NCBI GenBank assembly: GCA_028280965.1
Contig: JANQKT010000021.1
Coordinates: 1-64,000 of the forward strand
DNA from: Phycisphaeraceae bacterium
GTDB taxonomy: Bacteria; Planctomycetota; Phycisphaerae; Phycisphaerales; Phycisphaeraceae
DNA length: 64,000 bases
Direction: 5' to 3'
Below the pieces are notes generated by a model. It was not told the DNA's origin. It did not search any database and saw only the letters and a program-made list of their open reading frames with translations. Both the position numbers and the translations under genes were made by a program. Shown one piece after another: positions 1 through 64,000 of the stretch (position 1 is the first letter of the stretch; each line of letters starts with the position of its first letter).

Positions 1-466
1 ACGCGACGAGGCAGGTGCGATCGATCTTGAGGGCCTCGATCAGGGCCGCGAATGCCTTGGTCGAGGGCTTGTCCATCTTGAGCCCATCGACCAGGCGGAT
101 CTCGCCATCGACCGCTTTGGCGAGCAGCGCGTTGCGATTGGCGAGCTTGCGCATCTTCGCCGGCATGTCCTGACGCCAGGAATGGCCGACCTTCGCCTTG
201 GCGTGGCCGCCGCCGCGGAGGATGTTGGCCTTCTTGTCGCCCCGGCGGGCGTTGCCCGTGCCCTTCTGCTTATACAGCTTGCGGGTCGAGCCCTCGACAT
301 CGCTGCGGGTCTTGGTCTTCTGGTTGACCGGCCGACGATTGGCGTGCAGGCGGACGTAGGCCTGCTTCAAGAGCGCGGGGCGGACTTCCCCGCCGAGCTT
401 GGACTCGTCGAGCTGCACGCTCCCGGCCTCAGCGCCGGACATGTTGTAGACGGGGATTTCGATCAT
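1..466 (-). CDS. rplD: 50S ribosomal protein L4 (partial, runs off window start)
   Basis: Minus-strand translation from ATG at 466: MIEIPVYNMSGAEAGSVQLDES...RRPVNQKTKTRSDVEGSTRKLYKQKGTGNARRGDKKANILRGGGHAKAK; L4-type motif; follows rpsJ-rplC. Confidence 0.9.
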   Translation of the reverse strand, partial: MIEIPVYNMSGAEAGSVQLDESKLGGEVRPALLKQAYVRLHANRRPVNQKTKTRSDVEGSTRKLYKQKGTGNARRGDKKANILRGGGHAKAKVGHSWRQDMPAKMRKLANRNALLAKAVDGEIRLVDGLKMDKPSTKAFAALIEALKIDRTCLVA

Positions 467-665
467 CGTTTCTTACCTACGGTGCCTGCCTGCGTGAGCA
501 GACCTGCGTTGGGTTCGCCGCGAGAGGCAGGCCGGTCGGCCGATGGTTTGCCTCTTCGACTCGGTGTGGAGCCGGGTTGTCGCGACGAAGCAGTTTCAAC
601 TTGCAGCGGCCCATTCCGAACCCTCTGCAACACCCATCAGAAGTGCAACACACTTCCGGGGGGAC

Positions 666-1346
666 TTACGACGCCTTGGCGAGTCTCGCCTTCTGCTTGT
701 AAAGCCGCTTGGCCTCCTGGACGTAAAGCAGTCCCTTGTTCGCACCCGGGACCGGCCCCTTCACCAGGAGCAGGCCCTTTTCTTCATCGATGCCCACGAC
801 CTGCACGCTCCGGCAGGTCACGCGCTCGTTGCCCATCCGCCCGGCCATCCGGATGCCCTTCTTCGGGCTGCCGGTGCCGAGGTTGCTCGAACGCCCGCCG
901 ATCGAGCCGGGCGACCGGTGCTTGCGTTCAACGCCGTGGCTCGCTTCCTGGCCCTTGAAGCCGTGACGCTTCATCGATCCCTGCGTGCCCTTGCCCTTGC
1001 TCGTGCCGACGATGTCCACGAACTTGGTCTCGGCGAACACGGAAACCTTGATCTCCTGGCCTAGTTCGTACTCAGCGGCTTCGCCCTCGCCCAGCCGCAC
1101 CTCACGGTGGAACCGCTTGGGGCTCAGCCCGGCCTTCGCATCATGGCCGATCTGCTGGAACGTCGAGTTGCGGGCCTTGACATCCTCGAACGCGATCTGG
1201 ATCGCGTCGTAGCCGTCGGTCTCCGCGGTCTTGACCTGGCTGACAAAGCACGGCCCGGCCTGGATCACGGTCACCGGGATGTTCTTGCCGTCATCGTCGT
1301 ACAGCCGGGTCATCCCGACCTTCCGACCTAAAATCGCACTGGCCAT
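666..1346 (-). CDS. rplC: 50S ribosomal protein L3
   Basis: ILGRKVGMTRLYDDDGKNIPVTVIQAGPC...GTSKGKGTQGSMKRHGFKGQEASHGVERKHRSPGSIG, classic L3. Confidence 0.97.
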   Translation of the reverse strand: MASAILGRKVGMTRLYDDDGKNIPVTVIQAGPCFVSQVKTAETDGYDAIQIAFEDVKARNSTFQQIGHDAKAGLSPKRFHREVRLGEGEAAEYELGQEIKVSVFAETKFVDIVGTSKGKGTQGSMKRHGFKGQEASHGVERKHRSPGSIGGRSSNLGTGSPKKGIRMAGRMGNERVTCRSVQVVGIDEEKGLLLVKGPVPGANKGLLYVQEAKRLYKQKARLAKAS

Positions 1347-1439
1347 CGCTGAAGTCTCCTGGGGCGGCGGTTGCCTGGTCTTGGCGCTCGCCAGAGGACC
1401 CTGCCCCGTGTTGAATTCGAGTTCTATCTAACCGCCTTG

Positions 1440-1748
1440 CTAAGCAAGGATTTTCACAAAAACGCCGGCGGGAACGATCAGCCGGTTCAGCGCCTCGATC
1501 GTGCGGGGGCTGTAGTCCTTGATGTCGATGATCCGCTTGTGCGTGCGGATCTCGAACTGCTCGCGGCTCTTCTTGTTGACATGCGGCGACCGCAGGACGG
1601 TGTAGCGCTCGATCCGCGTGGGCAGCGGCACCGGGCCGGAGACCCGTGCGTTGGTCCGCTTGGCGTGATCGACGATCTCCTTGGCCGAGGAGTCCAAGGC
1701 CTGGTGGTCGTACGCTTCCATCCTGATTCTGATCTTGCCGGACGTCAT
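1440..1748 (-). CDS. rpsJ: 30S ribosomal protein S10
   Basis: [72 protein letters not shown]. Confidence 0.97.
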
Positions 1749-1942
1749 GTCAAAGAGCCCTGGGGTTCAATCCCGTACCTCCCGATCGGGCCGCAACGTC
1801 TGCTGCCCGGCCGGAGGCGAGCCGCGTAGTGTAGCCAAACCCGCCCCGCTGTCAACGTGGGGTGGCTGGGGATGGGGCTATTTTGTTTGTTAGGGGCTCG
1901 GACGGGAACAGCCCAGACAAAACCCCGCACGCAGTGCCCTCA

Positions 1943-3364
1943 TCAAGGCCCCTGATGATCGGTGTGGATCCCGCGGATCTCGGCGATACCGATGTTTGTT
2001 TCGCTCATCCCGACATAGATCATGTACAGCCTGCCGTCGTCGTCCAGGAACAGGTCGGGGTCGCGCAGCGCCCGCCCTTTGGACTGAGCCCCCCGGGGGG
2101 TCGGCTTGAGCTCGAGTTCGCCGCCTTCCCACGCGAGTTGGGGCACGAGCAGAACCTGCTCCGTCTGATCGATTCGCCGCCAGTTTGCGGGATCAAGGCG
2201 TTCTTCTTCGTCGAGCCCTTCCAAGGACATCCTTGTCATCAGGATGGATTCGGGCATGTCACCCGCGGCGTGATAAAACGCGTAAACGGTGTTGCGGTCC
2301 GCATCGGCGTTGTAATACACGTCGATATGCCTCGCCCCTTGCCGCACCTCACCAGACGCCCAGCCGGGACGTTGTTCGGGCGGCGGCACAACCTCCCGCG
2401 CCCGCTCTGCGCCGAACATCGGCTTCGTGCCCTCGAACTCCCGCCAGTAGAACGTCTTGCCGTCGTGCCCTGCCTTGGCGGGGTTGAAGAACCCGCCGGG
2501 CTCGTCGGCGTTCGCGAACGTGGCAAGGCCCCCCGAAGCGGTGCGCAGGGGCGCCAGATTGATCGCCCCGCCAAGCGAGAAGGTCATGGTTTGCCAGACC
2601 TGCTGGCCGTCGCTCTCGCCATCGATCTGGACAACCCTGGAATACGGCCGGGAGATGACTGTTTCGCGCAGGCCATGCCCCGCCTCACCGCCCTCGTCGG
2701 GCATGTTGAAGTTAAGCCCGTATTCCGAGGTCGCCACGAAGGTGTCGTGCCCGCGGCCCTGGGCGCCGGCGAACCTCCATCCCGGCGTGCGGTGGAACGC
2801 ATGAACGAACAAGACAATCCGCTGATTGACCTCATCAACCACTGCTTCGGGTGAAGCCAGGTGCCCCTCAAGCTGAACGCCGCCGGGGAGGGCGAAGATG
2901 GGGTCACCGCCCAGGTCCATATCGAGCACGCCGCGCCCGGGAGTCTGAACCCCGGTGTTACCACCGTCGATACCCCAGGCCCGATCGATACCCTTGCCGT
3001 TCTTCGGGTTCCAGATGGTCCACTCGCCCCTCAGGCTTTCGGCCCACGCCAGGCGGATGTGGTGTCCGGTGTGGCTGCTGAAGTACAGGTAGTAGTTCGC
3101 ACTCGGGTGCGGCCTTTCGTGTGTCGGGACCCAGTCGGGCACGCGGATCATGGACGGGAAGTTTGTATTGCCCCCCGCGTTCGGCACGCTCGCGTCGATA
3201 ATCGGGTCCGGGTCTTCGCCGCCGCTATCCAGGGGATGGCCCGGAGGCCGCCCATCGATTCGGATCGCCGTGACGTCATGCGCGAAACACGACACAGCCA
3301 AAAACAATACCGACGCAAGCAAGATCCACAGAGAGCTTGCAAACATGGCGGCAATGAACCTCAT
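1943..3364 (-). CDS. Secreted protein, possible beta-propeller glycosidase-like (GH43/GH32-type fold)
   Basis: N-terminal signal peptide; repeated DPDLFLDDDGRLYMIYVG-type blades. Confidence 0.5.
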   Translation of the reverse strand: MRFIAAMFASSLWILLASVLFLAVSCFAHDVTAIRIDGRPPGHPLDSGGEDPDPIIDASVPNAGGNTNFPSMIRVPDWVPTHERPHPSANYYLYFSSHTGHHIRLAWAESLRGEWTIWNPKNGKGIDRAWGIDGGNTGVQTPGRGVLDMDLGGDPIFALPGGVQLEGHLASPEAVVDEVNQRIVLFVHAFHRTPGWRFAGAQGRGHDTFVATSEYGLNFNMPDEGGEAGHGLRETVISRPYSRVVQIDGESDGQQVWQTMTFSLGGAINLAPLRTASGGLATFANADEPGGFFNPAKAGHDGKTFYWREFEGTKPMFGAERAREVVPPPEQRPGWASGEVRQGARHIDVYYNADADRNTVYAFYHAAGDMPESILMTRMSLEGLDEEERLDPANWRRIDQTEQVLLVPQLAWEGGELELKPTPRGAQSKGRALRDPDLFLDDDGRLYMIYVGMSETNIGIAEIRGIHTDHQGP

Positions 3365-3432
3365 AATGAAAACACCCCTTTATGTCGTCCAGCTAGACAA
3401 TGCAAGGCCAGAGGCCATTACAAGGTGCCTGC

Positions 3433-3858
3433 TCAAAACTCCGTCCGGCTCACCTCGTCCAGCACGTGCTCGGCGACATAGATCGGCGTATCCCCGCTCG
3501 CGCCCAGCGCGATCGCGTCGCTCGGGCGGGCATCGATCTCTCTAACATCCGAACCACAGCGCAGAAAGATGCGGGCGAAGAACGTGTGTTCGCGGAGGTC
3601 GTTGATCTCGATGCGTTCGAGCGTGTAGCCGAGCTCATCAACCAACGACTCGAGCAGCTCGTGTGTCTGCGGGCGCGGCGGGTGCTGGCCCATCAGCCGG
3701 CGTTCGATCGCGGCGGCCTCGGTCAGGCCGATCACGATCGGGAAGACCCGGGCGTCTTCTTCGGGGACGCCCGCTTCGCGCAGCTCGACGATGTGCGTGT
3801 CGTCGGTCTCGCGGATCAGGACCCGGCAGAGCTCCATCTTGATCGACATGGCCCACAC
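3433..3858 (-). CDS. Bifunctional nuclease family protein (DUF151-like)
   Basis: VFPIVIGLTEAAAIERRLMG...HELLESLVDELGYTLERIEINDLREHTFFARI...IDARPSDAIALG. Confidence 0.85.
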   Translation of the reverse strand: MWAMSIKMELCRVLIRETDDTHIVELREAGVPEEDARVFPIVIGLTEAAAIERRLMGQHPPRPQTHELLESLVDELGYTLERIEINDLREHTFFARIFLRCGSDVREIDARPSDAIALGASGDTPIYVAEHVLDEVSRTEF

Positions 3859-3901
3859 TCCATCGCGCTAAGCCGTCTCGATTAAGTGAGACGGCGAACC
3901 A

Positions 3902-5287
3902 TCACAGACGCATCAACGCATGATAGCTGCCGTCGGTATAGGAGTCGCCTCCCCCGGAAGGGAATTGTTGATGTTCGTGAAGCAATTCAGCGCCATGCTT
4001 GACCAGACGCTTGGCCTGGTTCTGGTTCTCCGGCGGCTCGATCGAGCAGGTCGAATAAAGCAACAGCCCGCTTGGCCTGAGCCACGCGGACGCGGCGTGG
4101 ATGATCTCGCGCTGGAGCCTGACCAGTTCGCCGATCGCCTGCTGGCTGTAGCGGTAGCGCGCCTCGGGTCGGCGGGCGAGGACGCCGGTGTTAGAACACG
4201 GCACGTCGAGTAAGACAAGATCGTATTGTTGATCGCCTGATTGGTCGGGATCGATCACGCGGACGTTGGGCAGGGTTGCAGTCGCCTGCTTCAACGACTC
4301 GCGTCGGCCGGGGTGGGTGTCGGTCGCGGTGACCTGCGCTGCAGGGTGCATGAGCGCGAGCTGACGGGTCTTGGTGCCCTGGCCGGCGCAGTAGTCGAGG
4401 ATCGCCTGCGGCCGATGGTCGCGTGTGGATTCAGCCGCGAGCGACGATGCAACATCCTGTACCCGGCGGTCGGAGTGACTATCCAAGAAAGCCGGCAACG
4501 ACTCAACCGGACCAGTCCAGACGACAAACCCATCGTCATGATGCGGACGGCAATCAGACATATTTGCATCAAAATCAAAACCCTGCTCCACCGCGATCGT
4601 GGTCGGTGGGTGCTCGATGGTATGCAGGCACAGGTTGATCGTGTCGGCTTCGCCGAAGCGTGCCAGCCACTCGCGCACCAGGCGCAGCGGCATGCTTGTC
4701 GCTGCTGCCAGGTGCTTGTCCAGCACGTCGGGACCGGGCAGCACAGGCTCTTTGAGCTGCAGGGCCTTGCTACCGGGCAGCGGGATGAGTTTGGCACTGG
4801 GCGAGTACACGCCCAGGGACGGGCGGGACGCCCGCGCCATCTGCTGTTTAGCATCCTTGGTCAACCGATCGACCTGCCGCAGCACCGCGTTGACCATGCC
4901 GGTCGCGTTCGGCCGAACCAGCTTGCGCGCTAGCCCGACCGCCTGATCAACCACGGCGTAGGCGGGCAGGCGGTCGAAGAACACCAGCTGCGCCGCGCCG
5001 GACATCAGCACCGCCTGCATCGCCGGTTCGAGCCGGCGGAGCTGCTTGGACAGGTACTTCTCCAGGATGCACTGCAGCGTGAACCACCGCTGGACCGTCG
5101 TGCGATAGATCGCCAGCGCCAGCGCACGGTCTGCGGGCGACAAGCCCGACAACTCGTCCTCCGCTTCCGGAGGCGGAGGCTCGACATGCGGGAACTGCTC
5201 GGCGACGCGCGTCAGCCGCACCGCGGCCCACAGCCGGGCGTTGTCCACCGAGGGCTCTTTGCTTGTCGTTTGAGTCCGCTTACTCAC
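3902..5287 (-). CDS. rsmB: RsmB/NOP family 16S rRNA m5C methyltransferase
   Basis: NusB-like N-terminus, then ILDYCAGQGTKTRQLA, DVPCSNTGVLARRPEARYR, YSTCSIEPPENQ. Confidence 0.8.
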   Translation of the reverse strand: MSKRTQTTSKEPSVDNARLWAAVRLTRVAEQFPHVEPPPPEAEDELSGLSPADRALALAIYRTTVQRWFTLQCILEKYLSKQLRRLEPAMQAVLMSGAAQLVFFDRLPAYAVVDQAVGLARKLVRPNATGMVNAVLRQVDRLTKDAKQQMARASRPSLGVYSPSAKLIPLPGSKALQLKEPVLPGPDVLDKHLAAATSMPLRLVREWLARFGEADTINLCLHTIEHPPTTIAVEQGFDFDANMSDCRPHHDDGFVVWTGPVESLPAFLDSHSDRRVQDVASSLAAESTRDHRPQAILDYCAGQGTKTRQLALMHPAAQVTATDTHPGRRESLKQATATLPNVRVIDPDQSGDQQYDLVLLDVPCSNTGVLARRPEARYRYSQQAIGELVRLQREIIHAASAWLRPSGLLLYSTCSIEPPENQNQAKRLVKHGAELLHEHQQFPSGGGDSYTDGSYHALMRL

Positions 5288-6989
5288 CGGCAGGCGTCCG
5301 GTCCTGCGTCAGCGTCTTGCGGATCTCATCCATCAGCTGATCGACCTTGAAGGGCTTGAACAAGACCGTCGACAGACCCTCCTGCGAGGCGCGGACGATC
5401 GAGTGATTCGGGTCGTAGCCGAACCCGGTCATCAGGATCACAGGCAGGCCCTCGCGGGCGCGCTGCGCCGCTGCGTAGATCTCGTAGCCGTTGCGGTAGG
5501 GCATCTTGATGTCGGAGATGACCAGGTCGAATGCCTGCGATTCAAGGTGGTTGCAGGCCTCATACCCGTCCTTCGCGACCTCCACCTCGCAGCCGTGCTT
5601 GGCCAGCACGCTCTGGATCGTGTCGCGAATGTTCGCTTCGTCGTCGGCGACCAACACCCGTTTTCCTGACAATAAGGAGTCGCCCTGCTGCTGCTGGACC
5701 GCCTGGCTGCCGATCACCGCGTTGGGCCCGGCCTTTACGTTGTCCAGGGCCTCGCGGACCTGTTCGACATCGCTGATGATCTTGTCCAACGAAGTATGCA
5801 GCGCTTCGTCGCCGAGGTGCGCCTCCTTGAGACGGCCGCACTCGTGGACGATGTCGTTGATCGGGGACGACATCTCCTGGTACACGCTGTCGCTGATCTG
5901 GCCGGAGATGGTGTATCGCTCGACAACCAGCAGGTCGAGGATGTTCAGCGCGAGCGCGACATAACGGCCGAAGATCTCGGCGAACTGGCGGTCGTCCTCG
6001 TTGAACGTGCCGATCTTTTCCGACTCGATGTTGTAGACGCCGACGACTTCATCAAAGAGCATCAGCGGGACGGTCAGCGAGCTCTTGGAGTGCTCGAGGC
6101 CGAGCACGTAGCGCGGGTCCTTCTCCGTGTCGTGGCAGATGTACGACCGGCCGGTCGCGGCGACGTAGCCGGAGATGCCGTTGCCATCCGCCTGCGCATA
6201 GAGATCGATCTCGAGCGCCTCCGGGGGCAGGCCCTCGGCGATCACCAACTCAAGCTTGTTGCTGCGCTTGTCCAGCAGGCGGATCGCGAAGTGGTCGAAG
6301 TGCATCAAGTCCTTGCTGTACTTGATGATCTTGTCCTGCAGGAGCTTGAGCCGCTGGGGCGGGAGCAGGTCGGCGATGGCCTCGGAGTCGAGCTTGGCCA
6401 ACTCCCGGCCGGACGCGTCGATCGCGTCAATCTTGCGCTGCAGGCGCTTGCCGCTGGTCGCGTCCCAGACAACGGCGACGACCTGGACGGCCTGGCCGCG
6501 GTCGTCGGTGACCGGCGAGCAGATCATCTCGAAGTAGCGGTCCTCGACGCCGAAGGTGAATTTTTTGCTGTTGGTCTTGGTCGCCGCGCCCGATGCGCCG
6601 GTCTGTGCCGAGCCGAAGAGCTGCAGCGCCTGGCCGCAGATCCGGCGGACCTGCTCGAAGACCTCGCCGGGGTAGGTCGTCATCTTTTTGTTGGACCAGT
6701 TGCACCGGCCGGTGGCGTCCACGATGCAGACGCCCTCGCCAATGGTGTTGAGCACGACGCTGGCCTTCTCGCTGACGATCGCGCGCTCGAGCGGGAGGAA
6801 GTCGCCGACATCCGCGAAGACGCCGTGGTAGGGCTTGCCCTTCAGCGCCTCGATCGCCTCGTCGCTGGAGGCGACGACATCGACATCGAAGCTCTCGCCG
6901 AGCAGGTGGGCGATGGGGTGATCGCCCAGCACCTTGCCACCGAACACCAGGACTCTTGGGCGCTCACCACTCATGCGTGCCTCTTCCAA
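5280..6989 (-). CDS. PAS-GAF-receiver regulatory protein with N-terminal receiver-like domain
   Basis: C-terminal receiver KRVLVADDEANIRDTI...DLVISDIKMPYRNGYE...ILMTGFGYD...LFKPF; GAF-like centre; no HATPase motif. Confidence 0.75.
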   Translation of the reverse strand: MEEARMSGERPRVLVFGGKVLGDHPIAHLLGESFDVDVVASSDEAIEALKGKPYHGVFADVGDFLPLERAIVSEKASVVLNTIGEGVCIVDATGRCNWSNKKMTTYPGEVFEQVRRICGQALQLFGSAQTGASGAATKTNSKKFTFGVEDRYFEMICSPVTDDRGQAVQVVAVVWDATSGKRLQRKIDAIDASGRELAKLDSEAIADLLPPQRLKLLQDKIIKYSKDLMHFDHFAIRLLDKRSNKLELVIAEGLPPEALEIDLYAQADGNGISGYVAATGRSYICHDTEKDPRYVLGLEHSKSSLTVPLMLFDEVVGVYNIESEKIGTFNEDDRQFAEIFGRYVALALNILDLLVVERYTISGQISDSVYQEMSSPINDIVHECGRLKEAHLGDEALHTSLDKIISDVEQVREALDNVKAGPNAVIGSQAVQQQQGDSLLSGKRVLVADDEANIRDTIQSVLAKHGCEVEVAKDGYEACNHLESQAFDLVISDIKMPYRNGYEIYAAAQRAREGLPVILMTGFGYDPNHSIVRASQEGLSTVLFKPFKVDQLMDEIRKTLTQDRTPAGE

Positions 6990-7001
6990 ACCGTAAGCGT
7001 T

Positions 7002-8051
7002 TCAGAAACGCCGGTCGATGACCGCGCCGGCCATCGCCTGCATCAGGTCGCGGGCCGGCGAGGGCTTGATCGCTGACAGCACCTCTTCGGTCGCCTGATC
7101 CACCAGCCGCCGGGCCCACTGCCGGGCGTAGTCCATCGCGCCCGAGTCGGTGACGCGGTCGGCGACGGTGTGCGCGATCTGCTGCGCCGCGCTGTCATCC
7201 AGGCCCTCTTCCGCCGCGCGGGCGAGTAAACCAGCGACGACCTCGCGTTCGGCCGTGTCGGCCTGCTGAAGATGACGGATCACCGGCAGGGTCAGCTTGC
7301 CCTTGGCCAGGTCGCGCGCGACGGATTTGCCGACGGTGTGCTCGTCGCCGGACAGATCGAGGATGTCGTCGACAATCTGAAAGGCGATGCCAAGCTTCTC
7401 GCCGTAGGCGAAGAGGGACTGGGCCAGCCGCTGGTCGCCGTTGGCCTCGGCGCCGGGGTGTCGCAGGCGAACGGGCAGCTCGCAACACAGCCCGCATAGC
7501 GCCGCGGTCTTTCGGCGGATGATCTCGAAGTAGACCCGCTCCTCCAGGTCGAGGTTGTGGCGGTTGGAGAGCTGCAGCAGCTCGCCCTCGCAGACGGTGT
7601 TGGTCGCGTGGGCGACGGCGCGGCTGATGTCGGTCCGGCCGATCGACGAGCAGAGGTGGTAGGCGTGGCTGATGAGGTAGTCGCCTAGCATTACGGCGGT
7701 CTCGTTACCACGCAGCTGGTTAATCGTCGCGCCGCGGCGGCGGACCTGCGCATCGTCGAGCACGTCGTCGTGCACGAGCGTGGCCATGTGGACCATCTCG
7801 CAGACGGCGGCGACGGTGAGGACCGGCCCGCGCAGCTCGCCGAGGTCTTCGCGTTCGCCCGCCGCCATCGCCGAGACGATGACCAGCGTCGGGCGGAGCA
7901 TCTTGCCGCGATAGCGTTCGACGTGATCGACCAGATTGTTAACGCACGCGGTGTCGCTGAGCAGCTCGGCGCTGAAGCGTTGCTGGACCTGATCGAGCAT
8001 CGCCGACAGGTTCGAGCCGAGCTGCGTGTCGTGGGGCGTCAGTAGAAGCAT
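7002..8051 (-). CDS. Polyprenyl diphosphate synthase
   Basis: GKMLRPTLV, LVHDDVLDDAQVRRG, second Asp-rich motif QIVDDILDLSGDE. Confidence 0.92.
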   Translation of the reverse strand: MLLLTPHDTQLGSNLSAMLDQVQQRFSAELLSDTACVNNLVDHVERYRGKMLRPTLVIVSAMAAGEREDLGELRGPVLTVAAVCEMVHMATLVHDDVLDDAQVRRRGATINQLRGNETAVMLGDYLISHAYHLCSSIGRTDISRAVAHATNTVCEGELLQLSNRHNLDLEERVYFEIIRRKTAALCGLCCELPVRLRHPGAEANGDQRLAQSLFAYGEKLGIAFQIVDDILDLSGDEHTVGKSVARDLAKGKLTLPVIRHLQQADTAEREVVAGLLARAAEEGLDDSAAQQIAHTVADRVTDSGAMDYARQWARRLVDQATEEVLSAIKPSPARDLMQAMAGAVIDRRF

Positions 8052-8328
8052 CCGGGCTCGCGTCTGCGGGGGAGTTGATCGGCCGGTCGGTGCCGAACTG
8101 TCTATTGTAAGTCGGCATCACGCCCGGCGTCACGCAAAATCTGAACCGGGGCTTATACGGACGCGCCAACGACCGGATTTATAGCCGGGTCCAACCGGTT
8201 TGACACCCTAATTCGGCCGATCTAACCTTCGATGCTCCACGGAGTCGGGCAGCAGTGCGGCCGGCCCCGACCCTTCGGCGCGTCCTTCCGACACTGGCTG
8301 CCTGCTTCCCGATTGTCCTTCACCCGCC

Positions 8329-9576
8329 ATGGCCGAAACCACCCCCGCCAACCTGGACACCACCATCGGCCGGATCGTGATCGAGAAGGGCCTGGCGACA
8401 CGGGAAGACGTCGAGCAGTGCCTGTCGGTGATCAGGTCCGCTTCGGAAGGCTCGGACCCGAACCAGCGCAGCCTTTCGAGCCTCTTGGTCGAGCAGGGCA
8501 TCGTGACCCAGCGGCAGATCGATCGGCTGCGCCCCGAACTCGACGAGCAGAAAGCCGGGCGGCAGATCCCCGGCTATCAGATCCTCTCTAAGCTCGGCGC
8601 CGGCGCGATGGCGACGGTGTACAAGGCCCGGCAGCTCAGCCTGGACCGGATCGTCGCGATCAAGGTGCTGCCGCAGAAGCACAGCAAGGACAAGGACTTC
8701 ATCCAGCGGTTCTATGACGAAGGCAAGGCCGCTGCGAAGCTGAACCACGCGAACATCGTCGGCGCCTACGACGTCGGCCAGGCCGGGGATTATCACTACT
8801 TCGTCATGGAGTACGTGGACGGCCGGACGGTCTACGACGACATCAGCGCCAAGGGCGCGTACAGCGAAGAAGACGCGCTGCAGATCGGCACGCAGGTCGC
8901 CAAGGCGCTCTCACACGCGCACGAGCAGGGCTTCATCCACCGTGACGTCAAGCCCAAAAACATCATGATCACCGCCGACGGCACGGTGAAGCTGGCGGAC
9001 ATGGGCCTGGCCCGCGCGGTGTCAGACCGCGAGGCCGCCGAGGCCGAAGCCGGCAAGGCCTACGGCACGCCGTACTACATCAGCCCCGAGCAGATCCGCG
9101 GCGAGATCGCCATCGACTTCCGCGCCGACATCTACGCGCTCGGCGCGACGATGTACCACATGGTCACCGGCAAGGTCCCCTACGAGGGGCCCAACCCCTC
9201 GGCGGTGATGCGTAAGCACCTCAACGAAGACCTCGTCCCGCCGGACCACGTCAACACCCAGCTGACCTCGGGGATCTCCGAGATCATCGAGGTGTGCATG
9301 GCCAAGACGGTCCGCAAGCGCTACGCGACGACCGAGGACCTGCTCGAAGACCTCAAGGCGGTGACCAAAGGTGACCCGCCGACGATCGCGCGGAAGATGG
9401 TCGATCTCGCGGCGCTCGCGTCGCTCGAACCGGACGACACACAGATCCTTACCGTCCGCAGCGAGGCCCCGAAGGCCCAGTCGCTGACCGAGCAGCCGCT
9501 GTTCTGGGTAGTCCTGGCCCAGGCCGCGGCGATCATCCTGCTGCTGGCGGTGCTGGTTATCGCCCTGTCGGGCTAG
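8329..9576 (+). CDS. Serine/threonine protein kinase with C-terminal TM helix
   Basis: [48 protein letters not shown]; hydrophobic C-terminus. Confidence 0.93.
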
Positions 9577-9718
9577 CCGGCTCCACGCCGCCAGCGCCCC
9601 TCATGCATGCCTACCCTGTTCTATAGGACCGGCGCGGAAGACCACGCACCGGCCCGCGATCGCGTGTGGCCGAGCGTCGATAAAGTCCATACATACAACC
9701 CCACTGAAAGGTCACCCC

Positions 9719-10774
9719 ATGGCAACCGGCATCCAGTCCCTGATCGCATCCGGCTCGAAGGTCTGGCTCGACTCGGTCGACCCCGACGAGGTCCAGAAGA
9801 ACAAAGCCAACGGCATCACCGGCGCGACCTCGAACCCGATTATCATCGCCGGCCTGCTCGAGTCCGGCCGGTTCGACGACGTCATGGCCGAGTTCATGGG
9901 TGAAGGCCTCAGCGATGAAGACCTCGCCTGGCGGATGACCGACCACCTGGTTCGCAATGCACAAGACGCCTTCCACGATGTCTGGCAGCGCACGGCCGGC
10001 GACGACGGCTGGGTCAGCTTCGAGCTGGACCCGCTGCTGGAGGATGTCGCCAACCCGGTGCCGCACGACGAGGCGGTCGCGCGCTACATCGAGACCGGTA
10101 AGCAGTGGGCCGCCGGCCACGACAACCGGATGATCAAAGTGCCTGCGACGCCCGCGGGCCTGGACGCGCTCGAAGAGCTCGCCGCCGCGGGCATCACGCT
10201 CAACGTCACCCTCATCTTCAGCGAGCGCCAGTACCTCGCGGCGCGCGACGCGGTCTGGCGTGGCCGGCAACGCTTCGGCCAGCTCGAATCGTTCAAGAGC
10301 GTCTACTCGATCTTCATCTCTCGCGTGGATGTCTACACGGGTAAAGAACTCCCCCAGCTTTCGGACCTCCTTCAAGGCCGGGTCGGCGTGATCAACGCCA
10401 AGCAGATCGGTATCGCCAACGAGCAGTTCTGGGCCGACAAGAACCTGCCGCTCAAGCAGGAGATGATCTTCGCGTCCACGGGCAAGAAGCTGGACTGGCA
10501 GGCCGAGGACTACTACATCGCCGAGCTGGCTGGCAGCGATATCCTGACCAACCCGCCGGCGACGAACGCGGCGATCGCGGAGTTGGGTAAGTCGTACCCG
10601 GCCCAGTCGCGGGCCCTGCCCGAGCAGGCGGTCCTGGACGAGTTCGCCCGGGAAGTGGACATCCAGCGGCTTGAAGACACGTTGATGGCCGAGGGCACCG
10701 AGAAGTTTGCCGACCCGCAGAAGCAGCTGATCCAGACGATCGCGTCCAAACGGTCGCAGCTGGCCCGGGCCTGA
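9719..10774 (+). CDS. tal: Transaldolase
   Basis: [11 protein letters not shown]...[16 protein letters not shown]...[33 protein letters not shown]. Confidence 0.9.
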
Positions 10775-10867
10775 TCCTTCCACCCGAAGCTTGACCAAAA
10801 CCCTGCTGCGCCTGATACTTACCGCTTCGACAAGTGGCGGCGGGTCCGGTGCCCGCCTGCCCGGTTC

Positions 10868-12070
10868 TTGCCCTGCAGGCGGGAGTACGTGCGGATGCAT
10901 CTGATGACTGTGCAATGGCTGGCGGTTCTGGCCCTGGTTTTCTCGGCCCTGGGCTGCTCGACCTCAAGCGAGGACGCCTCTTCCTCGGACCCCGATACCA
11001 ACTACTCCAACCGCTGGGCCAGCGGCTCAACCACGTCCGCCCCCGGCCGGCCGATCGGGCTGCTCATCGAGCCCGGCCCGGCCGCGGACATCGGCTACCG
11101 CATCGGCTGGGCAACGCCCATCGAGCTCCTGCCCGGCCAGGAGATCCTCTCCACCACCGTCCTTGACGACATCATCCTCGTGATCGAAGGGCCGGAGAAC
11201 ATCGTCACGTCGCTGCGTGCGGACAACGGCGAGCTGAACTGGAAGATCAAGCTCGGCAGCCGGCTCGAAACGCTCTACGCCCCCAGCCGCGACGGCGAGC
11301 AGCTGTTCATCCACTCCGGCTCGCGCTTCTTCACCGTCCGCGACCGCGACGGCGAGGTGCAGGCGGTCGCCAAGCTCGAGACCTCCGTCGGCTCCGCCGC
11401 TGTGTACGACCCGTTGACCCGATTGGCGATCCTCTCCGGCTCCAACGGCCTGGTCTTCGCCCACAGCGTAGACAGCAACTTCGCCCGCTGGCGTTACGAC
11501 ATGGACGGCCGGATCACCAACCCCCCGGCGATCACCCAGCAGGACGTCTTCATCGTGGACACCGGCGGGACCTACGCCATGCTCGAGGCCGCCACCGGCC
11601 AGCCGCTCTGGCGCAACCGCACGCTCGGCGGGGTCAACGCCGCGCCCACCGTGCAGGGCAGCGAGATCATCGTCGCCAGCCGCGACGGCAAGCTCTACGC
11701 CATCAACCGCACGACCGGCCAGGACACCTGGCAGTACCTCGATGCAGAGCAGCCGCTGATCGCCAAGCCCATCGCGCTCGGCCGGCTCATCGTCCAGCCG
11801 CTCCTACCCGACGGGGGGCTGGTCGCGGTCAACGCGATCGACGGCAAAGAGGTCTGGCGCAGCGCCATCAGCGCCACCCCAGTGTTTACGCGCGAGCAGG
11901 ACATGCTGCTCTTCAACACCGGCGGCCTGGTCGCGGTTGATCTCGACAGCGGTGAAACGGTCACCCAGTCAAAAACTAAGGCGCTCCAAGACGTCATCCC
12001 GGTCGGCGACGACGGGTCGATCCTCCTGGTCAGCCCCAACGGCCGGCTGCTGCGGCTCAAGCCGCTTTAA
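10868..12070 (+). CDS. PQQ-like beta-propeller repeat lipoprotein
   Basis: Lipobox-like ALGCSTSS; repeated SRDGKLYAINRTTGQDTWQY-type blades. Confidence 0.75.
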   Translation: MPCRREYVRMHLMTVQWLAVLALVFSALGCSTSSEDASSSDPDTNYSNRWASGSTTSAPGRPIGLLIEPGPAADIGYRIGWATPIELLPGQEILSTTVLDDIILVIEGPENIVTSLRADNGELNWKIKLGSRLETLYAPSRDGEQLFIHSGSRFFTVRDRDGEVQAVAKLETSVGSAAVYDPLTRLAILSGSNGLVFAHSVDSNFARWRYDMDGRITNPPAITQQDVFIVDTGGTYAMLEAATGQPLWRNRTLGGVNAAPTVQGSEIIVASRDGKLYAINRTTGQDTWQYLDAEQPLIAKPIALGRLIVQPLLPDGGLVAVNAIDGKEVWRSAISATPVFTREQDMLLFNTGGLVAVDLDSGETVTQSKTKALQDVIPVGDDGSILLVSPNGRLLRLKPL

Positions 12071-12085
12071 AACCAACCTGTGATT

Positions 12086-12112
12086 AGGGGGCAGGCGACC
12101 CCGCCTGTCATT
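12086..12112. repeat. GCAGGC...GCCTGTC-type intergenic repeat
   Basis: aggggGCAGGCgaccccGCCTGTCattt upstream of the PurH-domain gene. Confidence 0.5.
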
Positions 12113-12750
12113 TGTTGATGCAAGACCTGGTCCCCATCAAGACCGCCCTGCTGTCGGTGTCGGACAAGACCGACCTGGTGCCCTTCGCCCGCCGATTGAT
12201 CAACTGCTGCGGCACGAAGATCATCTCGACCGGCGGGACCGCGCGGGCGCTCCGCGAAGCGGGCATCGACGTCACGCCCGTCGAGCAGGTCACCGGCTTC
12301 CCCGAGATGATGGACGGCCGGGTCAAGACCCTGCACCCCAAGATCCACGGCGGGCTGCTCGCATTGCGCGACAAGGATGACCATGCCGCATCGCTGAACG
12401 AACATTCGATCACGCCGATCGACCTGGTCTGCGTGAACCTGTACCCGTTCGAGAAGACCGTCGCGGACGAATCGGTGAGCGACGCGGACGCGATCGAGCA
12501 GATCGACATCGGCGGGCCGTCGATGGTGCGCTCGTCAGCGAAGAACCACCGCTACGTGACGATCGTGACCGACCCGTCGCAGTACGACATGGTGGCGAAC
12601 AACATCGAGCACAACGACGGCGCGACGACGCTGGCCGTCCGCCGATCCCTCGCCGCCGCCGCGTTCACGAGGACGGCCGAGTACGACACCGCGATCTCGA
12701 CGTGGATGAAGGGGCGGTTCAGTGAGCACCCGCCGCGGAAAGAGGTTTGA
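12112..12750 (+). CDS. IMP cyclohydrolase domain protein (PurH N-terminal domain only)
   Basis: KTALLSVSDKTDLVPFARRL...ISTGGTARALREAGIDVTPVEQVTGFPEMMDGRVKTLHPKIHGGLLA...IDIGGPSMVRSSAKN; ends at the domain boundary, no AICAR formyltransferase domain. Confidence 0.85.
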   Translation: MLMQDLVPIKTALLSVSDKTDLVPFARRLINCCGTKIISTGGTARALREAGIDVTPVEQVTGFPEMMDGRVKTLHPKIHGGLLALRDKDDHAASLNEHSITPIDLVCVNLYPFEKTVADESVSDADAIEQIDIGGPSMVRSSAKNHRYVTIVTDPSQYDMVANNIEHNDGATTLAVRRSLAAAAFTRTAEYDTAISTWMKGRFSEHPPRKEV

Positions 12751-12774
12751 GCCCCATTCGTGTCTCAGACAGAT

Positions 12775-12814
12775 GGGTGCCGCACCGCGCCCCGTAGGGC
12801 GCTGTGTGGCACCC
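12775..12814. terminator. Strong hairpin after the PurH-domain gene
   Basis: gggtgccgcaccgcgcc-ccgta-gggcgctgtgtggcaccc. Confidence 0.5.
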
Positions 12815-12830
12815 GGCGAAGCTATTGTCA

Positions 12831-13307
12831 TTAATCAGCACTAACGTCCTGAGACTCGTTGTTCTGCGCTGCCGGCGCGCTCTGCGCCTCTTTTGATAAT
12901 CGCGTCGTGTTGACATAGAGATACCACGTGATCAGCCAACCGATAATGGCTCTCACAAATGACGCCGGCTGTATATCACCCAACAGTTGCAGCAATAACG
13001 AAACGGCAATAATCACGGCGCCGGTAATGAGGACACCCTTGATCTGCTGTGGTGAAGCAACCAGCAGATGCTTAAGCCGTATCGCGAGGTAAAGCAGCGC
13101 CACGCCGAGCCCGAGACCAATGACAGAAATAAATACGCCAATCGAATCAAGCGATTCTTCTTGAGCCAATACGTTCAAGCTAAAGACATGAAGCGCAACA
13201 CTGACGGTTCCAGCCAAAACGAAATAGGCTCTTAGCGATCCGACTGTTTCTTTCATTGCCATTTCAGGCCTTTTCATGGATTCGCTGTTTGAAAATAATA
13301 CGGCCAA
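12831..13307 (-). CDS. Small multi-TM membrane protein
   Basis: 158-aa ORF with several hydrophobic segments; less GC-rich than its neighbours. Confidence 0.55.
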   Translation of the reverse strand: MAVLFSNSESMKRPEMAMKETVGSLRAYFVLAGTVSVALHVFSLNVLAQEESLDSIGVFISVIGLGLGVALLYLAIRLKHLLVASPQQIKGVLITGAVIIAVSLLLQLLGDIQPASFVRAIIGWLITWYLYVNTTRLSKEAQSAPAAQNNESQDVSAD

Positions 13308-13310
13308 GTA

Positions 13311-14177
13311 CTATCCAAGTATCTCGGCAATTTGGTCGCAGAGGCTCTCTGCCGAAGATTCAATCACATCGTGCCACGGTTGGGGGTTCCCATGGCCGAA
13401 CGCATAAATCACCGACCGGCTCGCCGTGATGAGTGCGCCGGTGCCATCGGGTTTGAAGCAGGCTTTGACATCCTCCGCCCCGCCGCCCTGGGCGCCGAAG
13501 CCGGGGACGAGGAAGAGTTGCTGCGGGTAGCGTTCGCGGAGCCTGGCGGCGTCTTCGGGCTTGGTCGCGCCGACAACCATGCCGACGTTGCTGTAGCCGG
13601 ATTCGCCGACGCAGCGCGATCCCAGCTCGGCGATAACATCGCCCACGGCCTCGGCGACGGTTCGGCCGTCTTTGAGCTCGAGTGACTGGACCGCGTCGCC
13701 GCCGGGGTTGGAGGTGCGGACCAGGGCGAACAGGCCCTTACCCTCGCTTTCCGCGGCCTGCATGAACGGTTCGAGGCCGTCGCCGCCGAGGTAGCCGTTG
13801 ACGGTGAGGCTGTCGCAGCCTTGATCGCCTGCGAGCAGTCCCGCGGCGTAGTGGGCGCTGGAGGTGCCGATGTCGCCGCGCTTGGCGTCGCCGACGACAA
13901 TCAGTCCCTGCTCTTTCGCGTGTTTTACGACCTTGTGATAGACGGCGACGCCGGGGGCACCATAGCGCTCGAAGCAGGCCGACTGCGGCTTGACCGCGGG
14001 CACGGCGTCGGCAACCGCATCGATCACGCCAAGACAAAACGCCTCGATCGCCTGGACCGGGTCGGTCTTATCGATCACGTCGGGCAAGCGGTCGAGTACC
14101 GGGTCCAGCCCGACGCACACGGGTGCGCCCTTGGTCTTGCAGGCATCGAGCAGTCGGTCGGCGAAGTGTTGACTCAT
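13311..14177 (-). CDS. pyrF: Orotidine 5'-phosphate decarboxylase
   Basis: PVCVGLDPVLDRLPD...KPQSACFERYGAPG...VVGDAKRGDIGTSSAHYA. Confidence 0.92.
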   Translation of the reverse strand: MSQHFADRLLDACKTKGAPVCVGLDPVLDRLPDVIDKTDPVQAIEAFCLGVIDAVADAVPAVKPQSACFERYGAPGVAVYHKVVKHAKEQGLIVVGDAKRGDIGTSSAHYAAGLLAGDQGCDSLTVNGYLGGDGLEPFMQAAESEGKGLFALVRTSNPGGDAVQSLELKDGRTVAEAVGDVIAELGSRCVGESGYSNVGMVVGATKPEDAARLRERYPQQLFLVPGFGAQGGGAEDVKACFKPDGTGALITASRSVIYAFGHGNPQPWHDVIESSAESLCDQIAEILG

Positions 14178-14187
14178 AGCGGGGAGT

Positions 14188-15198
14188 CTACTCCATCCCC
14201 CGGCCGAGCTGGGGCCGCAAGAGCCAGAGGAACACCGGCCCGCCGAGCATCGCGGTGAAGATGCCGACGGGGATCCGGCCGAGCGGCGGGTGCAGGTACA
14301 TTACATAGGCGGACGCGGTGTCGGCCGTGATGAGCAAGACCGCACCGAGCATGCCGGCGCCGACCAGCAGCGGGCGGTGGGCCGGGCCGAGCAGCACGCG
14401 CGCAAGGTGCGGGGCGATCAGCCCGATGAACGCGATGGGCCCGGCGATGAGCACCGCCGTCGCGGTCAGCGCGCTCGCGCTGACCAGCAGCAGCGTCTTG
14501 AGCCAACCCGTGTTGACACCCAACGACGCGGCCTCGTCATCGTCGAGTGTCGCGACGTCCATCGCCCGGCCCTGCCAGAAGAGCACCACCACCGCCGCGG
14601 CGGTGACCGAGGCGGCGAGCCCGTCCGGCCAGCCGAGTTGCCGGTTGGGCAGCAGGCCCATCATCCATTCATTCAACTGTGCACCGACGCCGCCGGGGTT
14701 GAGCCCGCGTGGACCGGCGAGGTGGTCGAGCAGCATGATCGCGGCGCCGTTGATCGTGCTGAGCACGACGCCGACGAGCAGCAGCCCGAGCCGGTCGATC
14801 ACGCCCCGCCGCCGGCTGGCGAGGAAGACGATCGAGAGGGTGAGGACCGAGCCGATGGCCGCGCCGAACCCATCGGGCCCGATCGATCGACCGAGTTGCA
14901 TCGCGAGGTAGCCCTGGGCCATGATGCCCAGCCCCGCGCCTGTGGACAGGCCGAGGATGTAAGGTTCGGCGAGGGGGTTGCGCAGGAGCGCCTGCAGCGC
15001 AACCCCGCTGACCGCGAGCGCGACGCCAACGATGGACGCGATGGCCATGCGCTGAAACCGTTCGCCCATAACGATGCCGGCGTGGGCGTGTTCGGGCCAG
15101 CCGATCGCGGTCGAGCCGACCATGAGCCGGCCGACGATCGCGGCGAGCACGAGGCCCACGAGCAGTACCCAGACGATGACATGGCGGCGTCGGCTCAC
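14188..15198 (-). CDS. FecCD/BtuC-type ABC transporter permease
   Basis: Many TM segments; ALLRNPLAEPYILGLSTGAGLG; GPIAFIGLIAPHLAR. Confidence 0.92.
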   Translation of the reverse strand: MSRRRHVIVWVLLVGLVLAAIVGRLMVGSTAIGWPEHAHAGIVMGERFQRMAIASIVGVALAVSGVALQALLRNPLAEPYILGLSTGAGLGIMAQGYLAMQLGRSIGPDGFGAAIGSVLTLSIVFLASRRRGVIDRLGLLLVGVVLSTINGAAIMLLDHLAGPRGLNPGGVGAQLNEWMMGLLPNRQLGWPDGLAASVTAAAVVVLFWQGRAMDVATLDDDEAASLGVNTGWLKTLLLVSASALTATAVLIAGPIAFIGLIAPHLARVLLGPAHRPLLVGAGMLGAVLLITADTASAYVMYLHPPLGRIPVGIFTAMLGGPVFLWLLRPQLGRGME

Positions 15199-16214
15199 GG
15201 CCCGTCTCCGCCGGTGCTGGCTACATGTTCTAACAAGTCCCGCTCGGCCGAGGCGTAAGCCGCTTCGATCGCGTCGGCGTGGGCAGGGTGGATCGCGATG
15301 GCCATCTGCTTCGCGATGGCGGGGATCTGCGTCGAGGGCAGCAGCGCCTGGGGGTGGCCGATGACGAAGAAGCGTTGATCGGCAACCGCGGGTACCACCA
15401 GGCCCTCGAGCGCACGCAGGCGTGGGTCGCTCGCTTCGATGGCCTGCCCGTCCGGTTCGATGATCAGCACGATGTCCGGGCGCACGGCCTGCTGGATCTG
15501 TGCGCGGTCGAGCCGGATGTAGGCGGATTTGTACTCGGCCACCGCGTTCGTGCCGCCGGCCAGACGCAGCAATTCATCATGCGTCGCGCCCGGGCCGAGC
15601 GCTCCTAGCGACGCCGGCTCGATCAGCATCAGCACGCGCGGGCGCCCGGCGTCTTCTACGGCCTCGCGGATCCGTTCCAGCCGTGTCATCATCAGATTGC
15701 GAGCGCGCTCGGCGGCCGCCCGGTCGCCAACGACCTGGCCCAACCCGATCTCCGCGTCGGTCAGCGCGCGCTCGACATCCGCGATCGACCGGCTGTGCGG
15801 GATGACGGCGAGCTTGAAGATGCCCTGCTCGGCGTGTGTGCGCAGCAGCCCCGGCGCATTGGCGTAGTCACCGAACGGCGTCTCTGTGATGACCAGGTCC
15901 GGCTCGAGTTCGAGGATGCGGGCGAGGACCGGGTCGTTGTACGAGCCGCAGACCGGCAGGCCGAGCGCACGGTCGTCGTCGCGGCTGACGCCGACGATCT
16001 GGTCTCGCTTGCCCATGTCGATGAGCATCTGCGTGATCGCGGGGGTAAGGGAGACGATCGTCGGGGAGGGCGGTGCGCTGCCTTGATTGGCCTGATCCGC
16101 GCTGGCCTTTTCTTGGCCCGATCGGCCGCACGAGGACAACAGAACAAATACCAGGACCAGCCAGGTGCATGGCGCGGCAATGGCAGTTCGCCGAGAAGCA
16201 AGGCCGCGGCCCAT
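15195..16214 (-). CDS. BtuF-type ABC transporter substrate-binding lipoprotein
   Basis: Lipobox-like LLSSCGRS; RIVSLTPAIT-like start, VGVSRDDD, LELEPDLVITE; 4-bp overlap with permease gene. Confidence 0.85.
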   Translation of the reverse strand: MGRGLASRRTAIAAPCTWLVLVFVLLSSCGRSGQEKASADQANQGSAPPSPTIVSLTPAITQMLIDMGKRDQIVGVSRDDDRALGLPVCGSYNDPVLARILELEPDLVITETPFGDYANAPGLLRTHAEQGIFKLAVIPHSRSIADVERALTDAEIGLGQVVGDRAAAERARNLMMTRLERIREAVEDAGRPRVLMLIEPASLGALGPGATHDELLRLAGGTNAVAEYKSAYIRLDRAQIQQAVRPDIVLIIEPDGQAIEASDPRLRALEGLVVPAVADQRFFVIGHPQALLPSTQIPAIAKQMAIAIHPAHADAIEAAYASAERDLLEHVASTGGDGP

Positions 16215-16218
16215 CGCC

Positions 16219-17502
16219 CTACTCCTCCGCCGCCGGGCGGTCCGCGTCGTTGGTGGGCGCTTTCGCGGAGCTGGGCCCAGCCTCGGCGATGGCCTGGGCC
16301 TCGGGGTCCACCATGTCCTTCGGGCTGGACCAGGGTTCCTGCTCGTCGTCCGCGGCGCAGTCGTCCAGCGGTGTGCCGTCGGCGCACCGGCGCATCAAGA
16401 CGTACACCTGCGTCTGCAGGCAGCACACCACGCTGAACATCACGGCGATCACAAGCGCGGCCAGCAGGCCGTGCCACTGCCGCACAACCCAGGCCGAAGG
16501 GCCGATCGAGTCGCTGGGGCCTTCCGGGTCGGAACGGATCGCTTCAAAGCGTGACACACCGTCTTCAATCTCGCCATCCACCTCCGCGATCGCACCGACC
16601 TCGATAAACCCCGCCGTGGCGTCGAACGTCAGCCCCGCCAGCGACGAGACGAGCACATAAACGACCGCGGCGTATACGACCGCGCCCAGCAGGTAGCCGG
16701 CGAACTGCCAGGGCTTGAACATGATGTAGTTGAACGAACGCGCGATCGCGTCGAATCCGTCGGTGCCCTCAACCGACAACGCCGGGGCCATGAGGCACAA
16801 TGCGAAGATGAGCAGCACCGTGACCAGCGCGATGACAAAGCCGAGCACCAGCAATGGGCCATACAGCGCCGCGCCGACCAGGTCTAGCCAGGGCGCGTTG
16901 AACAGCGCCAGCCCTGCGAGGATCAGCACCCCGCCGAGGATCAGGATCAGCAGCGTCGGCATCAGCGGGGTGAGCAGGTACCACGCTAAACGATTGCACA
17001 CGAAGCGTGCCGCTGCAGGCAACGCCGTCATGTGGCCGGCGCAGGCCTGGGTCGCCGCCATCCGACAGATCAAGCCGCTGGCCAGCGCGAGGATGAACAG
17101 CACATCCGCACCGAACAACAGCGTAAACCAGGGGTGCTGCGAGAACGCCCGGCCGGGGATTTCCACGAACATGCGCTTGAGCCCGCCCAGTACACCCGGC
17201 GTATCACCGCCCAGCCCGAGCTCAAATGAGATCGCGGCATGGACCACGATATTGAAGGCCTGCTGCTGCTCGGAGGCAATCCATTCGTAGATGCCCGTTT
17301 CGCTGCCGTAGGCTTCGATAGGCTTGCCCCACATCAGGTCAAACACCGATCCGCTGAGATGGATGAGCAGCACCGCGAGCAGCGCAACGATCAGCTTCCC
17401 GGGCTGGAGCGCGTGGCGGAAGGCGCTTACCAGGCGGAGGACGGGCAGCACGGCCGACCAATCGACGCGGTCCAGCGCAACACGATTCGGCGAGTCAGGC
17501 AT
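16219..17502 (-). CDS. Multi-pass membrane protein of unknown function
   Basis: 427-aa ORF with repeated TM segments. Confidence 0.6.
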   Translation of the reverse strand: MPDSPNRVALDRVDWSAVLPVLRLVSAFRHALQPGKLIVALLAVLLIHLSGSVFDLMWGKPIEAYGSETGIYEWIASEQQQAFNIVVHAAISFELGLGGDTPGVLGGLKRMFVEIPGRAFSQHPWFTLLFGADVLFILALASGLICRMAATQACAGHMTALPAAARFVCNRLAWYLLTPLMPTLLILILGGVLILAGLALFNAPWLDLVGAALYGPLLVLGFVIALVTVLLIFALCLMAPALSVEGTDGFDAIARSFNYIMFKPWQFAGYLLGAVVYAAVVYVLVSSLAGLTFDATAGFIEVGAIAEVDGEIEDGVSRFEAIRSDPEGPSDSIGPSAWVVRQWHGLLAALVIAVMFSVVCCLQTQVYVLMRRCADGTPLDDCAADDEQEPWSSPKDMVDPEAQAIAEAGPSSAKAPTNDADRPAAEE

Positions 17503-17522
17503 CGCAATATGATAACGCGGGG

Positions 17523-18005
17523 CTAGCGCTTCGCGGCGTCGCCATACCGCTCGGTGATCCGCTGCTCGAGCGCCCGCCGGATCATCTCCGCGGTCTGGCG
17601 GTAGACCTCCAGCGGTGCGCCGATGGGGTCGATGATGTCACCCTCGGGGTCCAGCCGCTGCGTCTTCGCCGAGGCGTTAGGGCTGAGCATCAGCACGGCC
17701 TGGCGGTGGCCCTCGGTCATCGTGTAGACCGCATCCGCGTCCTGGATCAGGTCCTCGGTCAGCGCGCTGGATTGGTGATCGGCGATGTCGATGCCGATCT
17801 GCTGCATCGCCTCGACCGCCTCGGCACTCGCCGGGCTGCCCCCGCCGGACATCACCCCCGCCGAGCGCACGCGCACGCCCGCGGCCTCCAGCTGATCGAT
17901 CGGCACGCGCTTGAGCTCGGCGAGCATCCGCTTGGCGACACCCTCTGCCATCGGGCTGCGGCAGGTGTTGCCGGTACACACCAACAAGAGCGAGTACTCG
18001 ATCAT
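17523..18005 (-). CDS. Low-molecular-weight protein tyrosine phosphatase family
   Basis: MIEYSLLLVCTGNTCRSPMAEG (CX5R loop) near N-terminus; supplied ORF start is upstream. Confidence 0.9.
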   Translation of the reverse strand: MIEYSLLLVCTGNTCRSPMAEGVAKRMLAELKRVPIDQLEAAGVRVRSAGVMSGGGSPASAEAVEAMQQIGIDIADHQSSALTEDLIQDADAVYTMTEGHRQAVLMLSPNASAKTQRLDPEGDIIDPIGAPLEVYRQTAEMIRRALEQRITERYGDAAKR

Positions 18006-18040
18006 GCGGACAGTGTAGGACGCAAAGCGGGTTAGTGCTG

Positions 18041-18493
18041 TTAACGGCCGAACTTCCCGTCGGTGCGCTTCCATTCCACGCCCTTACGGACCGCGAAGAA
18101 GCGGGTGTGCTCGCGCAGGTCCCGGGTCAAGCCGGCGGTGTAGACAAACTCGACCAGCAGGCCGTCGTCGCCTGTCTCCTTGACCACTGCCTCCATCTTG
18201 TCCTGCCCCGAGCCCCGCCAGGCGAAGACCAGCACGGCCTGCTTGTCCCAGTCCACGTTCTTGTTCAGCACCTTGAGCTGGTCATCGCTGAAGTAAGCCT
18301 TGGCATCCTCAGAAGATTTCAGCTCAAGCGGCTTGTCGCGTGTCGCGTCATCAAACACGTTCTGCTTCGCGGACAGGCTCAGCGCTTCCACCGCAGGGAC
18401 CGTGCCGGGCTCGTCTTCGACGCCGTAGGTGGTCCCAGTCACTGCCAGCAAACCGAGCAGCATGACGGCCAATAGGCTGTTCGTCTTGAGCAT
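18041..18493 (-). CDS. Secreted hypothetical protein
   Basis: Signal peptide LLAVMLLGLLAVTGTTYG; no recognised family. Confidence 0.5.
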   Translation of the reverse strand: MLKTNSLLAVMLLGLLAVTGTTYGVEDEPGTVPAVEALSLSAKQNVFDDATRDKPLELKSSEDAKAYFSDDQLKVLNKNVDWDKQAVLVFAWRGSGQDKMEAVVKETGDDGLLVEFVYTAGLTRDLREHTRFFAVRKGVEWKRTDGKFGR

Positions 18494-18623
18494 TGTGCCA
18501 TCTCCTTGATTTCAACGAGTTTTGATTGCAGCCCCATTGCGAGACCGGGGAACTCGTTGGACGCCCGCCGTGCCCGTGGGTTCCAAGATCCAGGCACTTA
18601 TTGGGATAGACGTCGGACTTTCA

Positions 18624-19112
18624 TCAGTCCGTCTTCGGCTCGACCTGAGTCACGCATGCACGCAGGTACGCGTCGAGATAGCGGTCGCAAAACAGCTCCA
18701 GGCCCTTCTCGGTCAGCTCGGTGTCCGTGCCCCAGACCCCGACGCGCAGGTGCGTGAAGTCCGGATCGATCATGATCGTGACCCGCGGCTCGCCCCCGGA
18801 AGCACCTTCGGGACCTCCCTGGTCGTCGTCTTCATCATCCGACTGGTTCGCGTTGATCGCCGCCAGCGCATTGACGCCCGGCCCGCCCAGGCAGATCGTC
18901 GGCCGACGCTGCAAATCCTGATGGTTGAGGTACCACAAATCCGTGCAGACCAGCGGCGTCAGCGGCACGCCCAGCTGCTCGGCGTGCATGTCGCGCCAGT
19001 GCTCGATCCGCGTCCGCAGCCCGTACGCCAGCGGCCGGTCGCGCTCCTCCGCCCGCAGGTGCGAGCCGACCACGATCAGCACGGCGTTGCATTCGTCGAC
19101 ATCCGGGCCCAT
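18624..19112 (-). CDS. Hypothetical protein
   Basis: 162-aa ORF between annotated genes; no recognised family. Confidence 0.45.
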   Translation of the reverse strand: MGPDVDECNAVLIVVGSHLRAEERDRPLAYGLRTRIEHWRDMHAEQLGVPLTPLVCTDLWYLNHQDLQRRPTICLGGPGVNALAAINANQSDDEDDDQGGPEGASGGEPRVTIMIDPDFTHLRVGVWGTDTELTEKGLELFCDRYLDAYLRACVTQVEPKTD

Positions 19113-19216
19113 ATCCGTATGCTAGCAGGCGGTGGGACAGGCATCCTGCCTTTCATTTGTTCTCCACCAGATCAGATATGACAGGGCTGGAAGCCCGTCC
19201 TACCGGAGCCCGCCAA

Positions 19217-19576
19217 ATGCATCCCGCACTCAAAGTCCTCATCACCGCGGTCCTGATCGTCATTGTCACCGAGGTCTCCAAACGCACCGGCTACCTCGGC
19301 GGCCTGATTGCGTCGCTGCCGCTGGTGTCCTACTTGTCGATCATCTGGCTGTACGCCGAAAACGACAACAAGCAGGAGGCGGTGCAGATCGTCTCGCAGC
19401 ACGCCACCAGCGTGCTGTGGTTCGTGCTGCCGACGCTGCCGTTCTTCCTGGTCCTGCCGTGGCTACTCAAGCACCTGCCCTTCGCCGGGGCGATGGTGAT
19501 CAGCACGGCGTTTATGTTCGGATGCTACGCGGGGACGATGTGGGCGCTGGGGAAGTTTGGGATCGAGGTGATTTGA
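19217..19576 (+). CDS. DUF3147-like small membrane protein
   Basis: MHPALKVLITAVLIVIVTEVSKRTGYLGGLIASLPLVSYLSIIWLY. Confidence 0.65.
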   Translation: MHPALKVLITAVLIVIVTEVSKRTGYLGGLIASLPLVSYLSIIWLYAENDNKQEAVQIVSQHATSVLWFVLPTLPFFLVLPWLLKHLPFAGAMVISTAFMFGCYAGTMWALGKFGIEVI

Positions 19577-19595
19577 TATTGAACCGCCAGCAATC

Positions 19596-20546
19596 TCATC
19601 CCATCACCACCGCCAGCATGCCCTTTTGGGCGTGCAAACGGTTGTGTGCCTGCTGGAAGACACGGGACTGCGGGCCGTCCATCACCGCGTCGGTGATCTC
19701 GACGCCGCGGTAGGCGGGCAGGCAGTGCAGCACGATCGCGTGGTCGGGGGCCTCGGCCATGAGCTTCTCGTTGACCTGGAAGTCCTTGAACGTCTTCAGG
19801 CGCTTGGATTTCTCTTCCTCCTGGCCCATCGAGACAAACGTGTCGGCATAAACGGCGTCGGCGTACCGCACCGCCTGGAACGGGTCGTGGCACATCGTGA
19901 AGTCCATGCCCGGGCACGCGGCCATCACCCGGTCCGCGAAGGCCTGCTCCAGCGCGTAGTCCGGCGGGCTGGCCAGCGTAAACGCCGCGCCGAGCTTGCC
20001 GCAGATCATCGCGAGGGATCGGGCCACGTTGTTGCCGTCGCCGACGAACACGACGTGCTTGCCGTTGAGGCCCCGCCCGAACGCGTCCATGATCGTCATC
20101 GCGTCGGCGAGCGCCTGCGCCGGGTGCGAGATATCGCTGAGCATGTTGATGACCGGGACTGTCGCGTGCTCAGCCATCTCCCTGAGGTGCTCGTGGTTGT
20201 AGACCCGCGCGGCGATCCCGTGAACCATGCCGTTTAGCACGCGCGTGAAGTCTGCGACGGACTCGCGCTTGCCCAGGCCGACTTCGTTTTGCCCGAGCAC
20301 GATCGCGTGGCCGCCGAGCTCGTACATCCCCTGCTCAAAGCTGACACGCGTGCGCAGCGAGGGTTTTTCAAAGAACATGCCCAGTGTCTTGCCCTTGAGG
20401 ATCGGATCATTGATGACGCCCTGCTCACGCTGTCCGCGCAGCTTGTAGGCGAAATCAAATATCCGGTCGAGCTGATCGCGCGAGCAATCCTTAATGGTGA
20501 GGAAGTGCGTCACGGGTTCGGATTTCGTGGCGGTGTGGTTGGACAT
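19596..20546 (-). CDS. argF: Ornithine carbamoyltransferase (start approximate)
   Basis: GMFFEKPSLRTRVSFEQGMYELGG...NMLSDISHPAQALADAMT...VLHCLPAYRG. Confidence 0.93.
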   Translation of the reverse strand: MSNHTATKSEPVTHFLTIKDCSRDQLDRIFDFAYKLRGQREQGVINDPILKGKTLGMFFEKPSLRTRVSFEQGMYELGGHAIVLGQNEVGLGKRESVADFTRVLNGMVHGIAARVYNHEHLREMAEHATVPVINMLSDISHPAQALADAMTIMDAFGRGLNGKHVVFVGDGNNVARSLAMICGKLGAAFTLASPPDYALEQAFADRVMAACPGMDFTMCHDPFQAVRYADAVYADTFVSMGQEEEKSKRLKTFKDFQVNEKLMAEAPDHAIVLHCLPAYRGVEITDAVMDGPQSRVFQQAHNRLHAQKGMLAVVMG

Positions 20547-20608
20547 GGTGATCCGCCTCAATGAATAACAAACGGCCCCGCCCAGTCGGGCGGGTGCTGA
20601 GGAACGAA

Positions 20609-21481
20609 TTACAAAACGATTTCGGTGCCGACGCCTGCGTCGGTGTAGACCTCCAGCAGCAACGCGTGCGGGATGCGGCCGTCGATGATGTGTGCCTTGG
20701 TCACGCCGCCCTCGAGTGCGATCAGAGAGGCCTCGACCTTCGGCAGCATGCCGGCGCTGATCACGCCACTACCGATCAACGCCTCGATCTCGCCACGGCT
20801 CAGGTGCCGCGCCAGGTCGTTCACATCGTCGGACTTGCGGATGCCGTGCGTATCCGAGACGAGCACGAGCTTCTCGGCCTGGGTCGCGGCGGCGACGTGG
20901 CCAGCGACCGAGTCGGCGTTGATGTTCAGCTTGCCCCCCGCCGGGTCGCGTGCGATCGGCGCGATGACCGGGATGATGCCCGCCTCGGTGACCGCGTGCA
21001 GGAGCTCGGCGTTGACGCCCGTGACCTCACCGACCGAGCCGATGTCGATCCGCCGGCCGGCTTCGCCTTCGAGGAACAGCCGCTTGCCGAACACGACGCA
21101 ACTCGACAGCGAGTGCAGGCCCATGCCACGGTAGCCGTCGTCGGCGATGGTCTTGAGCATGCCCGCGTTGATGTCGTTGACCAGCACGTGCTCGGCGATC
21201 GCGAGCGTGCGTTCGTCGGTGTACCGCCGGCCCTGCACGAACTGGGCCTCGAGACCGGCCTGCTCCATCGCGGCGGTGATGCCCTTGCCCCCGCCGTGCA
21301 CGACGATCGGGCGCATGCCGACGGCATGCATGAAGCAGACGTCGTGCAAAAGATTCGTGAGCGCCGCGGGGTCGTCCATGATCGACCCGCCGACCTTGAC
21401 GACGACCTGCTTGCCGTCGAACCGGCGGATGTAAGCCTGGGCTTCGACGAGGGCGGCGGCTTTGTTGATCGCTTCCTGCAC
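20609..21481 (-). CDS. argB: Acetylglutamate kinase (GTG start proposed)
   Basis: QEAINKAAALVEAQAYIRRFDGKQVVVKVGGSIMDD...RPIVVHGGGKGI...; the upstream ORF extension overlaps the next gene and looks non-coding. Confidence 0.88.
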   Translation of the reverse strand: MQEAINKAAALVEAQAYIRRFDGKQVVVKVGGSIMDDPAALTNLLHDVCFMHAVGMRPIVVHGGGKGITAAMEQAGLEAQFVQGRRYTDERTLAIAEHVLVNDINAGMLKTIADDGYRGMGLHSLSSCVVFGKRLFLEGEAGRRIDIGSVGEVTGVNAELLHAVTEAGIIPVIAPIARDPAGGKLNINADSVAGHVAAATQAEKLVLVSDTHGIRKSDDVNDLARHLSRGEIEALIGSGVISAGMLPKVEASLIALEGGVTKAHIIDGRIPHALLLEVYTDAGVGTEIVL

Positions 21482-21602
21482 GGCGGTTCCGGGTGGCTTG
21501 GGTTCGCTAGGGGGAATCCCTAAGTGTACCAAAACCACGTGCAGACGCGGCCGGGCAAGCTGCGCGGCATCGATAATTTGGGGGAATGGTGTGTCGCCGG
21601 AC

Positions 21603-23231
21603 TCAGGTATTGCCCGACTGACCCGCCTCATCCTGCTCGGCGACGGGCTTCGGCTCGAGGCTCTCGGGCAGCACCTCGCCGGGCTGGGGGTTGCGCAGCA
21701 GCACGCGTGCCCCGATCTCCAGACCGGATTTGATCTGCACGAGCGTCTCGCTCGCCCCACCCATCTCAATGAATTGCCGGCGGACCTTGCCCCTCTCGGC
21801 CTCGACATAAACGAAGTGCTCGCCGCCCTCGGTGTGGACGGCCTGCACCGGCACGGCCAGGGTCTCGGGGATCCTACGGATGTAGATCTCCCCGCTGCAG
21901 TTCATGCCCGGGCGGATGTCGTCGCCGAGGTTCGGCGGCATCTCCGCCAGGACCTGGTACTGCCGCAGGTGCGGGTTGCCGTTGTTGTTCTGCACAGCGC
22001 TGTTTTTCTTGTCGATGATCGTGGCGTTGAAGACCTCGTCCGGCCGGGCGTTGACCTTGATGCTGACCGGCTGTTGCTCTTGGATCTCATTGATACGCGA
22101 TTCGTGGACGTAGAGGTTGGCGATCATCTGCTTGGTGTTGGTCACGACCATGACCCGCGAGCCGCCGCGCAGCCCGGCACCCGGCCGGATCGTGCGCCAC
22201 CTCTCCCAGCCGTAGCCGATCGTCGAGGCGTAGAGCACCATCCCATCACGCGGCGAGTGAACCGTCAGGTTGCCGACCATCCGTTCCAAGTCGGCCAGGC
22301 GTGTCTGCCGCTGGGCCAGCTCGTTCTGCTGGCTCTCGATCTGCGCTTCCATCAGCTTGATGCGGTTCTCGTTCTTGCGGATCGTCCGGTCCAGTTCGTC
22401 TTCGGCCTGGGTGATGTCGCTGAGCATCTCCTTCTCGGATTTCACCTTCTCGTAGCTGTTGTAGACCTCGATCGCGAGCTTGGCGGTCTCCAGTGCGTCC
22501 TCGGCCTCGATCAGCGCGATCTCGTCTTCCTCCAACTCCGTGCGGCTGATAAAGTCCTTCTCGAACAGTTCCTTGCTAAACCCCAGCTCCCGTGTCGCCT
22601 GCTCGAGCTCCCGCTTAGCCTTCTCCAGCGCGAGATCCAGCTCACGGACGCGCTGGGGGTGCGTGCCCTTGAGCCACTGCTGGTGCGAGAGCTTGGCCAA
22701 CTCAAGGGTCAGGCGGGCCTGGTCCTCGGCGCTCGCCGCGGTGTCCTTCTCGATCTCGAGGTTGCGGCGGGCCTCTTCGGCCTCGGCTTCGGCCTCGCGG
22801 ACACGTGACTGCCACTCGTCGCGGTCCGATACCAGGCCCGGCGCGGTGAGGGTGTACAGCCATTCGCCTTCCTTGACCCAGCTGCCCTCTTCAACAATCG
22901 ACTCGATCGTCTCGTCGTCGGGGTGGTCGATCAGGTTGATGATGTCGACCTGGTCTTTGGCGACCAGATCACCTTCGGCGACGACGGTGACGGGGATCAC
23001 TTCCTTGCGGACGACCGCCCACTGCGGCGCTTCGCCGGGCGCGGCGGCCGAGCCGTTGGGCCCACGATCGAGGTTGAGCGCCCACCACCCCAGGCCAACA
23101 ACGGGCGTCAGCAGGCACAGCACAATCACCACGACGACGACCGGGCGCGCGCCACCCACCTCGCTCCGGCGGGCGGTTACAACGGGAGCGGGCTGGTGTC
23201 GGGTCTGCATGGGCATCACATCACTCTGCAT
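21603..23231 (-). CDS. HlyD/RND-type periplasmic adaptor protein
   Basis: N-terminal TM, long coiled coil, barrel-type domain IRPGMNCSGEIYIRRIPETLAVPVQAV. Confidence 0.85.
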   Translation of the reverse strand: MQSDVMPMQTRHQPAPVVTARRSEVGGARPVVVVVIVLCLLTPVVGLGWWALNLDRGPNGSAAAPGEAPQWAVVRKEVIPVTVVAEGDLVAKDQVDIINLIDHPDDETIESIVEEGSWVKEGEWLYTLTAPGLVSDRDEWQSRVREAEAEAEEARRNLEIEKDTAASAEDQARLTLELAKLSHQQWLKGTHPQRVRELDLALEKAKRELEQATRELGFSKELFEKDFISRTELEEDEIALIEAEDALETAKLAIEVYNSYEKVKSEKEMLSDITQAEDELDRTIRKNENRIKLMEAQIESQQNELAQRQTRLADLERMVGNLTVHSPRDGMVLYASTIGYGWERWRTIRPGAGLRGGSRVMVVTNTKQMIANLYVHESRINEIQEQQPVSIKVNARPDEVFNATIIDKKNSAVQNNNGNPHLRQYQVLAEMPPNLGDDIRPGMNCSGEIYIRRIPETLAVPVQAVHTEGGEHFVYVEAERGKVRRQFIEMGGASETLVQIKSGLEIGARVLLRNPQPGEVLPESLEPKPVAEQDEAGQSGNT

Positions 23232-23258
23232 CGGACAAACGCACGAGTCACAACAGTA

Positions 23259-25031
23259 TTACGCCCCGGGCACCGGCGCTTCCGGTCTAGGCTCCGCCGG
23301 CACCAGCGTGCCGGGCGCGAGCCAACGGCCATCACCATCAACCCGCATCTGCCCGGTCTGGAGCAGGTAGTCCAGCACGCTGGTCTGCAGGTCCGTCTGG
23401 GCCTGGTCCCGGCGGTTACGGGCGTCGAGCAGGTCTTCCTCGGCCTCGATGATCCGCCGGGGCTGAACGTCGCCGCGTCGGCGCAGAATCTTGATGTTCT
23501 CCAGCCGCTTCTCGGCGAGGGTTACGTTCTGGGCCTGAAGCTCAAGCGTCAGTGTCGCACGCTCGATCTCCCGGCTCGCGTCACGGATGTCCAGCGCGAC
23601 ACGGTCCCGCTCGACACGGTATGTGCGTTCGGCCCGTTCGAGGCTGATCAGCGCGCTGCGGTATTGGGCCAGCTCGGTCTTACGGTCCAAGGGCGGGCTG
23701 TACTCCACGCCGACGCGGTAGTCGCTATCGCTAAGCTCGAAATCGGCACCACCGACCTCGCGGTTCGAGTCCGTACGCAGGCTCGCCGAGGCGTTCAGGC
23801 CCAGGTCTCCACGCAGCTGGTTCTTGGCGACCAGCACCCCGCGCTCGGCGTCTTCGACCTCGTCCTTGGTCGTCTGCAGGTCAAGCCGCGCGGACTGGCC
23901 GATCGCGATCGACTCAACGGTATCCAGCGCCGGGCTCGGCACGCGGATCTCCACCGGCACGATCGTCAGCGGCTGCTCGACGGGCATCCCGATCCGCAGC
24001 TTGAGTGCATCCAACGACGAGCCGTAACTATCAACAACGTCGGCGAGGTCCGACCGCCCGAACAAAACCTGCGCCTCGGCGTCGTCGGCTTCGAAACCGG
24101 GGATCTGCCCGGCCTTGTGTTTATCGCGCTGCTCCTCGGCCAGGCGCATCAGGCCGTCGATCTGCTGCTGCTGATTCGTAATACTCTGCTGCTGTCGGAG
24201 CAGGCCGAAATATGTATTTGATATATCAACGAAAAACTCCCGGCGGAAGCGCTCGAACTCGCGGGCGGCATAAACAAGATCGCGTTCTGCCTGGATCAGA
24301 TCTTCGCGCGCGACCTGACCGGAACCCCGTAAAAGCGGCAGATCGATCGACGCGTTGATACTCGCGTCCTGTGCGTCGTCGGCGGCCGTGGTCGTGCTGG
24401 CCCGCTGGAGCAAATTGGTGTAGTTGACCAGGGCCGAGACGGAGATGTCCCCGCCGTAGGGCAGGCGCTGGGTGAGCGTAAAGTCGTTGACGATGTCCAG
24501 TGCGGTGTCGAAGTCGCCGGACTCGGGCGTTCCGGAGACGTCGGCCGACAGCGTGTTGAAGAATCTCGGTCCCCATGCGTGGCGTTCGATGATCAACGAG
24601 AGCGTAGCGAGGAACAGCGCTTCTTTCTCTGAGCGGTACTCGGGCGCGTGCTCGATGGAATAGGCCAGCAACGCGGGCAGGTCGAACTCGACCGGCTCCA
24701 GCTCGAACGAGAGCGACGTGTCATCGTCGGCGGAGTCCGTCTCATCGGCCGGGCGAGCCGGCAGGTCCGCGGCCGCCGGGTTAAAGGTCGCAGGGTTCTC
24801 GGCGTAGCGGCCGATGGAGCTGCCAGACAACGCCGGCAGCCCGGCCTGCGCGTCGCTGACGCCCTGGTGACCCAGTGTCAGCCGCTGGCGCTCGGCGATC
24901 ATGTTCGACACCTCGCGGTCCAGGTCGGTGACCGAGCCGTAGCACCCGCCGAGCAGCACGGCCGACAGCGTCATAGCAACCAGGCCGGGCAGCCGCCGCG
25001 CACTACCACCAGTTTTGTATCGGGTCATCAT
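23259..25031 (-). CDS. TolC-family outer membrane efflux protein
   Basis: Lipobox-like LLGGCYG; paired coiled-coil repeats LDLQTTKDEVEDAERGVLVAKNQLR; adjacent to HlyD-type gene. Confidence 0.85.
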   Translation of the reverse strand: MMTRYKTGGSARRLPGLVAMTLSAVLLGGCYGSVTDLDREVSNMIAERQRLTLGHQGVSDAQAGLPALSGSSIGRYAENPATFNPAAADLPARPADETDSADDDTSLSFELEPVEFDLPALLAYSIEHAPEYRSEKEALFLATLSLIIERHAWGPRFFNTLSADVSGTPESGDFDTALDIVNDFTLTQRLPYGGDISVSALVNYTNLLQRASTTTAADDAQDASINASIDLPLLRGSGQVAREDLIQAERDLVYAAREFERFRREFFVDISNTYFGLLRQQQSITNQQQQIDGLMRLAEEQRDKHKAGQIPGFEADDAEAQVLFGRSDLADVVDSYGSSLDALKLRIGMPVEQPLTIVPVEIRVPSPALDTVESIAIGQSARLDLQTTKDEVEDAERGVLVAKNQLRGDLGLNASASLRTDSNREVGGADFELSDSDYRVGVEYSPPLDRKTELAQYRSALISLERAERTYRVERDRVALDIRDASREIERATLTLELQAQNVTLAEKRLENIKILRRRGDVQPRRIIEAEEDLLDARNRRDQAQTDLQTSVLDYLLQTGQMRVDGDGRWLAPGTLVPAEPRPEAPVPGA

Positions 25032-25189
25032 CGATTCTGGCCGGTCCGGGTCGAGAGCGAGATCCCTGTAATTCTATGCACATGATAGCCGATCGGTTTG
25101 ACTTATTAATACGCACGCCTACTGTTTAGGTTCTGACGTATCGGCCGGTTTTGGGTTACAGGCCTGGTTACAGACGCGGAGCCCCACGC

Positions 25190-27925
25190 ATGCCCGAGGT
25201 TTCTTATGACGGCCGCAGTTTCTCGATCGACGGCCGACGGGTCTGGCTGGTCTCCGGGGCGATCCACTACACCCGCGTGCCGCGCGGGCTCTGGCGCGAC
25301 CGCATCCGGGCGGCCAAGCAGGCCGGGCTGAACTGCATCGAAACCTACGTCTTCTGGAGCGCACACGAACAAAAACCGGGTGTCTTCGACTTTACTGGCG
25401 AGTTGGATCTTCGGGCCTTTGTCAAGACGGTCGCCGACGAGGGGCTCTACTGCATCCTCCGTCCTGGGCCGTACGTCTGCAGCGAGTGGGACTTCGGCGG
25501 ACTGCCGGCCTACTTGCACGGCGTCGCGGACAAGAAGGGCAGCCGCCCGCGCCTCCGCGAGGACGAGCCGCTGTTCATGGAGGCGGCGGATCGCTACCTG
25601 CGGGCCGTGATGCAGCAGGTCGGCGATCTCCAGGCGACCTCCAAAGGCGGCGGGCCGATCGTGCTCATGCAGGCCGAGAACGAGTGGTTCTGCCACCACC
25701 CCGAGGCCGGCGGAGCCTACTTCGACCGCCTGGTCAGTATGCTCCGCCAGCACGGCTGCAGCGTGCCGATCGCCAACTGCAACAACCTCTGGCAGCCGGC
25801 GGAGGGCACGATCGATACGTGGAACGGCTCGCGCGACCTGCCGGCGATGATGCGCCAACTCATGCAGGTCCGTCCGGACGCCCCGCCGATGGTCATGGAG
25901 TATTGGCCGGGCTGGTACCAGAGCTGGGGCGGTGAACCCGGCAAGCACGTTGATGCAGGCACGCACGAGTACCGCATGGCCGGGCTCATCGGCGTCGGGG
26001 CGCAGTTCAACCTCTACATGTTCCACGGCGGGACCAACTTCGGCTTCACCGGCGGGCGCACGACCGTCGGCGACAGCTGTTACATCACCACCAGCTACGA
26101 CTACGACGCGCCGCTCGGCGAGGCCGGCCAGCGTGGCGACAAGTACGCCGCGACCAAGCGGTTGTGCACCTTCGCCAGCCAGTTCGGCCACGTCCTCGCA
26201 GCCTGCGACAACGTGCCCACGCCCATGATCGCGCTGAGCGAAGAAGACCACCCTGTTTCCCTGCTCCACCAGCGCGGCGGGCAGGGCGAGGTGCTCATGC
26301 TGCTCAAGCCCGCGAAGGACAAGACCAAACACACCGAAGTCATGCTGCCCAGCGGCCTGAAGCTCGACGTGCCGCACGCCGGGCAACGCACAGCCTGGGT
26401 ACTGCTCAACGCGAGCCTCGGCGGCGTCGCCACGCTCGACTACACCAGCCTCAGCCCGTGGGCCTTGATCGACCGCAGGCTGCTGGTCGTGTTCGGCCCC
26501 GCCGGCGCTCGGGGCGCGGTGTCGATCGATGGCGAGCATCACGAGATCACCGTGCCGGCCGGCAAGACGCCAGCGGTCATCGAAGCGGACCCGATCAACA
26601 TCGCGGTGTTGAACCACGAGCAGATCGATGCTGCCTACGTGACGGATAACGCGTTGGTCGTTGGGTGTGACGGGCTGGATGCGGAAGGCAAGCCGATCGC
26701 GTGCGAGGGCTGGGGGTCGGTGACGACGGTCAGCGCAGCGGGCGTGTCAAGCCGCAAGCGGCTGGCGCAGCCGAGCAAGCCGACCGCGCCGAAGCTGGGT
26801 AAATGGCAGACGCTGTCATTGAAGACGCTGGTTGAGGGCGGCGATGATGCCTACCAACCGATCGACGGGCCGGCATCACTCGGCGAACTCGACCAGGCGT
26901 TCGGTTACGGCTGGTACCGCTTCACCAACAAGAAGCCCGCGACAGGCAAGGCGCTTGTGCACGACGGCGGCGACCGACTGCACGTTTATGAGAATGGAAA
27001 GCTCGCCGCGCTGTTCGGCAAAGGTGAAGGCGCGAGCGACGATCCGACTTCGGTCAAGCTCGCCGGCGACACCGTCGTGCTCGCCGACCACCTCGGGCGG
27101 TACAACTACGGCCAGGACGTCGGCAAGGACCGCAAGGGACTGGCCGATCATCTGTACCACGTGAAAGCGATCAAGCCGGGCAAGCCCGAGATCACCAAGC
27201 AGCCGGCCGGTGACCCGTTCGCGGTGGAGACGCTGGCCTACCACCAGCATGCGGGAGCGAGGCCGATGGCCGAGGCGCTCGCATGGACGATCAAGCCCGA
27301 GTCACGCCGGCCGATCATCTTGGAGATCGACGGCCTCGGCCAGCCGTGCGTCGTCAGCGTCAACGACCAGCCGATGCGATACTACGCCGGCGAACTGAGC
27401 GGCGGCAAGATCCGCGTGCTGCTCGACCCGGCCGGCGACGGGCCCGTAACCGGTGGGAAGAACACCATCAAGCTGGAACTGCTCGCCCCGCTCACCGACG
27501 GCGTCGCGATCGACAGGCACGTACACTTCTACCAGACCACCGGCCAGGCCACGCCCAACGACGGCTGGGCGTTCACGCCGTGGTCGATCCCGACGCTCGG
27601 CGATGACGGCTGGCGTGCGCTGCCCAAGTCCCTGCCTAGCCAGCCCGCCTGGTTGTCGAACACGTTCAGCGTCAAATCGACTGCAGCCCCGCTGTGGCTC
27701 GAACCGGTCGGGATGAGCAAGGGCCAGATCATCCTTAACGGCCACAACCTCGGCCGGTACTGGCAACAAACCCGCGAGGGCAAGCGCGTCGGCCCGCAGG
27801 ACCGCTACTACCTGCCCGAGCCGTGGCTGAAGGCCGATGAGCCGAATGAACTCATGCTGTTCGACGAGCACGGGCGGACGCCGGAGAAGTGTCGGTTGGT
27901 TTACGCGAGCAATCACGCTCAGTAG
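25190..27925 (+). CDS. Glycoside hydrolase family 35 beta-galactosidase
   Basis: WLVSGAIHYTRVPRGLWRDRIRAAKQAGLNCIETYVFWSAHE...GPYVCSEWDFGGLPAYL...MFHGGTNFGFTGG. Confidence 0.93.
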   Translation: MPEVSYDGRSFSIDGRRVWLVSGAIHYTRVPRGLWRDRIRAAKQAGLNCIETYVFWSAHEQKPGVFDFTGELDLRAFVKTVADEGLYCILRPGPYVCSEWDFGGLPAYLHGVADKKGSRPRLREDEPLFMEAADRYLRAVMQQVGDLQATSKGGGPIVLMQAENEWFCHHPEAGGAYFDRLVSMLRQHGCSVPIANCNNLWQPAEGTIDTWNGSRDLPAMMRQLMQVRPDAPPMVMEYWPGWYQSWGGEPGKHVDAGTHEYRMAGLIGVGAQFNLYMFHGGTNFGFTGGRTTVGDSCYITTSYDYDAPLGEAGQRGDKYAATKRLCTFASQFGHVLAACDNVPTPMIALSEEDHPVSLLHQRGGQGEVLMLLKPAKDKTKHTEVMLPSGLKLDVPHAGQRTAWVLLNASLGGVATLDYTSLSPWALIDRRLLVVFGPAGARGAVSIDGEHHEITVPAGKTPAVIEADPINIAVLNHEQIDAAYVTDNALVVGCDGLDAEGKPIACEGWGSVTTVSAAGVSSRKRLAQPSKPTAPKLGKWQTLSLKTLVEGGDDAYQPIDGPASLGELDQAFGYGWYRFTNKKPATGKALVHDGGDRLHVYENGKLAALFGKGEGASDDPTSVKLAGDTVVLADHLGRYNYGQDVGKDRKGLADHLYHVKAIKPGKPEITKQPAGDPFAVETLAYHQHAGARPMAEALAWTIKPESRRPIILEIDGLGQPCVVSVNDQPMRYYAGELSGGKIRVLLDPAGDGPVTGGKNTIKLELLAPLTDGVAIDRHVHFYQTTGQATPNDGWAFTPWSIPTLGDDGWRALPKSLPSQPAWLSNTFSVKSTAAPLWLEPVGMSKGQIILNGHNLGRYWQQTREGKRVGPQDRYYLPEPWLKADEPNELMLFDEHGRTPEKCRLVYASNHAQ

Positions 27926-27935
27926 AAAGCCTCCT

Positions 27936-28011
27936 CAATAGCCCGGAACGAACAGCTGCGCGGACGAAGCGTCAGAGGCTTTGACGCGCAGCTGTCAGCT
28001 GCAGGCTATTG
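27936..28011. repeat. Nested intergenic palindrome
   Basis: caatagcc...acagctgcgcg ... cgcgcagctgt...ggctattg. Confidence 0.7.
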
Positions 28012-28062
28012 AATAACATCCTGTTTTGCACTCGCGTGCAATCCATCCTGTAAAATCCACTG

Positions 28063-28389
28063 ATGCCCGATTCCACCCCCAAGACCCGCAGGCCCGAGCT
28101 TGAGATCGTCGAGCCGGTCGGCGCGCGTGTGCTCATCCGCAAAGACGAGGACAAGAAGCAGACCAAGAGCGGCATCCACCTGCCGGATAAGATCGAGATC
28201 CCCACGCTGACCGGGCGCATCGTCGCGGTATCCGCCGAGGTCGAGCACGACGAGGACTACCCGATCCAGCAGTACGACCGGGTGCTGTTCTCGCCAAAGG
28301 AGGCGGTACCGGTCGATTTCGAGGGCGACAACCGGCTGTTCGTCGTGCCGGTGGAGAACATCGTCGCGGTGTTCCGCAAGGCGAAGTGA
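28063..28389 (+). CDS. Co-chaperonin GroES family protein
   Basis: VEPVGARVLIRKDEDKKQTKSGIHLPD...GRIVAVS...YDRVLFSPKEAVPV. Confidence 0.85.
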   Translation: MPDSTPKTRRPELEIVEPVGARVLIRKDEDKKQTKSGIHLPDKIEIPTLTGRIVAVSAEVEHDEDYPIQQYDRVLFSPKEAVPVDFEGDNRLFVVPVENIVAVFRKAK

Positions 28390-28398
28390 GGGAAGACC

Positions 28399-29727
28399 GT
28401 GAGTGATTCGATCCTGATCGAGCCCGCCAAGCCGTTCGACCTGACGCTGGCCCCGCCAGGGAGCAAGAGCCTGACTAACCGGGCGCTCTTGATCGCGGCG
28501 CTGGCGGACGGGGCGACGACGCTCGACGGCGTGCTGTTCGCCGACGACACCCGGCGGATGCTTGAGGCACTCCAGTCACTCGGCTTCGCGCTGGACATCG
28601 ACGAGACGGCGACGCGCGTCACGGTCCAAGGCCGGGGCGGCCGGATCGCGGCGAAACAGGCCGAGCTGCATTTAGGCAACGCGGGTACCGCGATGCGCTT
28701 CCTCACCGCGGCTTGCTGCCTCGGCGACGGGACGTACACCCTCGACGGCATCGAGCGGATGCGTGAACGACCGATCGGCGAACTCGTCGAGCCGCTGCTG
28801 CAACTCGGTGCCGACATCGAATACCTCGGTGAAGAAGGCTACCCGCCGCTGAAGATCAATGCGGACCCGCAGTTTGAGGGTGGGTTCGTGTCGCTCGAGC
28901 CGACGCTGAGCTCGCAGTTTGTTTCGGCGCTCTTGATCGCCGGGCCGTGCACGCCGCGCGGGGTGACGATCACGTTCAACGGCAAGATCACCTCGCTGCC
29001 TTACATCACGATGACGCTGAAGCTGATGAAACACTTCGGGGTCGGGCACGAATGGGGCGGGCCGAAGAACAACGCGGTTCGCGTGACCGCCGCGGATTAC
29101 CGCGCGACGCCATACACAATCGAGCCGGACGCGAGCAACGCGTCGTACTTCCTCGCCGCGGCTGCGGCCGTGCCGGGCTCGACCTGCACGATCGAAAACC
29201 TCGGCAGCGAATCGGTCCAGGGCGATGCGGACTTCTGCATGATCCTCGGCCAGATGGGCTGCACGGTCGATCAGAAAACGCATTCGACTATGGTCAGCGC
29301 CCCGCCGTCTGGCAGGCTGCGCGGGGTCGATGTCCGGCTCAACCGCATGCCCGACATGGCCCAGACGCTCGCGGCGCTCGCGGTCCTCGCCGAGGGCCCG
29401 ACGCGGATCCGCAAGGTCGGCAACCTGCGGGTCAAGGAGACCGACCGGATGGAAGCAATCCGGGTGGAGCTGGTCAAGCTCGGGGCGCAGGTCGAGATCG
29501 AGAAGGACGACATCCTTATTGAACCGCCCGTGGGTAACGAACTGACCCCCGCCGCCGTCGATACCTACGATGACCACCGCATGGCGATGGCGTTCAGCGT
29601 GATCGGCCTGGCCGCCCCGCCGGGCACGGTGACGATCAACGACCCGTCGTGTGTGAACAAGACCTATCCCAATTACTGGGAAGACCTGAAAAAATTGCAT
29701 GCCGCCGAGGTCGCCGGTTCAAAATAG
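28399..29727 (+). CDS. aroA: 3-phosphoshikimate 1-carboxyvinyltransferase
   Basis: PPGSKSLTNRALLIAALADG; LGNAGTAMRFLTAA; RMRERPI; NLRVKETDRMEA; DDHRMAMAF. Confidence 0.95.
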   Translation: MSDSILIEPAKPFDLTLAPPGSKSLTNRALLIAALADGATTLDGVLFADDTRRMLEALQSLGFALDIDETATRVTVQGRGGRIAAKQAELHLGNAGTAMRFLTAACCLGDGTYTLDGIERMRERPIGELVEPLLQLGADIEYLGEEGYPPLKINADPQFEGGFVSLEPTLSSQFVSALLIAGPCTPRGVTITFNGKITSLPYITMTLKLMKHFGVGHEWGGPKNNAVRVTAADYRATPYTIEPDASNASYFLAAAAAVPGSTCTIENLGSESVQGDADFCMILGQMGCTVDQKTHSTMVSAPPSGRLRGVDVRLNRMPDMAQTLAALAVLAEGPTRIRKVGNLRVKETDRMEAIRVELVKLGAQVEIEKDDILIEPPVGNELTPAAVDTYDDHRMAMAFSVIGLAAPPGTVTINDPSCVNKTYPNYWEDLKKLHAAEVAGSK

Positions 29728-29804
29728 GGGTAGAGTTTCCGATAGAGGTAGAGGGTGGGTCCAAAGCCCAGCCGGATACGTAAACCGACTCGCCGAGGCC
29801 CGCT

Positions 29805-30959
29805 TTGCCCAACGACCCGCTGATCCAACTCTCCCTGCCCCACCGCGTCCGCTTCACGCGGGACGCGTTTGATACGGGCAACACCGCTCTGGCCGATGTT
29901 TTTGAGATCGATGAGCAAGCGCCCGCCAAGGTGCTCGTCGCGGTCGATCAGGGCCTGGTCGAGGCGCTCCCCGGCCTGCAACAGCAGATCGAGGCCTACT
30001 TCGCGGCCCATGCCACGGCCCTGCCCACGCTCGCCAGCTTCCGCTCGGTGGTCGGGGGTGAGCCGTGCAAGAACTACCTTTCGAACCTCGAAACCTTCCT
30101 CGGCGAGATCGACCGCGCCCACCTGGACCGCCACTCCTACATCCTCGTGATCGGCGGCGGCGCGGTGCTGGACATGGTCGGCTTCGCCGCCGCTGTGGCC
30201 CACCGCGGCATCCGGCTGGTCCGCATGCCCACGACCACGCTCGCCCAGGCCGACTCGGGCGTGGGCGTGAAGAACAGCGTCAACATGTTCGGCAAGAAGA
30301 ACTTCATCGGCTCCTTCGCCGTGCCCTGGGCCGTGGTCAACGACCTGACCCTGCTGGACACGCTCGACGGTCGTGAGTGGCGGAACGGGCTGAGCGAGGC
30401 GGTGAAGGTCGGCCTGCTCAAGGACGCGGGGCTGTACCGCCTGATCAGCAAACGCGCCGGCATGCTCGGGAAGCGCGACCGAGCGCTCGGTGACGATGTC
30501 ATCCAACGCTCCGCCCACCTGCACCTGGACCACATCGCCCACGGCGGCGACCCGTTCGAGATGACCACCGCCCGCCCGCTCGACTTCGGCCACTGGTCCG
30601 GGCACAAGCTCGAGCAGCTCACCAACTTCGCGGTAAAGCACGGCGAGGGCGTCGCGCTCGGCCTCGCACTCGACGTGACCTACTGCGAACTCATGGGGAC
30701 GCTGGCCCCCGAAGTAGCGCAGGACATTCGGCAAACGTTGGAGGCGCTGGGCTTCGACCTCTACCACCCCGCGATGGACGACGCCGACGCCCTGCTGGCC
30801 GGCCTGGACGAGTTCCGTGAGCACCTCGGCGGGCGGCTGACCATCACGCTCATCGAGGACATCGGCAAGCCCGTCAACGTCCACGAGATCGACCGTGACA
30901 CGATGGCCGAGGCGATCGGCCGGCTGCGCGAAAGCGCGGCGGGCGTGGCGACCGCCTGA
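29805..30959 (+). CDS. eboD: EboD-type 3-dehydroquinate-synthase-like protein (TTG start)
   Basis: VIGGGAVLDMVGFAAAVAHRGIRLVRMPTTTLAQADSGVGVKNSVNMFGKKNFIGSFAVPWAVVND; RPLDFGHWSGHKLEQL; heads ebo-type neighbourhood. Confidence 0.85.
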   Translation: MPNDPLIQLSLPHRVRFTRDAFDTGNTALADVFEIDEQAPAKVLVAVDQGLVEALPGLQQQIEAYFAAHATALPTLASFRSVVGGEPCKNYLSNLETFLGEIDRAHLDRHSYILVIGGGAVLDMVGFAAAVAHRGIRLVRMPTTTLAQADSGVGVKNSVNMFGKKNFIGSFAVPWAVVNDLTLLDTLDGREWRNGLSEAVKVGLLKDAGLYRLISKRAGMLGKRDRALGDDVIQRSAHLHLDHIAHGGDPFEMTTARPLDFGHWSGHKLEQLTNFAVKHGEGVALGLALDVTYCELMGTLAPEVAQDIRQTLEALGFDLYHPAMDDADALLAGLDEFREHLGGRLTITLIEDIGKPVNVHEIDRDTMAEAIGRLRESAAGVATA

Positions 30960-30981
30960 TGCCTTGTCCGAGCATTCAGCA

Positions 30982-31013
30982 TCAGGGTGTGACCAATCCC
31001 ATTCACACCCTGA
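30982..31013. terminator. 11-bp perfect hairpin after eboD
   Basis: tcagggtgtga-ccaatcccat-tcacaccctga; no clear U-tract. Confidence 0.4.
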
Positions 31014-31113
31014 CGCGGGTGGTTCGCACGGGACGCTGCGCGCGTCACCCGCGACACGGCGGGATCGCTCCCTGAGTCTTCATACACAGATCACTTGCTA
31101 CACTAACTACGTG

Positions 31114-31422
31114 ATGGGTCAATCCAAACAACACCCCACCTGCCCGATGCCGCGCGACGCGTTAGTCGATCGCTACTTCCTCGAACACCGCGCGAAGCTG
31201 CTAGACGTCGCCGCGTTCCTCGACCGGCTGGATCGCTCAGAAGCACCCGCAGATTCCAACGAAGACTTCCGCATAGAGGCGCTACAACGCGCCATCTCCC
31301 TGCTCATCGACGAGAAGGGCGAGCGGGCCAAACGCGTGCTCGAACTCTTTAGCGACCCGACCGACACACCCATCGACAAGGCACCGATGAAAGGCGCGGA
31401 CGGCGCGTACAGCGCGAAGTAA
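31114..31422 (+). CDS. Small protein of unknown function inside ebo cluster
   Basis: ~102-aa ORF DRYFLEHRAKLLDVAAFLDRLDRSE...EDFRIEALQRAISLLIDEKGERAKRVLELFSDPTD between eboD and eboB, same strand. Confidence 0.6.
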   Translation: MGQSKQHPTCPMPRDALVDRYFLEHRAKLLDVAAFLDRLDRSEAPADSNEDFRIEALQRAISLLIDEKGERAKRVLELFSDPTDTPIDKAPMKGADGAYSAK

Positions 31423-31445
31423 TCACCTACCGCCTACTCCCTGCG

Positions 31446-32252
31446 ATGCGATACATCGACCCCCACATCCACATGGTCAGCCGGATCACGGACGACTACC
31501 AGCGGATGGCCCAGGCCGGCTGTGTCGCCGTGACCGAGCCGGCGTTCTGGGCGGGGTTCGACCGCTCCTCCGCGCAGGGCTTCTACGACTACTACGTCCA
31601 GCTCACCGAGGTCGAGCCTAAACGGGCCGCGCAGTTCGGGATCGCCCACCACTGCTGGCTGTGCATCAACCCCAAAGAAGCGGAAGACCCCGGCTTCGCC
31701 CGCGAGGTCATCGCGCTGATCCCCGGATTCCTCGACAAGCCCAATGTGCTCGGCATCGGCGAGATCGGATTAAACAAGAACTCGAAGAACGAGCTCGAGA
31801 TCCTCGAGGCCCAGATCGACCTCGCGGCGCAGCACGACCAGCTCATCCTCGTGCACACCCCGCACCTCGAGGACAAGCTCAAGGGCACGAAGCTGATCAT
31901 GGACGCGATCCGGAACCACGGGTCGATCGACCCGGGACGCGTTTTGATCGACCACGTCGAGGAGCACACCGTCGGCCCGGTTTTGGACCGCGGGTTCTGG
32001 GCGGGCATGACGCTGTACCCGGACACGAAGATGACCCCGCAGCGGGCGGCGGACGTGATCGAGATGTGCGGCAAAGAACGGCTCTGGATCAACTCGGCGG
32101 GCGACTGGGGCTGCTCGGACCCGCTGGCCGTGCCCAAGTGCCAGCAGGAGATGCGGCTGCGCGGGCACCCGCTGGCGACGATCGAGCAGATCAGCTACGA
32201 GAACCCGCTGCGGTTTCTATCCCAGAGCGGGCGGTTTAAGACCAGCGAATAG
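31446..32252 (+). CDS. eboB: EboB-type TatD-like metal-dependent hydrolase
   Basis: MRYIDPHIHMVSRITDDYQRMAQAGCVAVTEPAFWAGFDRSS...GIGEIGLNKNSKNELE...LVHTPH; ebo neighbourhood. Confidence 0.85.
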   Translation: MRYIDPHIHMVSRITDDYQRMAQAGCVAVTEPAFWAGFDRSSAQGFYDYYVQLTEVEPKRAAQFGIAHHCWLCINPKEAEDPGFAREVIALIPGFLDKPNVLGIGEIGLNKNSKNELEILEAQIDLAAQHDQLILVHTPHLEDKLKGTKLIMDAIRNHGSIDPGRVLIDHVEEHTVGPVLDRGFWAGMTLYPDTKMTPQRAADVIEMCGKERLWINSAGDWGCSDPLAVPKCQQEMRLRGHPLATIEQISYENPLRFLSQSGRFKTSE

Positions 32253-32259
32253 GAGCTCG

Positions 32260-32542
32260 GTTTGAACGCCAAGACGCCAAGTGGCCAAGACGGCAGGAGC
32301 AAACCTTTCATCAGACCAGGTGTGGCACTACTCCTTCTCTTTGCCGCGATGCTGCTGATAATCATTGTGCCGCTGCTAAGCGGGAAAGCAATGGGGATCA
32401 GGCCGGGCAGTGGAGTTTGGCTCATACTTGCACCGCTAGGCCTGCTTTATTTGTTCGCCGGATGGCAATCCCGTTCCAAGCCGGCTGAAGAATCAGGTTG
32501 ATTGGTCTTGGCGACTTGGCGTCTCGGCGACTTGGCGTTAAA
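32260..32542. repeat. Inverted pair of CGCCAAGAC-type short-tandem arms flanking a small ORF
   Basis: Left gtttgaacgccaagacgccaagtggccaagacgg; right tcttggcgacttggcgtctcggcgacttggcgttaaaa. Confidence 0.75.
32262..32501 (+). CDS. Small two-TM ORF within a repeat-flanked insertion
   Basis: 79 aa with two hydrophobic segments; N-terminus lies in the left repeat arm. Confidence 0.4.
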   Translation: MNAKTPSGQDGRSKPFIRPGVALLLLFAAMLLIIIVPLLSGKAMGIRPGSGVWLILAPLGLLYLFAGWQSRSKPAEESG

Positions 32543-32554
32543 ACGAGCACCAAG

Positions 32555-33754
32555 ATGCACAATCTCCTCGGCCCCAACACCACACTCGGCTACTGCACCA
32601 ACGTGCATCCGGGGGCGACGTTTGACGCGATCCGCTCGAACCTGCTCCGGTACGCCGTGCCGGTGAAGCAGCGGGTCTCGCCCGATGCCCCGATGGGCGT
32701 GGGACTCTGGTTCTCCGCGGAGGCGGCGGCGTACGCGACGAGCAACCCCGTCGCGCTCGCGGATTTGCGGTCGTGGATGGGCGGGCTCGGGCTGGTGGTC
32801 TACACGCTCAACGGCTTCCCCTTCGGCGACTTCCACGAGCCGGTCGTCAAGACGCGTGTCTACGAGCCCGACTGGACGACGCAGCAGCGCTATGACTACA
32901 CGCTGATGCTCGCGAAGCTGCTGAGCGAACTCTTGCCGGATGACGCCGAGGGCAGCATCTCGACGCTGCCGCTGGGCTGGCCTTCATTGACCGGCGGGAG
33001 CGACACCGACCTGCACCGGGTCAAGTCCGCCGCCGCAGGACGCTTGCACGACTTGGTCCACGAGCTCGCACGGCTGGAGCTGGACACCGGCAAGCTCATC
33101 CACATCGACCTCGAGCCCGAGCCCGGCTGCATCATCGACACCGCCCCCGGAATGGCGGGGTTCTTTCAGCAGTACCTGCTCGACTCGCCGGACGATGTCA
33201 GCATCCGCGGGTACCTGCGGGTCTGCCACGATGTCTGCCACTCGGCGGTCATGTTCGAGCCGCAGGGCGGAGCGCTCGCCGCGTATCGCGACGCCGGTAT
33301 CGGCGTCGGCAAGGTCCAGCTCAGCTCCGCCGTCGCGGTAAATTTTGAATCCAAGGACAGCAGCGATCGCGCAGCCGCCTTGCAACAACTCAAAGGCTTC
33401 GCCGAGGACCGCTACCAGCACCAGACCTCGGTCCGTCTGCCCACCGGCGGGATGCGCTTCTTCAGCGACCTGCCGGATGCGATCGCCGAGCTCGGCGGCG
33501 ACCCGCGCGGCGAGTGGCGGACGCACTTCCACGTCCCGGTCTACCTCGAGTCCTTCGGCCGGCTAGGCACCACGCAGACCGACATTACCGATCTGATCAA
33601 CGCGATCGAGCCTGGCGACGAGCTGCACCACTTCGAGGTCGAGACTTATGCGTGGGGTGTGCTGCCCCCCGAGTTGCAGCGTAGCGAGCTGGCCGACGGG
33701 ATCGCGGATGAACTGAAGTGGGTGCGGGGCACGTTTGGGCAGGCGCCATCATGA
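32555..33754 (+). CDS. eboE: EboE-type metabolite traffic protein (sugar isomerase-like TIM barrel)
   Basis: LGYCTNVHPGATFDAI...GLWFS...YTLNGFPFGDFHEPVVKTRVYEPDW...GSISTLPLGW...HIDLEPEPGCIID. Confidence 0.88.
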   Translation: MHNLLGPNTTLGYCTNVHPGATFDAIRSNLLRYAVPVKQRVSPDAPMGVGLWFSAEAAAYATSNPVALADLRSWMGGLGLVVYTLNGFPFGDFHEPVVKTRVYEPDWTTQQRYDYTLMLAKLLSELLPDDAEGSISTLPLGWPSLTGGSDTDLHRVKSAAAGRLHDLVHELARLELDTGKLIHIDLEPEPGCIIDTAPGMAGFFQQYLLDSPDDVSIRGYLRVCHDVCHSAVMFEPQGGALAAYRDAGIGVGKVQLSSAVAVNFESKDSSDRAAALQQLKGFAEDRYQHQTSVRLPTGGMRFFSDLPDAIAELGGDPRGEWRTHFHVPVYLESFGRLGTTQTDITDLINAIEPGDELHHFEVETYAWGVLPPELQRSELADGIADELKWVRGTFGQAPS

Positions 33755-34539
33755 AACTGCGTGACCTGCTTGAGCTGTGCCGGGTCTCGAACCTGCCGAC
33801 GGTATGGAGTAATGCGGTGATGGGCGTCTTTGCAGGCGCGCTGATACGCGAGATCTGGAAGCCGGATGCAGTATTCGTCCCGAACCTTGCCAACCCTTGG
33901 GATATCGCTCAGGTTGCAGCGATCTTCGCGGTTGCGATAAGCCTGCTGTACTGCGGCGGGATGATCCTCAACGATTACATGGACCGCGCAATCGATGCCC
34001 AAGAGCGGCCCGGCCGGCCGATCCCGGCCGGGCGTATCAAGGCCGAGACCGCGCTGGCCATCAGTGTGCTCTGCTTGGCGTTCGGGCTTGGACTGGTCTG
34101 GATCAGCACGCTTGTTGCCCGGGCAGGCAGCGCCGCGCTCTGGGCGGGCTCGGCCCTCTTGATCTCCATCATCGCTTACAACCTCGTGCACGCCAAGACA
34201 GCGGCCTCGGTTCTGCTGATGGGCCTCTGCAGAGGCTTGGTCGTTTTAACCGGCGCCGCGGTGCTTGGATACCGGTTTGAGAACCCGTATGGATGGGCTT
34301 GGGTGATCGCCCCCGCGGCTTCACTGGTCGTATACACCGTCCTGATCTCCCTCGTCGCCCGCCGGGAGACAGAGGCGGATCGCTCCGCCGGGCCGAAGAC
34401 CGTCATGAATATGATCGCGGCTATGCCGCTGCTGGACGCGGTGTGGCTGATCGTGATGGGGCTCTGGCCGGCGTCGTTGTTCTCCGTGGGCTGCGCGGTG
34501 CTGACCAAGCTCGGGCACCGGAGGGTGGCGGGGTCGTAA
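33751..34539 (+). CDS. eboC: EboC-type UbiA-like prenyltransferase
   Basis: CRVSNLPTVWSNAVMG; NDYMDRAIDAQERPGRPIPAGRI; multi-TM; ATGA overlap with eboE. Confidence 0.88.
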   Translation: MKLRDLLELCRVSNLPTVWSNAVMGVFAGALIREIWKPDAVFVPNLANPWDIAQVAAIFAVAISLLYCGGMILNDYMDRAIDAQERPGRPIPAGRIKAETALAISVLCLAFGLGLVWISTLVARAGSAALWAGSALLISIIAYNLVHAKTAASVLLMGLCRGLVVLTGAAVLGYRFENPYGWAWVIAPAASLVVYTVLISLVARRETEADRSAGPKTVMNMIAAMPLLDAVWLIVMGLWPASLFSVGCAVLTKLGHRRVAGS

Positions 34540-34540
34540 G

Positions 34541-34636
34541 GCGCGGGAGCCCGCGGATGGCGTCCGCGGTCTCGCAAAACATGAGAGCAGAAGCAGCTCA
34601 GCAGCACCAAGACCGCTGATGGCATCGGCGGCTTTA
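34541..34636. repeat. Dispersed two-hairpin palindromic repeat, copy A
   Basis: gagcccgcggatggcgtccgcggtct...agaccgctgatggcatcggcggcttt. Confidence 0.75.
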
Positions 34637-34655
34637 AACACGTTATCTTCTGGCC

Positions 34656-35960
34656 ATGCCCAACAAAGTCGCCATCCTCAATGTCGTCGCCCTGTCCGGC
34701 TCGCTCCTCGAATACGCGCCAAAGATCCGCTCGCTCGGCCGCCCCTGCACGCTGACCCCCGTCCTGCCGGCGGTGACTTGTTCGGTGCAGTCTTCCATGC
34801 TCACCGGGCTGCCCGTCTCCGATCACGGTGTTGTTGGCAACGGCTGGTTTAACTACGAACAGCAGGAAATCCAGTTCTGGAGGCAGTCGAACAAGCTCGT
34901 GCAGGGCGAGAAGGTCTGGGAGACCGCGGAGCAGCGCAACCCGTCCGTGACCTGCCTCAACAGCTTCTGGTGGTACAACATGTATTCATCAGTGGACTAC
35001 TCGATTACGCCGCGGCCGCAGTACAAAGCGGATGGACGAAAAATCCCCGACTGCTATACCTATCCGGCGTCTTTGCGGGATGAACTGCAGAACAAACTGG
35101 GACGATTCCCGCTATTCAAATTCTGGGGACCGCTGGCGGATATCGAATCGACGCGGTGGATCGCCGAGGCGACGAAGCTCAGCGTGAGCAAGTACGACCC
35201 GACGCTGACGCTGGTGTACCTGCCGCACCTAGACTACGGGCTGCAAAAACTCGGGCCGAGGCACGCAGACATCCCGCGGCATGTCAAGGAAGTTGATGAT
35301 GTAGCCGGCGATCTGATTGACTTCTTCCGTGGGCGCGACACGAAAGTGATCGTGATTAGCGAGTACGGCATCGAAGAAGCGATCGGGCACATCGACATCA
35401 ATCGCCGGCTGCGGAGGGCGGGCCTGCTCGCGGTGCGGAACGAGGGCGGGCACGAGCTGCTGGACGCGGGGGCGAGCGACGCGTTCGCGGTGGCGGACCA
35501 CCAGGTCGCACACGTGTACTGCAAACCGGGTGTCGAAGTTGATGAAAGCGTGTTCGCGGACTGCGAGGTTGAACAGATTGACCACGAGCGGGCGGGCAAT
35601 TACGTGCTGGCCGCCAAACGCGGGCACTGGTTCACGCACGACTACTGGCTGGACGAAGCAAACAAGCCCGACTTCGCCAACTGCGTGGACATCCACCGCA
35701 AGCCCGGCTACGACCCGCGCGAACTCTTCAGCCGGGCGTCGGCCCCGGCGATCGCGTGGAAGCTGCTCAAGAAGGAGCTGGGGTTCAGGCAGCTGATGGA
35801 TGTGATCCCGCTGGACGCGTCGCTGGTGAAGGGCACGCACGGGCGGGTGGACAATGCTCCTGAGCTTCAACCCGTCATGCTCGGCGGCCGGCACGGCGGG
35901 GAGACGCTGCCGTGTACCGCGGTGCGGGATGTGATCCTGGAGGCGATGGGACTCGGGTGA
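34656..35960 (+). CDS. eboF: EboF-type alkaline phosphatase/nucleotide pyrophosphatase-family protein
   Basis: RPCTLTPVLPAVTCSVQSSMLTGLPVSDHGVVGNGWF; VYLPHLDYGLQKLGP; VISEYGIEEA; HGR near C-terminus. Confidence 0.88.
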   Translation: MPNKVAILNVVALSGSLLEYAPKIRSLGRPCTLTPVLPAVTCSVQSSMLTGLPVSDHGVVGNGWFNYEQQEIQFWRQSNKLVQGEKVWETAEQRNPSVTCLNSFWWYNMYSSVDYSITPRPQYKADGRKIPDCYTYPASLRDELQNKLGRFPLFKFWGPLADIESTRWIAEATKLSVSKYDPTLTLVYLPHLDYGLQKLGPRHADIPRHVKEVDDVAGDLIDFFRGRDTKVIVISEYGIEEAIGHIDINRRLRRAGLLAVRNEGGHELLDAGASDAFAVADHQVAHVYCKPGVEVDESVFADCEVEQIDHERAGNYVLAAKRGHWFTHDYWLDEANKPDFANCVDIHRKPGYDPRELFSRASAPAIAWKLLKKELGFRQLMDVIPLDASLVKGTHGRVDNAPELQPVMLGGRHGGETLPCTAVRDVILEAMGLG

Positions 35961-36000
35961 TTTCGAGGCTGCCAAGCGTTGGTTGACAGGCTCAGCAACT

Positions 36001-36082
36001 AAAAGCCGCGGACGGCGTCCGCGGTCTTGACTGCGTTTTGTTCGGCTTGGGAACAAGACCGTCGATGGCATCGGCGGCTTTG
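36001..36082. repeat. Dispersed two-hairpin palindromic repeat, copy B
   Basis: aaaagccgcggacggcgtccgcggtctt...aagaccgtcgatggcatcggcggcttt. Confidence 0.85.
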
Positions 36083-36090
36083 TCGCAGAA

Positions 36091-37053
36091 CTACATCGCG
36101 AGCGTCATCTGCGCCCGCCGGGTCATCGGCATCGGGCGCAGGCGGACCCATCGTGTCCTTCTGCGTTGCTCGGTCAACATCACGCGCCGCGCGAGCGCCG
36201 GGTCGCGTTCAAAAACACGCCTGACCTTTGTCGCGTGGTTGCACTGCTGGCTGCGGTGCAGCAAGACAACGTGCCGCGGGTTGCCGTGCGGGCTCGCTCC
36301 GCGGATCGCCTGGACGGCCTCGTAGGCCTGCTCGTTGCTGAGGTGTCCCGAGTCCGAGAGGTTCCGCCGATTGACCCAGACCGGGCGGGACGAGTTGATC
36401 GTCATCTTCTCGTCGTAGTTCGATTCGATGCAGAGGATGTCCACGCCGGCGAAGTGATCGATCAGCTTCCGTGGCGCGTGGCCGAGGTCGGTGGCGAAGC
36501 CGATATCGCCGAAGCGCGTGGACAGGCGGTAGCCGATCGTGCCCTGCATGTCGTGCTGCAGACGTGTCGTCGTCGCGGTGACGCCGGGCATCGGCACGAT
36601 CGCGCCCTCGCCGAATGGCTCGACCAGGCCGTGGTCGAACAGCGGCCGCGTGCCCTTGGCGTTCGCGAGCTCCTCGAGGTGCCAATGGTGGCAGTGGACG
36701 GTGACGCCGTGCTCGACCAGCGCCCTGGTGAGCGTCGGCTTGAAGTGGTCACGGTCGAGATGGCTGAGCAGCACGGCCCGGACGTCGGCCCAGACCAGAC
36801 CGGCTTCCGCGAGTTTGCGCGTCGTTCGGCGGATGCCGAAGCCGGCGTCCAGGAACACCGCGTCCGCCCCGCCGTCGTGGCCGATCTGCCGGACAACGGT
36901 GCAGTTGCCACCCGACCCGCTGCCCAGGACGCACAGCGACAGGCCGGGCGTCTGTGGCCTGGGCGTGGGGGTTTGGGGCGTGAGACCATCAAGCCCGGCC
37001 GTCTGGAGGGGTTGGGCAAAAAGCCTTGGATGTGCGGGGTCCGTTTTTGCCAT
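36091..37053 (-). CDS. MBL-fold metallo-hydrolase (YycJ/WalJ-like)
   Basis: VLGSGSGGNCTVV; LLSHLDRDHFKP; IGFATDLGH; CIESNYDE. Confidence 0.85.
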   Translation of the reverse strand: MAKTDPAHPRLFAQPLQTAGLDGLTPQTPTPRPQTPGLSLCVLGSGSGGNCTVVRQIGHDGGADAVFLDAGFGIRRTTRKLAEAGLVWADVRAVLLSHLDRDHFKPTLTRALVEHGVTVHCHHWHLEELANAKGTRPLFDHGLVEPFGEGAIVPMPGVTATTTRLQHDMQGTIGYRLSTRFGDIGFATDLGHAPRKLIDHFAGVDILCIESNYDEKMTINSSRPVWVNRRNLSDSGHLSNEQAYEAVQAIRGASPHGNPRHVVLLHRSQQCNHATKVRRVFERDPALARRVMLTEQRRRTRWVRLRPMPMTRRAQMTLAM

Positions 37054-37072
37054 CTAAATCAAAACCCTGTCC

Positions 37073-37100
37073 TTGACACGGCCCAAGGGCCCGATATTTT
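37073..37100 (+). promoter_or_regulatory. Sigma70-like promoter
   Basis: TTGACA, 16-nt spacer, TATTTT. Confidence 0.5.
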
Positions 37101-37336
37101 CGACCCTTCCTGGTGCCTGGCACGCCTTACTGTAAGCCGGCGACCGCCGGTTGCAACGCCGCATGTAATCTGTTCAGAGCGGTTCTCGTCCTTTGCCTCC
37201 TGGCACCGGCCGATAAAGCCCCGCCCCGAAACGACACGATCGTCCGCCAGGCGCGTGTAAGCCGACGTACCCGGAGGCCCCCGAAACTCCCGGAAGTGAT
37301 CAAGGGCCCAACCGTGAGGCGTCGAAAGGAACCGAC

Positions 37337-37570
37337 ATGCCCGCTGACGTGAAGTGCCTGAAGCTGCTCGCCCTGCCCGTGATTGGCTGCGCCGTACTTG
37401 CCGGCTGCCAGACCGAACGGCCGATCGTCGCACCGGCCGAGCCGACCTGGGACTACCGCGACGGCGAAGCGCAGCTCTCCAACAACGACGAGTGGGAACA
37501 GATGATCCCCACGACCGTGCTCGTCTACGACGAGTCGCAGGTCGCGAGCGTGGAAGACGCGACGGAGTGA
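37337..37570 (+). CDS. Small putative lipoprotein
   Basis: Lipobox-like VLAGCQTE; 77 aa. Confidence 0.6.
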   Translation: MPADVKCLKLLALPVIGCAVLAGCQTERPIVAPAEPTWDYRDGEAQLSNNDEWEQMIPTTVLVYDESQVASVEDATE

Positions 37571-37604
37571 ACACACTCAATTTCGGGTTTGCAGCGTTGA
37601 TGAC

Positions 37605-37641
37605 TTAACGCCCGGTGATGGCCATCGCCGGGCGTTATTGT
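37605..37641. terminator. Hairpin between convergent lipoprotein and nuoG genes
   Basis: ttaacgcccggtgatggccatcgccgggcgttattgtt. Confidence 0.65.
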
Positions 37642-37658
37642 TGGCTACAGCATCGCCA

Positions 37659-39305
37659 TCACAACTGCACATACTCGACCTCGCTCACCGCTTCGCGCGC
37701 TGCTGCGGGCTGGTGGATGTCCGTCGCAAACGCATCACCCATCTCCGCGTGCAGCTTCAACGGGTCGTAGACGATCCGCGAGCCGCCCTGCACGGTATGG
37801 ATGATGTCCAGCGCGATCTGGCCCTCGGCCCGGGAGAACTCCAGCGGCGCGATCGCCTGCTCGAAGCCCTGCAGCCGGTTGTTGATGTTCTCGAACGTGC
37901 CCGCCTTCTCCGCCCAGGTGCAGGACGGCAGGACGACGTCCGCGGCGGCGATCACTTTGCCGCCGTGGTCGGTCGTGTCGAGCAGCACCGAGAACTTATT
38001 TTCGAGCAGTTGCACAATCCCGGGGGTCGCCCAGTCGCTAGGGTAGTTGGCGGTCATGACCAGGCCGGAGAACTCGTCGGCCTTGGCGACGAAGGCGTCG
38101 AAGTCGAGCACCTCTTCGCCGATCTGCTCGAGGGCTCGGCGGACGCCGCGGGCGTTGGGGGCTTTCTCCGCATAAACGGTGTACCCGCCGGGGAAGGTCT
38201 TGTCCTCGCCGTCGATGGGCACGGGCCCGACGACGAGCGTCGCCGCGGGGTCGAGCGCGACGACGGCCTTGGCCAGCAGGTACGCCTCCTCGCAGGCCAG
38301 CATCGGCGAGACGACGACCGCGAGCGACCCGCTGCCGTACTGGTCGGTCACCTCGCGCAGCCCGTTGACCGCGGCAGTCAGGCCATCATTCCAGTTGATC
38401 GCCTGCCGCTGGCCGAACTGCCCCTCGCCCTTGAGTGACGGCGTGGTCAGCCTTTCCGCGGCGTGCACGAACTTCCAGCCGTAGCGGATCTCGTCGCTGG
38501 TCCACCACGTGTTCACATCCATGTTCGTCCGCGGCTTCACTCGGCGGAGCTTGTCGTCGTTGTGCTCCAGCCAGAGGTTGTCGCCGCTGGCGGTGATGCC
38601 GTCGATGCTCGGCGTGCTTCGCAGGTTCCACACGCGCATCGACATCAGGAAGTCTTTGTCCAGCAGCGCCCCGACCGGGCAGATGTCCACGACGTTGCCC
38701 GACAGCTCGTTGTCCAGCGGCTTGCCGGGGAAGACATCGATCTGCTCGGACGAGCCCCGGCCGAAAATGCCGATCTCGTTCGTCCCCGTGACCTCGCTGG
38801 TGAACCGCTGGCAGCGCGAGCACATGATGCAGCGGTCCGAGTACAGCAGCACGTTCGGGCCCAGGTCCTTCTTGGGCTGCTTGATCTTGTTCTCTTCAAA
38901 CCGCGACTGGCCGTTGCCGTATTTGTAGGAGTAGTCCTGCAGGAGGCACTCGCCCGCCTGGTCACAGACCGGGCAGTCCAGCGGGTGGTTGATGAGCAAG
39001 AGCTCCATGACCGCCTTCTGGTTGCCGATGGCCTTGGGCGACTGGGTGTAGACCTCTGACCCCTCAACCGCGGGCGTCTGGCAGGTCGGCAGGAGCTTGG
39101 GGATCAGCTCGAGCTGATTATCATTCCGGGGGTTGGGCTGGGCGACCTCTGCGAGGCAGATCCGGCAGGACGCGGCGATGGACAGCCCGTCGTGGTAGCA
39201 GTAGTGCGGGATCTCGATGCCGTTATCGAGCGCGACCTGCAGGATGGTCGGCCGCTTGTCGGCGTCGTAGTCACACGGTCGGCCGTCGATGGTGATCTGG
39301 GGCAT
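37659..39305 (-). CDS. nuoG: NADH-quinone oxidoreductase subunit G
   Basis: CYHDGLSIAASCRICLAEV; HPLDCPVCDQAGECLLQDYSYKYG; DRCIMCSRCQRF; VVDICPVGAL. Confidence 0.92.
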   Translation of the reverse strand: MPQITIDGRPCDYDADKRPTILQVALDNGIEIPHYCYHDGLSIAASCRICLAEVAQPNPRNDNQLELIPKLLPTCQTPAVEGSEVYTQSPKAIGNQKAVMELLLINHPLDCPVCDQAGECLLQDYSYKYGNGQSRFEENKIKQPKKDLGPNVLLYSDRCIMCSRCQRFTSEVTGTNEIGIFGRGSSEQIDVFPGKPLDNELSGNVVDICPVGALLDKDFLMSMRVWNLRSTPSIDGITASGDNLWLEHNDDKLRRVKPRTNMDVNTWWTSDEIRYGWKFVHAAERLTTPSLKGEGQFGQRQAINWNDGLTAAVNGLREVTDQYGSGSLAVVVSPMLACEEAYLLAKAVVALDPAATLVVGPVPIDGEDKTFPGGYTVYAEKAPNARGVRRALEQIGEEVLDFDAFVAKADEFSGLVMTANYPSDWATPGIVQLLENKFSVLLDTTDHGGKVIAAADVVLPSCTWAEKAGTFENINNRLQGFEQAIAPLEFSRAEGQIALDIIHTVQGGSRIVYDPLKLHAEMGDAFATDIHQPAAAREAVSEVEYVQL

Positions 39306-39366
39306 GAGGGTAGTTTAGCAAGGGCTCCTGGAAGTGTGCCAACAGGCACGTGGAAGCGTTGAGATC

Positions 39367-39450
39367 AAAAAAAGCCGCGGACGCTGTCCGCGGTCTTGCA
39401 GTCGGGCTATCAGGGTAGAGAATAAGACCGCCGATGGCATCGGTGACTAC
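39367..39450. repeat. Dispersed two-hairpin palindromic repeat, copy C
   Basis: aaaaaagccgcggacgctgtccgcggtctt...aagaccgccgatggcatcggtgact. Confidence 0.85.
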
Positions 39451-39896
39451 GTGTCGTAATCACCGCTGTCCCATGGCTCAAAAAAAGCCATATAGTTACC
39501 CGGCTTAAGTTCGGCAGCCCATTCATCGTCGTCTTCCTCGGGAGCACGAACAACCAGCCCGAATGTCGTGCCAAAACGCTGCACAGAGAACGGCTGAACC
39601 TCAATGCGGCAGAAATCAACTTCCCCCAACTCTGCTAAACGAGATGCATACAGCTGATTAGCTTTCGCCTTATCGAGCGATGACCTGGGCCCAAGCTCAT
39701 CAAGCTTGGCCTCGATTAAAACGCCAGCCTCATCGAAGAGATACAGCGCAATAAACTCGCCACCTTGCTGACCGCCGATCGCAGGTACAAACGGCGTGGT
39801 CAAAAAGAACTGCCGCCCATTCGCATCCCGTCCGATGTGCTTGGCGTGATAGTCATCATGATTAATCGCGACCAGTTCGGGCTTATCTTCGGACAT
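39447..39896 (-). CDS. Hypothetical protein
   Basis: MSEDKPELVAINHDDYHAKHIGRDANGRQFFLTTPFVPA; stop codon inside dispersed repeat copy. Confidence 0.55.
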   Translation of the reverse strand: MSEDKPELVAINHDDYHAKHIGRDANGRQFFLTTPFVPAIGGQQGGEFIALYLFDEAGVLIEAKLDELGPRSSLDKAKANQLYASRLAELGEVDFCRIEVQPFSVQRFGTTFGLVVRAPEEDDDEWAAELKPGNYMAFFEPWDSGDYDT

Positions 39897-40107
39897 GTTT
39901 GGATTCCTGGAAGCAACCCTGCCAACCCCCTGTTGGCAGCCTTGTTTATCGTACCACCGCTTGGCAGCCGCCGGCTCATAGCCGGGCGGGCGACAGATCG
40001 CACGCTTGTTCCTGTTGCACACGAGCCCGTCCAAAGACTCGCCCGCCGGGCGTGGCCCGGCGGCTGCGGTGCAACACTGCCAACCCGGGGAGACAGGGTT
40101 GCGCGGC

Positions 40108-40146
40108 TTAATGCCCGGCTATAGCTATCGCCGGGCGTTACCGTTT
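40108..40146. repeat. Hairpin with the same stem as 37605-37641
   Basis: ttaatgcccggctatagctatcgccgggcgttaccgttt. Confidence 0.6.
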
Positions 40147-40211
40147 GCACGCACCAACCCACAAACGCCTACAATCCGCCCTGGTCTTTTCACCCCGTCA
40201 CGGGAGCACGG

Positions 40212-42470
40212 ATGCCTCGCGATATCCCTGTCGGCAACGGGCAGATGCTTGTTGCCTTTGATGAACAGTACCGGATCCGCGACCTCTACTACCCGCACGT
40301 CGGGCAGGAGAACCACGCCGGCGGGCAGCCCTGCCGCTTCGGCGTCTGGGGCACGGTCCCGCAACAGCGCATCGACGCCAACCCCAAGGAGAAGCGTCGC
40401 AAGCGCATGTACTGGACCGACAAGGGCTGGCACATCGTCCAGAAGTACCAGCCGGACACGCTGGCGACGCGCGTCGAGCTGACCAACGACGAGCTGATGC
40501 TCAAACTCGTCTGCACGGACGTCGTGGACTACCACCGGCCGATCATGGTCAGGCGGATCGAGGTCGTGAACCTGGCGGACGAGGACCGCGAGGTGCGGCT
40601 CTTGCACCACCACGACTTCCAGATGTACGGGTTCAAGGTCGGGGACACCGCGTACTACGACCCGCAGCTGCGCAGTGTCATCCACTACCGCAACGAACGC
40701 TACATCACCACGAGTTTCTACCTCGACGGCGAGCAGCAGACCGACCAATACGCGACGGGCAACGCGGGCTTCGGCGGGGCCGAGGGCACCTGGCGGGACG
40801 CGGAGGACGGCGTCCTTGGCATGAACCCGATCGCGCAGGGCGCGGTCGACTCGACCATCCTCTGCTCGGTGCAGCTGCCGGCGAACGACACGCGCGTCGC
40901 CTACCTCACCCTCGGCTGCGGGAAGAACTACGAGGACTGCGAAGAGATCCACCGCTTTTTGCACCGCGAGAGCCCGCAGGGCGTCATCGACCGGACCGCG
41001 GCGTACTGGAAGCTCTGGCTCGCCGCGACGCGGACCGATTTCAACGACACCGAATCCACTGGCCTGAGCGAGAAGGTCTACGACCTGTACAAGCGCTCGC
41101 TGCTGACGGTGCGCACACAGATCGACAACGGCGGCGCGATCATCGCGGCCAACGACAGCGACTACCTGCAGTTCAGCCGCGACACGTACTCGTACCTCTG
41201 GCCGCGGGACGGCGCGTTCGTCGCCGATGCGCTCGACGCGGCGGGCTTCCCCGACGTCTCGCGCAGCTTCTACGAGTTCTGCTCCAGGCTCATCACCAAG
41301 CGCGGGATGTTCCTGCACAAGTACACGCCCGACGGCTCGCCCGCGTCGAGCTGGCACCCGTGGGTGGATAGCAACGGCAGGCCGCAGATGCCGATCCAGG
41401 AGGACGAGACGGCGCTGGTCGTCTGGGCGCTCTGGCGGCACTACGTGCGGTACCGCGACATCGAGTTTGTCCGGCCGATGTGGTTCAAGCTCGTCCAGCC
41501 CGCGGCGGACTTCCTCGTGCGCTACCGCGACCCGGACACGAAGCTGCCGCTGCCCAGTTATGACCTGTGGGAAGAGCGCTGGGGCGTACACGCGTTTACC
41601 GTCGCGACGGTGTATGCCGGGCTCAAGAGCGCCTGGCAGTTCGCGGTGTGCTTCGGCGACACCAAGCGCGCGAGGCGGTACGCGACCGCCGCCGGCGAGG
41701 TCCGCGAGGCGTTCTGCAAGTACCTCTGGTCTGACGAGCACGGCCGGTTCCTCCGCCGGATCAACCCGACCGACACCGACCGGATCGCCGAGTTCATGTC
41801 GGACATCTTCGAGAACCGCGAGCCGCGGCAGGGCCTGCCGGACGCGATCTACCAGCTGCCCGGCGTCGCGGAGAACGCCAACGGCTGGGCCGTGCCCGCG
41901 TCGATCGACCACGAGCCGGACACGAACATCGACGCCTCGATGTTCGCGCTCCTCGCGATGGGCCTCCTGCCCGCGGGCGACGAGCGCGTGCAGGCGACGA
42001 TGAAAGCGGTCGAAGACCGCCTGACGATCAAGACGCCCGTCGGCGGGGTCGCGCGCTACGAGGACGACTACTACCACCAGGTCAGCCAGGACACCGCCAA
42101 CATCCCCGGCAACCCCTGGTTCATCTGCACGCTGTGGATGGCGGACTACCGCATCGCGAAGGCGAAGACCGCCGACGAGGTCAAGCAGGCGGCGCAGTAC
42201 CTCGAGTGGGTCGCCGACCGTGCTTTGCCATCCGGCTGCCTGGCCGAGCAGGTGCACCCCGAGACCAACGCGCCCCTGTCGGTCAGCCCGCTGACGTGGA
42301 GCCACGCGACGGTGGTGGCGACGCTGGTGAGCTACATGAACAAGCTCGAGGCGATCAAAGAGGCCGAGCGCACCGGCCAGTCGCTGAGCTCGATCCTGCC
42401 CGAAGCGTGCACGCTGCACAAGGGCCAGACGCGCCAGGCCATCCGTGACGCGGTGCCGGAATTAAAATAG
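40212..42470 (+). CDS. Glycoside hydrolase family 15 (glucoamylase-like)
   Basis: MPRDIPVGNGQMLVAFDEQYRIRDLYYPHVGQENH; YLWPRDGAFVADALDAAG; NPWFICTLWMADY. Confidence 0.9.
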   Translation: MPRDIPVGNGQMLVAFDEQYRIRDLYYPHVGQENHAGGQPCRFGVWGTVPQQRIDANPKEKRRKRMYWTDKGWHIVQKYQPDTLATRVELTNDELMLKLVCTDVVDYHRPIMVRRIEVVNLADEDREVRLLHHHDFQMYGFKVGDTAYYDPQLRSVIHYRNERYITTSFYLDGEQQTDQYATGNAGFGGAEGTWRDAEDGVLGMNPIAQGAVDSTILCSVQLPANDTRVAYLTLGCGKNYEDCEEIHRFLHRESPQGVIDRTAAYWKLWLAATRTDFNDTESTGLSEKVYDLYKRSLLTVRTQIDNGGAIIAANDSDYLQFSRDTYSYLWPRDGAFVADALDAAGFPDVSRSFYEFCSRLITKRGMFLHKYTPDGSPASSWHPWVDSNGRPQMPIQEDETALVVWALWRHYVRYRDIEFVRPMWFKLVQPAADFLVRYRDPDTKLPLPSYDLWEERWGVHAFTVATVYAGLKSAWQFAVCFGDTKRARRYATAAGEVREAFCKYLWSDEHGRFLRRINPTDTDRIAEFMSDIFENREPRQGLPDAIYQLPGVAENANGWAVPASIDHEPDTNIDASMFALLAMGLLPAGDERVQATMKAVEDRLTIKTPVGGVARYEDDYYHQVSQDTANIPGNPWFICTLWMADYRIAKAKTADEVKQAAQYLEWVADRALPSGCLAEQVHPETNAPLSVSPLTWSHATVVATLVSYMNKLEAIKEAERTGQSLSSILPEACTLHKGQTRQAIRDAVPELK

Positions 42471-42471
42471 C

Positions 42472-42577
42472 CCAAAGCCGCCGATGCCATCGGCGGTCTT
42501 CTACCACCTGCGAAGCGCCTTACCGATCGCCTCAACACAACAACCCCAAAGACCGCGGACAGCGACCGTGGCTTTTT
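42472..42577. repeat. Dispersed two-hairpin palindromic repeat, copy D (opposite orientation)
   Basis: aaagccgccgatgccatcggcggtctt...aaagaccgcggacagcgaccgtggcttttt. Confidence 0.85.
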
Positions 42578-42767
42578 GCAACCCGGCCAACCCGTCTTTG
42601 GCGCCCTGGGCAGGCCTGTTAACAAACCCGCTCAACTTGCTGGGATACCCCCCCGCCCGTATCCTTTCACTCACGATCAGGGCCCGATTTGCGTGGCTCT
42701 TGAACCGTTTCACGCCGGCCATCTCGTACCGACCCGGCCGGTCTCTAAGTCAAGTGCTCCACGGCAG

Positions 42768-43652
42768 ATGCTGCTCACCGCAACCCTTCTCTTTCTGGCC
42801 TCCGTGCTCGGCGCCCTTGCGCTGATCCTGCTCATGCCCCGCCCGCGGAAGAACCCGCGGGTCTGGCGCGTGCTCGGGCCGGCGGGTGCGCTGGTCGGCG
42901 TCTCGGCGCTGGGCATGGCCTGGCTGGTCGTCGCGCTCGGCACGGACCTGGTCGAGATGGTCGCGGAAGACGCGCTCGGCCTGCCGCGCACGGCGTTTAT
43001 CTACTACTACCTTTTCAGCTTCATCGCCGTCGCCGCCGCGGTCCGCGTGATCACCCACCGCCGGCCGGTGTACTCGGCGCTGTGGTTCATCATGGTCGTC
43101 CTCGCCAGCGCCGGGCTGATGCTCGTCCTCGCCGCGGAGTTCATGGCGTTTGCCATGGTGATCATCTACGGCGGGGCGATCCTGGTCACCTACATGTTCG
43201 TCATCATGCTCGCCAGCCAGAACGAGCCACAGCACGAGGACGACACGCCGGCCTACGACCGCTTCGCCAACGACCCGATGTGGGCCAGCGTCGCCGGCTT
43301 CCTGCTGCTGGCGATCCTGCTGTCGGTGTACTTCTCGAACAACGCGATCGCGGCCAACCCGGACGCGGCGATGAAGACCGACGCCTACGTCATCGAAAAC
43401 CAGCTCGCGAACCGGTCGCTGAACGAGGAGAACAAAGAGCTCGCCTCCGCCCCCTCGACCTCGCCGGACAGGCTCAGCAACGTCGAGCGCGTCGGGCTGG
43501 ACCTGTTCGAGTCGCACCCCCTGGCGATCGAGTTGGCGGGTGTGATCCTGCTGGTCTCGCTGATCGGCGCGGTGGTGATCGCCAAGACGCACGTGCCCAA
43601 CGAAGACCAGGTCGCACGCGGGCCCGCTGGCCAACCCAAGGAGGCCGTGTGA
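42768..43652 (+). CDS. nuoJ: NADH-quinone oxidoreductase subunit J
   Basis: MLLTATLLFLASVLGALAL...VYSALWFIMVVLASAGLMLVLAAEFMAFAMVIIYGGAILVTYMFVIML. Confidence 0.9.
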   Translation: MLLTATLLFLASVLGALALILLMPRPRKNPRVWRVLGPAGALVGVSALGMAWLVVALGTDLVEMVAEDALGLPRTAFIYYYLFSFIAVAAAVRVITHRRPVYSALWFIMVVLASAGLMLVLAAEFMAFAMVIIYGGAILVTYMFVIMLASQNEPQHEDDTPAYDRFANDPMWASVAGFLLLAILLSVYFSNNAIAANPDAAMKTDAYVIENQLANRSLNEENKELASAPSTSPDRLSNVERVGLDLFESHPLAIELAGVILLVSLIGAVVIAKTHVPNEDQVARGPAGQPKEAV

Positions 43653-43981
43653 TGCTGGCAGCCCTGGATACACTCAGCCCGCTGGCACTCTCGCACTTCC
43701 TGATGACCGGCGCGATCCTGTTCGTGCTCGGGCTTATCGGTTTCGTCACCCGGCGGAACCTGATCATCATGTTCCTCTGCACGGAGATGATGTTCCAGGG
43801 CGTGGTTGTGTCGCTGGTCGCGTTCGCCAAGCTGCACCACAACATCACCGGGCAGACGTTTGTGATCTTTGTGCTCACGATCGCCGCGGCGGAGGCGGCG
43901 TTGGCATTGGGTTTGGTAGTGCTGCTGTTCCGCCGCAGAAGGACGCTGGACGCGGGCGCGTGGTCCGCGATGAGCGGGTGA
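43652..43981 (+). CDS. nuoK: NADH-quinone oxidoreductase subunit K
   Basis: LSHFLMTGAILFVLGLIGFVTRRNLIIMFLCTEMMFQGVVVSLVAF. Confidence 0.95.
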   Translation: MLAALDTLSPLALSHFLMTGAILFVLGLIGFVTRRNLIIMFLCTEMMFQGVVVSLVAFAKLHHNITGQTFVIFVLTIAAAEAALALGLVVLLFRRRRTLDAGAWSAMSG

Positions 43982-43999
43982 GTGGATCGGATCGACTGA

Positions 44000-46171
44000 A
44001 TGCTTGAGACCGCTGTGTACATCCCGTGGATCGCCGCCCTGGGCGCGCTCGTTTGCGGGGTGCTGTGCCTCATGCCGTCGCTCAAGCACTACGCCGGGCC
44101 GGTCTGCGTCGTGTCGATCCTCGCGGGGTTTGTGCTGAGCGTCGGCGCGTTTATGGATCCCGGCCACCCGCTCGATGCCCACGGCCACGAGCAGCACGCG
44201 CCTTGGACCCATCAACACGACAAGCAATCATCAGAAGAAGCCGAAGACACCTCACACAACGAAACCCATACGCACGTCGGCGACAAGACCGATCACCACG
44301 ACGACAGCAAGATCGCCGAGGGCGTGGTCATCCGGACCAAGCCCTGGATCTACGTCGGCGGCTACGAAGACTCCAAGACCGGCCAGTACACCTACGGCGA
44401 CCCGACGCACGACCCGGAGGACACGCACGGCTTGACCATCGCCTACGGCTACTACTTCGACGGCCTGACGATGGCCATGCTGCTGGTCATCACCGGCATC
44501 GGCTCGCTCATCGCCATCTACGCGATGGGCTATATGAAGGGCGACCCCGGCGTCGCGCGGTTCTTCTCGGCGATGGCGCTGTTTATCTTCGCGATGACCA
44601 CACTGGTCATGGCGGACAACCTCGTGCTGCTCTTCCTCGGCTGGGAGGGCGTCGGGCTCTGCTCATACCTGCTGATCGGCTACTACTACGGAAAGGACTC
44701 GGCGGTCGCCGCGGCCAAGAAGGCCTTCATCGTCAACCGCATCGGCGACTTCGGGTTCCTGATCGGCATCTTCCTGTGCTTCCAGCAGTTCGGCTCGACC
44801 GATTTCGCGGTGATCTTCAGCGACCCGCGCATCGCGGAGGACGGCGTCGCGCTGCCGTTCGCGATCCAGGCGATCCCGTTCTGCCTGATGATCGGGGCGT
44901 TCGGCAAGTCGGCGCAGATCCCGCTGTTCGTCTGGCTGCCGGACGCGATGGCGGGGCCGACGCCGGTGTCGGCGCTCGTGCACGCGGCGACGATGGTGAC
45001 CGCCGGGGTGTACCTGATCGCGCGGATGATGCCGGTGTTTAGCGCCGTGCCCGAGTCGCTCACCGTCGTCGCGGTCGTCGGCGGGTTCACCGCCCTATTC
45101 GCCGGCACGATCGCACTATGCAGCAACGACCTCAAGGGTGTGTTCGCGTACTCGACGGTGTCGCAGCTGGGGTACATGTTCCTCGGGCTGGGCGCGGCCT
45201 CGACCGTTGGCGCCGTCTCGCACCTCGCGACGCACGCGTTCTTCAAAGCCCTCCTGTTCCTGACCGCCGGCAGCGTGATGCACGCCCTTGCGGGCACGCT
45301 GGATATCCGAAAGATGGGCGGCATGGGCAAACACATGCCCGTGACCAAGTGGCTGATGTTTGTCGGCTGCCTGGCGCTGGCGGGCTTCCCATTGACAGCC
45401 GGCTTCTTCTCGAAGGACGAGATCATCGCCGCGACCTGGATCGTCGGGATCGAAGAAGGCAGCGGCCTATTTATCCTGCTCGGCATCCTCGCCCTGGTGA
45501 CCGCCGTACTCACCGCGTTCTACACCTTCCGCCTCTGGTTCATCGTCTTCAGCGGCGAGACCAGGTACGAGATGGGCGACGAACACCACAGTGAAGACGA
45601 CGCACACGACGACCACCACGCGCATGAGCCGCACGAGATGCCATGGTGGCCGATGAACGCCCCGCTGATCCTCCTCGCGATCGGCTCTGTCGTCTCCGGC
45701 TTCATCCTGGTCAAGAAGGGAGTGATGGTGAAGCTGATCGCGGCATCCAGCGCAAACCTTCCGATCCTCCACAACCCAACCGCGGACACGATCCATGTAC
45801 TCATGATGATCATCAGCGGCATCCTCGCCGTTGGCGGGATCTTCTTCGCCTACGTCTTCTATTCCAACAACGCCGCGCGGGCCAAGATCGTCGCCAACCT
45901 ATTCAAGGGCCCGGTCGCGCTGTTGCAGGGCAAGTACTTCATCGACGAGTTCTACGACCGTGTGATCGTCCGCCCGTTGTTTATCACCGGGCAGGTGCTG
46001 TACCTGATCGACCAGCTCGTGATCCACGCGACGATTATGAGTTTCGGCTGGGCCCCACGGCTCATCGGCCGGTCCGTCCAGCCGACCCAGGCCGGCCGGC
46101 TGCAGGGCTACGGCCTGGGCATGGTCGCCGGCGTCGCCGCGATCGCGCTGCTCCTGCTATTCCTTTTGTGA
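44000..46171 (+). CDS. nuoL: NADH-quinone oxidoreductase subunit L with His/acidic-rich insertions
   Basis: FLGWEGVGLCSYLLIGYYY; WLPDAMAGPTPVSALVHAATMVTAGVYLIAR; FAYSTVSQLGYMFL. Confidence 0.97.
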   Translation: MLETAVYIPWIAALGALVCGVLCLMPSLKHYAGPVCVVSILAGFVLSVGAFMDPGHPLDAHGHEQHAPWTHQHDKQSSEEAEDTSHNETHTHVGDKTDHHDDSKIAEGVVIRTKPWIYVGGYEDSKTGQYTYGDPTHDPEDTHGLTIAYGYYFDGLTMAMLLVITGIGSLIAIYAMGYMKGDPGVARFFSAMALFIFAMTTLVMADNLVLLFLGWEGVGLCSYLLIGYYYGKDSAVAAAKKAFIVNRIGDFGFLIGIFLCFQQFGSTDFAVIFSDPRIAEDGVALPFAIQAIPFCLMIGAFGKSAQIPLFVWLPDAMAGPTPVSALVHAATMVTAGVYLIARMMPVFSAVPESLTVVAVVGGFTALFAGTIALCSNDLKGVFAYSTVSQLGYMFLGLGAASTVGAVSHLATHAFFKALLFLTAGSVMHALAGTLDIRKMGGMGKHMPVTKWLMFVGCLALAGFPLTAGFFSKDEIIAATWIVGIEEGSGLFILLGILALVTAVLTAFYTFRLWFIVFSGETRYEMGDEHHSEDDAHDDHHAHEPHEMPWWPMNAPLILLAIGSVVSGFILVKKGVMVKLIAASSANLPILHNPTADTIHVLMMIISGILAVGGIFFAYVFYSNNAARAKIVANLFKGPVALLQGKYFIDEFYDRVIVRPLFITGQVLYLIDQLVIHATIMSFGWAPRLIGRSVQPTQAGRLQGYGLGMVAGVAAIALLLLFLL

Positions 46172-46189
46172 GAAAGCCTCAGAACAAAC

Positions 46190-48106
46190 GTGCTCCCCGA
46201 AGCCTACACCATCCCGTTCCAGCTCATCATGCCCGCGGCCTTCGCGCTCGGGCTGCTGCTGCCTTTCAAGGCGCTGGGCACGCGCAAGGGCGCGTGGATC
46301 TACTCCGCGACAACCTCGACGCTCTCGTTCTGCTTCACGCTCTACGTCGCCTCCCAGTTCAACTGGTCAGACCCGGGCAGGCTCCAGTTCGTCGGTGAGA
46401 TCCCCTGGGTGGACAACTGGAACCTGGGCTTTTCCTACGGGCTCGACGGCATGAGCCTGTGGCTGGTCATGCTGACCACGTTCCTGATGCCGATCGTCGT
46501 GCTCGGCTCGCTGGTCGAGGTCAAGGGCGACATGCGCACCTTCCACTTCTGGCTGCACATCCTCGAGGCGGCGCTGATCGGCACGTTCATCGCCCGCGAT
46601 ATCGTCTTCTTCTACGTCTGCTTCGAGTTCACGCTCATCCCGCTGTTCTTCCTGATCGGGATCTTCGGCCACGGCGAGAAGCTCAAGGCCGCCAAGGTCT
46701 TCTTCTACTACACCTTCACCGCGTCACTGCTGACCATGGCGGGCATCCTGTACGTCGCCTGGTTCAACACAACGCTGACCCCCGACACGCCCGGCATCAG
46801 TGAGGTCTACAGCTCGATCGAGTTCGATCCGATCGACAAGCCCGAAGGCATGTCCGACCAGGAATGGGCCGAGCAGGAGTACATCGGCCAGTGGACGTTT
46901 AACATCAAGGCCCTCTGGGCCGCCGGGCGGATGATGCCTTTCGAGGCGCAGATCCTGGTGATGCTCGCCTTCCTCGCGGGCTTCGGGGTCAAGACGCCGC
47001 TGTTCCCGTTCCATACCTGGCTGCCGCTCGCGCACACCGAGGCGCCGACCGCTGGCTCGGTCGACCTCGCGGGGCTGGTGCTCAAGCTCGGGCCGTACGG
47101 CCTTTTACGCCTGGCGATCCCGATGCTGCCGGTCGCCGCGCTGACCCTCGCGCCCTACCTCGCGGCGCTCGCGGTCATCGGCGTCATCTACGCCGCGCTG
47201 GTCTGCTGGGTCCAGAAGGACGCGAAGAAGCTCGTCGCCTACTCATCCGTCTCGCACATGGGCTTCTGCATCCTCGGCCTGTTCGCCTTCGACGGCACGA
47301 AGGACGCGGGCTCGATCGGTGCGACCGGCGCCTTCATCTACATGCTCAGCCACGGCCTGGCGACCGGCGGGATGTTCCTGTGCATCGGCATGCTCTACGA
47401 CCGCTTCCATACCCGCGAGATCGAGCGGATGTCCGGCCTGGCGAAGATCATGCCCGCCTGGGCCGTGTTCTTCTGTGTCTTCGCCTTCGCATCCGTCGGC
47501 CTGCCCGGGCTCAACGGGTTCATCGGCGAGTTTTTGACGATGCTCGGCACGTTCAACTCGCGCACCGTCAACGGCACGCCGATCCTCGGCCCCTGGTTCG
47601 CGATCCCCGCGGCGTTGGGCGTCATCCTCGCGGCGATCTACCTGCTGTATCTGGTCGGCAAGATCGTCTTTGGGCCCCTGAACCTGCCGCACTGGGAGGA
47701 CACCGGCGAGACCGGCATTGCCGGCGGACACGACCTGTCGTACCGCGAAGCGATGACGCTCACCCCGATCGCGGTCGTGTGTGTGGTCATCGGCCTGTTC
47801 CCCTACCCGATCCTCCGGTCGCTCGAACCCGCGATCCAGGAGCACACGCGGTTCGTGCATGAGGAAATCGATCGGATTGAGGCGGAGGCTGCGGCAGGCG
47901 CTGCAGCGGCGTTAGATGATTCGGGTTTAAACGCCAAATCGCCAAGTCGCCAAGACGCCAAGGAAGGTAGTCCTGAAGACAAACAAACGACCATGAAGCC
48001 GGCTTTGTACCAAACTGCAGAAATCGCTTCTGAAGAAGACTTGGCCTTACTTGGCATTGCCATCCCAAAACCTAACAATACAGAGCCAGAGAAGGAGGCA
48101 AATTGA
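46190..48106 (+). CDS. nuoM: NADH-quinone oxidoreductase subunit M with extended C-terminal tail
   Basis: FSYGLDGMSLWLVMLTTFLMPI; PLFPFHTWLPLAHTEAPTAGSVDLAGLVLKLG; LVAYSSVSHMGF. Confidence 0.96.
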   Translation: MLPEAYTIPFQLIMPAAFALGLLLPFKALGTRKGAWIYSATTSTLSFCFTLYVASQFNWSDPGRLQFVGEIPWVDNWNLGFSYGLDGMSLWLVMLTTFLMPIVVLGSLVEVKGDMRTFHFWLHILEAALIGTFIARDIVFFYVCFEFTLIPLFFLIGIFGHGEKLKAAKVFFYYTFTASLLTMAGILYVAWFNTTLTPDTPGISEVYSSIEFDPIDKPEGMSDQEWAEQEYIGQWTFNIKALWAAGRMMPFEAQILVMLAFLAGFGVKTPLFPFHTWLPLAHTEAPTAGSVDLAGLVLKLGPYGLLRLAIPMLPVAALTLAPYLAALAVIGVIYAALVCWVQKDAKKLVAYSSVSHMGFCILGLFAFDGTKDAGSIGATGAFIYMLSHGLATGGMFLCIGMLYDRFHTREIERMSGLAKIMPAWAVFFCVFAFASVGLPGLNGFIGEFLTMLGTFNSRTVNGTPILGPWFAIPAALGVILAAIYLLYLVGKIVFGPLNLPHWEDTGETGIAGGHDLSYREAMTLTPIAVVCVVIGLFPYPILRSLEPAIQEHTRFVHEEIDRIEAEAAAGAAAALDDSGLNAKSPSRQDAKEGSPEDKQTTMKPALYQTAEIASEEDLALLGIAIPKPNNTEPEKEAN

Positions 48107-48175
48107 TCGCCACATCATTCCTCCAGACTCTCTGCTTTCCTTGGCGTCTTGGCGACTTGGCGTCTTGGCGCTTAC
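47925..48175. repeat. Inverted pair of CGCCAAGAC-type short-tandem arms spanning the nuoM 3' end
   Basis: Left gtttaaacgccaaatcgccaagtcgccaagacgccaagg; right ccttggcgtcttggcgacttggcgtcttggcg. Confidence 0.8.
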
Positions 48176-48200
48176 TGCCTTGGGCCATTACAAAGCACCA

Positions 48201-48294
48201 GGAGGACAGGCATTCCTGCCTGTCGTTCGGCAAAGCCGAATCCCGACCCGAATCAGGCTTGCGGCCTGCTGACAGGCAGGAATGCCTGTCCTCC
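48201..48294. repeat. 24-bp perfect inverted repeat (GACAGGC...GCCTGTC family)
   Basis: ggaggacaggcattcctgcctgtc (48201-48224) and exact reverse complement at 48271-48294. Confidence 0.9.
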
Positions 48295-48320
48295 TTCCTG
48301 TTTGGGAGGGCCAACGACTA

Positions 48321-49994
48321 ATGGAAGCCATCCTCGACAAACTCAGCCACCTCTGGCCCGAGATCACGATGCTGATCGGGGCTTGTGCGTGCCTGATCGC
48401 CGGGCTGTCTTCGAAGCAGGTGGTGCGGAAGGCGACGCCGGGTGTGGCGATGGCGACGCTGGTTGCTTCGGGCGTCGTGCTTCTCGCGTTTGGCAGGACC
48501 GACACCAGCCACTTCCTCGGGCTCGGGGCTATGGCGGCCTACCTGAAACTGGCGGTCCTGGCGATGGGGCTGCTGCTGGTCTTCGTCGCGACGGGTACGG
48601 TGGACCGGCTCAAGCAGGTCGTCGCCGCCGAGGCGCGCGAGGGCAAGGCGTTTGAGCCGGGCGACGACTTCCGGGCCGAGTTCTTTGCGTTCATGCTGTT
48701 CTCGCTGACGGGCGTGATGCTGACCGCCGGGGCGTCGGATTTGGTCTGGCTGTTCCTGGCGCTGGAGCTGACCTCGCTGCCGACGTATGTCATGGTCGCG
48801 ACCTCGCGGGACCGGGACGGGGCGCTGGCGCAGGAGTCGGCGGTCAAGTACTTCTTCCTCGGCGCGCTCTCCGCGGCGGTGTTCCTCTACGGGTTCACGC
48901 TGATCTACGGCGCGACGGGCTTCACGGAGTTCAATCAGATCGCCGCGCATGTCCAGGAGAACGGCGCGTCGCCTCTGATGATCCTGGGCGTGACGCTTTC
49001 CGTGGTCGGCGTGTGCTTCAAGATCGCGGCGGTGCCGATGCACTTCTATACCGCTGACGTTTACCAGGGCGCTGCGACGCCGGTCACGGCCTTCCTCGCG
49101 TTCGTGCCCAAGGCGGCGGGGATGATCGCGCTGATCGCGCTGCTCGGCCTGCCGCTGTCCGATGTCAATTCCGAGACCGGCGCGATACAACTGCCCGAGC
49201 CGCTGGTCTACCTCGTCGCGCTGATCGCGGCGGTGACGATGACCGTCGGTAACGCGCTAGGCCTGGTGCAGACCAACCTCAAGCGGGTGCTCGCGTATTC
49301 GTCGATCGCGCATTCGGGCTACATGCTGGTGGGCATCCTCGTCGGGCCGATGCTCGCGCGTTCGCTCATGGAGGCGAACCCCGACGCCGACACCTCGCTG
49401 AGCAACGGCACCGCGGCGGTGTTGTTCTACCTGATCGCCTACGGGCTGAGCACGGTCGGCGCGTTCGCGGTGCTCGGCTCGTTAGAACGCAAGGACGGCG
49501 GCGAGGTACAGAGCTACGACGACCTCGCAGGCATGCGGCTGCGGCACCCGTTCATGGCCGGCGTGCTGCTGGTCAGCGTCATCTCGCTGGTCGGCCTGCC
49601 GCCGCTCGTCGGCTTCATCGGCAAGCTGTACCTGATCGGCTCGGCGTACGCGGCGGGCACAAGCGACGCGGGCCACGCAGGCCTGTACCGCGGCCTGGTC
49701 GTGCTGCTCATCCTCAACTCGGCGATGAGCGCCGGCTACTACCTGCGGATCGTGGGCACCGCCTTCTTCGGCGAAGACAAGGGACAGACCGTCGAGGCGG
49801 GCGTCCCTCTGCGGCGTGTCGGCGGGATCCTCGCGGCGCTCGCGTCCATCGCGCTGGGCGGGTACCCGAACGCCGGCGCGCTGGCGAAGGCGGCCAAAGA
49901 AGCCGCCGAGCCAACGGACAGGGTCGAGCCTGCGGCGGAGCACGAGGATGCAAAGGAACGGCAAAGCGCTTTCCGACTCAGCGATCCCTACTGA
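48321..49994 (+). CDS. nuoN: NADH-quinone oxidoreductase subunit N
   Basis: ELTSLPTYVMVA; KYFFLGALSAAVFLYG; VLAYSSIAHSGYMLVG; downstream of nuoM. Confidence 0.95.
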   Translation: MEAILDKLSHLWPEITMLIGACACLIAGLSSKQVVRKATPGVAMATLVASGVVLLAFGRTDTSHFLGLGAMAAYLKLAVLAMGLLLVFVATGTVDRLKQVVAAEAREGKAFEPGDDFRAEFFAFMLFSLTGVMLTAGASDLVWLFLALELTSLPTYVMVATSRDRDGALAQESAVKYFFLGALSAAVFLYGFTLIYGATGFTEFNQIAAHVQENGASPLMILGVTLSVVGVCFKIAAVPMHFYTADVYQGAATPVTAFLAFVPKAAGMIALIALLGLPLSDVNSETGAIQLPEPLVYLVALIAAVTMTVGNALGLVQTNLKRVLAYSSIAHSGYMLVGILVGPMLARSLMEANPDADTSLSNGTAAVLFYLIAYGLSTVGAFAVLGSLERKDGGEVQSYDDLAGMRLRHPFMAGVLLVSVISLVGLPPLVGFIGKLYLIGSAYAAGTSDAGHAGLYRGLVVLLILNSAMSAGYYLRIVGTAFFGEDKGQTVEAGVPLRRVGGILAALASIALGGYPNAGALAKAAKEAAEPTDRVEPAAEHEDAKERQSAFRLSDPY

Positions 49995-50074
49995 CTGATT
50001 CTCAAACGATCCCACGGTATGCCGCAAAGCCGGCACGCCGTGGGCATTGACTGATTCCAGTTGCAATTAAATGC

Positions 50075-52510
50075 TCAACCCGGCTCTTCGAGCAAGCGCC
50101 GCTGCTCTTCGATCTCGCGCTGCCGCTCGGCGTAGGCCTCGAACTCGCGGATGGCACGACGCTGGCGCTCGGCGAAGCGTGAAACGTCGGGCAGGTCCTG
50201 ACGGCCGACGGCCTGACGCAGGACATCCGATTCCCCGTCATTGACCTGGCGGGCGAGCATCGCGAGCCAGACCAGCTTGGAATCGCTTTCAGTCGCCAGC
50301 GCGAAGAGGTCGGGGTAGGTCGTGGTCTCCTTCTCCAGCTCCCGGGTGTTCATGATGATCCAGGCGCGCTCGGCGTCGGTGCCGTCGCGCCAGGCATCCA
50401 GCATCACCGGCCGGATCCGATCGACGACCGCCGGGCCGACCAGCTCTGGCGTCGCGATGCGGTTGAGAGCCGCCAGGCGGCCCAGGGCGTTGAGTCGTGT
50501 GGCGGTGTCGTCGCTGCCGACCTCGGTCACCCACCGGTCGATGTCCTGCGGCTTGGCGACGGCGGACTGAACCAGGCAGTTGCGGACCTCAGAGACCCCG
50601 CCGACACCCCCGGCCAGCCAGTTGCCGCGCGGCGTCATGACGGGGTTGACCAGCAGGCGTGCGTCGAAGGACAGCGGCAGGCCCGGGTTGTTGGCTCGCA
50701 GCAGCCCGAAGCGGTGGTAGTCCAGGCGGACGTCAAAGGTCATGCGCTCGCCGGCGGCGAGTGAGAACCGCCGGCCCAGGTCGATGACCATCGGCGGGTT
50801 GGGCGGGGTGGGGACGCCCGCGCTGCTCGATGAGATGAGCACCATGGCCTGCTGTCGGATCGGGCCCTGCTCACCGACCGCGAGCGCAAAACGCGAGGTG
50901 TTCCAGACGGTGACTTCGCCCTGGATCGGCTGCATCGGCTTGATGCGGACCGGGTCGATCTTGAACCGGACCTCCATCCACGGTGTGCGTTCGATATCGA
51001 CCAGCCAGAACGACTCGGGGTACTTGCCCATGAGATCGGTGAGCGTCTTGCCGGTCGCGGTCGGCCGGGGTTTTTCATCGAGCTTATCGAGCGCCCGGCC
51101 CGCAGCGAGCGAAGCCATCGAGCCGGGCGATTGCTGGATAACGGCAGAGAGCAGGCGTGCCCGCCCCGCATCGTCCTGGCCGAGGATCATCGCCAGCCCC
51201 GCATCGGCCAGCTTGTGCTCGCCGGCGTGGGGGCGCAGCAGCGGCTCGGCCTTCGCGGCGTCGCCCTGCCGCAACGCGATCCAGCCGCGCGCGACAGCCT
51301 GCGCGGGGTCGTCCGCTTCGAGCGCGGCGGCGAACTCTTCGGCCTGTTCGAGGTCGGGGCCGAAGGCCGCGGCGATCAGTGCGAGGCTCGACTCGGGCCG
51401 CACGGCCGACTGCTCATCGGCGCCTTCCTGCTGCGCGGCCAACTCGTCGGCGTCGGACTTCACACGCTCGGTGATGCGGTCGAACACGGCCTGGGCCGCG
51501 TCCTTGTCGTCCTCGCCGTCCAGCACCGCGAGCCGGATCAGCTCGAAGTGCAGCGGCAGCGGTGCCGGTTCGCCGGCGGGTTCGGCTTGCGGCGCAGCTG
51601 CTTCGCCGTCCGCGCCCCCGCCCTGCTGCGCCTGGGATGCTAGGGCATCGAGCAGGGCCTGGATCTCATCGACGAGTTTGAGGACCGTCGCGTCTTCGCC
51701 GGTCATCGCCAGGCACTGGGCCCAGTTGAGGTACGCCGGGATGGGCATGGGCTGCCTGCTCAGTCGCGTCCCGACAACCGTGTACTGCTGGGCGGCACGC
51801 CCGAAGGCGGCCTCTTGTGCGAGCAGCGAGGCGAGGTCGATGCGGGGGGTCGGGTCGAGCGGGTTGGCGCGGATGAGGTTGACCGTCGCGGTGCCGATGC
51901 GGACGTTGTCTCCGCCCAACTCGATGACCAGGTCACGCATGACCGATGCGGCCTCGGCGTTGGCCGGGTCACGCCGGGCGGCCTCGACGGCCCACCGGCG
52001 GTGGGCCCTGGTGTCCAGCAACTCGGCGGCGATCGCCGAGGCCTGCCCCGCCACCCGCGAGCGCAGCGGGTCGGACAACGCCCGCCCGGCCTCGCTGTTG
52101 AGCAGCGTCTCGAGCGAGTTGAGCTGCGCGTCGAGCGTGTCGTTCTTCGACAGCCGGTAGCGGATCAGGTTGAGGCGGGCTCGGTCATCTTTAACACCCG
52201 TGTCGAGGTAGCCGGCCAGCGCACGCTCGTAGGCTTCGTTGTCGCCCGCGGCCTGGGCCAGCTCGACGCGCAGGGCCCAGGCCTGCTGGTTGGCCGGGTT
52301 CAGCTCGAGCGCAGTATCCAGCAGCGTCGCCGCGAGCACGTACGGGTCGTCGGATTCGAGGACCTGCGTGTAGCCGAGGAACGCCATGGCCGAGCGGACG
52401 AACTCGTCGGAGACCTGCGTCTTCGCGCTGACCTGCGCCCCGGCCGGGCGGGAGATAGCCGCGAGGAGACACAGACAAAGGGTCGATAACAAGGGGCGGT
52501 ATTTCATCAT
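50075..52510 (-). CDS. Large secreted TPR-like hypothetical protein
   Basis: Signal peptide; Ala-rich helical repeats; 811 aa. Confidence 0.6.
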   Translation of the reverse strand: MMKYRPLLSTLCLCLLAAISRPAGAQVSAKTQVSDEFVRSAMAFLGYTQVLESDDPYVLAATLLDTALELNPANQQAWALRVELAQAAGDNEAYERALAGYLDTGVKDDRARLNLIRYRLSKNDTLDAQLNSLETLLNSEAGRALSDPLRSRVAGQASAIAAELLDTRAHRRWAVEAARRDPANAEAASVMRDLVIELGGDNVRIGTATVNLIRANPLDPTPRIDLASLLAQEAAFGRAAQQYTVVGTRLSRQPMPIPAYLNWAQCLAMTGEDATVLKLVDEIQALLDALASQAQQGGGADGEAAAPQAEPAGEPAPLPLHFELIRLAVLDGEDDKDAAQAVFDRITERVKSDADELAAQQEGADEQSAVRPESSLALIAAAFGPDLEQAEEFAAALEADDPAQAVARGWIALRQGDAAKAEPLLRPHAGEHKLADAGLAMILGQDDAGRARLLSAVIQQSPGSMASLAAGRALDKLDEKPRPTATGKTLTDLMGKYPESFWLVDIERTPWMEVRFKIDPVRIKPMQPIQGEVTVWNTSRFALAVGEQGPIRQQAMVLISSSSAGVPTPPNPPMVIDLGRRFSLAAGERMTFDVRLDYHRFGLLRANNPGLPLSFDARLLVNPVMTPRGNWLAGGVGGVSEVRNCLVQSAVAKPQDIDRWVTEVGSDDTATRLNALGRLAALNRIATPELVGPAVVDRIRPVMLDAWRDGTDAERAWIIMNTRELEKETTTYPDLFALATESDSKLVWLAMLARQVNDGESDVLRQAVGRQDLPDVSRFAERQRRAIREFEAYAERQREIEEQRRLLEEPG

Positions 52511-52577
52511 GAGTAGTATCGCGTTTTTACGGCCGTGTCATGCAATCGGGTCGGTGAAAGATCCACCGGGAACAGGC

Positions 52578-52877
52578 TTAAATAGCCGGCGGCCCGCCGG
52601 CGACCGCGAGGTATGCCGCCAGCCCGCCACAGGCAACCATCGCCAGTGTGGTTGCGAGTTTGAGGGTCAAAGCCAGCGACCGGTTGGCCCGGGGCACGAG
52701 GGGGTCGATAACCAGGCACATCGCGACCAACATGCCCGCGGCGAGCAGCGCCGCGGCCGGTAACCAGAGCTTGAACAGGGGGACCGGCTCAAACAGCACT
52801 GCGAGCCCGGCGACCAGCAATGCCAGGGCCAACAGCGTGCCGAGCAGGCCGGACAGGATGCGGAGCGATCGTTTCAT
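52578..52877 (-). CDS. Small multi-TM membrane protein
   Basis: 99 aa, three hydrophobic segments. Confidence 0.55.
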   Translation of the reverse strand: MKRSLRILSGLLGTLLALALLVAGLAVLFEPVPLFKLWLPAAALLAAGMLVAMCLVIDPLVPRANRSLALTLKLATTLAMVACGGLAAYLAVAGGPPAI

Positions 52878-52901
52878 GGTGCGTGCGCCCCGGGAACCGG
52901 A

Positions 52902-53708
52902 TCAGCCGACCCGCGTCGGCCCGGACAGGCCCGCCGCAAGCTCGCGGGTGAACTGCTCGGCCTCGGCCGCCGGGTCGCCGGAGCGGTCGTGCAGCCGACG
53001 GACCATCGCCGAGCCCACGATCGCCGCGTCCGCGACCGAGACGACGTCCCGGACCTGCTCGGTGGTGGAGATGCCGAAGCCCACGGCCATCGGCGCGTCC
53101 GTTACCTCGCGCAGCTTCGTCAGCCGGTCGGGCAGGTCCGGTGGCAGCGAACTGCTCTCGCCGGTGATGCCCCGGCGGGAAACGACGTAAGCAAAACCGG
53201 TGCTCGCGGCGGCGATCTGCTGGGCACGCTCGATCGGCGTCGTCGGCGCGATCAGCATGCTCAGGATCAGCCCCGCCTCGGCCGTGGCACCGCGCGCGGC
53301 CTGCGACTCGGCCAGCGGCAAGTCGGGGAAGATGAAGCCGTCGAAGCCCGCCCGCGCCGCGTCGGCAACGAACCGCTTGAGCCCGATGCGGTAGACGATC
53401 GAGTAGCTGACCATCGCGACCAGGCCCATGTCGGTGGACGAGCGTACCCGGCTGACCGCTTCGAAGGCCTGACCGACGGTCGTACCCGCGTCGAGCGCGC
53501 GCGTCATCGACGCCTGGATCACCGGGCCGTCGGCGATCGGATCGGAGAACGGGATACCGATCTCACAAATCGACGCCCCGCCGCGGTCGAGGCCGGCGAC
53601 GATGTCCGGCAGCTGCGCGATCCCGCCGTCACCGGCCGTGATGAACGGCATCAGCGCCTTGGTGCCTTGGTCTCTGTGTCCTTGGAAGATGCGGTCGATC
53701 CGGGTCAT
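52902..53708 (-). CDS. trpA: Tryptophan synthase alpha subunit
   Basis: ALMPFITAGD; CEIGIPFSDPIADGPVIQAS; GFDGFIFPDLPL; start at MTRIDRIFQG. Confidence 0.93.
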   Translation of the reverse strand: MTRIDRIFQGHRDQGTKALMPFITAGDGGIAQLPDIVAGLDRGGASICEIGIPFSDPIADGPVIQASMTRALDAGTTVGQAFEAVSRVRSSTDMGLVAMVSYSIVYRIGLKRFVADAARAGFDGFIFPDLPLAESQAARGATAEAGLILSMLIAPTTPIERAQQIAAASTGFAYVVSRRGITGESSSLPPDLPDRLTKLREVTDAPMAVGFGISTTEQVRDVVSVADAAIVGSAMVRRLHDRSGDPAAEAEQFTRELAAGLSGPTRVG

Positions 53709-53862
53709 GGGACGCAGAATATCATACGATCCAGCCGTGACGCTACGCACCGCCGGAAAATCGTTGCCATCGCATCGCTACGCCACAACTCAATGGGTCG
53801 TCTTCCCCAGTCTTGACCTTCGATACATAGTATTGCGGCTGTTTCATCAACAACGAGACGTG

Positions 53863-54978
53863 TTACGTCTTGATGGTTGTGATCAGATAAAACGCAACCG
53901 GCACGTTCAGCGCGACCGGCAGCAGCGCCGCGGTCACCGGGTTGATCCCGCCGGCCTGCAGCAGCACCAGCCCGGCGGCCCAGGCCCCGATCGTTACGCC
54001 CGCCGCCTTGGCCGAGTTGACCAGCAGGTTGCCGGGCACGCGCGTTAAGAAATACGGCAGGCCCATCAGCAGGATCAGCACGCCCAGCACCAGCGTCGTG
54101 AACCGGCTCCACATGATCTGAGTGATCTGGTGGCGCTGCTCCTCGGTCAGGGCGGCGTTGGAACGCATCGACTCGAGCTGACGCAGTGATTGCAGCCGTA
54201 CAAACAGCGCCGCCTGACGCGCGATGAGCACCTCCGCCGACAGCTCGGTCGTGTAGCGCGGCATTGGCGCGCCGCTCAGGCTGTCGAGGCCAGGAGCCCG
54301 CTCACCAGCGACCTCGAACGCTCGGCCGTTCTCCAAGACCCAAGCCTGCTCGGCATCGGACCAGGTCGCTTTGTCCGCACGGATGAGTCTGATCTGCCGC
54401 CCTTCTTCGCCGCGCTCGATGATGCGCAGGTCGACAAGTTCGCCTCGCTTGGCGCTGAACCGCGCCGCGCTGATCAGTGCGCCCGCTTCGTCCTTGGCGT
54501 AGTGGATCGGCTTGTCGCTGATCGTCGATTCGCCGACCTGCGACTTGGACCGCACCAGCTTGTCAGAGAGACGTGGGAGCGCCAGTTCCTGCACCGGCAG
54601 CACGATCAGGTTGAGCATGAACCCCGCGATCAGGACGGGCGCCGCGACGCGGTAGAGGCTGACCCCGCCGGCGAGGATCGCCGTCAGCTCGCGCGACCGC
54701 TGGAGCTGCGCGATGGTGAAGCCCATCGCCGCGACGACCAGCAGGCCCGACATCGCCGAATAGATCAACAGCAGCACGGGCCCGTAGTAGTCGGCCATCA
54801 CCCACAGCGTCGCAAGCACGACCCCGCCGCGCTGGTCGGCGTTTTCGCGCCCGGCCTTGAGGAACTCGTCCAGGTCCACGATCAGATCGACCAGCACAAA
54901 CAGACCCGCGAGCACGACGCCGAGGATGACGAAGTTCTGAACGAACTGCTTCACGATGTAGCGATCTAGGAGCCGCAT
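53863..54978 (-). CDS. LptF/LptG (YjgP/YjgQ) family permease
   Basis: LLDRYIVKQFVQNFVILGVVLAGLFVLVDLIVDLDEFL; PVQELALPRLSDK. Confidence 0.85.
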   Translation of the reverse strand: MRLLDRYIVKQFVQNFVILGVVLAGLFVLVDLIVDLDEFLKAGRENADQRGGVVLATLWVMADYYGPVLLLIYSAMSGLLVVAAMGFTIAQLQRSRELTAILAGGVSLYRVAAPVLIAGFMLNLIVLPVQELALPRLSDKLVRSKSQVGESTISDKPIHYAKDEAGALISAARFSAKRGELVDLRIIERGEEGRQIRLIRADKATWSDAEQAWVLENGRAFEVAGERAPGLDSLSGAPMPRYTTELSAEVLIARQAALFVRLQSLRQLESMRSNAALTEEQRHQITQIMWSRFTTLVLGVLILLMGLPYFLTRVPGNLLVNSAKAAGVTIGAWAAGLVLLQAGGINPVTAALLPVALNVPVAFYLITTIKT

Positions 54979-54984
54979 AGGGAG

Positions 54985-56711
54985 TCAGTTCCGCGCAATC
55001 TTCAGGTAAAGCCGGGCGATCACCAGCAGCAGGATCAGGTTCCCGCCCCACAGCACCGCGACACCGATCGCCCGGTCCAGGCCCCGGCCGGCCTGGACCT
55101 CTTCGATGCCGATGCGCTCGGCCATGCTCTGGCCGGTGTGGATCATCAGGAGCGTGATGATCGCGAGCACGAACGCCCAGAAGAACACGACCAGCGGCAG
55201 CCGGTCGTGCAGCCGCACGGCCAGCATCGTGCCCAGCAGCAAGAGCAGCGGCGTCGCGAGGGCCTTGGCCAGTCGGGCGTACAGCTCGGCGTCGATCATG
55301 TACTTGAGCTGGATGATGCTGAAGCTGAGCGTGAGCCTCGCCGATCGGATCGATAGTGCCTCGGTCAGTTGTTCGCGTTCGGCGAAATCGATGAGCTCAT
55401 CCGCGGTCAGCGCCGCCGGGTCTACGCCCAGAACGCGTTTCGGGTAACGCACCGGGCCGATCACCTGCTCGGCCTTGTTCGTCGGCGGGTCGATCCCGTT
55501 GAGCGCGAGCACACGGACGTTGCGCATCGTGACCCGCGCCACCGGCTCACGGTCGAATCGGCCGGACTGCACCGTGACCGTGGCCGCATCCGACTCGAAG
55601 CGTCGCAGTGGTTCGCCGAGCAGCTGGGGGTTGTCGTAACGGTCGATCGTGACGGGCAACGCGTCGATGCCGGCCAGCTCCAGACCGCTTTCCACAACCC
55701 TGATGTCAGGCGCGCTCAACCTGTAGTAATCGTTGGGCAGCCCGCCTTTGAGCACGACAAAACCCGGGCCCAAGCCGTCACGCGACAAGCCGGCCGAGAT
55801 CAGGTGTACAAGCTGCTGTCTTGAGATTGCTGCGGCAAGTTCCGCCTGCGCCGACCGGACCGTGTCGAAATCCTGCGGCTGTCGCTTGAGCCGCATCAGG
55901 TCATCAAACGTGAAAAAAATCGGTTCGTCCTCGATCGGGTTGGGCAGCTCGATGGGCTGGTCGGTCTCGAGTGAGCCGGACCGTCCGATCGTCTCGAACT
56001 GCCCGCTCGCCGCGTTGTAATGGGTCGGGTCATCCAGCCGGATCGTGATATAAGCCTTGCCGCTCGCGTCGCGGACGAGCAACGCGCTGGCCGTGCGAGC
56101 GGTCGTGTCCGTCAGCACCCGGCCGGTCGCCTTGTCATACTGCCCGACCGCGACGCCCCGCATGACGATGAGCTGTTCGGCCGTCAGCCCCGCGGCGCTG
56201 CTGCCCTCGGGCGGGTCGCGCACCTCCGCATCATCGGCGTAGAGCACGCCGTCATCGCCGAAGATGTACGGCCGGTTCTGGTTCAGCTGGCTCACCAGGA
56301 TGCCCAGCACATCGCCCTCGACGGTGCGTTTCGCCGCCTTCCAGAAGCCGGGCACGATCGTGTTGCTCAAGAGCAGCAGAACGATCATCAGCGTGAGCCC
56401 CAGCGCGATGACCGGCGCGAAGATCCGGCTGTAGCTCAGCCCCCCCGCACGGCAGGCGAGGACCTCGTTGTCTTTCGTCATCGCGTGGAACACGACCGTC
56501 GCCGAGAACGCGCCGGCGAACGGCAGCGCAAAGCCCAGCACCGTCGGCATCGTGTACAGCACAAACTTGATCAGCGACACCGGCCCGAGCAGGCCGTCGG
56601 ACATCGGCCCGATCGCCGCGCCGAAGCTCAGCACCACGACCATCACCGCGGTGGTCAGCATGAGCACCTTCAGCAGCTCGCGGAGGATGTAGCGGTAGAG
56701 TGTCCAGGGCA
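54985..56711 (-). CDS. LptF/LptG (YjgP/YjgQ) family permease
   Basis: MPWTLYRYILRELLKVLMLTTAVMVVVLSFG; FALPFAGAFSATVVFHAMTKDNEVLACRAGGLSY. Confidence 0.87.
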
Positions 56712-56793
56712 TAGAAAGCCGGGGTCCCGAGATCGTGTCGGGTGTCAATGATAAGTGGGACAGGCAGGACTGTCTGCCCCACAAAGAGCCGGC

Positions 56794-57504
56794 TCAGAGC
56801 GCCGCCCGCTGAACCTCCATCAGCTTGCGGGTACCCCTGCCCGCGAGGTCGAGCAGCTTGTCGAGTTCTTCCCGGCTGAACGTGCCCTTCTCGCCGGTGC
56901 CCTGGACTTCGATGAACTGGCCCTTGCTGTCCATCGCGACGTTCATATCGACCTCGGCCCGGACGTCCAGCTCGTAGTCGAGGTCGAGGTGCGGCCTGCC
57001 GTCGATGATGCCGACGCTGACCGCGGCGACCGGGCCGATGATCGGGTTACTGCTGATTCGGCCGTCGGCGCGGGCGGTTGCGATGGCCTGGGCGAGCGCG
57101 ACGTAGGCGCCGGTGATGGCCGCGGTGCGCGTCCCGCCGTCGGCCTGCAAGACATCGCAGTCGCAGGTGATCGCGACGCCGGGCATCTTGTCGAGGTCCA
57201 CCGCGGCGCGCAGGACGCGCCCGATCAGCCGCTGGATCTCGGTCGATCGGCCGTCCGGCCCGCGGCGTTTGCGGTCCGGTGTCGAGCCGGGCAGCATCGC
57301 ATACTCGGCGGTGACCCAGCCGTGCACCGGGTTGCCTTCTTCATCCCGCTTGATCCAGCGCGGCGTCTCGCTGGCGATGCTCGCGGTGCACAGCACGCGT
57401 GTCCCACCCATGGCGATCTGTACGCTGCCCGCGGCGGCGGAGGGGAAAGGCCCGATCTTGGTCGGGCGCAGCTGATTGGCCGGGCGTTTTGGCATAGCGG
57501 TCAT
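56794..57504 (-). CDS. rph: Ribonuclease PH
   Basis: ANQLRPTKI; GGTRVLCTASI; GWVTAEYAMLPGST; CDVLQADGGTRTAAITGAYVAL. Confidence 0.95.
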   Translation of the reverse strand: MTAMPKRPANQLRPTKIGPFPSAAAGSVQIAMGGTRVLCTASIASETPRWIKRDEEGNPVHGWVTAEYAMLPGSTPDRKRRGPDGRSTEIQRLIGRVLRAAVDLDKMPGVAITCDCDVLQADGGTRTAAITGAYVALAQAIATARADGRISSNPIIGPVAAVSVGIIDGRPHLDLDYELDVRAEVDMNVAMDSKGQFIEVQGTGEKGTFSREELDKLLDLAGRGTRKLMEVQRAAL

Positions 57505-57569
57505 CCCTCATGAATCACAAAGCGAAGAGTGTAGCGGGAACACCCGCTGCGCAGGGTTATACTCCGGTC

Positions 57570-58868
57570 ATGCATCGCCTGTTGCTAATGCTGCTGCTCA
57601 CCCTCCCCGCCTGCCAGCGCCCGCCGATGGTGCTGCCGACGATGTTCGAGGCCGGGCGGGTAGACCCGCTGGCGGACGTGCCCGAGGCCGAGCGCACCCA
57701 GACGCTGACACTCTTCTACGCCACTGACCGCCGCTACGACGCGGACGCGACCGACTGGCGTCAGTACGGCCGGCGCCGCAACGGGGACATCGAGGTCGGC
57801 CAGATCACGGTCAAGCTCGCGCCGAAAGACGACTGGTCGGCGATCAGTGCCGCTGCGCGCGGCGAGGATGGCGCGAAACGCTATAGCCCTCGGATGACCG
57901 TGCTCAACCGTATGGGCCGGCTCGACACAGCCAGTGGATTGGCCGCTCCTCCTGCCTCGCCGGATGATGGCGCCAATCAACGGAACACCGTCAAGACGCA
58001 TTTCATATCGAGCCTGAACGCCGCGCTCGAGCGCTCAGCGGGCAAAGAAATCACCGTCTTTATTCACGGCTTCAAGACCGACTTCAAGAACGCCGCGCTC
58101 TCCGCCTCGGAGTACGACCTCTATACCGGCGGGCTTGGGCCGTTTATCCTCTACAGCTGGCCGAGCTACAACAGCCTGTGGGAGTACAGCCACGACCGCG
58201 ACTCGGTCCGCTTCACCACCGCGCACGCCCGGCAATTTGTGGCGCTGCTCGCCGACGAGATCCGGGCCGGCGGTCTCGGTGCGGAGAAGATCAACTTCGT
58301 CGCCCACAGCTCCGGCGCGGAGGTGGTCGGGTCGGTCCTGCGCGAACTCGCTTTGATGTCGGACGAATTGTCGCCCGAGGAACGCCAGCAGCACTGGCGG
58401 ATCGGGTCAGTGCTGCTGATCGCGCCGGACATCAGCACGGACGTCGCCCGCGAACGTGTGCTGAAAGAAGACCTGCGTGGGATGTGCGACGAGATCGTCG
58501 TTTACAGCTCCCGCCGGGATCGGGCGCTGGATTGGGCGGCACGCATGCTGTACCGCACGCCGCGGATCGGGTCGATCCGCGAGCAAGACCTGACAGACGA
58601 CGACCGCTACTGGCTCGGGCAGGCGGGCAATGTCGCGCTGATCGATATCGACAGCCAGCCGAACAAGGACTTCGTCCACCACTCGCACCACCGCTTTTCC
58701 GCCGCGGTCGCGTCGGACATCATCCTCTGCCTGCGCAGCGGCCTGCCCCCGGGCAAACGCGGGCTGGCCCGCGGCGAGGGCAGACTCATCTGGCGGTTTG
58801 CGGATGACTACGCCGACCGCGTGACCGAGGCGGCGGTGCGTGTCTACGGGGAACGCCCGGCGCCATGA
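57570..58868 (+). CDS. Alpha/beta hydrolase lipoprotein (DUF900-like)
   Basis: Lipobox LLTLPACQ; VFIHGFKTDFKNA; FVAHSSGAEVVG. Confidence 0.8.
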   Translation: MHRLLLMLLLTLPACQRPPMVLPTMFEAGRVDPLADVPEAERTQTLTLFYATDRRYDADATDWRQYGRRRNGDIEVGQITVKLAPKDDWSAISAAARGEDGAKRYSPRMTVLNRMGRLDTASGLAAPPASPDDGANQRNTVKTHFISSLNAALERSAGKEITVFIHGFKTDFKNAALSASEYDLYTGGLGPFILYSWPSYNSLWEYSHDRDSVRFTTAHARQFVALLADEIRAGGLGAEKINFVAHSSGAEVVGSVLRELALMSDELSPEERQQHWRIGSVLLIAPDISTDVARERVLKEDLRGMCDEIVVYSSRRDRALDWAARMLYRTPRIGSIREQDLTDDDRYWLGQAGNVALIDIDSQPNKDFVHHSHHRFSAAVASDIILCLRSGLPPGKRGLARGEGRLIWRFADDYADRVTEAAVRVYGERPAP

Positions 58869-59752
58869 TCGATACGCACTGCCACCTGACATACGACGGC
58901 CTGCACGAGCGTGTTGACGCCGTGCTCGCCGCCGCCGCTGAGGCCGGCGTGGACCGGATGATCAGTGTGGGCACGACGCCCGCCGACGCGGAGAAGGCGC
59001 GGGCGCTGTCTAAGCGCAAAACAAGTGTGTTCTTCACCGCCGGGCTGCACCCGCACTACGCCGATCGATACACGGACAAGCCGGCGCTGCTCGACGCGCT
59101 GGGCGAGAAGCTGAGCGACCCGAAATGCGTCGCGATCGGGGAGATGGGCCTGGACCGGCACTACCCCGACCCGCCGATAGAGGATCAGCGGCGGGTGTTC
59201 GCGTGGCAGTTAGAGCTCGCAGCTGAGATCGGGGTGGCCGGGGATGAGCGAAGCGAACCCCCGGAACAAGCGGGTGCAGGCAAATCAAAGACAATCCGTT
59301 CCGGGGGGTCGCCAAGCCTCCACCCCGGCCACCCAACCTTCCGGCGGCCGATCATCATCCACAACCGCGAAGCGACGGACGAGACACTTGAGATCCTGCG
59401 CCGCTCCGGCATCGCGCCCGAGCGTTTTGTTTTCCATTGCTTCACCGGCACCGCGGACGAACTGGACGCGATCCTCGGCTTCGGCGCGATGGTCAGCTTC
59501 ACCGGGATCGTCACGTTCGGCAGCGCGAAGAAACTTGCCGCATCGTCCGACGCCGTGCCGCTGAACCGGCTGATGATCGAGACGGATTCGCCATACCTCA
59601 CACCCGAGCCACACCGCAAGGTCCGCCCGAACGAGCCGCGCTACGTCACAGACGTCGCGCGCTTCCTCGCTCAGCGGCGCGGGATGACGCTCGGAGATTT
59701 CACCGCGGCGGTCGATGCGAACGCCGAGCGGTTCTTCGGGCTGCCTTCATAG
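58865..59752 (+). CDS. TatD family metal-dependent hydrolase with in-frame insertion
   Basis: MIDTHCHLTYDGL; GEMGLDRHYPDPP; RPIIIHNREATDETLEIL; FHCFTGT; ETDSPYLTPEPHR; ATGA overlap with upstream gene. Confidence 0.92.
   Translation: MIDTHCHLTYDGLHERVDAVLAAAAEAGVDRMISVGTTPADAEKARALSKRKTSVFFTAGLHPHYADRYTDKPALLDALGEKLSDPKCVAIGEMGLDRHYPDPPIEDQRRVFAWQLELAAEIGVAGDERSEPPEQAGAGKSKTIRSGGSPSLHPGHPTFRRPIIIHNREATDETLEILRRSGIAPERFVFHCFTGTADELDAILGFGAMVSFTGIVTFGSAKKLAASSDAVPLNRLMIETDSPYLTPEPHRKVRPNEPRYVTDVARFLAQRRGMTLGDFTAAVDANAERFFGLPS
59231..59334. repeat. Imperfect inverted-repeat element inside the TatD CDS
   Basis: ggggtggccggggatgagcgaagcgaacccccggaac versus gttccggggggtcgccaagcctccaccccggccaccc. 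Confidence 0.8.
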
Positions 59753-59763
59753 CCGCGCATCTA

Positions 59764-60114
59764 CCGCCCCGCCGGCCGGTCGACGATGTAGGACTTGTTT
59801 TGTTCGTTCTCCTGGTACACGTGTGAGAACACCTTGCGGTTGGGCACGATCACCGTGCCGTCGCGGTGGATCACGTTGATCTCGCCCTCGGCGTCCACAT
59901 AAACCGCGAAGCCTTTTTCGTGCTCGACCGCGGTGATCTGTTCCTGCGAACCGGCGTTCACGTTCACAAAAACCCGGTCCTCGGCGGGGTCGTCCGGGTC
60001 GGCCTGCGCGAGCGTGTACCCCGCGACGCCGAGCACACCGAACACGAGGTAGCCCAACAGCAGCAGGCGGTTGGTCTGGCGCAGACGGCCGACGGCGGTC
60101 GTTTGATCTTCCAT
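59764..60114 (-). CDS. Small single-TM protein, paralogue of 60234-60524 product
   Basis: Single N-terminal TM; GFAVYVDAEGEINVIHRDGTVI block. Confidence 0.6.
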
Positions 60115-60233
60115 CTTGTTGTCCTTTGTTTTTCAGAGATTGGTGGTAATCGGATTAAGTAGATGTACGCGAGCCATTCAACGAGAGGGCGAGGCTCCTG
60201 CCCTCCCAGCCAAAACGCTCACGAAACACGCGT

Positions 60234-60524
60234 TCAGAAGCTGATGCTCAGCGGCTGGTTCTGCGTGCGGATGACGGTGCCGTCCTCCTTGACGATGACC
60301 AGGTTGCCGTCCGGCCGGGCGAACACCGCGAAGCCGGTCGAGTCGTGGACAGACACCGCGGCCTCGACCGCGCCGGTCCCGCCGTCGTGCTGGCCGTCGC
60401 CCAGCCCGTCCTGCATCGCCATGCCCGCACCAAGCAGGAAGAGCGACGCCGCGGCGCCGCACGCCCACTTCCACCTGCGGTTGACCTTCTCGAGTTGCGT
60501 GATCCGTTCCTGTTCGTTCGACAT
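60234..60524 (-). CDS. Small single-TM protein, paralogue of 59764-60114 product
   Basis: Single N-terminal TM; GFAVFARPDGNLVIVKEDGTVI block. Confidence 0.6.
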   Translation of the reverse strand: MSNEQERITQLEKVNRRWKWACGAAASLFLLGAGMAMQDGLGDGQHDGGTGAVEAAVSVHDSTGFAVFARPDGNLVIVKEDGTVIRTQNQPLSISF

Positions 60525-60700
60525 GCGCTTGCTCCTGTCGGGTCGGGTGATCGGCAAATCGCCATATAAGACGTACACGTAGGAATGCACAATAGCAACC
60601 CTGCGGGCAATTACCAAAGGCTTTGCGCGCAAGAAGATGACCCGACCGATCCGACGGGGCCTCCGCATGATCTATTGGTATTACAAGGCGCGGCCGCCCG

Positions 60701-61114
60701 TCACGCCGCCCGCCGCAGCGTCAGGCCCTGGGCACGCGCCCGCGCGTCGATGTACTCGGCCAGGCGCTGGCGGTCCATGGGCGATTGGAACGACACGAAC
60801 GAGACGCCGAGGATCACCGGCCCGCGCTCGTCCGCCTCGCTGTGGATGCGTGCGACCCGGCCGATGGCGCGGAAGGTCGTGTGCCCGCTGCCGGGGAGCA
60901 TGCCGCGGAGCTCGAGCTCGGTGCCGGGCTCGATGGGCATGTCCAGCTCGATACGCAGCCCGCCTACGGAGATGTCGTAGATGTGCCCGGTCCAGGTGTA
61001 CTTGTTGGAGCCGACAACACGCGCACGGACCAGGGTGTACATCGCCGGGACCTTGATGCGGGGGTGCTCTCGCTGGTCGCGGCTGGGTACAACACTGGCT
61101 GTGGCGGGGGTCAT
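60701..61114 (-). CDS. PilZ domain-containing protein
   Basis: QREHPRIKVPAMYTL...TGHIYDISVGGLRIELD...RVARI. Confidence 0.8.
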   Translation of the reverse strand: MTPATASVVPSRDQREHPRIKVPAMYTLVRARVVGSNKYTWTGHIYDISVGGLRIELDMPIEPGTELELRGMLPGSGHTTFRAIGRVARIHSEADERGPVILGVSFVSFQSPMDRQRLAEYIDARARAQGLTLRRAA

Positions 61115-61255
61115 GATTCGCTCCTGGTCTTGGCGTGAGGCTGAAAGATGAGTCGTCGGCGGGCGACGCTTGTTACATCGACCCGGCCCGGCGTCTGCTT
61201 AATCGCTGCGCATCCAAGGCCCGGAAACTCGGCGTTTGCAGCCGATAATGGGCCG

Positions 61256-62896
61256 ATGCCGATAGAACCAGCAATGCCAAAACTCGCCGAACAAGCCGCG
61301 ATAACTGCGCTCGACACGCCCAACGACCGGCCGACAACGATCGTTGTCGGTACGGCGCTGAGCGCCGCTCAGCTTGCGCACACGCTCGCGGTTGCCCTGC
61401 CGACGCCGGAGCTGGTCGGCTGCGTGCTGCCCGCGGTTGCAGTGGAACACGCAGGCGACGCCGACGCACCGCCCTGCCCGACGCTCGGCCCGATGGACCT
61501 GCTCGCCGAGCTGATCGAGCACCACCGCCCTCAGCTCGTGCTCGTCTCGCTGCCGCTGGCCATGCGCGAGGCGATCGGCAAAGCCGCCGCGACGCTGGGC
61601 CGGCTGGGCGTGACCTGGCGCTTCATGCCGACCCTCGACGACCAGCTCGCCGGGCGGACCACCAGCAAGATCACCGGCGGGCTGCCGACCTCCGCCGCGA
61701 ACGCCGCCGGGCTCAGCGCCCCGTCCTTCGTCACCGGGCCCATCGACCCGACGCGCCTGATCGACCGCAGCCCGCGGCCGCTGGACGGGCGGGCCCTTGC
61801 CGACTGGATCGGCGGGCGCCGCGTGCTCATCACCGGGGCCGGCGGGTCGATCGGCTCGGAGCTCGCGCGTGTCGTCGCCCGCTTCGCCCCCGGCCGCCTG
61901 ACACTCGTTGAGCGGTCCGAGAACGCGCTCTTCGAGATCGACCGCGAGCTGGCCCGCACGCACGCCACGCTCGAGCGCGACGCCGTCCTGCACGACGTCA
62001 CCCAGCGCGAACGGACGTTCGACCTACTCCAGCACTACCGGCCGGATGTCGTCCTCCACGCCGCGGCCCACAAGCACGTGCCGATGATGGAGGACCACCC
62101 CGCCCAGGCGATCGAGAACAACTTCTACGGCACGCGCGCGGTCGCCGACGCCGCGGCCGATGTCGGGGCCGAGCGGTTCGTGATGATCTCGACCGACAAG
62201 GCCGTCAACCCCTCGTCGGTCATGGGCGCCAGCAAGCGGCTCGCCGAGCTGTACGTCCAGTACCTCAATACAACGAGCGGCACCAGCTGCTGCATGGTCC
62301 GCTTCGGCAACGTGCTCGGCTCGGCTTCCAGCGTCCTGACCATCTGGACCAAACAGCTCGAGCACGGCGGGCCCATCACCGTCACCGACCCGGACATGAC
62401 CCGCTACTTCATGACGATCCCGGAAGCCGCCGGGCTCGTCCTGCAAGCAGGGATGTTCAGCGGAACCCTGGGCGCCACAACCGCACAGGCGGGGCAGGCT
62501 TCCAGCCTGTCATCACGCGGCGGCGAAGTCTTCCTTCTGGACATGGGCGAGCCGATCCGCATCCTCGACCTCGCCCGCCGATTCGTCCGCCTGCAGGGCT
62601 TCGAGCCGGACGTCGATGTCGAGATCCAGATCACCGGCACCCGCCCGGGCGAGAAGCTCTTTGAAGAGCTCGCCTACACCGGTGAGGACATGCTCACGAC
62701 CCCGCACGACTCGATCCGCGTCTGGAAGACCAACCCGCCCAGCCCCGCACGCATGCACTCGATCATCGAGACCTTCGACCGCCTGCGCAACAAGACCGCC
62801 GACCCGGACCGCAACTGGCGTGACGCCTCGGCCGAGGCCATCATCACCGCCCTGCGCATCGCGGTGCCGGAGATGGTGCACGCCGCGGCGGGTTGA
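61256..62896 (+). CDS. CapD/FlaA1-type nucleoside-diphosphate sugar epimerase/dehydratase
   Basis: RRVLITGAGGSIGSELARVVARF; HAAAHKHVPMMEDHP; STDKAVNPSSVMGASKRLAEL; FGNVLGS. Confidence 0.92.
   Translation: MPIEPAMPKLAEQAAITALDTPNDRPTTIVVGTALSAAQLAHTLAVALPTPELVGCVLPAVAVEHAGDADAPPCPTLGPMDLLAELIEHHRPQLVLVSLPLAMREAIGKAAATLGRLGVTWRFMPTLDDQLAGRTTSKITGGLPTSAANAAGLSAPSFVTGPIDPTRLIDRSPRPLDGRALADWIGGRRVLITGAGGSIGSELARVVARFAPGRLTLVERSENALFEIDRELARTHATLERDAVLHDVTQRERTFDLLQHYRPDVVLHAAAHKHVPMMEDHPAQAIENNFYGTRAVADAAADVGAERFVMISTDKAVNPSSVMGASKRLAELYVQYLNTTSGTSCCMVRFGNVLGSASSVLTIWTKQLEHGGPITVTDPDMTRYFMTIPEAAGLVLQAGMFSGTLGATTAQAGQASSLSSRGGEVFLLDMGEPIRILDLARRFVRLQGFEPDVDVEIQITGTRPGEKLFEELAYTGEDMLTTPHDSIRVWKTNPPSPARMHSIIETFDRLRNKTADPDRNWRDASAEAIITALRIAVPEMVHAAAG
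62491..62511. repeat. GGCAGGC...GCCTGTC-type repeat inside the epimerase CDS
   Basis: ggggcaggcttccagcctgtc, encoding part of the GQASSLS peptide. Confidence 0.6.
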
Positions 62897-62976
62897 GACC
62901 TGCATCGCGCACAAAACCGCGGCCGGGGATGACTCCCAGACCGCGGCTTGCTATAGGTCCTGATCGATCTAGAAGA

Positions 62977-63927
62977 CTAGGCCCGTCGGCGGCGAGCCAT
63001 CAGCCCAAGCCCGGCCAAACCGAGCAGCGTGAGGCTGGTTGGTTCGGGGACCGCCGCATTATCGATGACGACATCATCGAAGTAGAACCCGTTGCCACCG
63101 TTCCCCAGCTCAGCCGTCCCCCTCGCAGCGAAGATCAGCGAATCGACCGCTTGCCGCTGGGGTTGGTCCATGGGATCCAGGTTGGCCGGGTTGGAACCGG
63201 TGTAGAAGGATTCCCAACTCGTGCCGGTCGCAACTAGGCTGCCGTTGACGAGCACGCTGACAATATCGTTCCCAGTGGTATCGCCGTTCAGCCCATCGAC
63301 GAACTCGATGAAGATGTCGATGGTGTGCCAGCTGCCGTAAGAAAGATCGCTTGCGATCTCGGGGAAGTTCGCGGTCGTCCCGAAAGGGTCAGATTCAACG
63401 CCGGTCTCATAGAAGAAGACGTCGATACCGCTGGCCCCGTCATCAGCGATCCGGACAAAGCTGTTGCGGAACGTGGACTGCTTCGCGGAGGGGGATACAT
63501 CAATCTGCAGCCCAGACTGCGCCGAGCCCGTCGCCGATTTAAACCGGAAACTGCCGTGGAACAAATTGGATCCGACCGGCGTGCCCGGGTTCGGCGGGGA
63601 GAGGGGCGAGGTGTGGTCGCCGCCTCGGTCGTTCCACAACGCGCTGTCCGTTTCGCCGGCCGGCGTAGTCGTCTGCGAGTAGGACTGGTTGCTGAACCCG
63701 CCTGATGTGAACGCATTCGACAAGCGCCATACCTTGTTGCCGGCGTCGTCAACAACCGATTCGTCGAACAATTCGCCACTATTGCCGAACTCGTCCTCGA
63801 CGGTCCAGCCCCCCTGGCCGTTGACGCTGATTCCTGGGGTGAAAGACTCGAAGTCTTCCGCCTGAGAAGCGTTCCCTGCGACGAGCAGCAATGCCGCCGC
63901 ACTGATCCGTAGGTTCATGGTCTTCAT
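62977..63927 (-). CDS. PEP-CTERM sorting domain-containing secreted protein
   Basis: N-terminal signal and C-terminal VPEPTSLTLLGLAGLGLMARRRRA. Confidence 0.9.
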   Translation of the reverse strand: MKTMNLRISAAALLLVAGNASQAEDFESFTPGISVNGQGGWTVEDEFGNSGELFDESVVDDAGNKVWRLSNAFTSGGFSNQSYSQTTTPAGETDSALWNDRGGDHTSPLSPPNPGTPVGSNLFHGSFRFKSATGSAQSGLQIDVSPSAKQSTFRNSFVRIADDGASGIDVFFYETGVESDPFGTTANFPEIASDLSYGSWHTIDIFIEFVDGLNGDTTGNDIVSVLVNGSLVATGTSWESFYTGSNPANLDPMDQPQRQAVDSLIFAARGTAELGNGGNGFYFDDVVIDNAAVPEPTSLTLLGLAGLGLMARRRRA

Positions 63928-64000
63928 CGTCAGACTCCATCAATGTATTGATCGGGGCAATAGGGTCAGTTACATCGCACGCCGTCGCCGTACCACGGCC

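Follow-up and report, generated by a model that had tools for sequence, protein, structure and literature searches.

The tatD gene in the window, by which we mean the whole 64,000-nucleotide stretch of Phycisphaeraceae DNA that was analysed, carries a palindromic insert within its reading frame. Judged by its sequence anatomy, the insert is a REPIN (an inverted doublet of REPs) of a family resident in the Phycisphaeraceae. We think it very probable that this REPIN was mobilised in trans, copied into tatD and kept there by a selective filter for tolerated sites. Insertions of REPs into genes are already known; what is unusual and distinctive here is that three different insertions share a single loop of the same enzyme.

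The tatD gene and its insert

The initial annotation had described a TatD hydrolase interrupted in frame by a palindrome, and this insert is confirmed. A single ORF of 295 residues (Table 1) matches Pfam TatD_DNase at 2.4e-71 in two stretches, which adjoin each other in profile coordinates and are separated in the protein by the insert; the TIGR00010 match is likewise parted there. The frame is unbroken and the downstream motifs are intact, as had been claimed. The presumed metal-site residues H5, H7, E93, H166, H191 and D241 are invariant in the TatD alignment (A3), so that the protein shows both the profile match and the conserved metal-binding residues of the TatD family. The dN/dS of tatD against the relative G003 is 0.22, a value consistent with purifying selection that would, if the insertion is recent, mostly reflect the time before it.

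The length of exactly 111 nt given at the outset holds for the insert as defined by alignment, whereas the repeat itself covers only 103 nt, the other approximately 8 nt keeping the frame. The imperfect palindrome with arms of about 37 nt was recovered as two arms, one slightly shorter and one slightly longer than this, around a spacer. From the palindrome and its flanking bases TatD gains about 37 residues, SGGSPSLHPGHPTFR among them, with no stop codon. It might be supposed that a compact hairpin within a coding gene is bypassed or excised from the RNA instead of being translated as such, and the sequence is compatible with this. Nevertheless, the intact, stop-free frame makes bypass needless, and this copy is in any case open in four of its six reading frames; we regard this explanation as barely credible.

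Table 1. Features of tatD and of the repeat inside it (positions in the window)
Feature	Position	Strand	Basis
tatD (TatD-family metal-dependent DNase/hydrolase, 295 aa)	58865-59752	+	ORF list; Pfam and NCBIfam profiles; frame unbroken through insert
REPIN by anatomy, 103-nt inverted REP doublet in tatD	59232-59334	+	Own-genome copies; covariance-model match of 109 bits (copy in training set)
Left REP arm, 36 nt	59232-59267	+	Alignment A4 of copies; covariation within arm
Left arm, outer GTGG tag	59234-59237	+	Alignment A4
Left arm, hairpin (CCGGGG...CCCCGG)	59238-59264	+	Alignment A4
Spacer between REPs, 29 nt	59268-59296	+	Differs among copies (alignment A4)
Right REP arm, inverted, 38 nt	59297-59334	-	Alignment A4; covariation within arm
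Right arm, tag CCAC	59329-59332	-	Alignment A4
Right arm, hairpin	59301-59328	-	Alignment A4
Coding region of inserted loop, residues ~123-160, predicted disordered	59231-59344	+	AlphaFold; loop-length survey

Copies of the repeat in its own genome and in relatives

A BLAST search with the 111-nt insert returned several near full-length copies in its own genome (G000) with E values down to 1e-19, which places its status as a repeat far beyond chance. A covariance model was then available from ten own-genome copies, that in tatD included. It gave 39 matches over both strands of this genome, corresponding to about 20 sites, so that the search for further copies proposed in the initial annotation was successful, and it matched the element in 23 of 61 genomes, the relatives being mostly Phycisphaeraceae and other Planctomycetota MAGs. 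Nearly all the matches cover the full 103-position model, and the top score belongs to the TatD copy, itself one of the ten training copies.

The location of 76 sites in seven genomes was screened with a heuristic based on ORFs and codon-position composition, and three candidates were inspected by eye. By this screen, which a poorly conserved host gene could escape, nearly all inspected copies look intergenic, and the TatD copy is the sole one within a coding sequence having protein-family support on both sides. Two copies lengthen the C-termini of proteins (G004 contig 190, L246; G000 contig 154), and the copies at L247 and L271, considered as intragenic candidates, are both intergenic. On either side of the 76 copies, the four flanking bases tend towards CGNC. 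This bias, which the copy in tatD does not share, could represent a preferred target or mean that the conserved end is longer than the element as defined.

Anatomy and class of the element

Alignment A4, comprising 45 copies from four genomes, has conserved ends (GGGTGGCCGGGG...CCCCGGCCACCC), two conserved arms and a variable spacer, with a nearly invariant outer GTGG tag of the GTRG type. Two inverted REPs thus form one unit, and each of them is an imperfect palindrome with a conserved hairpin of its own, as the covariation within the arms indicates: columns 14-28 pair as CG, AU, UA or GC, columns 81-95 do likewise, and double changes at key within-arm pairs occur in 22 and 25 of the 45 copies for the two arms. 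The within-arm covariation score is 0.214 compared with 0.088 after shuffling, and the double-change cells number 55 compared with 14.8. Pairing between the arms is weak (0.080 against 0.063 for shuffled alignments), with columns 14-95 paired in seven of the 45 copies and columns 28-81 in eight. A conserved structure formed by arm-to-arm pairing is therefore rejected, and the contrast between strong within-arm and scarce between-arm pairing means that each arm is kept separately as a hairpin behind the outer GTGG tag.

This anatomy is that described for REPINs by Bertels and Rainey 2011 (PMC3116915), with which the element shares the inverted REP doublet, the conserved arms, the variable spacer, the hairpins, the multiple copies and their mostly extragenic location. 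It differs from those REPINs in the low number of copies of the GGGTGGCC family (about 20), the planctomycete host, the GTGG tag, a cognate RAYT that is so far putative, and one copy lying in frame inside a conserved enzyme. Such a copy number is low for an active family and was counted against the explanation favoured here. A GTGG variant of the GTAG tag has been described in GTAG-20 of Opitutus terrae (Di Nocera 2013, PMC3733652).

The insert had originally been compared to the Rickettsia palindromic elements, and the comparison stands as far as the effect is concerned, since in both cases a conserved protein gains a peptide from a palindromic repeat within its frame. It does not extend to the anatomy, which is that of a REPIN. 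Compared by description, the Rickettsia elements occupy many genes, whereas the family considered here is tagged by GTGG and almost always intergenic, with one clear in-frame case among the 76 sites instead of in-frame copies in many genes of one genome. Some of the Rickettsia palindromic elements carry a CGTC tag (PMC3733652).

Proposed mobilisation of the repeat

According to the explanation that we favour, the REPIN would be a non-autonomous mobile element, built from a pair of GTGG-tagged REP hairpins in inverted orientation, and its copying into tatD would have taken place in trans. The copying enzyme would most likely be a RAYT (REP-associated tyrosine transposase), with single-stranded DNA as its substrate. 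The insert may have survived because it kept the frame, brought no stop codon into it and landed in a length-tolerant helix-to-strand loop, and the predicted product is an active TatD with a disordered loop of about 35 residues having no specific function.

Textbook RAYT-REP units are present in the clade, the own genome included, in which a RAYT on contig 257 (L375) is flanked by GGACAGGCATTCCTGCCTGTC doublets; a RAYT of G003 lies between GTAGGCCGGGCTTCAGCCC-type repeats and one of G002 adjoins GTGGGTATCGCT repeats. The intact RAYTs inspected carry REP families other than GGGTGGCC. There are several units of the RAYT/TnpA-REP kind (REPtrons) in the clade, but searches over 1 to 61 genomes with PF01797, NF047646 and the contig-60 Y1 as queries found no intact RAYT flanked by GGGTGGCC REPs. 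The closest approach to such an arrangement is seen on G000 contig 60, where a divergent Y1 gene and a copy are 189 bp apart, and on G003 contig 24, where a copy has a broken RAYT directly beside it.

Close to the contig-60 Y1 gene there is also a diverged copy, GTGGCCGTGGCA...TGCCACGGCCAC (L127 1309-1410). It has compensating changes, and a further copy lies 1 kb away. Within the window, the GGACAGGCATTCCTGCCTGTC family is represented by REPs at 48204-48291, 56757-56778 and 19134, one of them as an inverted doublet.

The same TatD loop in relatives

Among 51 genomes of the family that were searched, 42 gave a TatD match, one of these being a partial gene. The loop is expanded in three of the 42 (G000, G004 and G027), and the insert found here is missing from nearly all relatives. 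The interpretation first put forward is therefore supported: the repeat has other copies in the genome, and a peptide conserved across distant relatives without a nucleotide palindrome was not what the orthologues revealed.

All three expansions are palindromes, and since their sequences are unrelated to each other, they represent separate insertion events. In G004 the insert is a palindrome of about 65 nt, AAAAAGGGGATAAGTACC...GGTACTTATCCCCTTTTT, for which common origin with the own-genome insert is ruled out. An arm motif related to it has 15 matches over six genomes (none for the reversed control), and the copies inspected outside TatD are single arms, which makes its status as a mobile repeat weaker than that of the other two inserts. 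The G027 insert contains a REP hairpin of about 27 nt, AGCGAGCCGGGCCGTGTCGGCCCGGTC, with about 40 matches in its genome. The presence of two unrelated palindromes in this loop in two relatives is consistent with frequent insertion, sifted by a filter for tolerance.

Two other explanations were weighed. The assembly consists of 263 contigs, and a misjoin in such fragmented material might imitate an insertion; however, the insert is interior to a 75-kb contig, the element is full-length, the sequences on either side of it make up a single intact TatD frame, and independent inserts occupy the same site in two relatives, so that the chance of an artefact seems to us negligible. It has also been considered that the hairpin is kept because it influences expression from within the tatD mRNA, for example by making translation slower or by recruiting an RNase. 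The predicted RNA fold is indeed very stable (-67.3 kcal/mol, z -4.3 against dinucleotide shuffles, none of 200 being as low), and a function as RNA elements has been proposed for REPs (PMC3733652). On the other hand, conservation of the family is that of a DNA repeat, with copies at numerous unrelated loci; almost every relative has a tatD that lacks the insert, and Rfam offers no fitting family, merely generic hairpin matches far under the curated cut-offs; we hold such a role to be very improbable.

A REP of the G027 type, AGCGAGCCGGGCCGTGTCGGCCCGGT, was observed at L142 2190-2240 in G013, where it shares an open frame with a partial HUH transposase ORF immediately downstream.

Structure and tolerance of the loop

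The initial annotation had suggested modelling the insert as a surface loop. AlphaFold, supplied with an alignment of 58 sequences, predicts a TIM barrel whose pLDDT is 97-99 along most of the chain, and renders the insert as a low-confidence loop (46-66) between the helix 105-124 and the strand 163-168. The insert is thus predicted to be a disordered helix-to-strand loop. In TIM barrels, the loops that lead from helix to strand face away from the active site, and by this topology the insert would lie opposite the active site of TatD. In the loop-length survey, the segment holding the insert has a length of 3-14 residues across 55 TatDs that lack these inserts, with a standard deviation of 2.15 as compared to at most 0.62 elsewhere; it is the sole markedly length-variable segment, the other 15 being nearly fixed. 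Since the length of this loop varies in TatDs in which no repeat was recognised, tolerance explains the three-fold coincidence without targeting.

The coincidence might also mean that the loop is a true hot spot for insertion, or a site under selection, where something beyond tolerance counts, either the DNA target or the added peptide. The three expanded TatDs of the family (three of three) hold unrelated palindromes at one loop, and there are precedents elsewhere: GTAG-tagged REP dimers within ORFs add 20-30 residues, often in genes of DNA replication and repair, and two Xanthomonas species have different REPs at roughly the same position in recB (Di Nocera 2013, PMC3733652). Even so, the variation of the loop in Phycisphaerae TatDs with no recognised repeat speaks against it, and no obvious target motif shared by the three inserts was seen by eye in their flanks; we think that a hot spot or selected site is unlikely. 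Our opinion is equally sceptical of the idea that unrelated REP-type elements repeatedly enter the loop before the IIIHNR strand in the Phycisphaeraceae, and that their peptides or hairpins alter TatD activity or expression and are selected. If true, it would widen the preference for DNA repair genes already reported for intragenic REPs. Insertion in trans followed by a filter for tolerated sites is, in our opinion, the better account.

Precedents and significance

TatD is not named in the main text of PMC3733652, and our literature search for TatD with palindromic elements or REP sequences found no paper naming it among those listed. The present case differs from the intragenic REPs reported in PMC3733652 in that a single, structurally defined loop is occupied by three unrelated palindromes, one in each of three species belonging to the same family. 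It can be seen as a natural experiment on protein inserts derived from mobile repeats, in which three unrelated palindromes have passed one structural filter. Two questions become testable in this way, namely, the neutrality of REP-encoded loops and the cause, targeting or tolerance, of the reported excess of REPs in repair genes. Besides, a REPIN family is documented in the Phycisphaeraceae, with strong evidence for each arm as a hairpin.

The window probably contains a second in-frame REP insertion. A capD-like epimerase (Polysacc_synt_2; ORF 61148-62896, + strand) has a loop 9-18 residues longer than that of its relatives (AQAGQASSL...); the hairpin that encodes it at 62491-62511, GGGGCAGGCTTCCAGCCTGTC, is similar to REPs of the GGACAGGC family. 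Elsewhere in the same epimerase, the capD of G010 (L232) carries a different insert of about 30 residues with internal repeats (NSKLETRNSKL).
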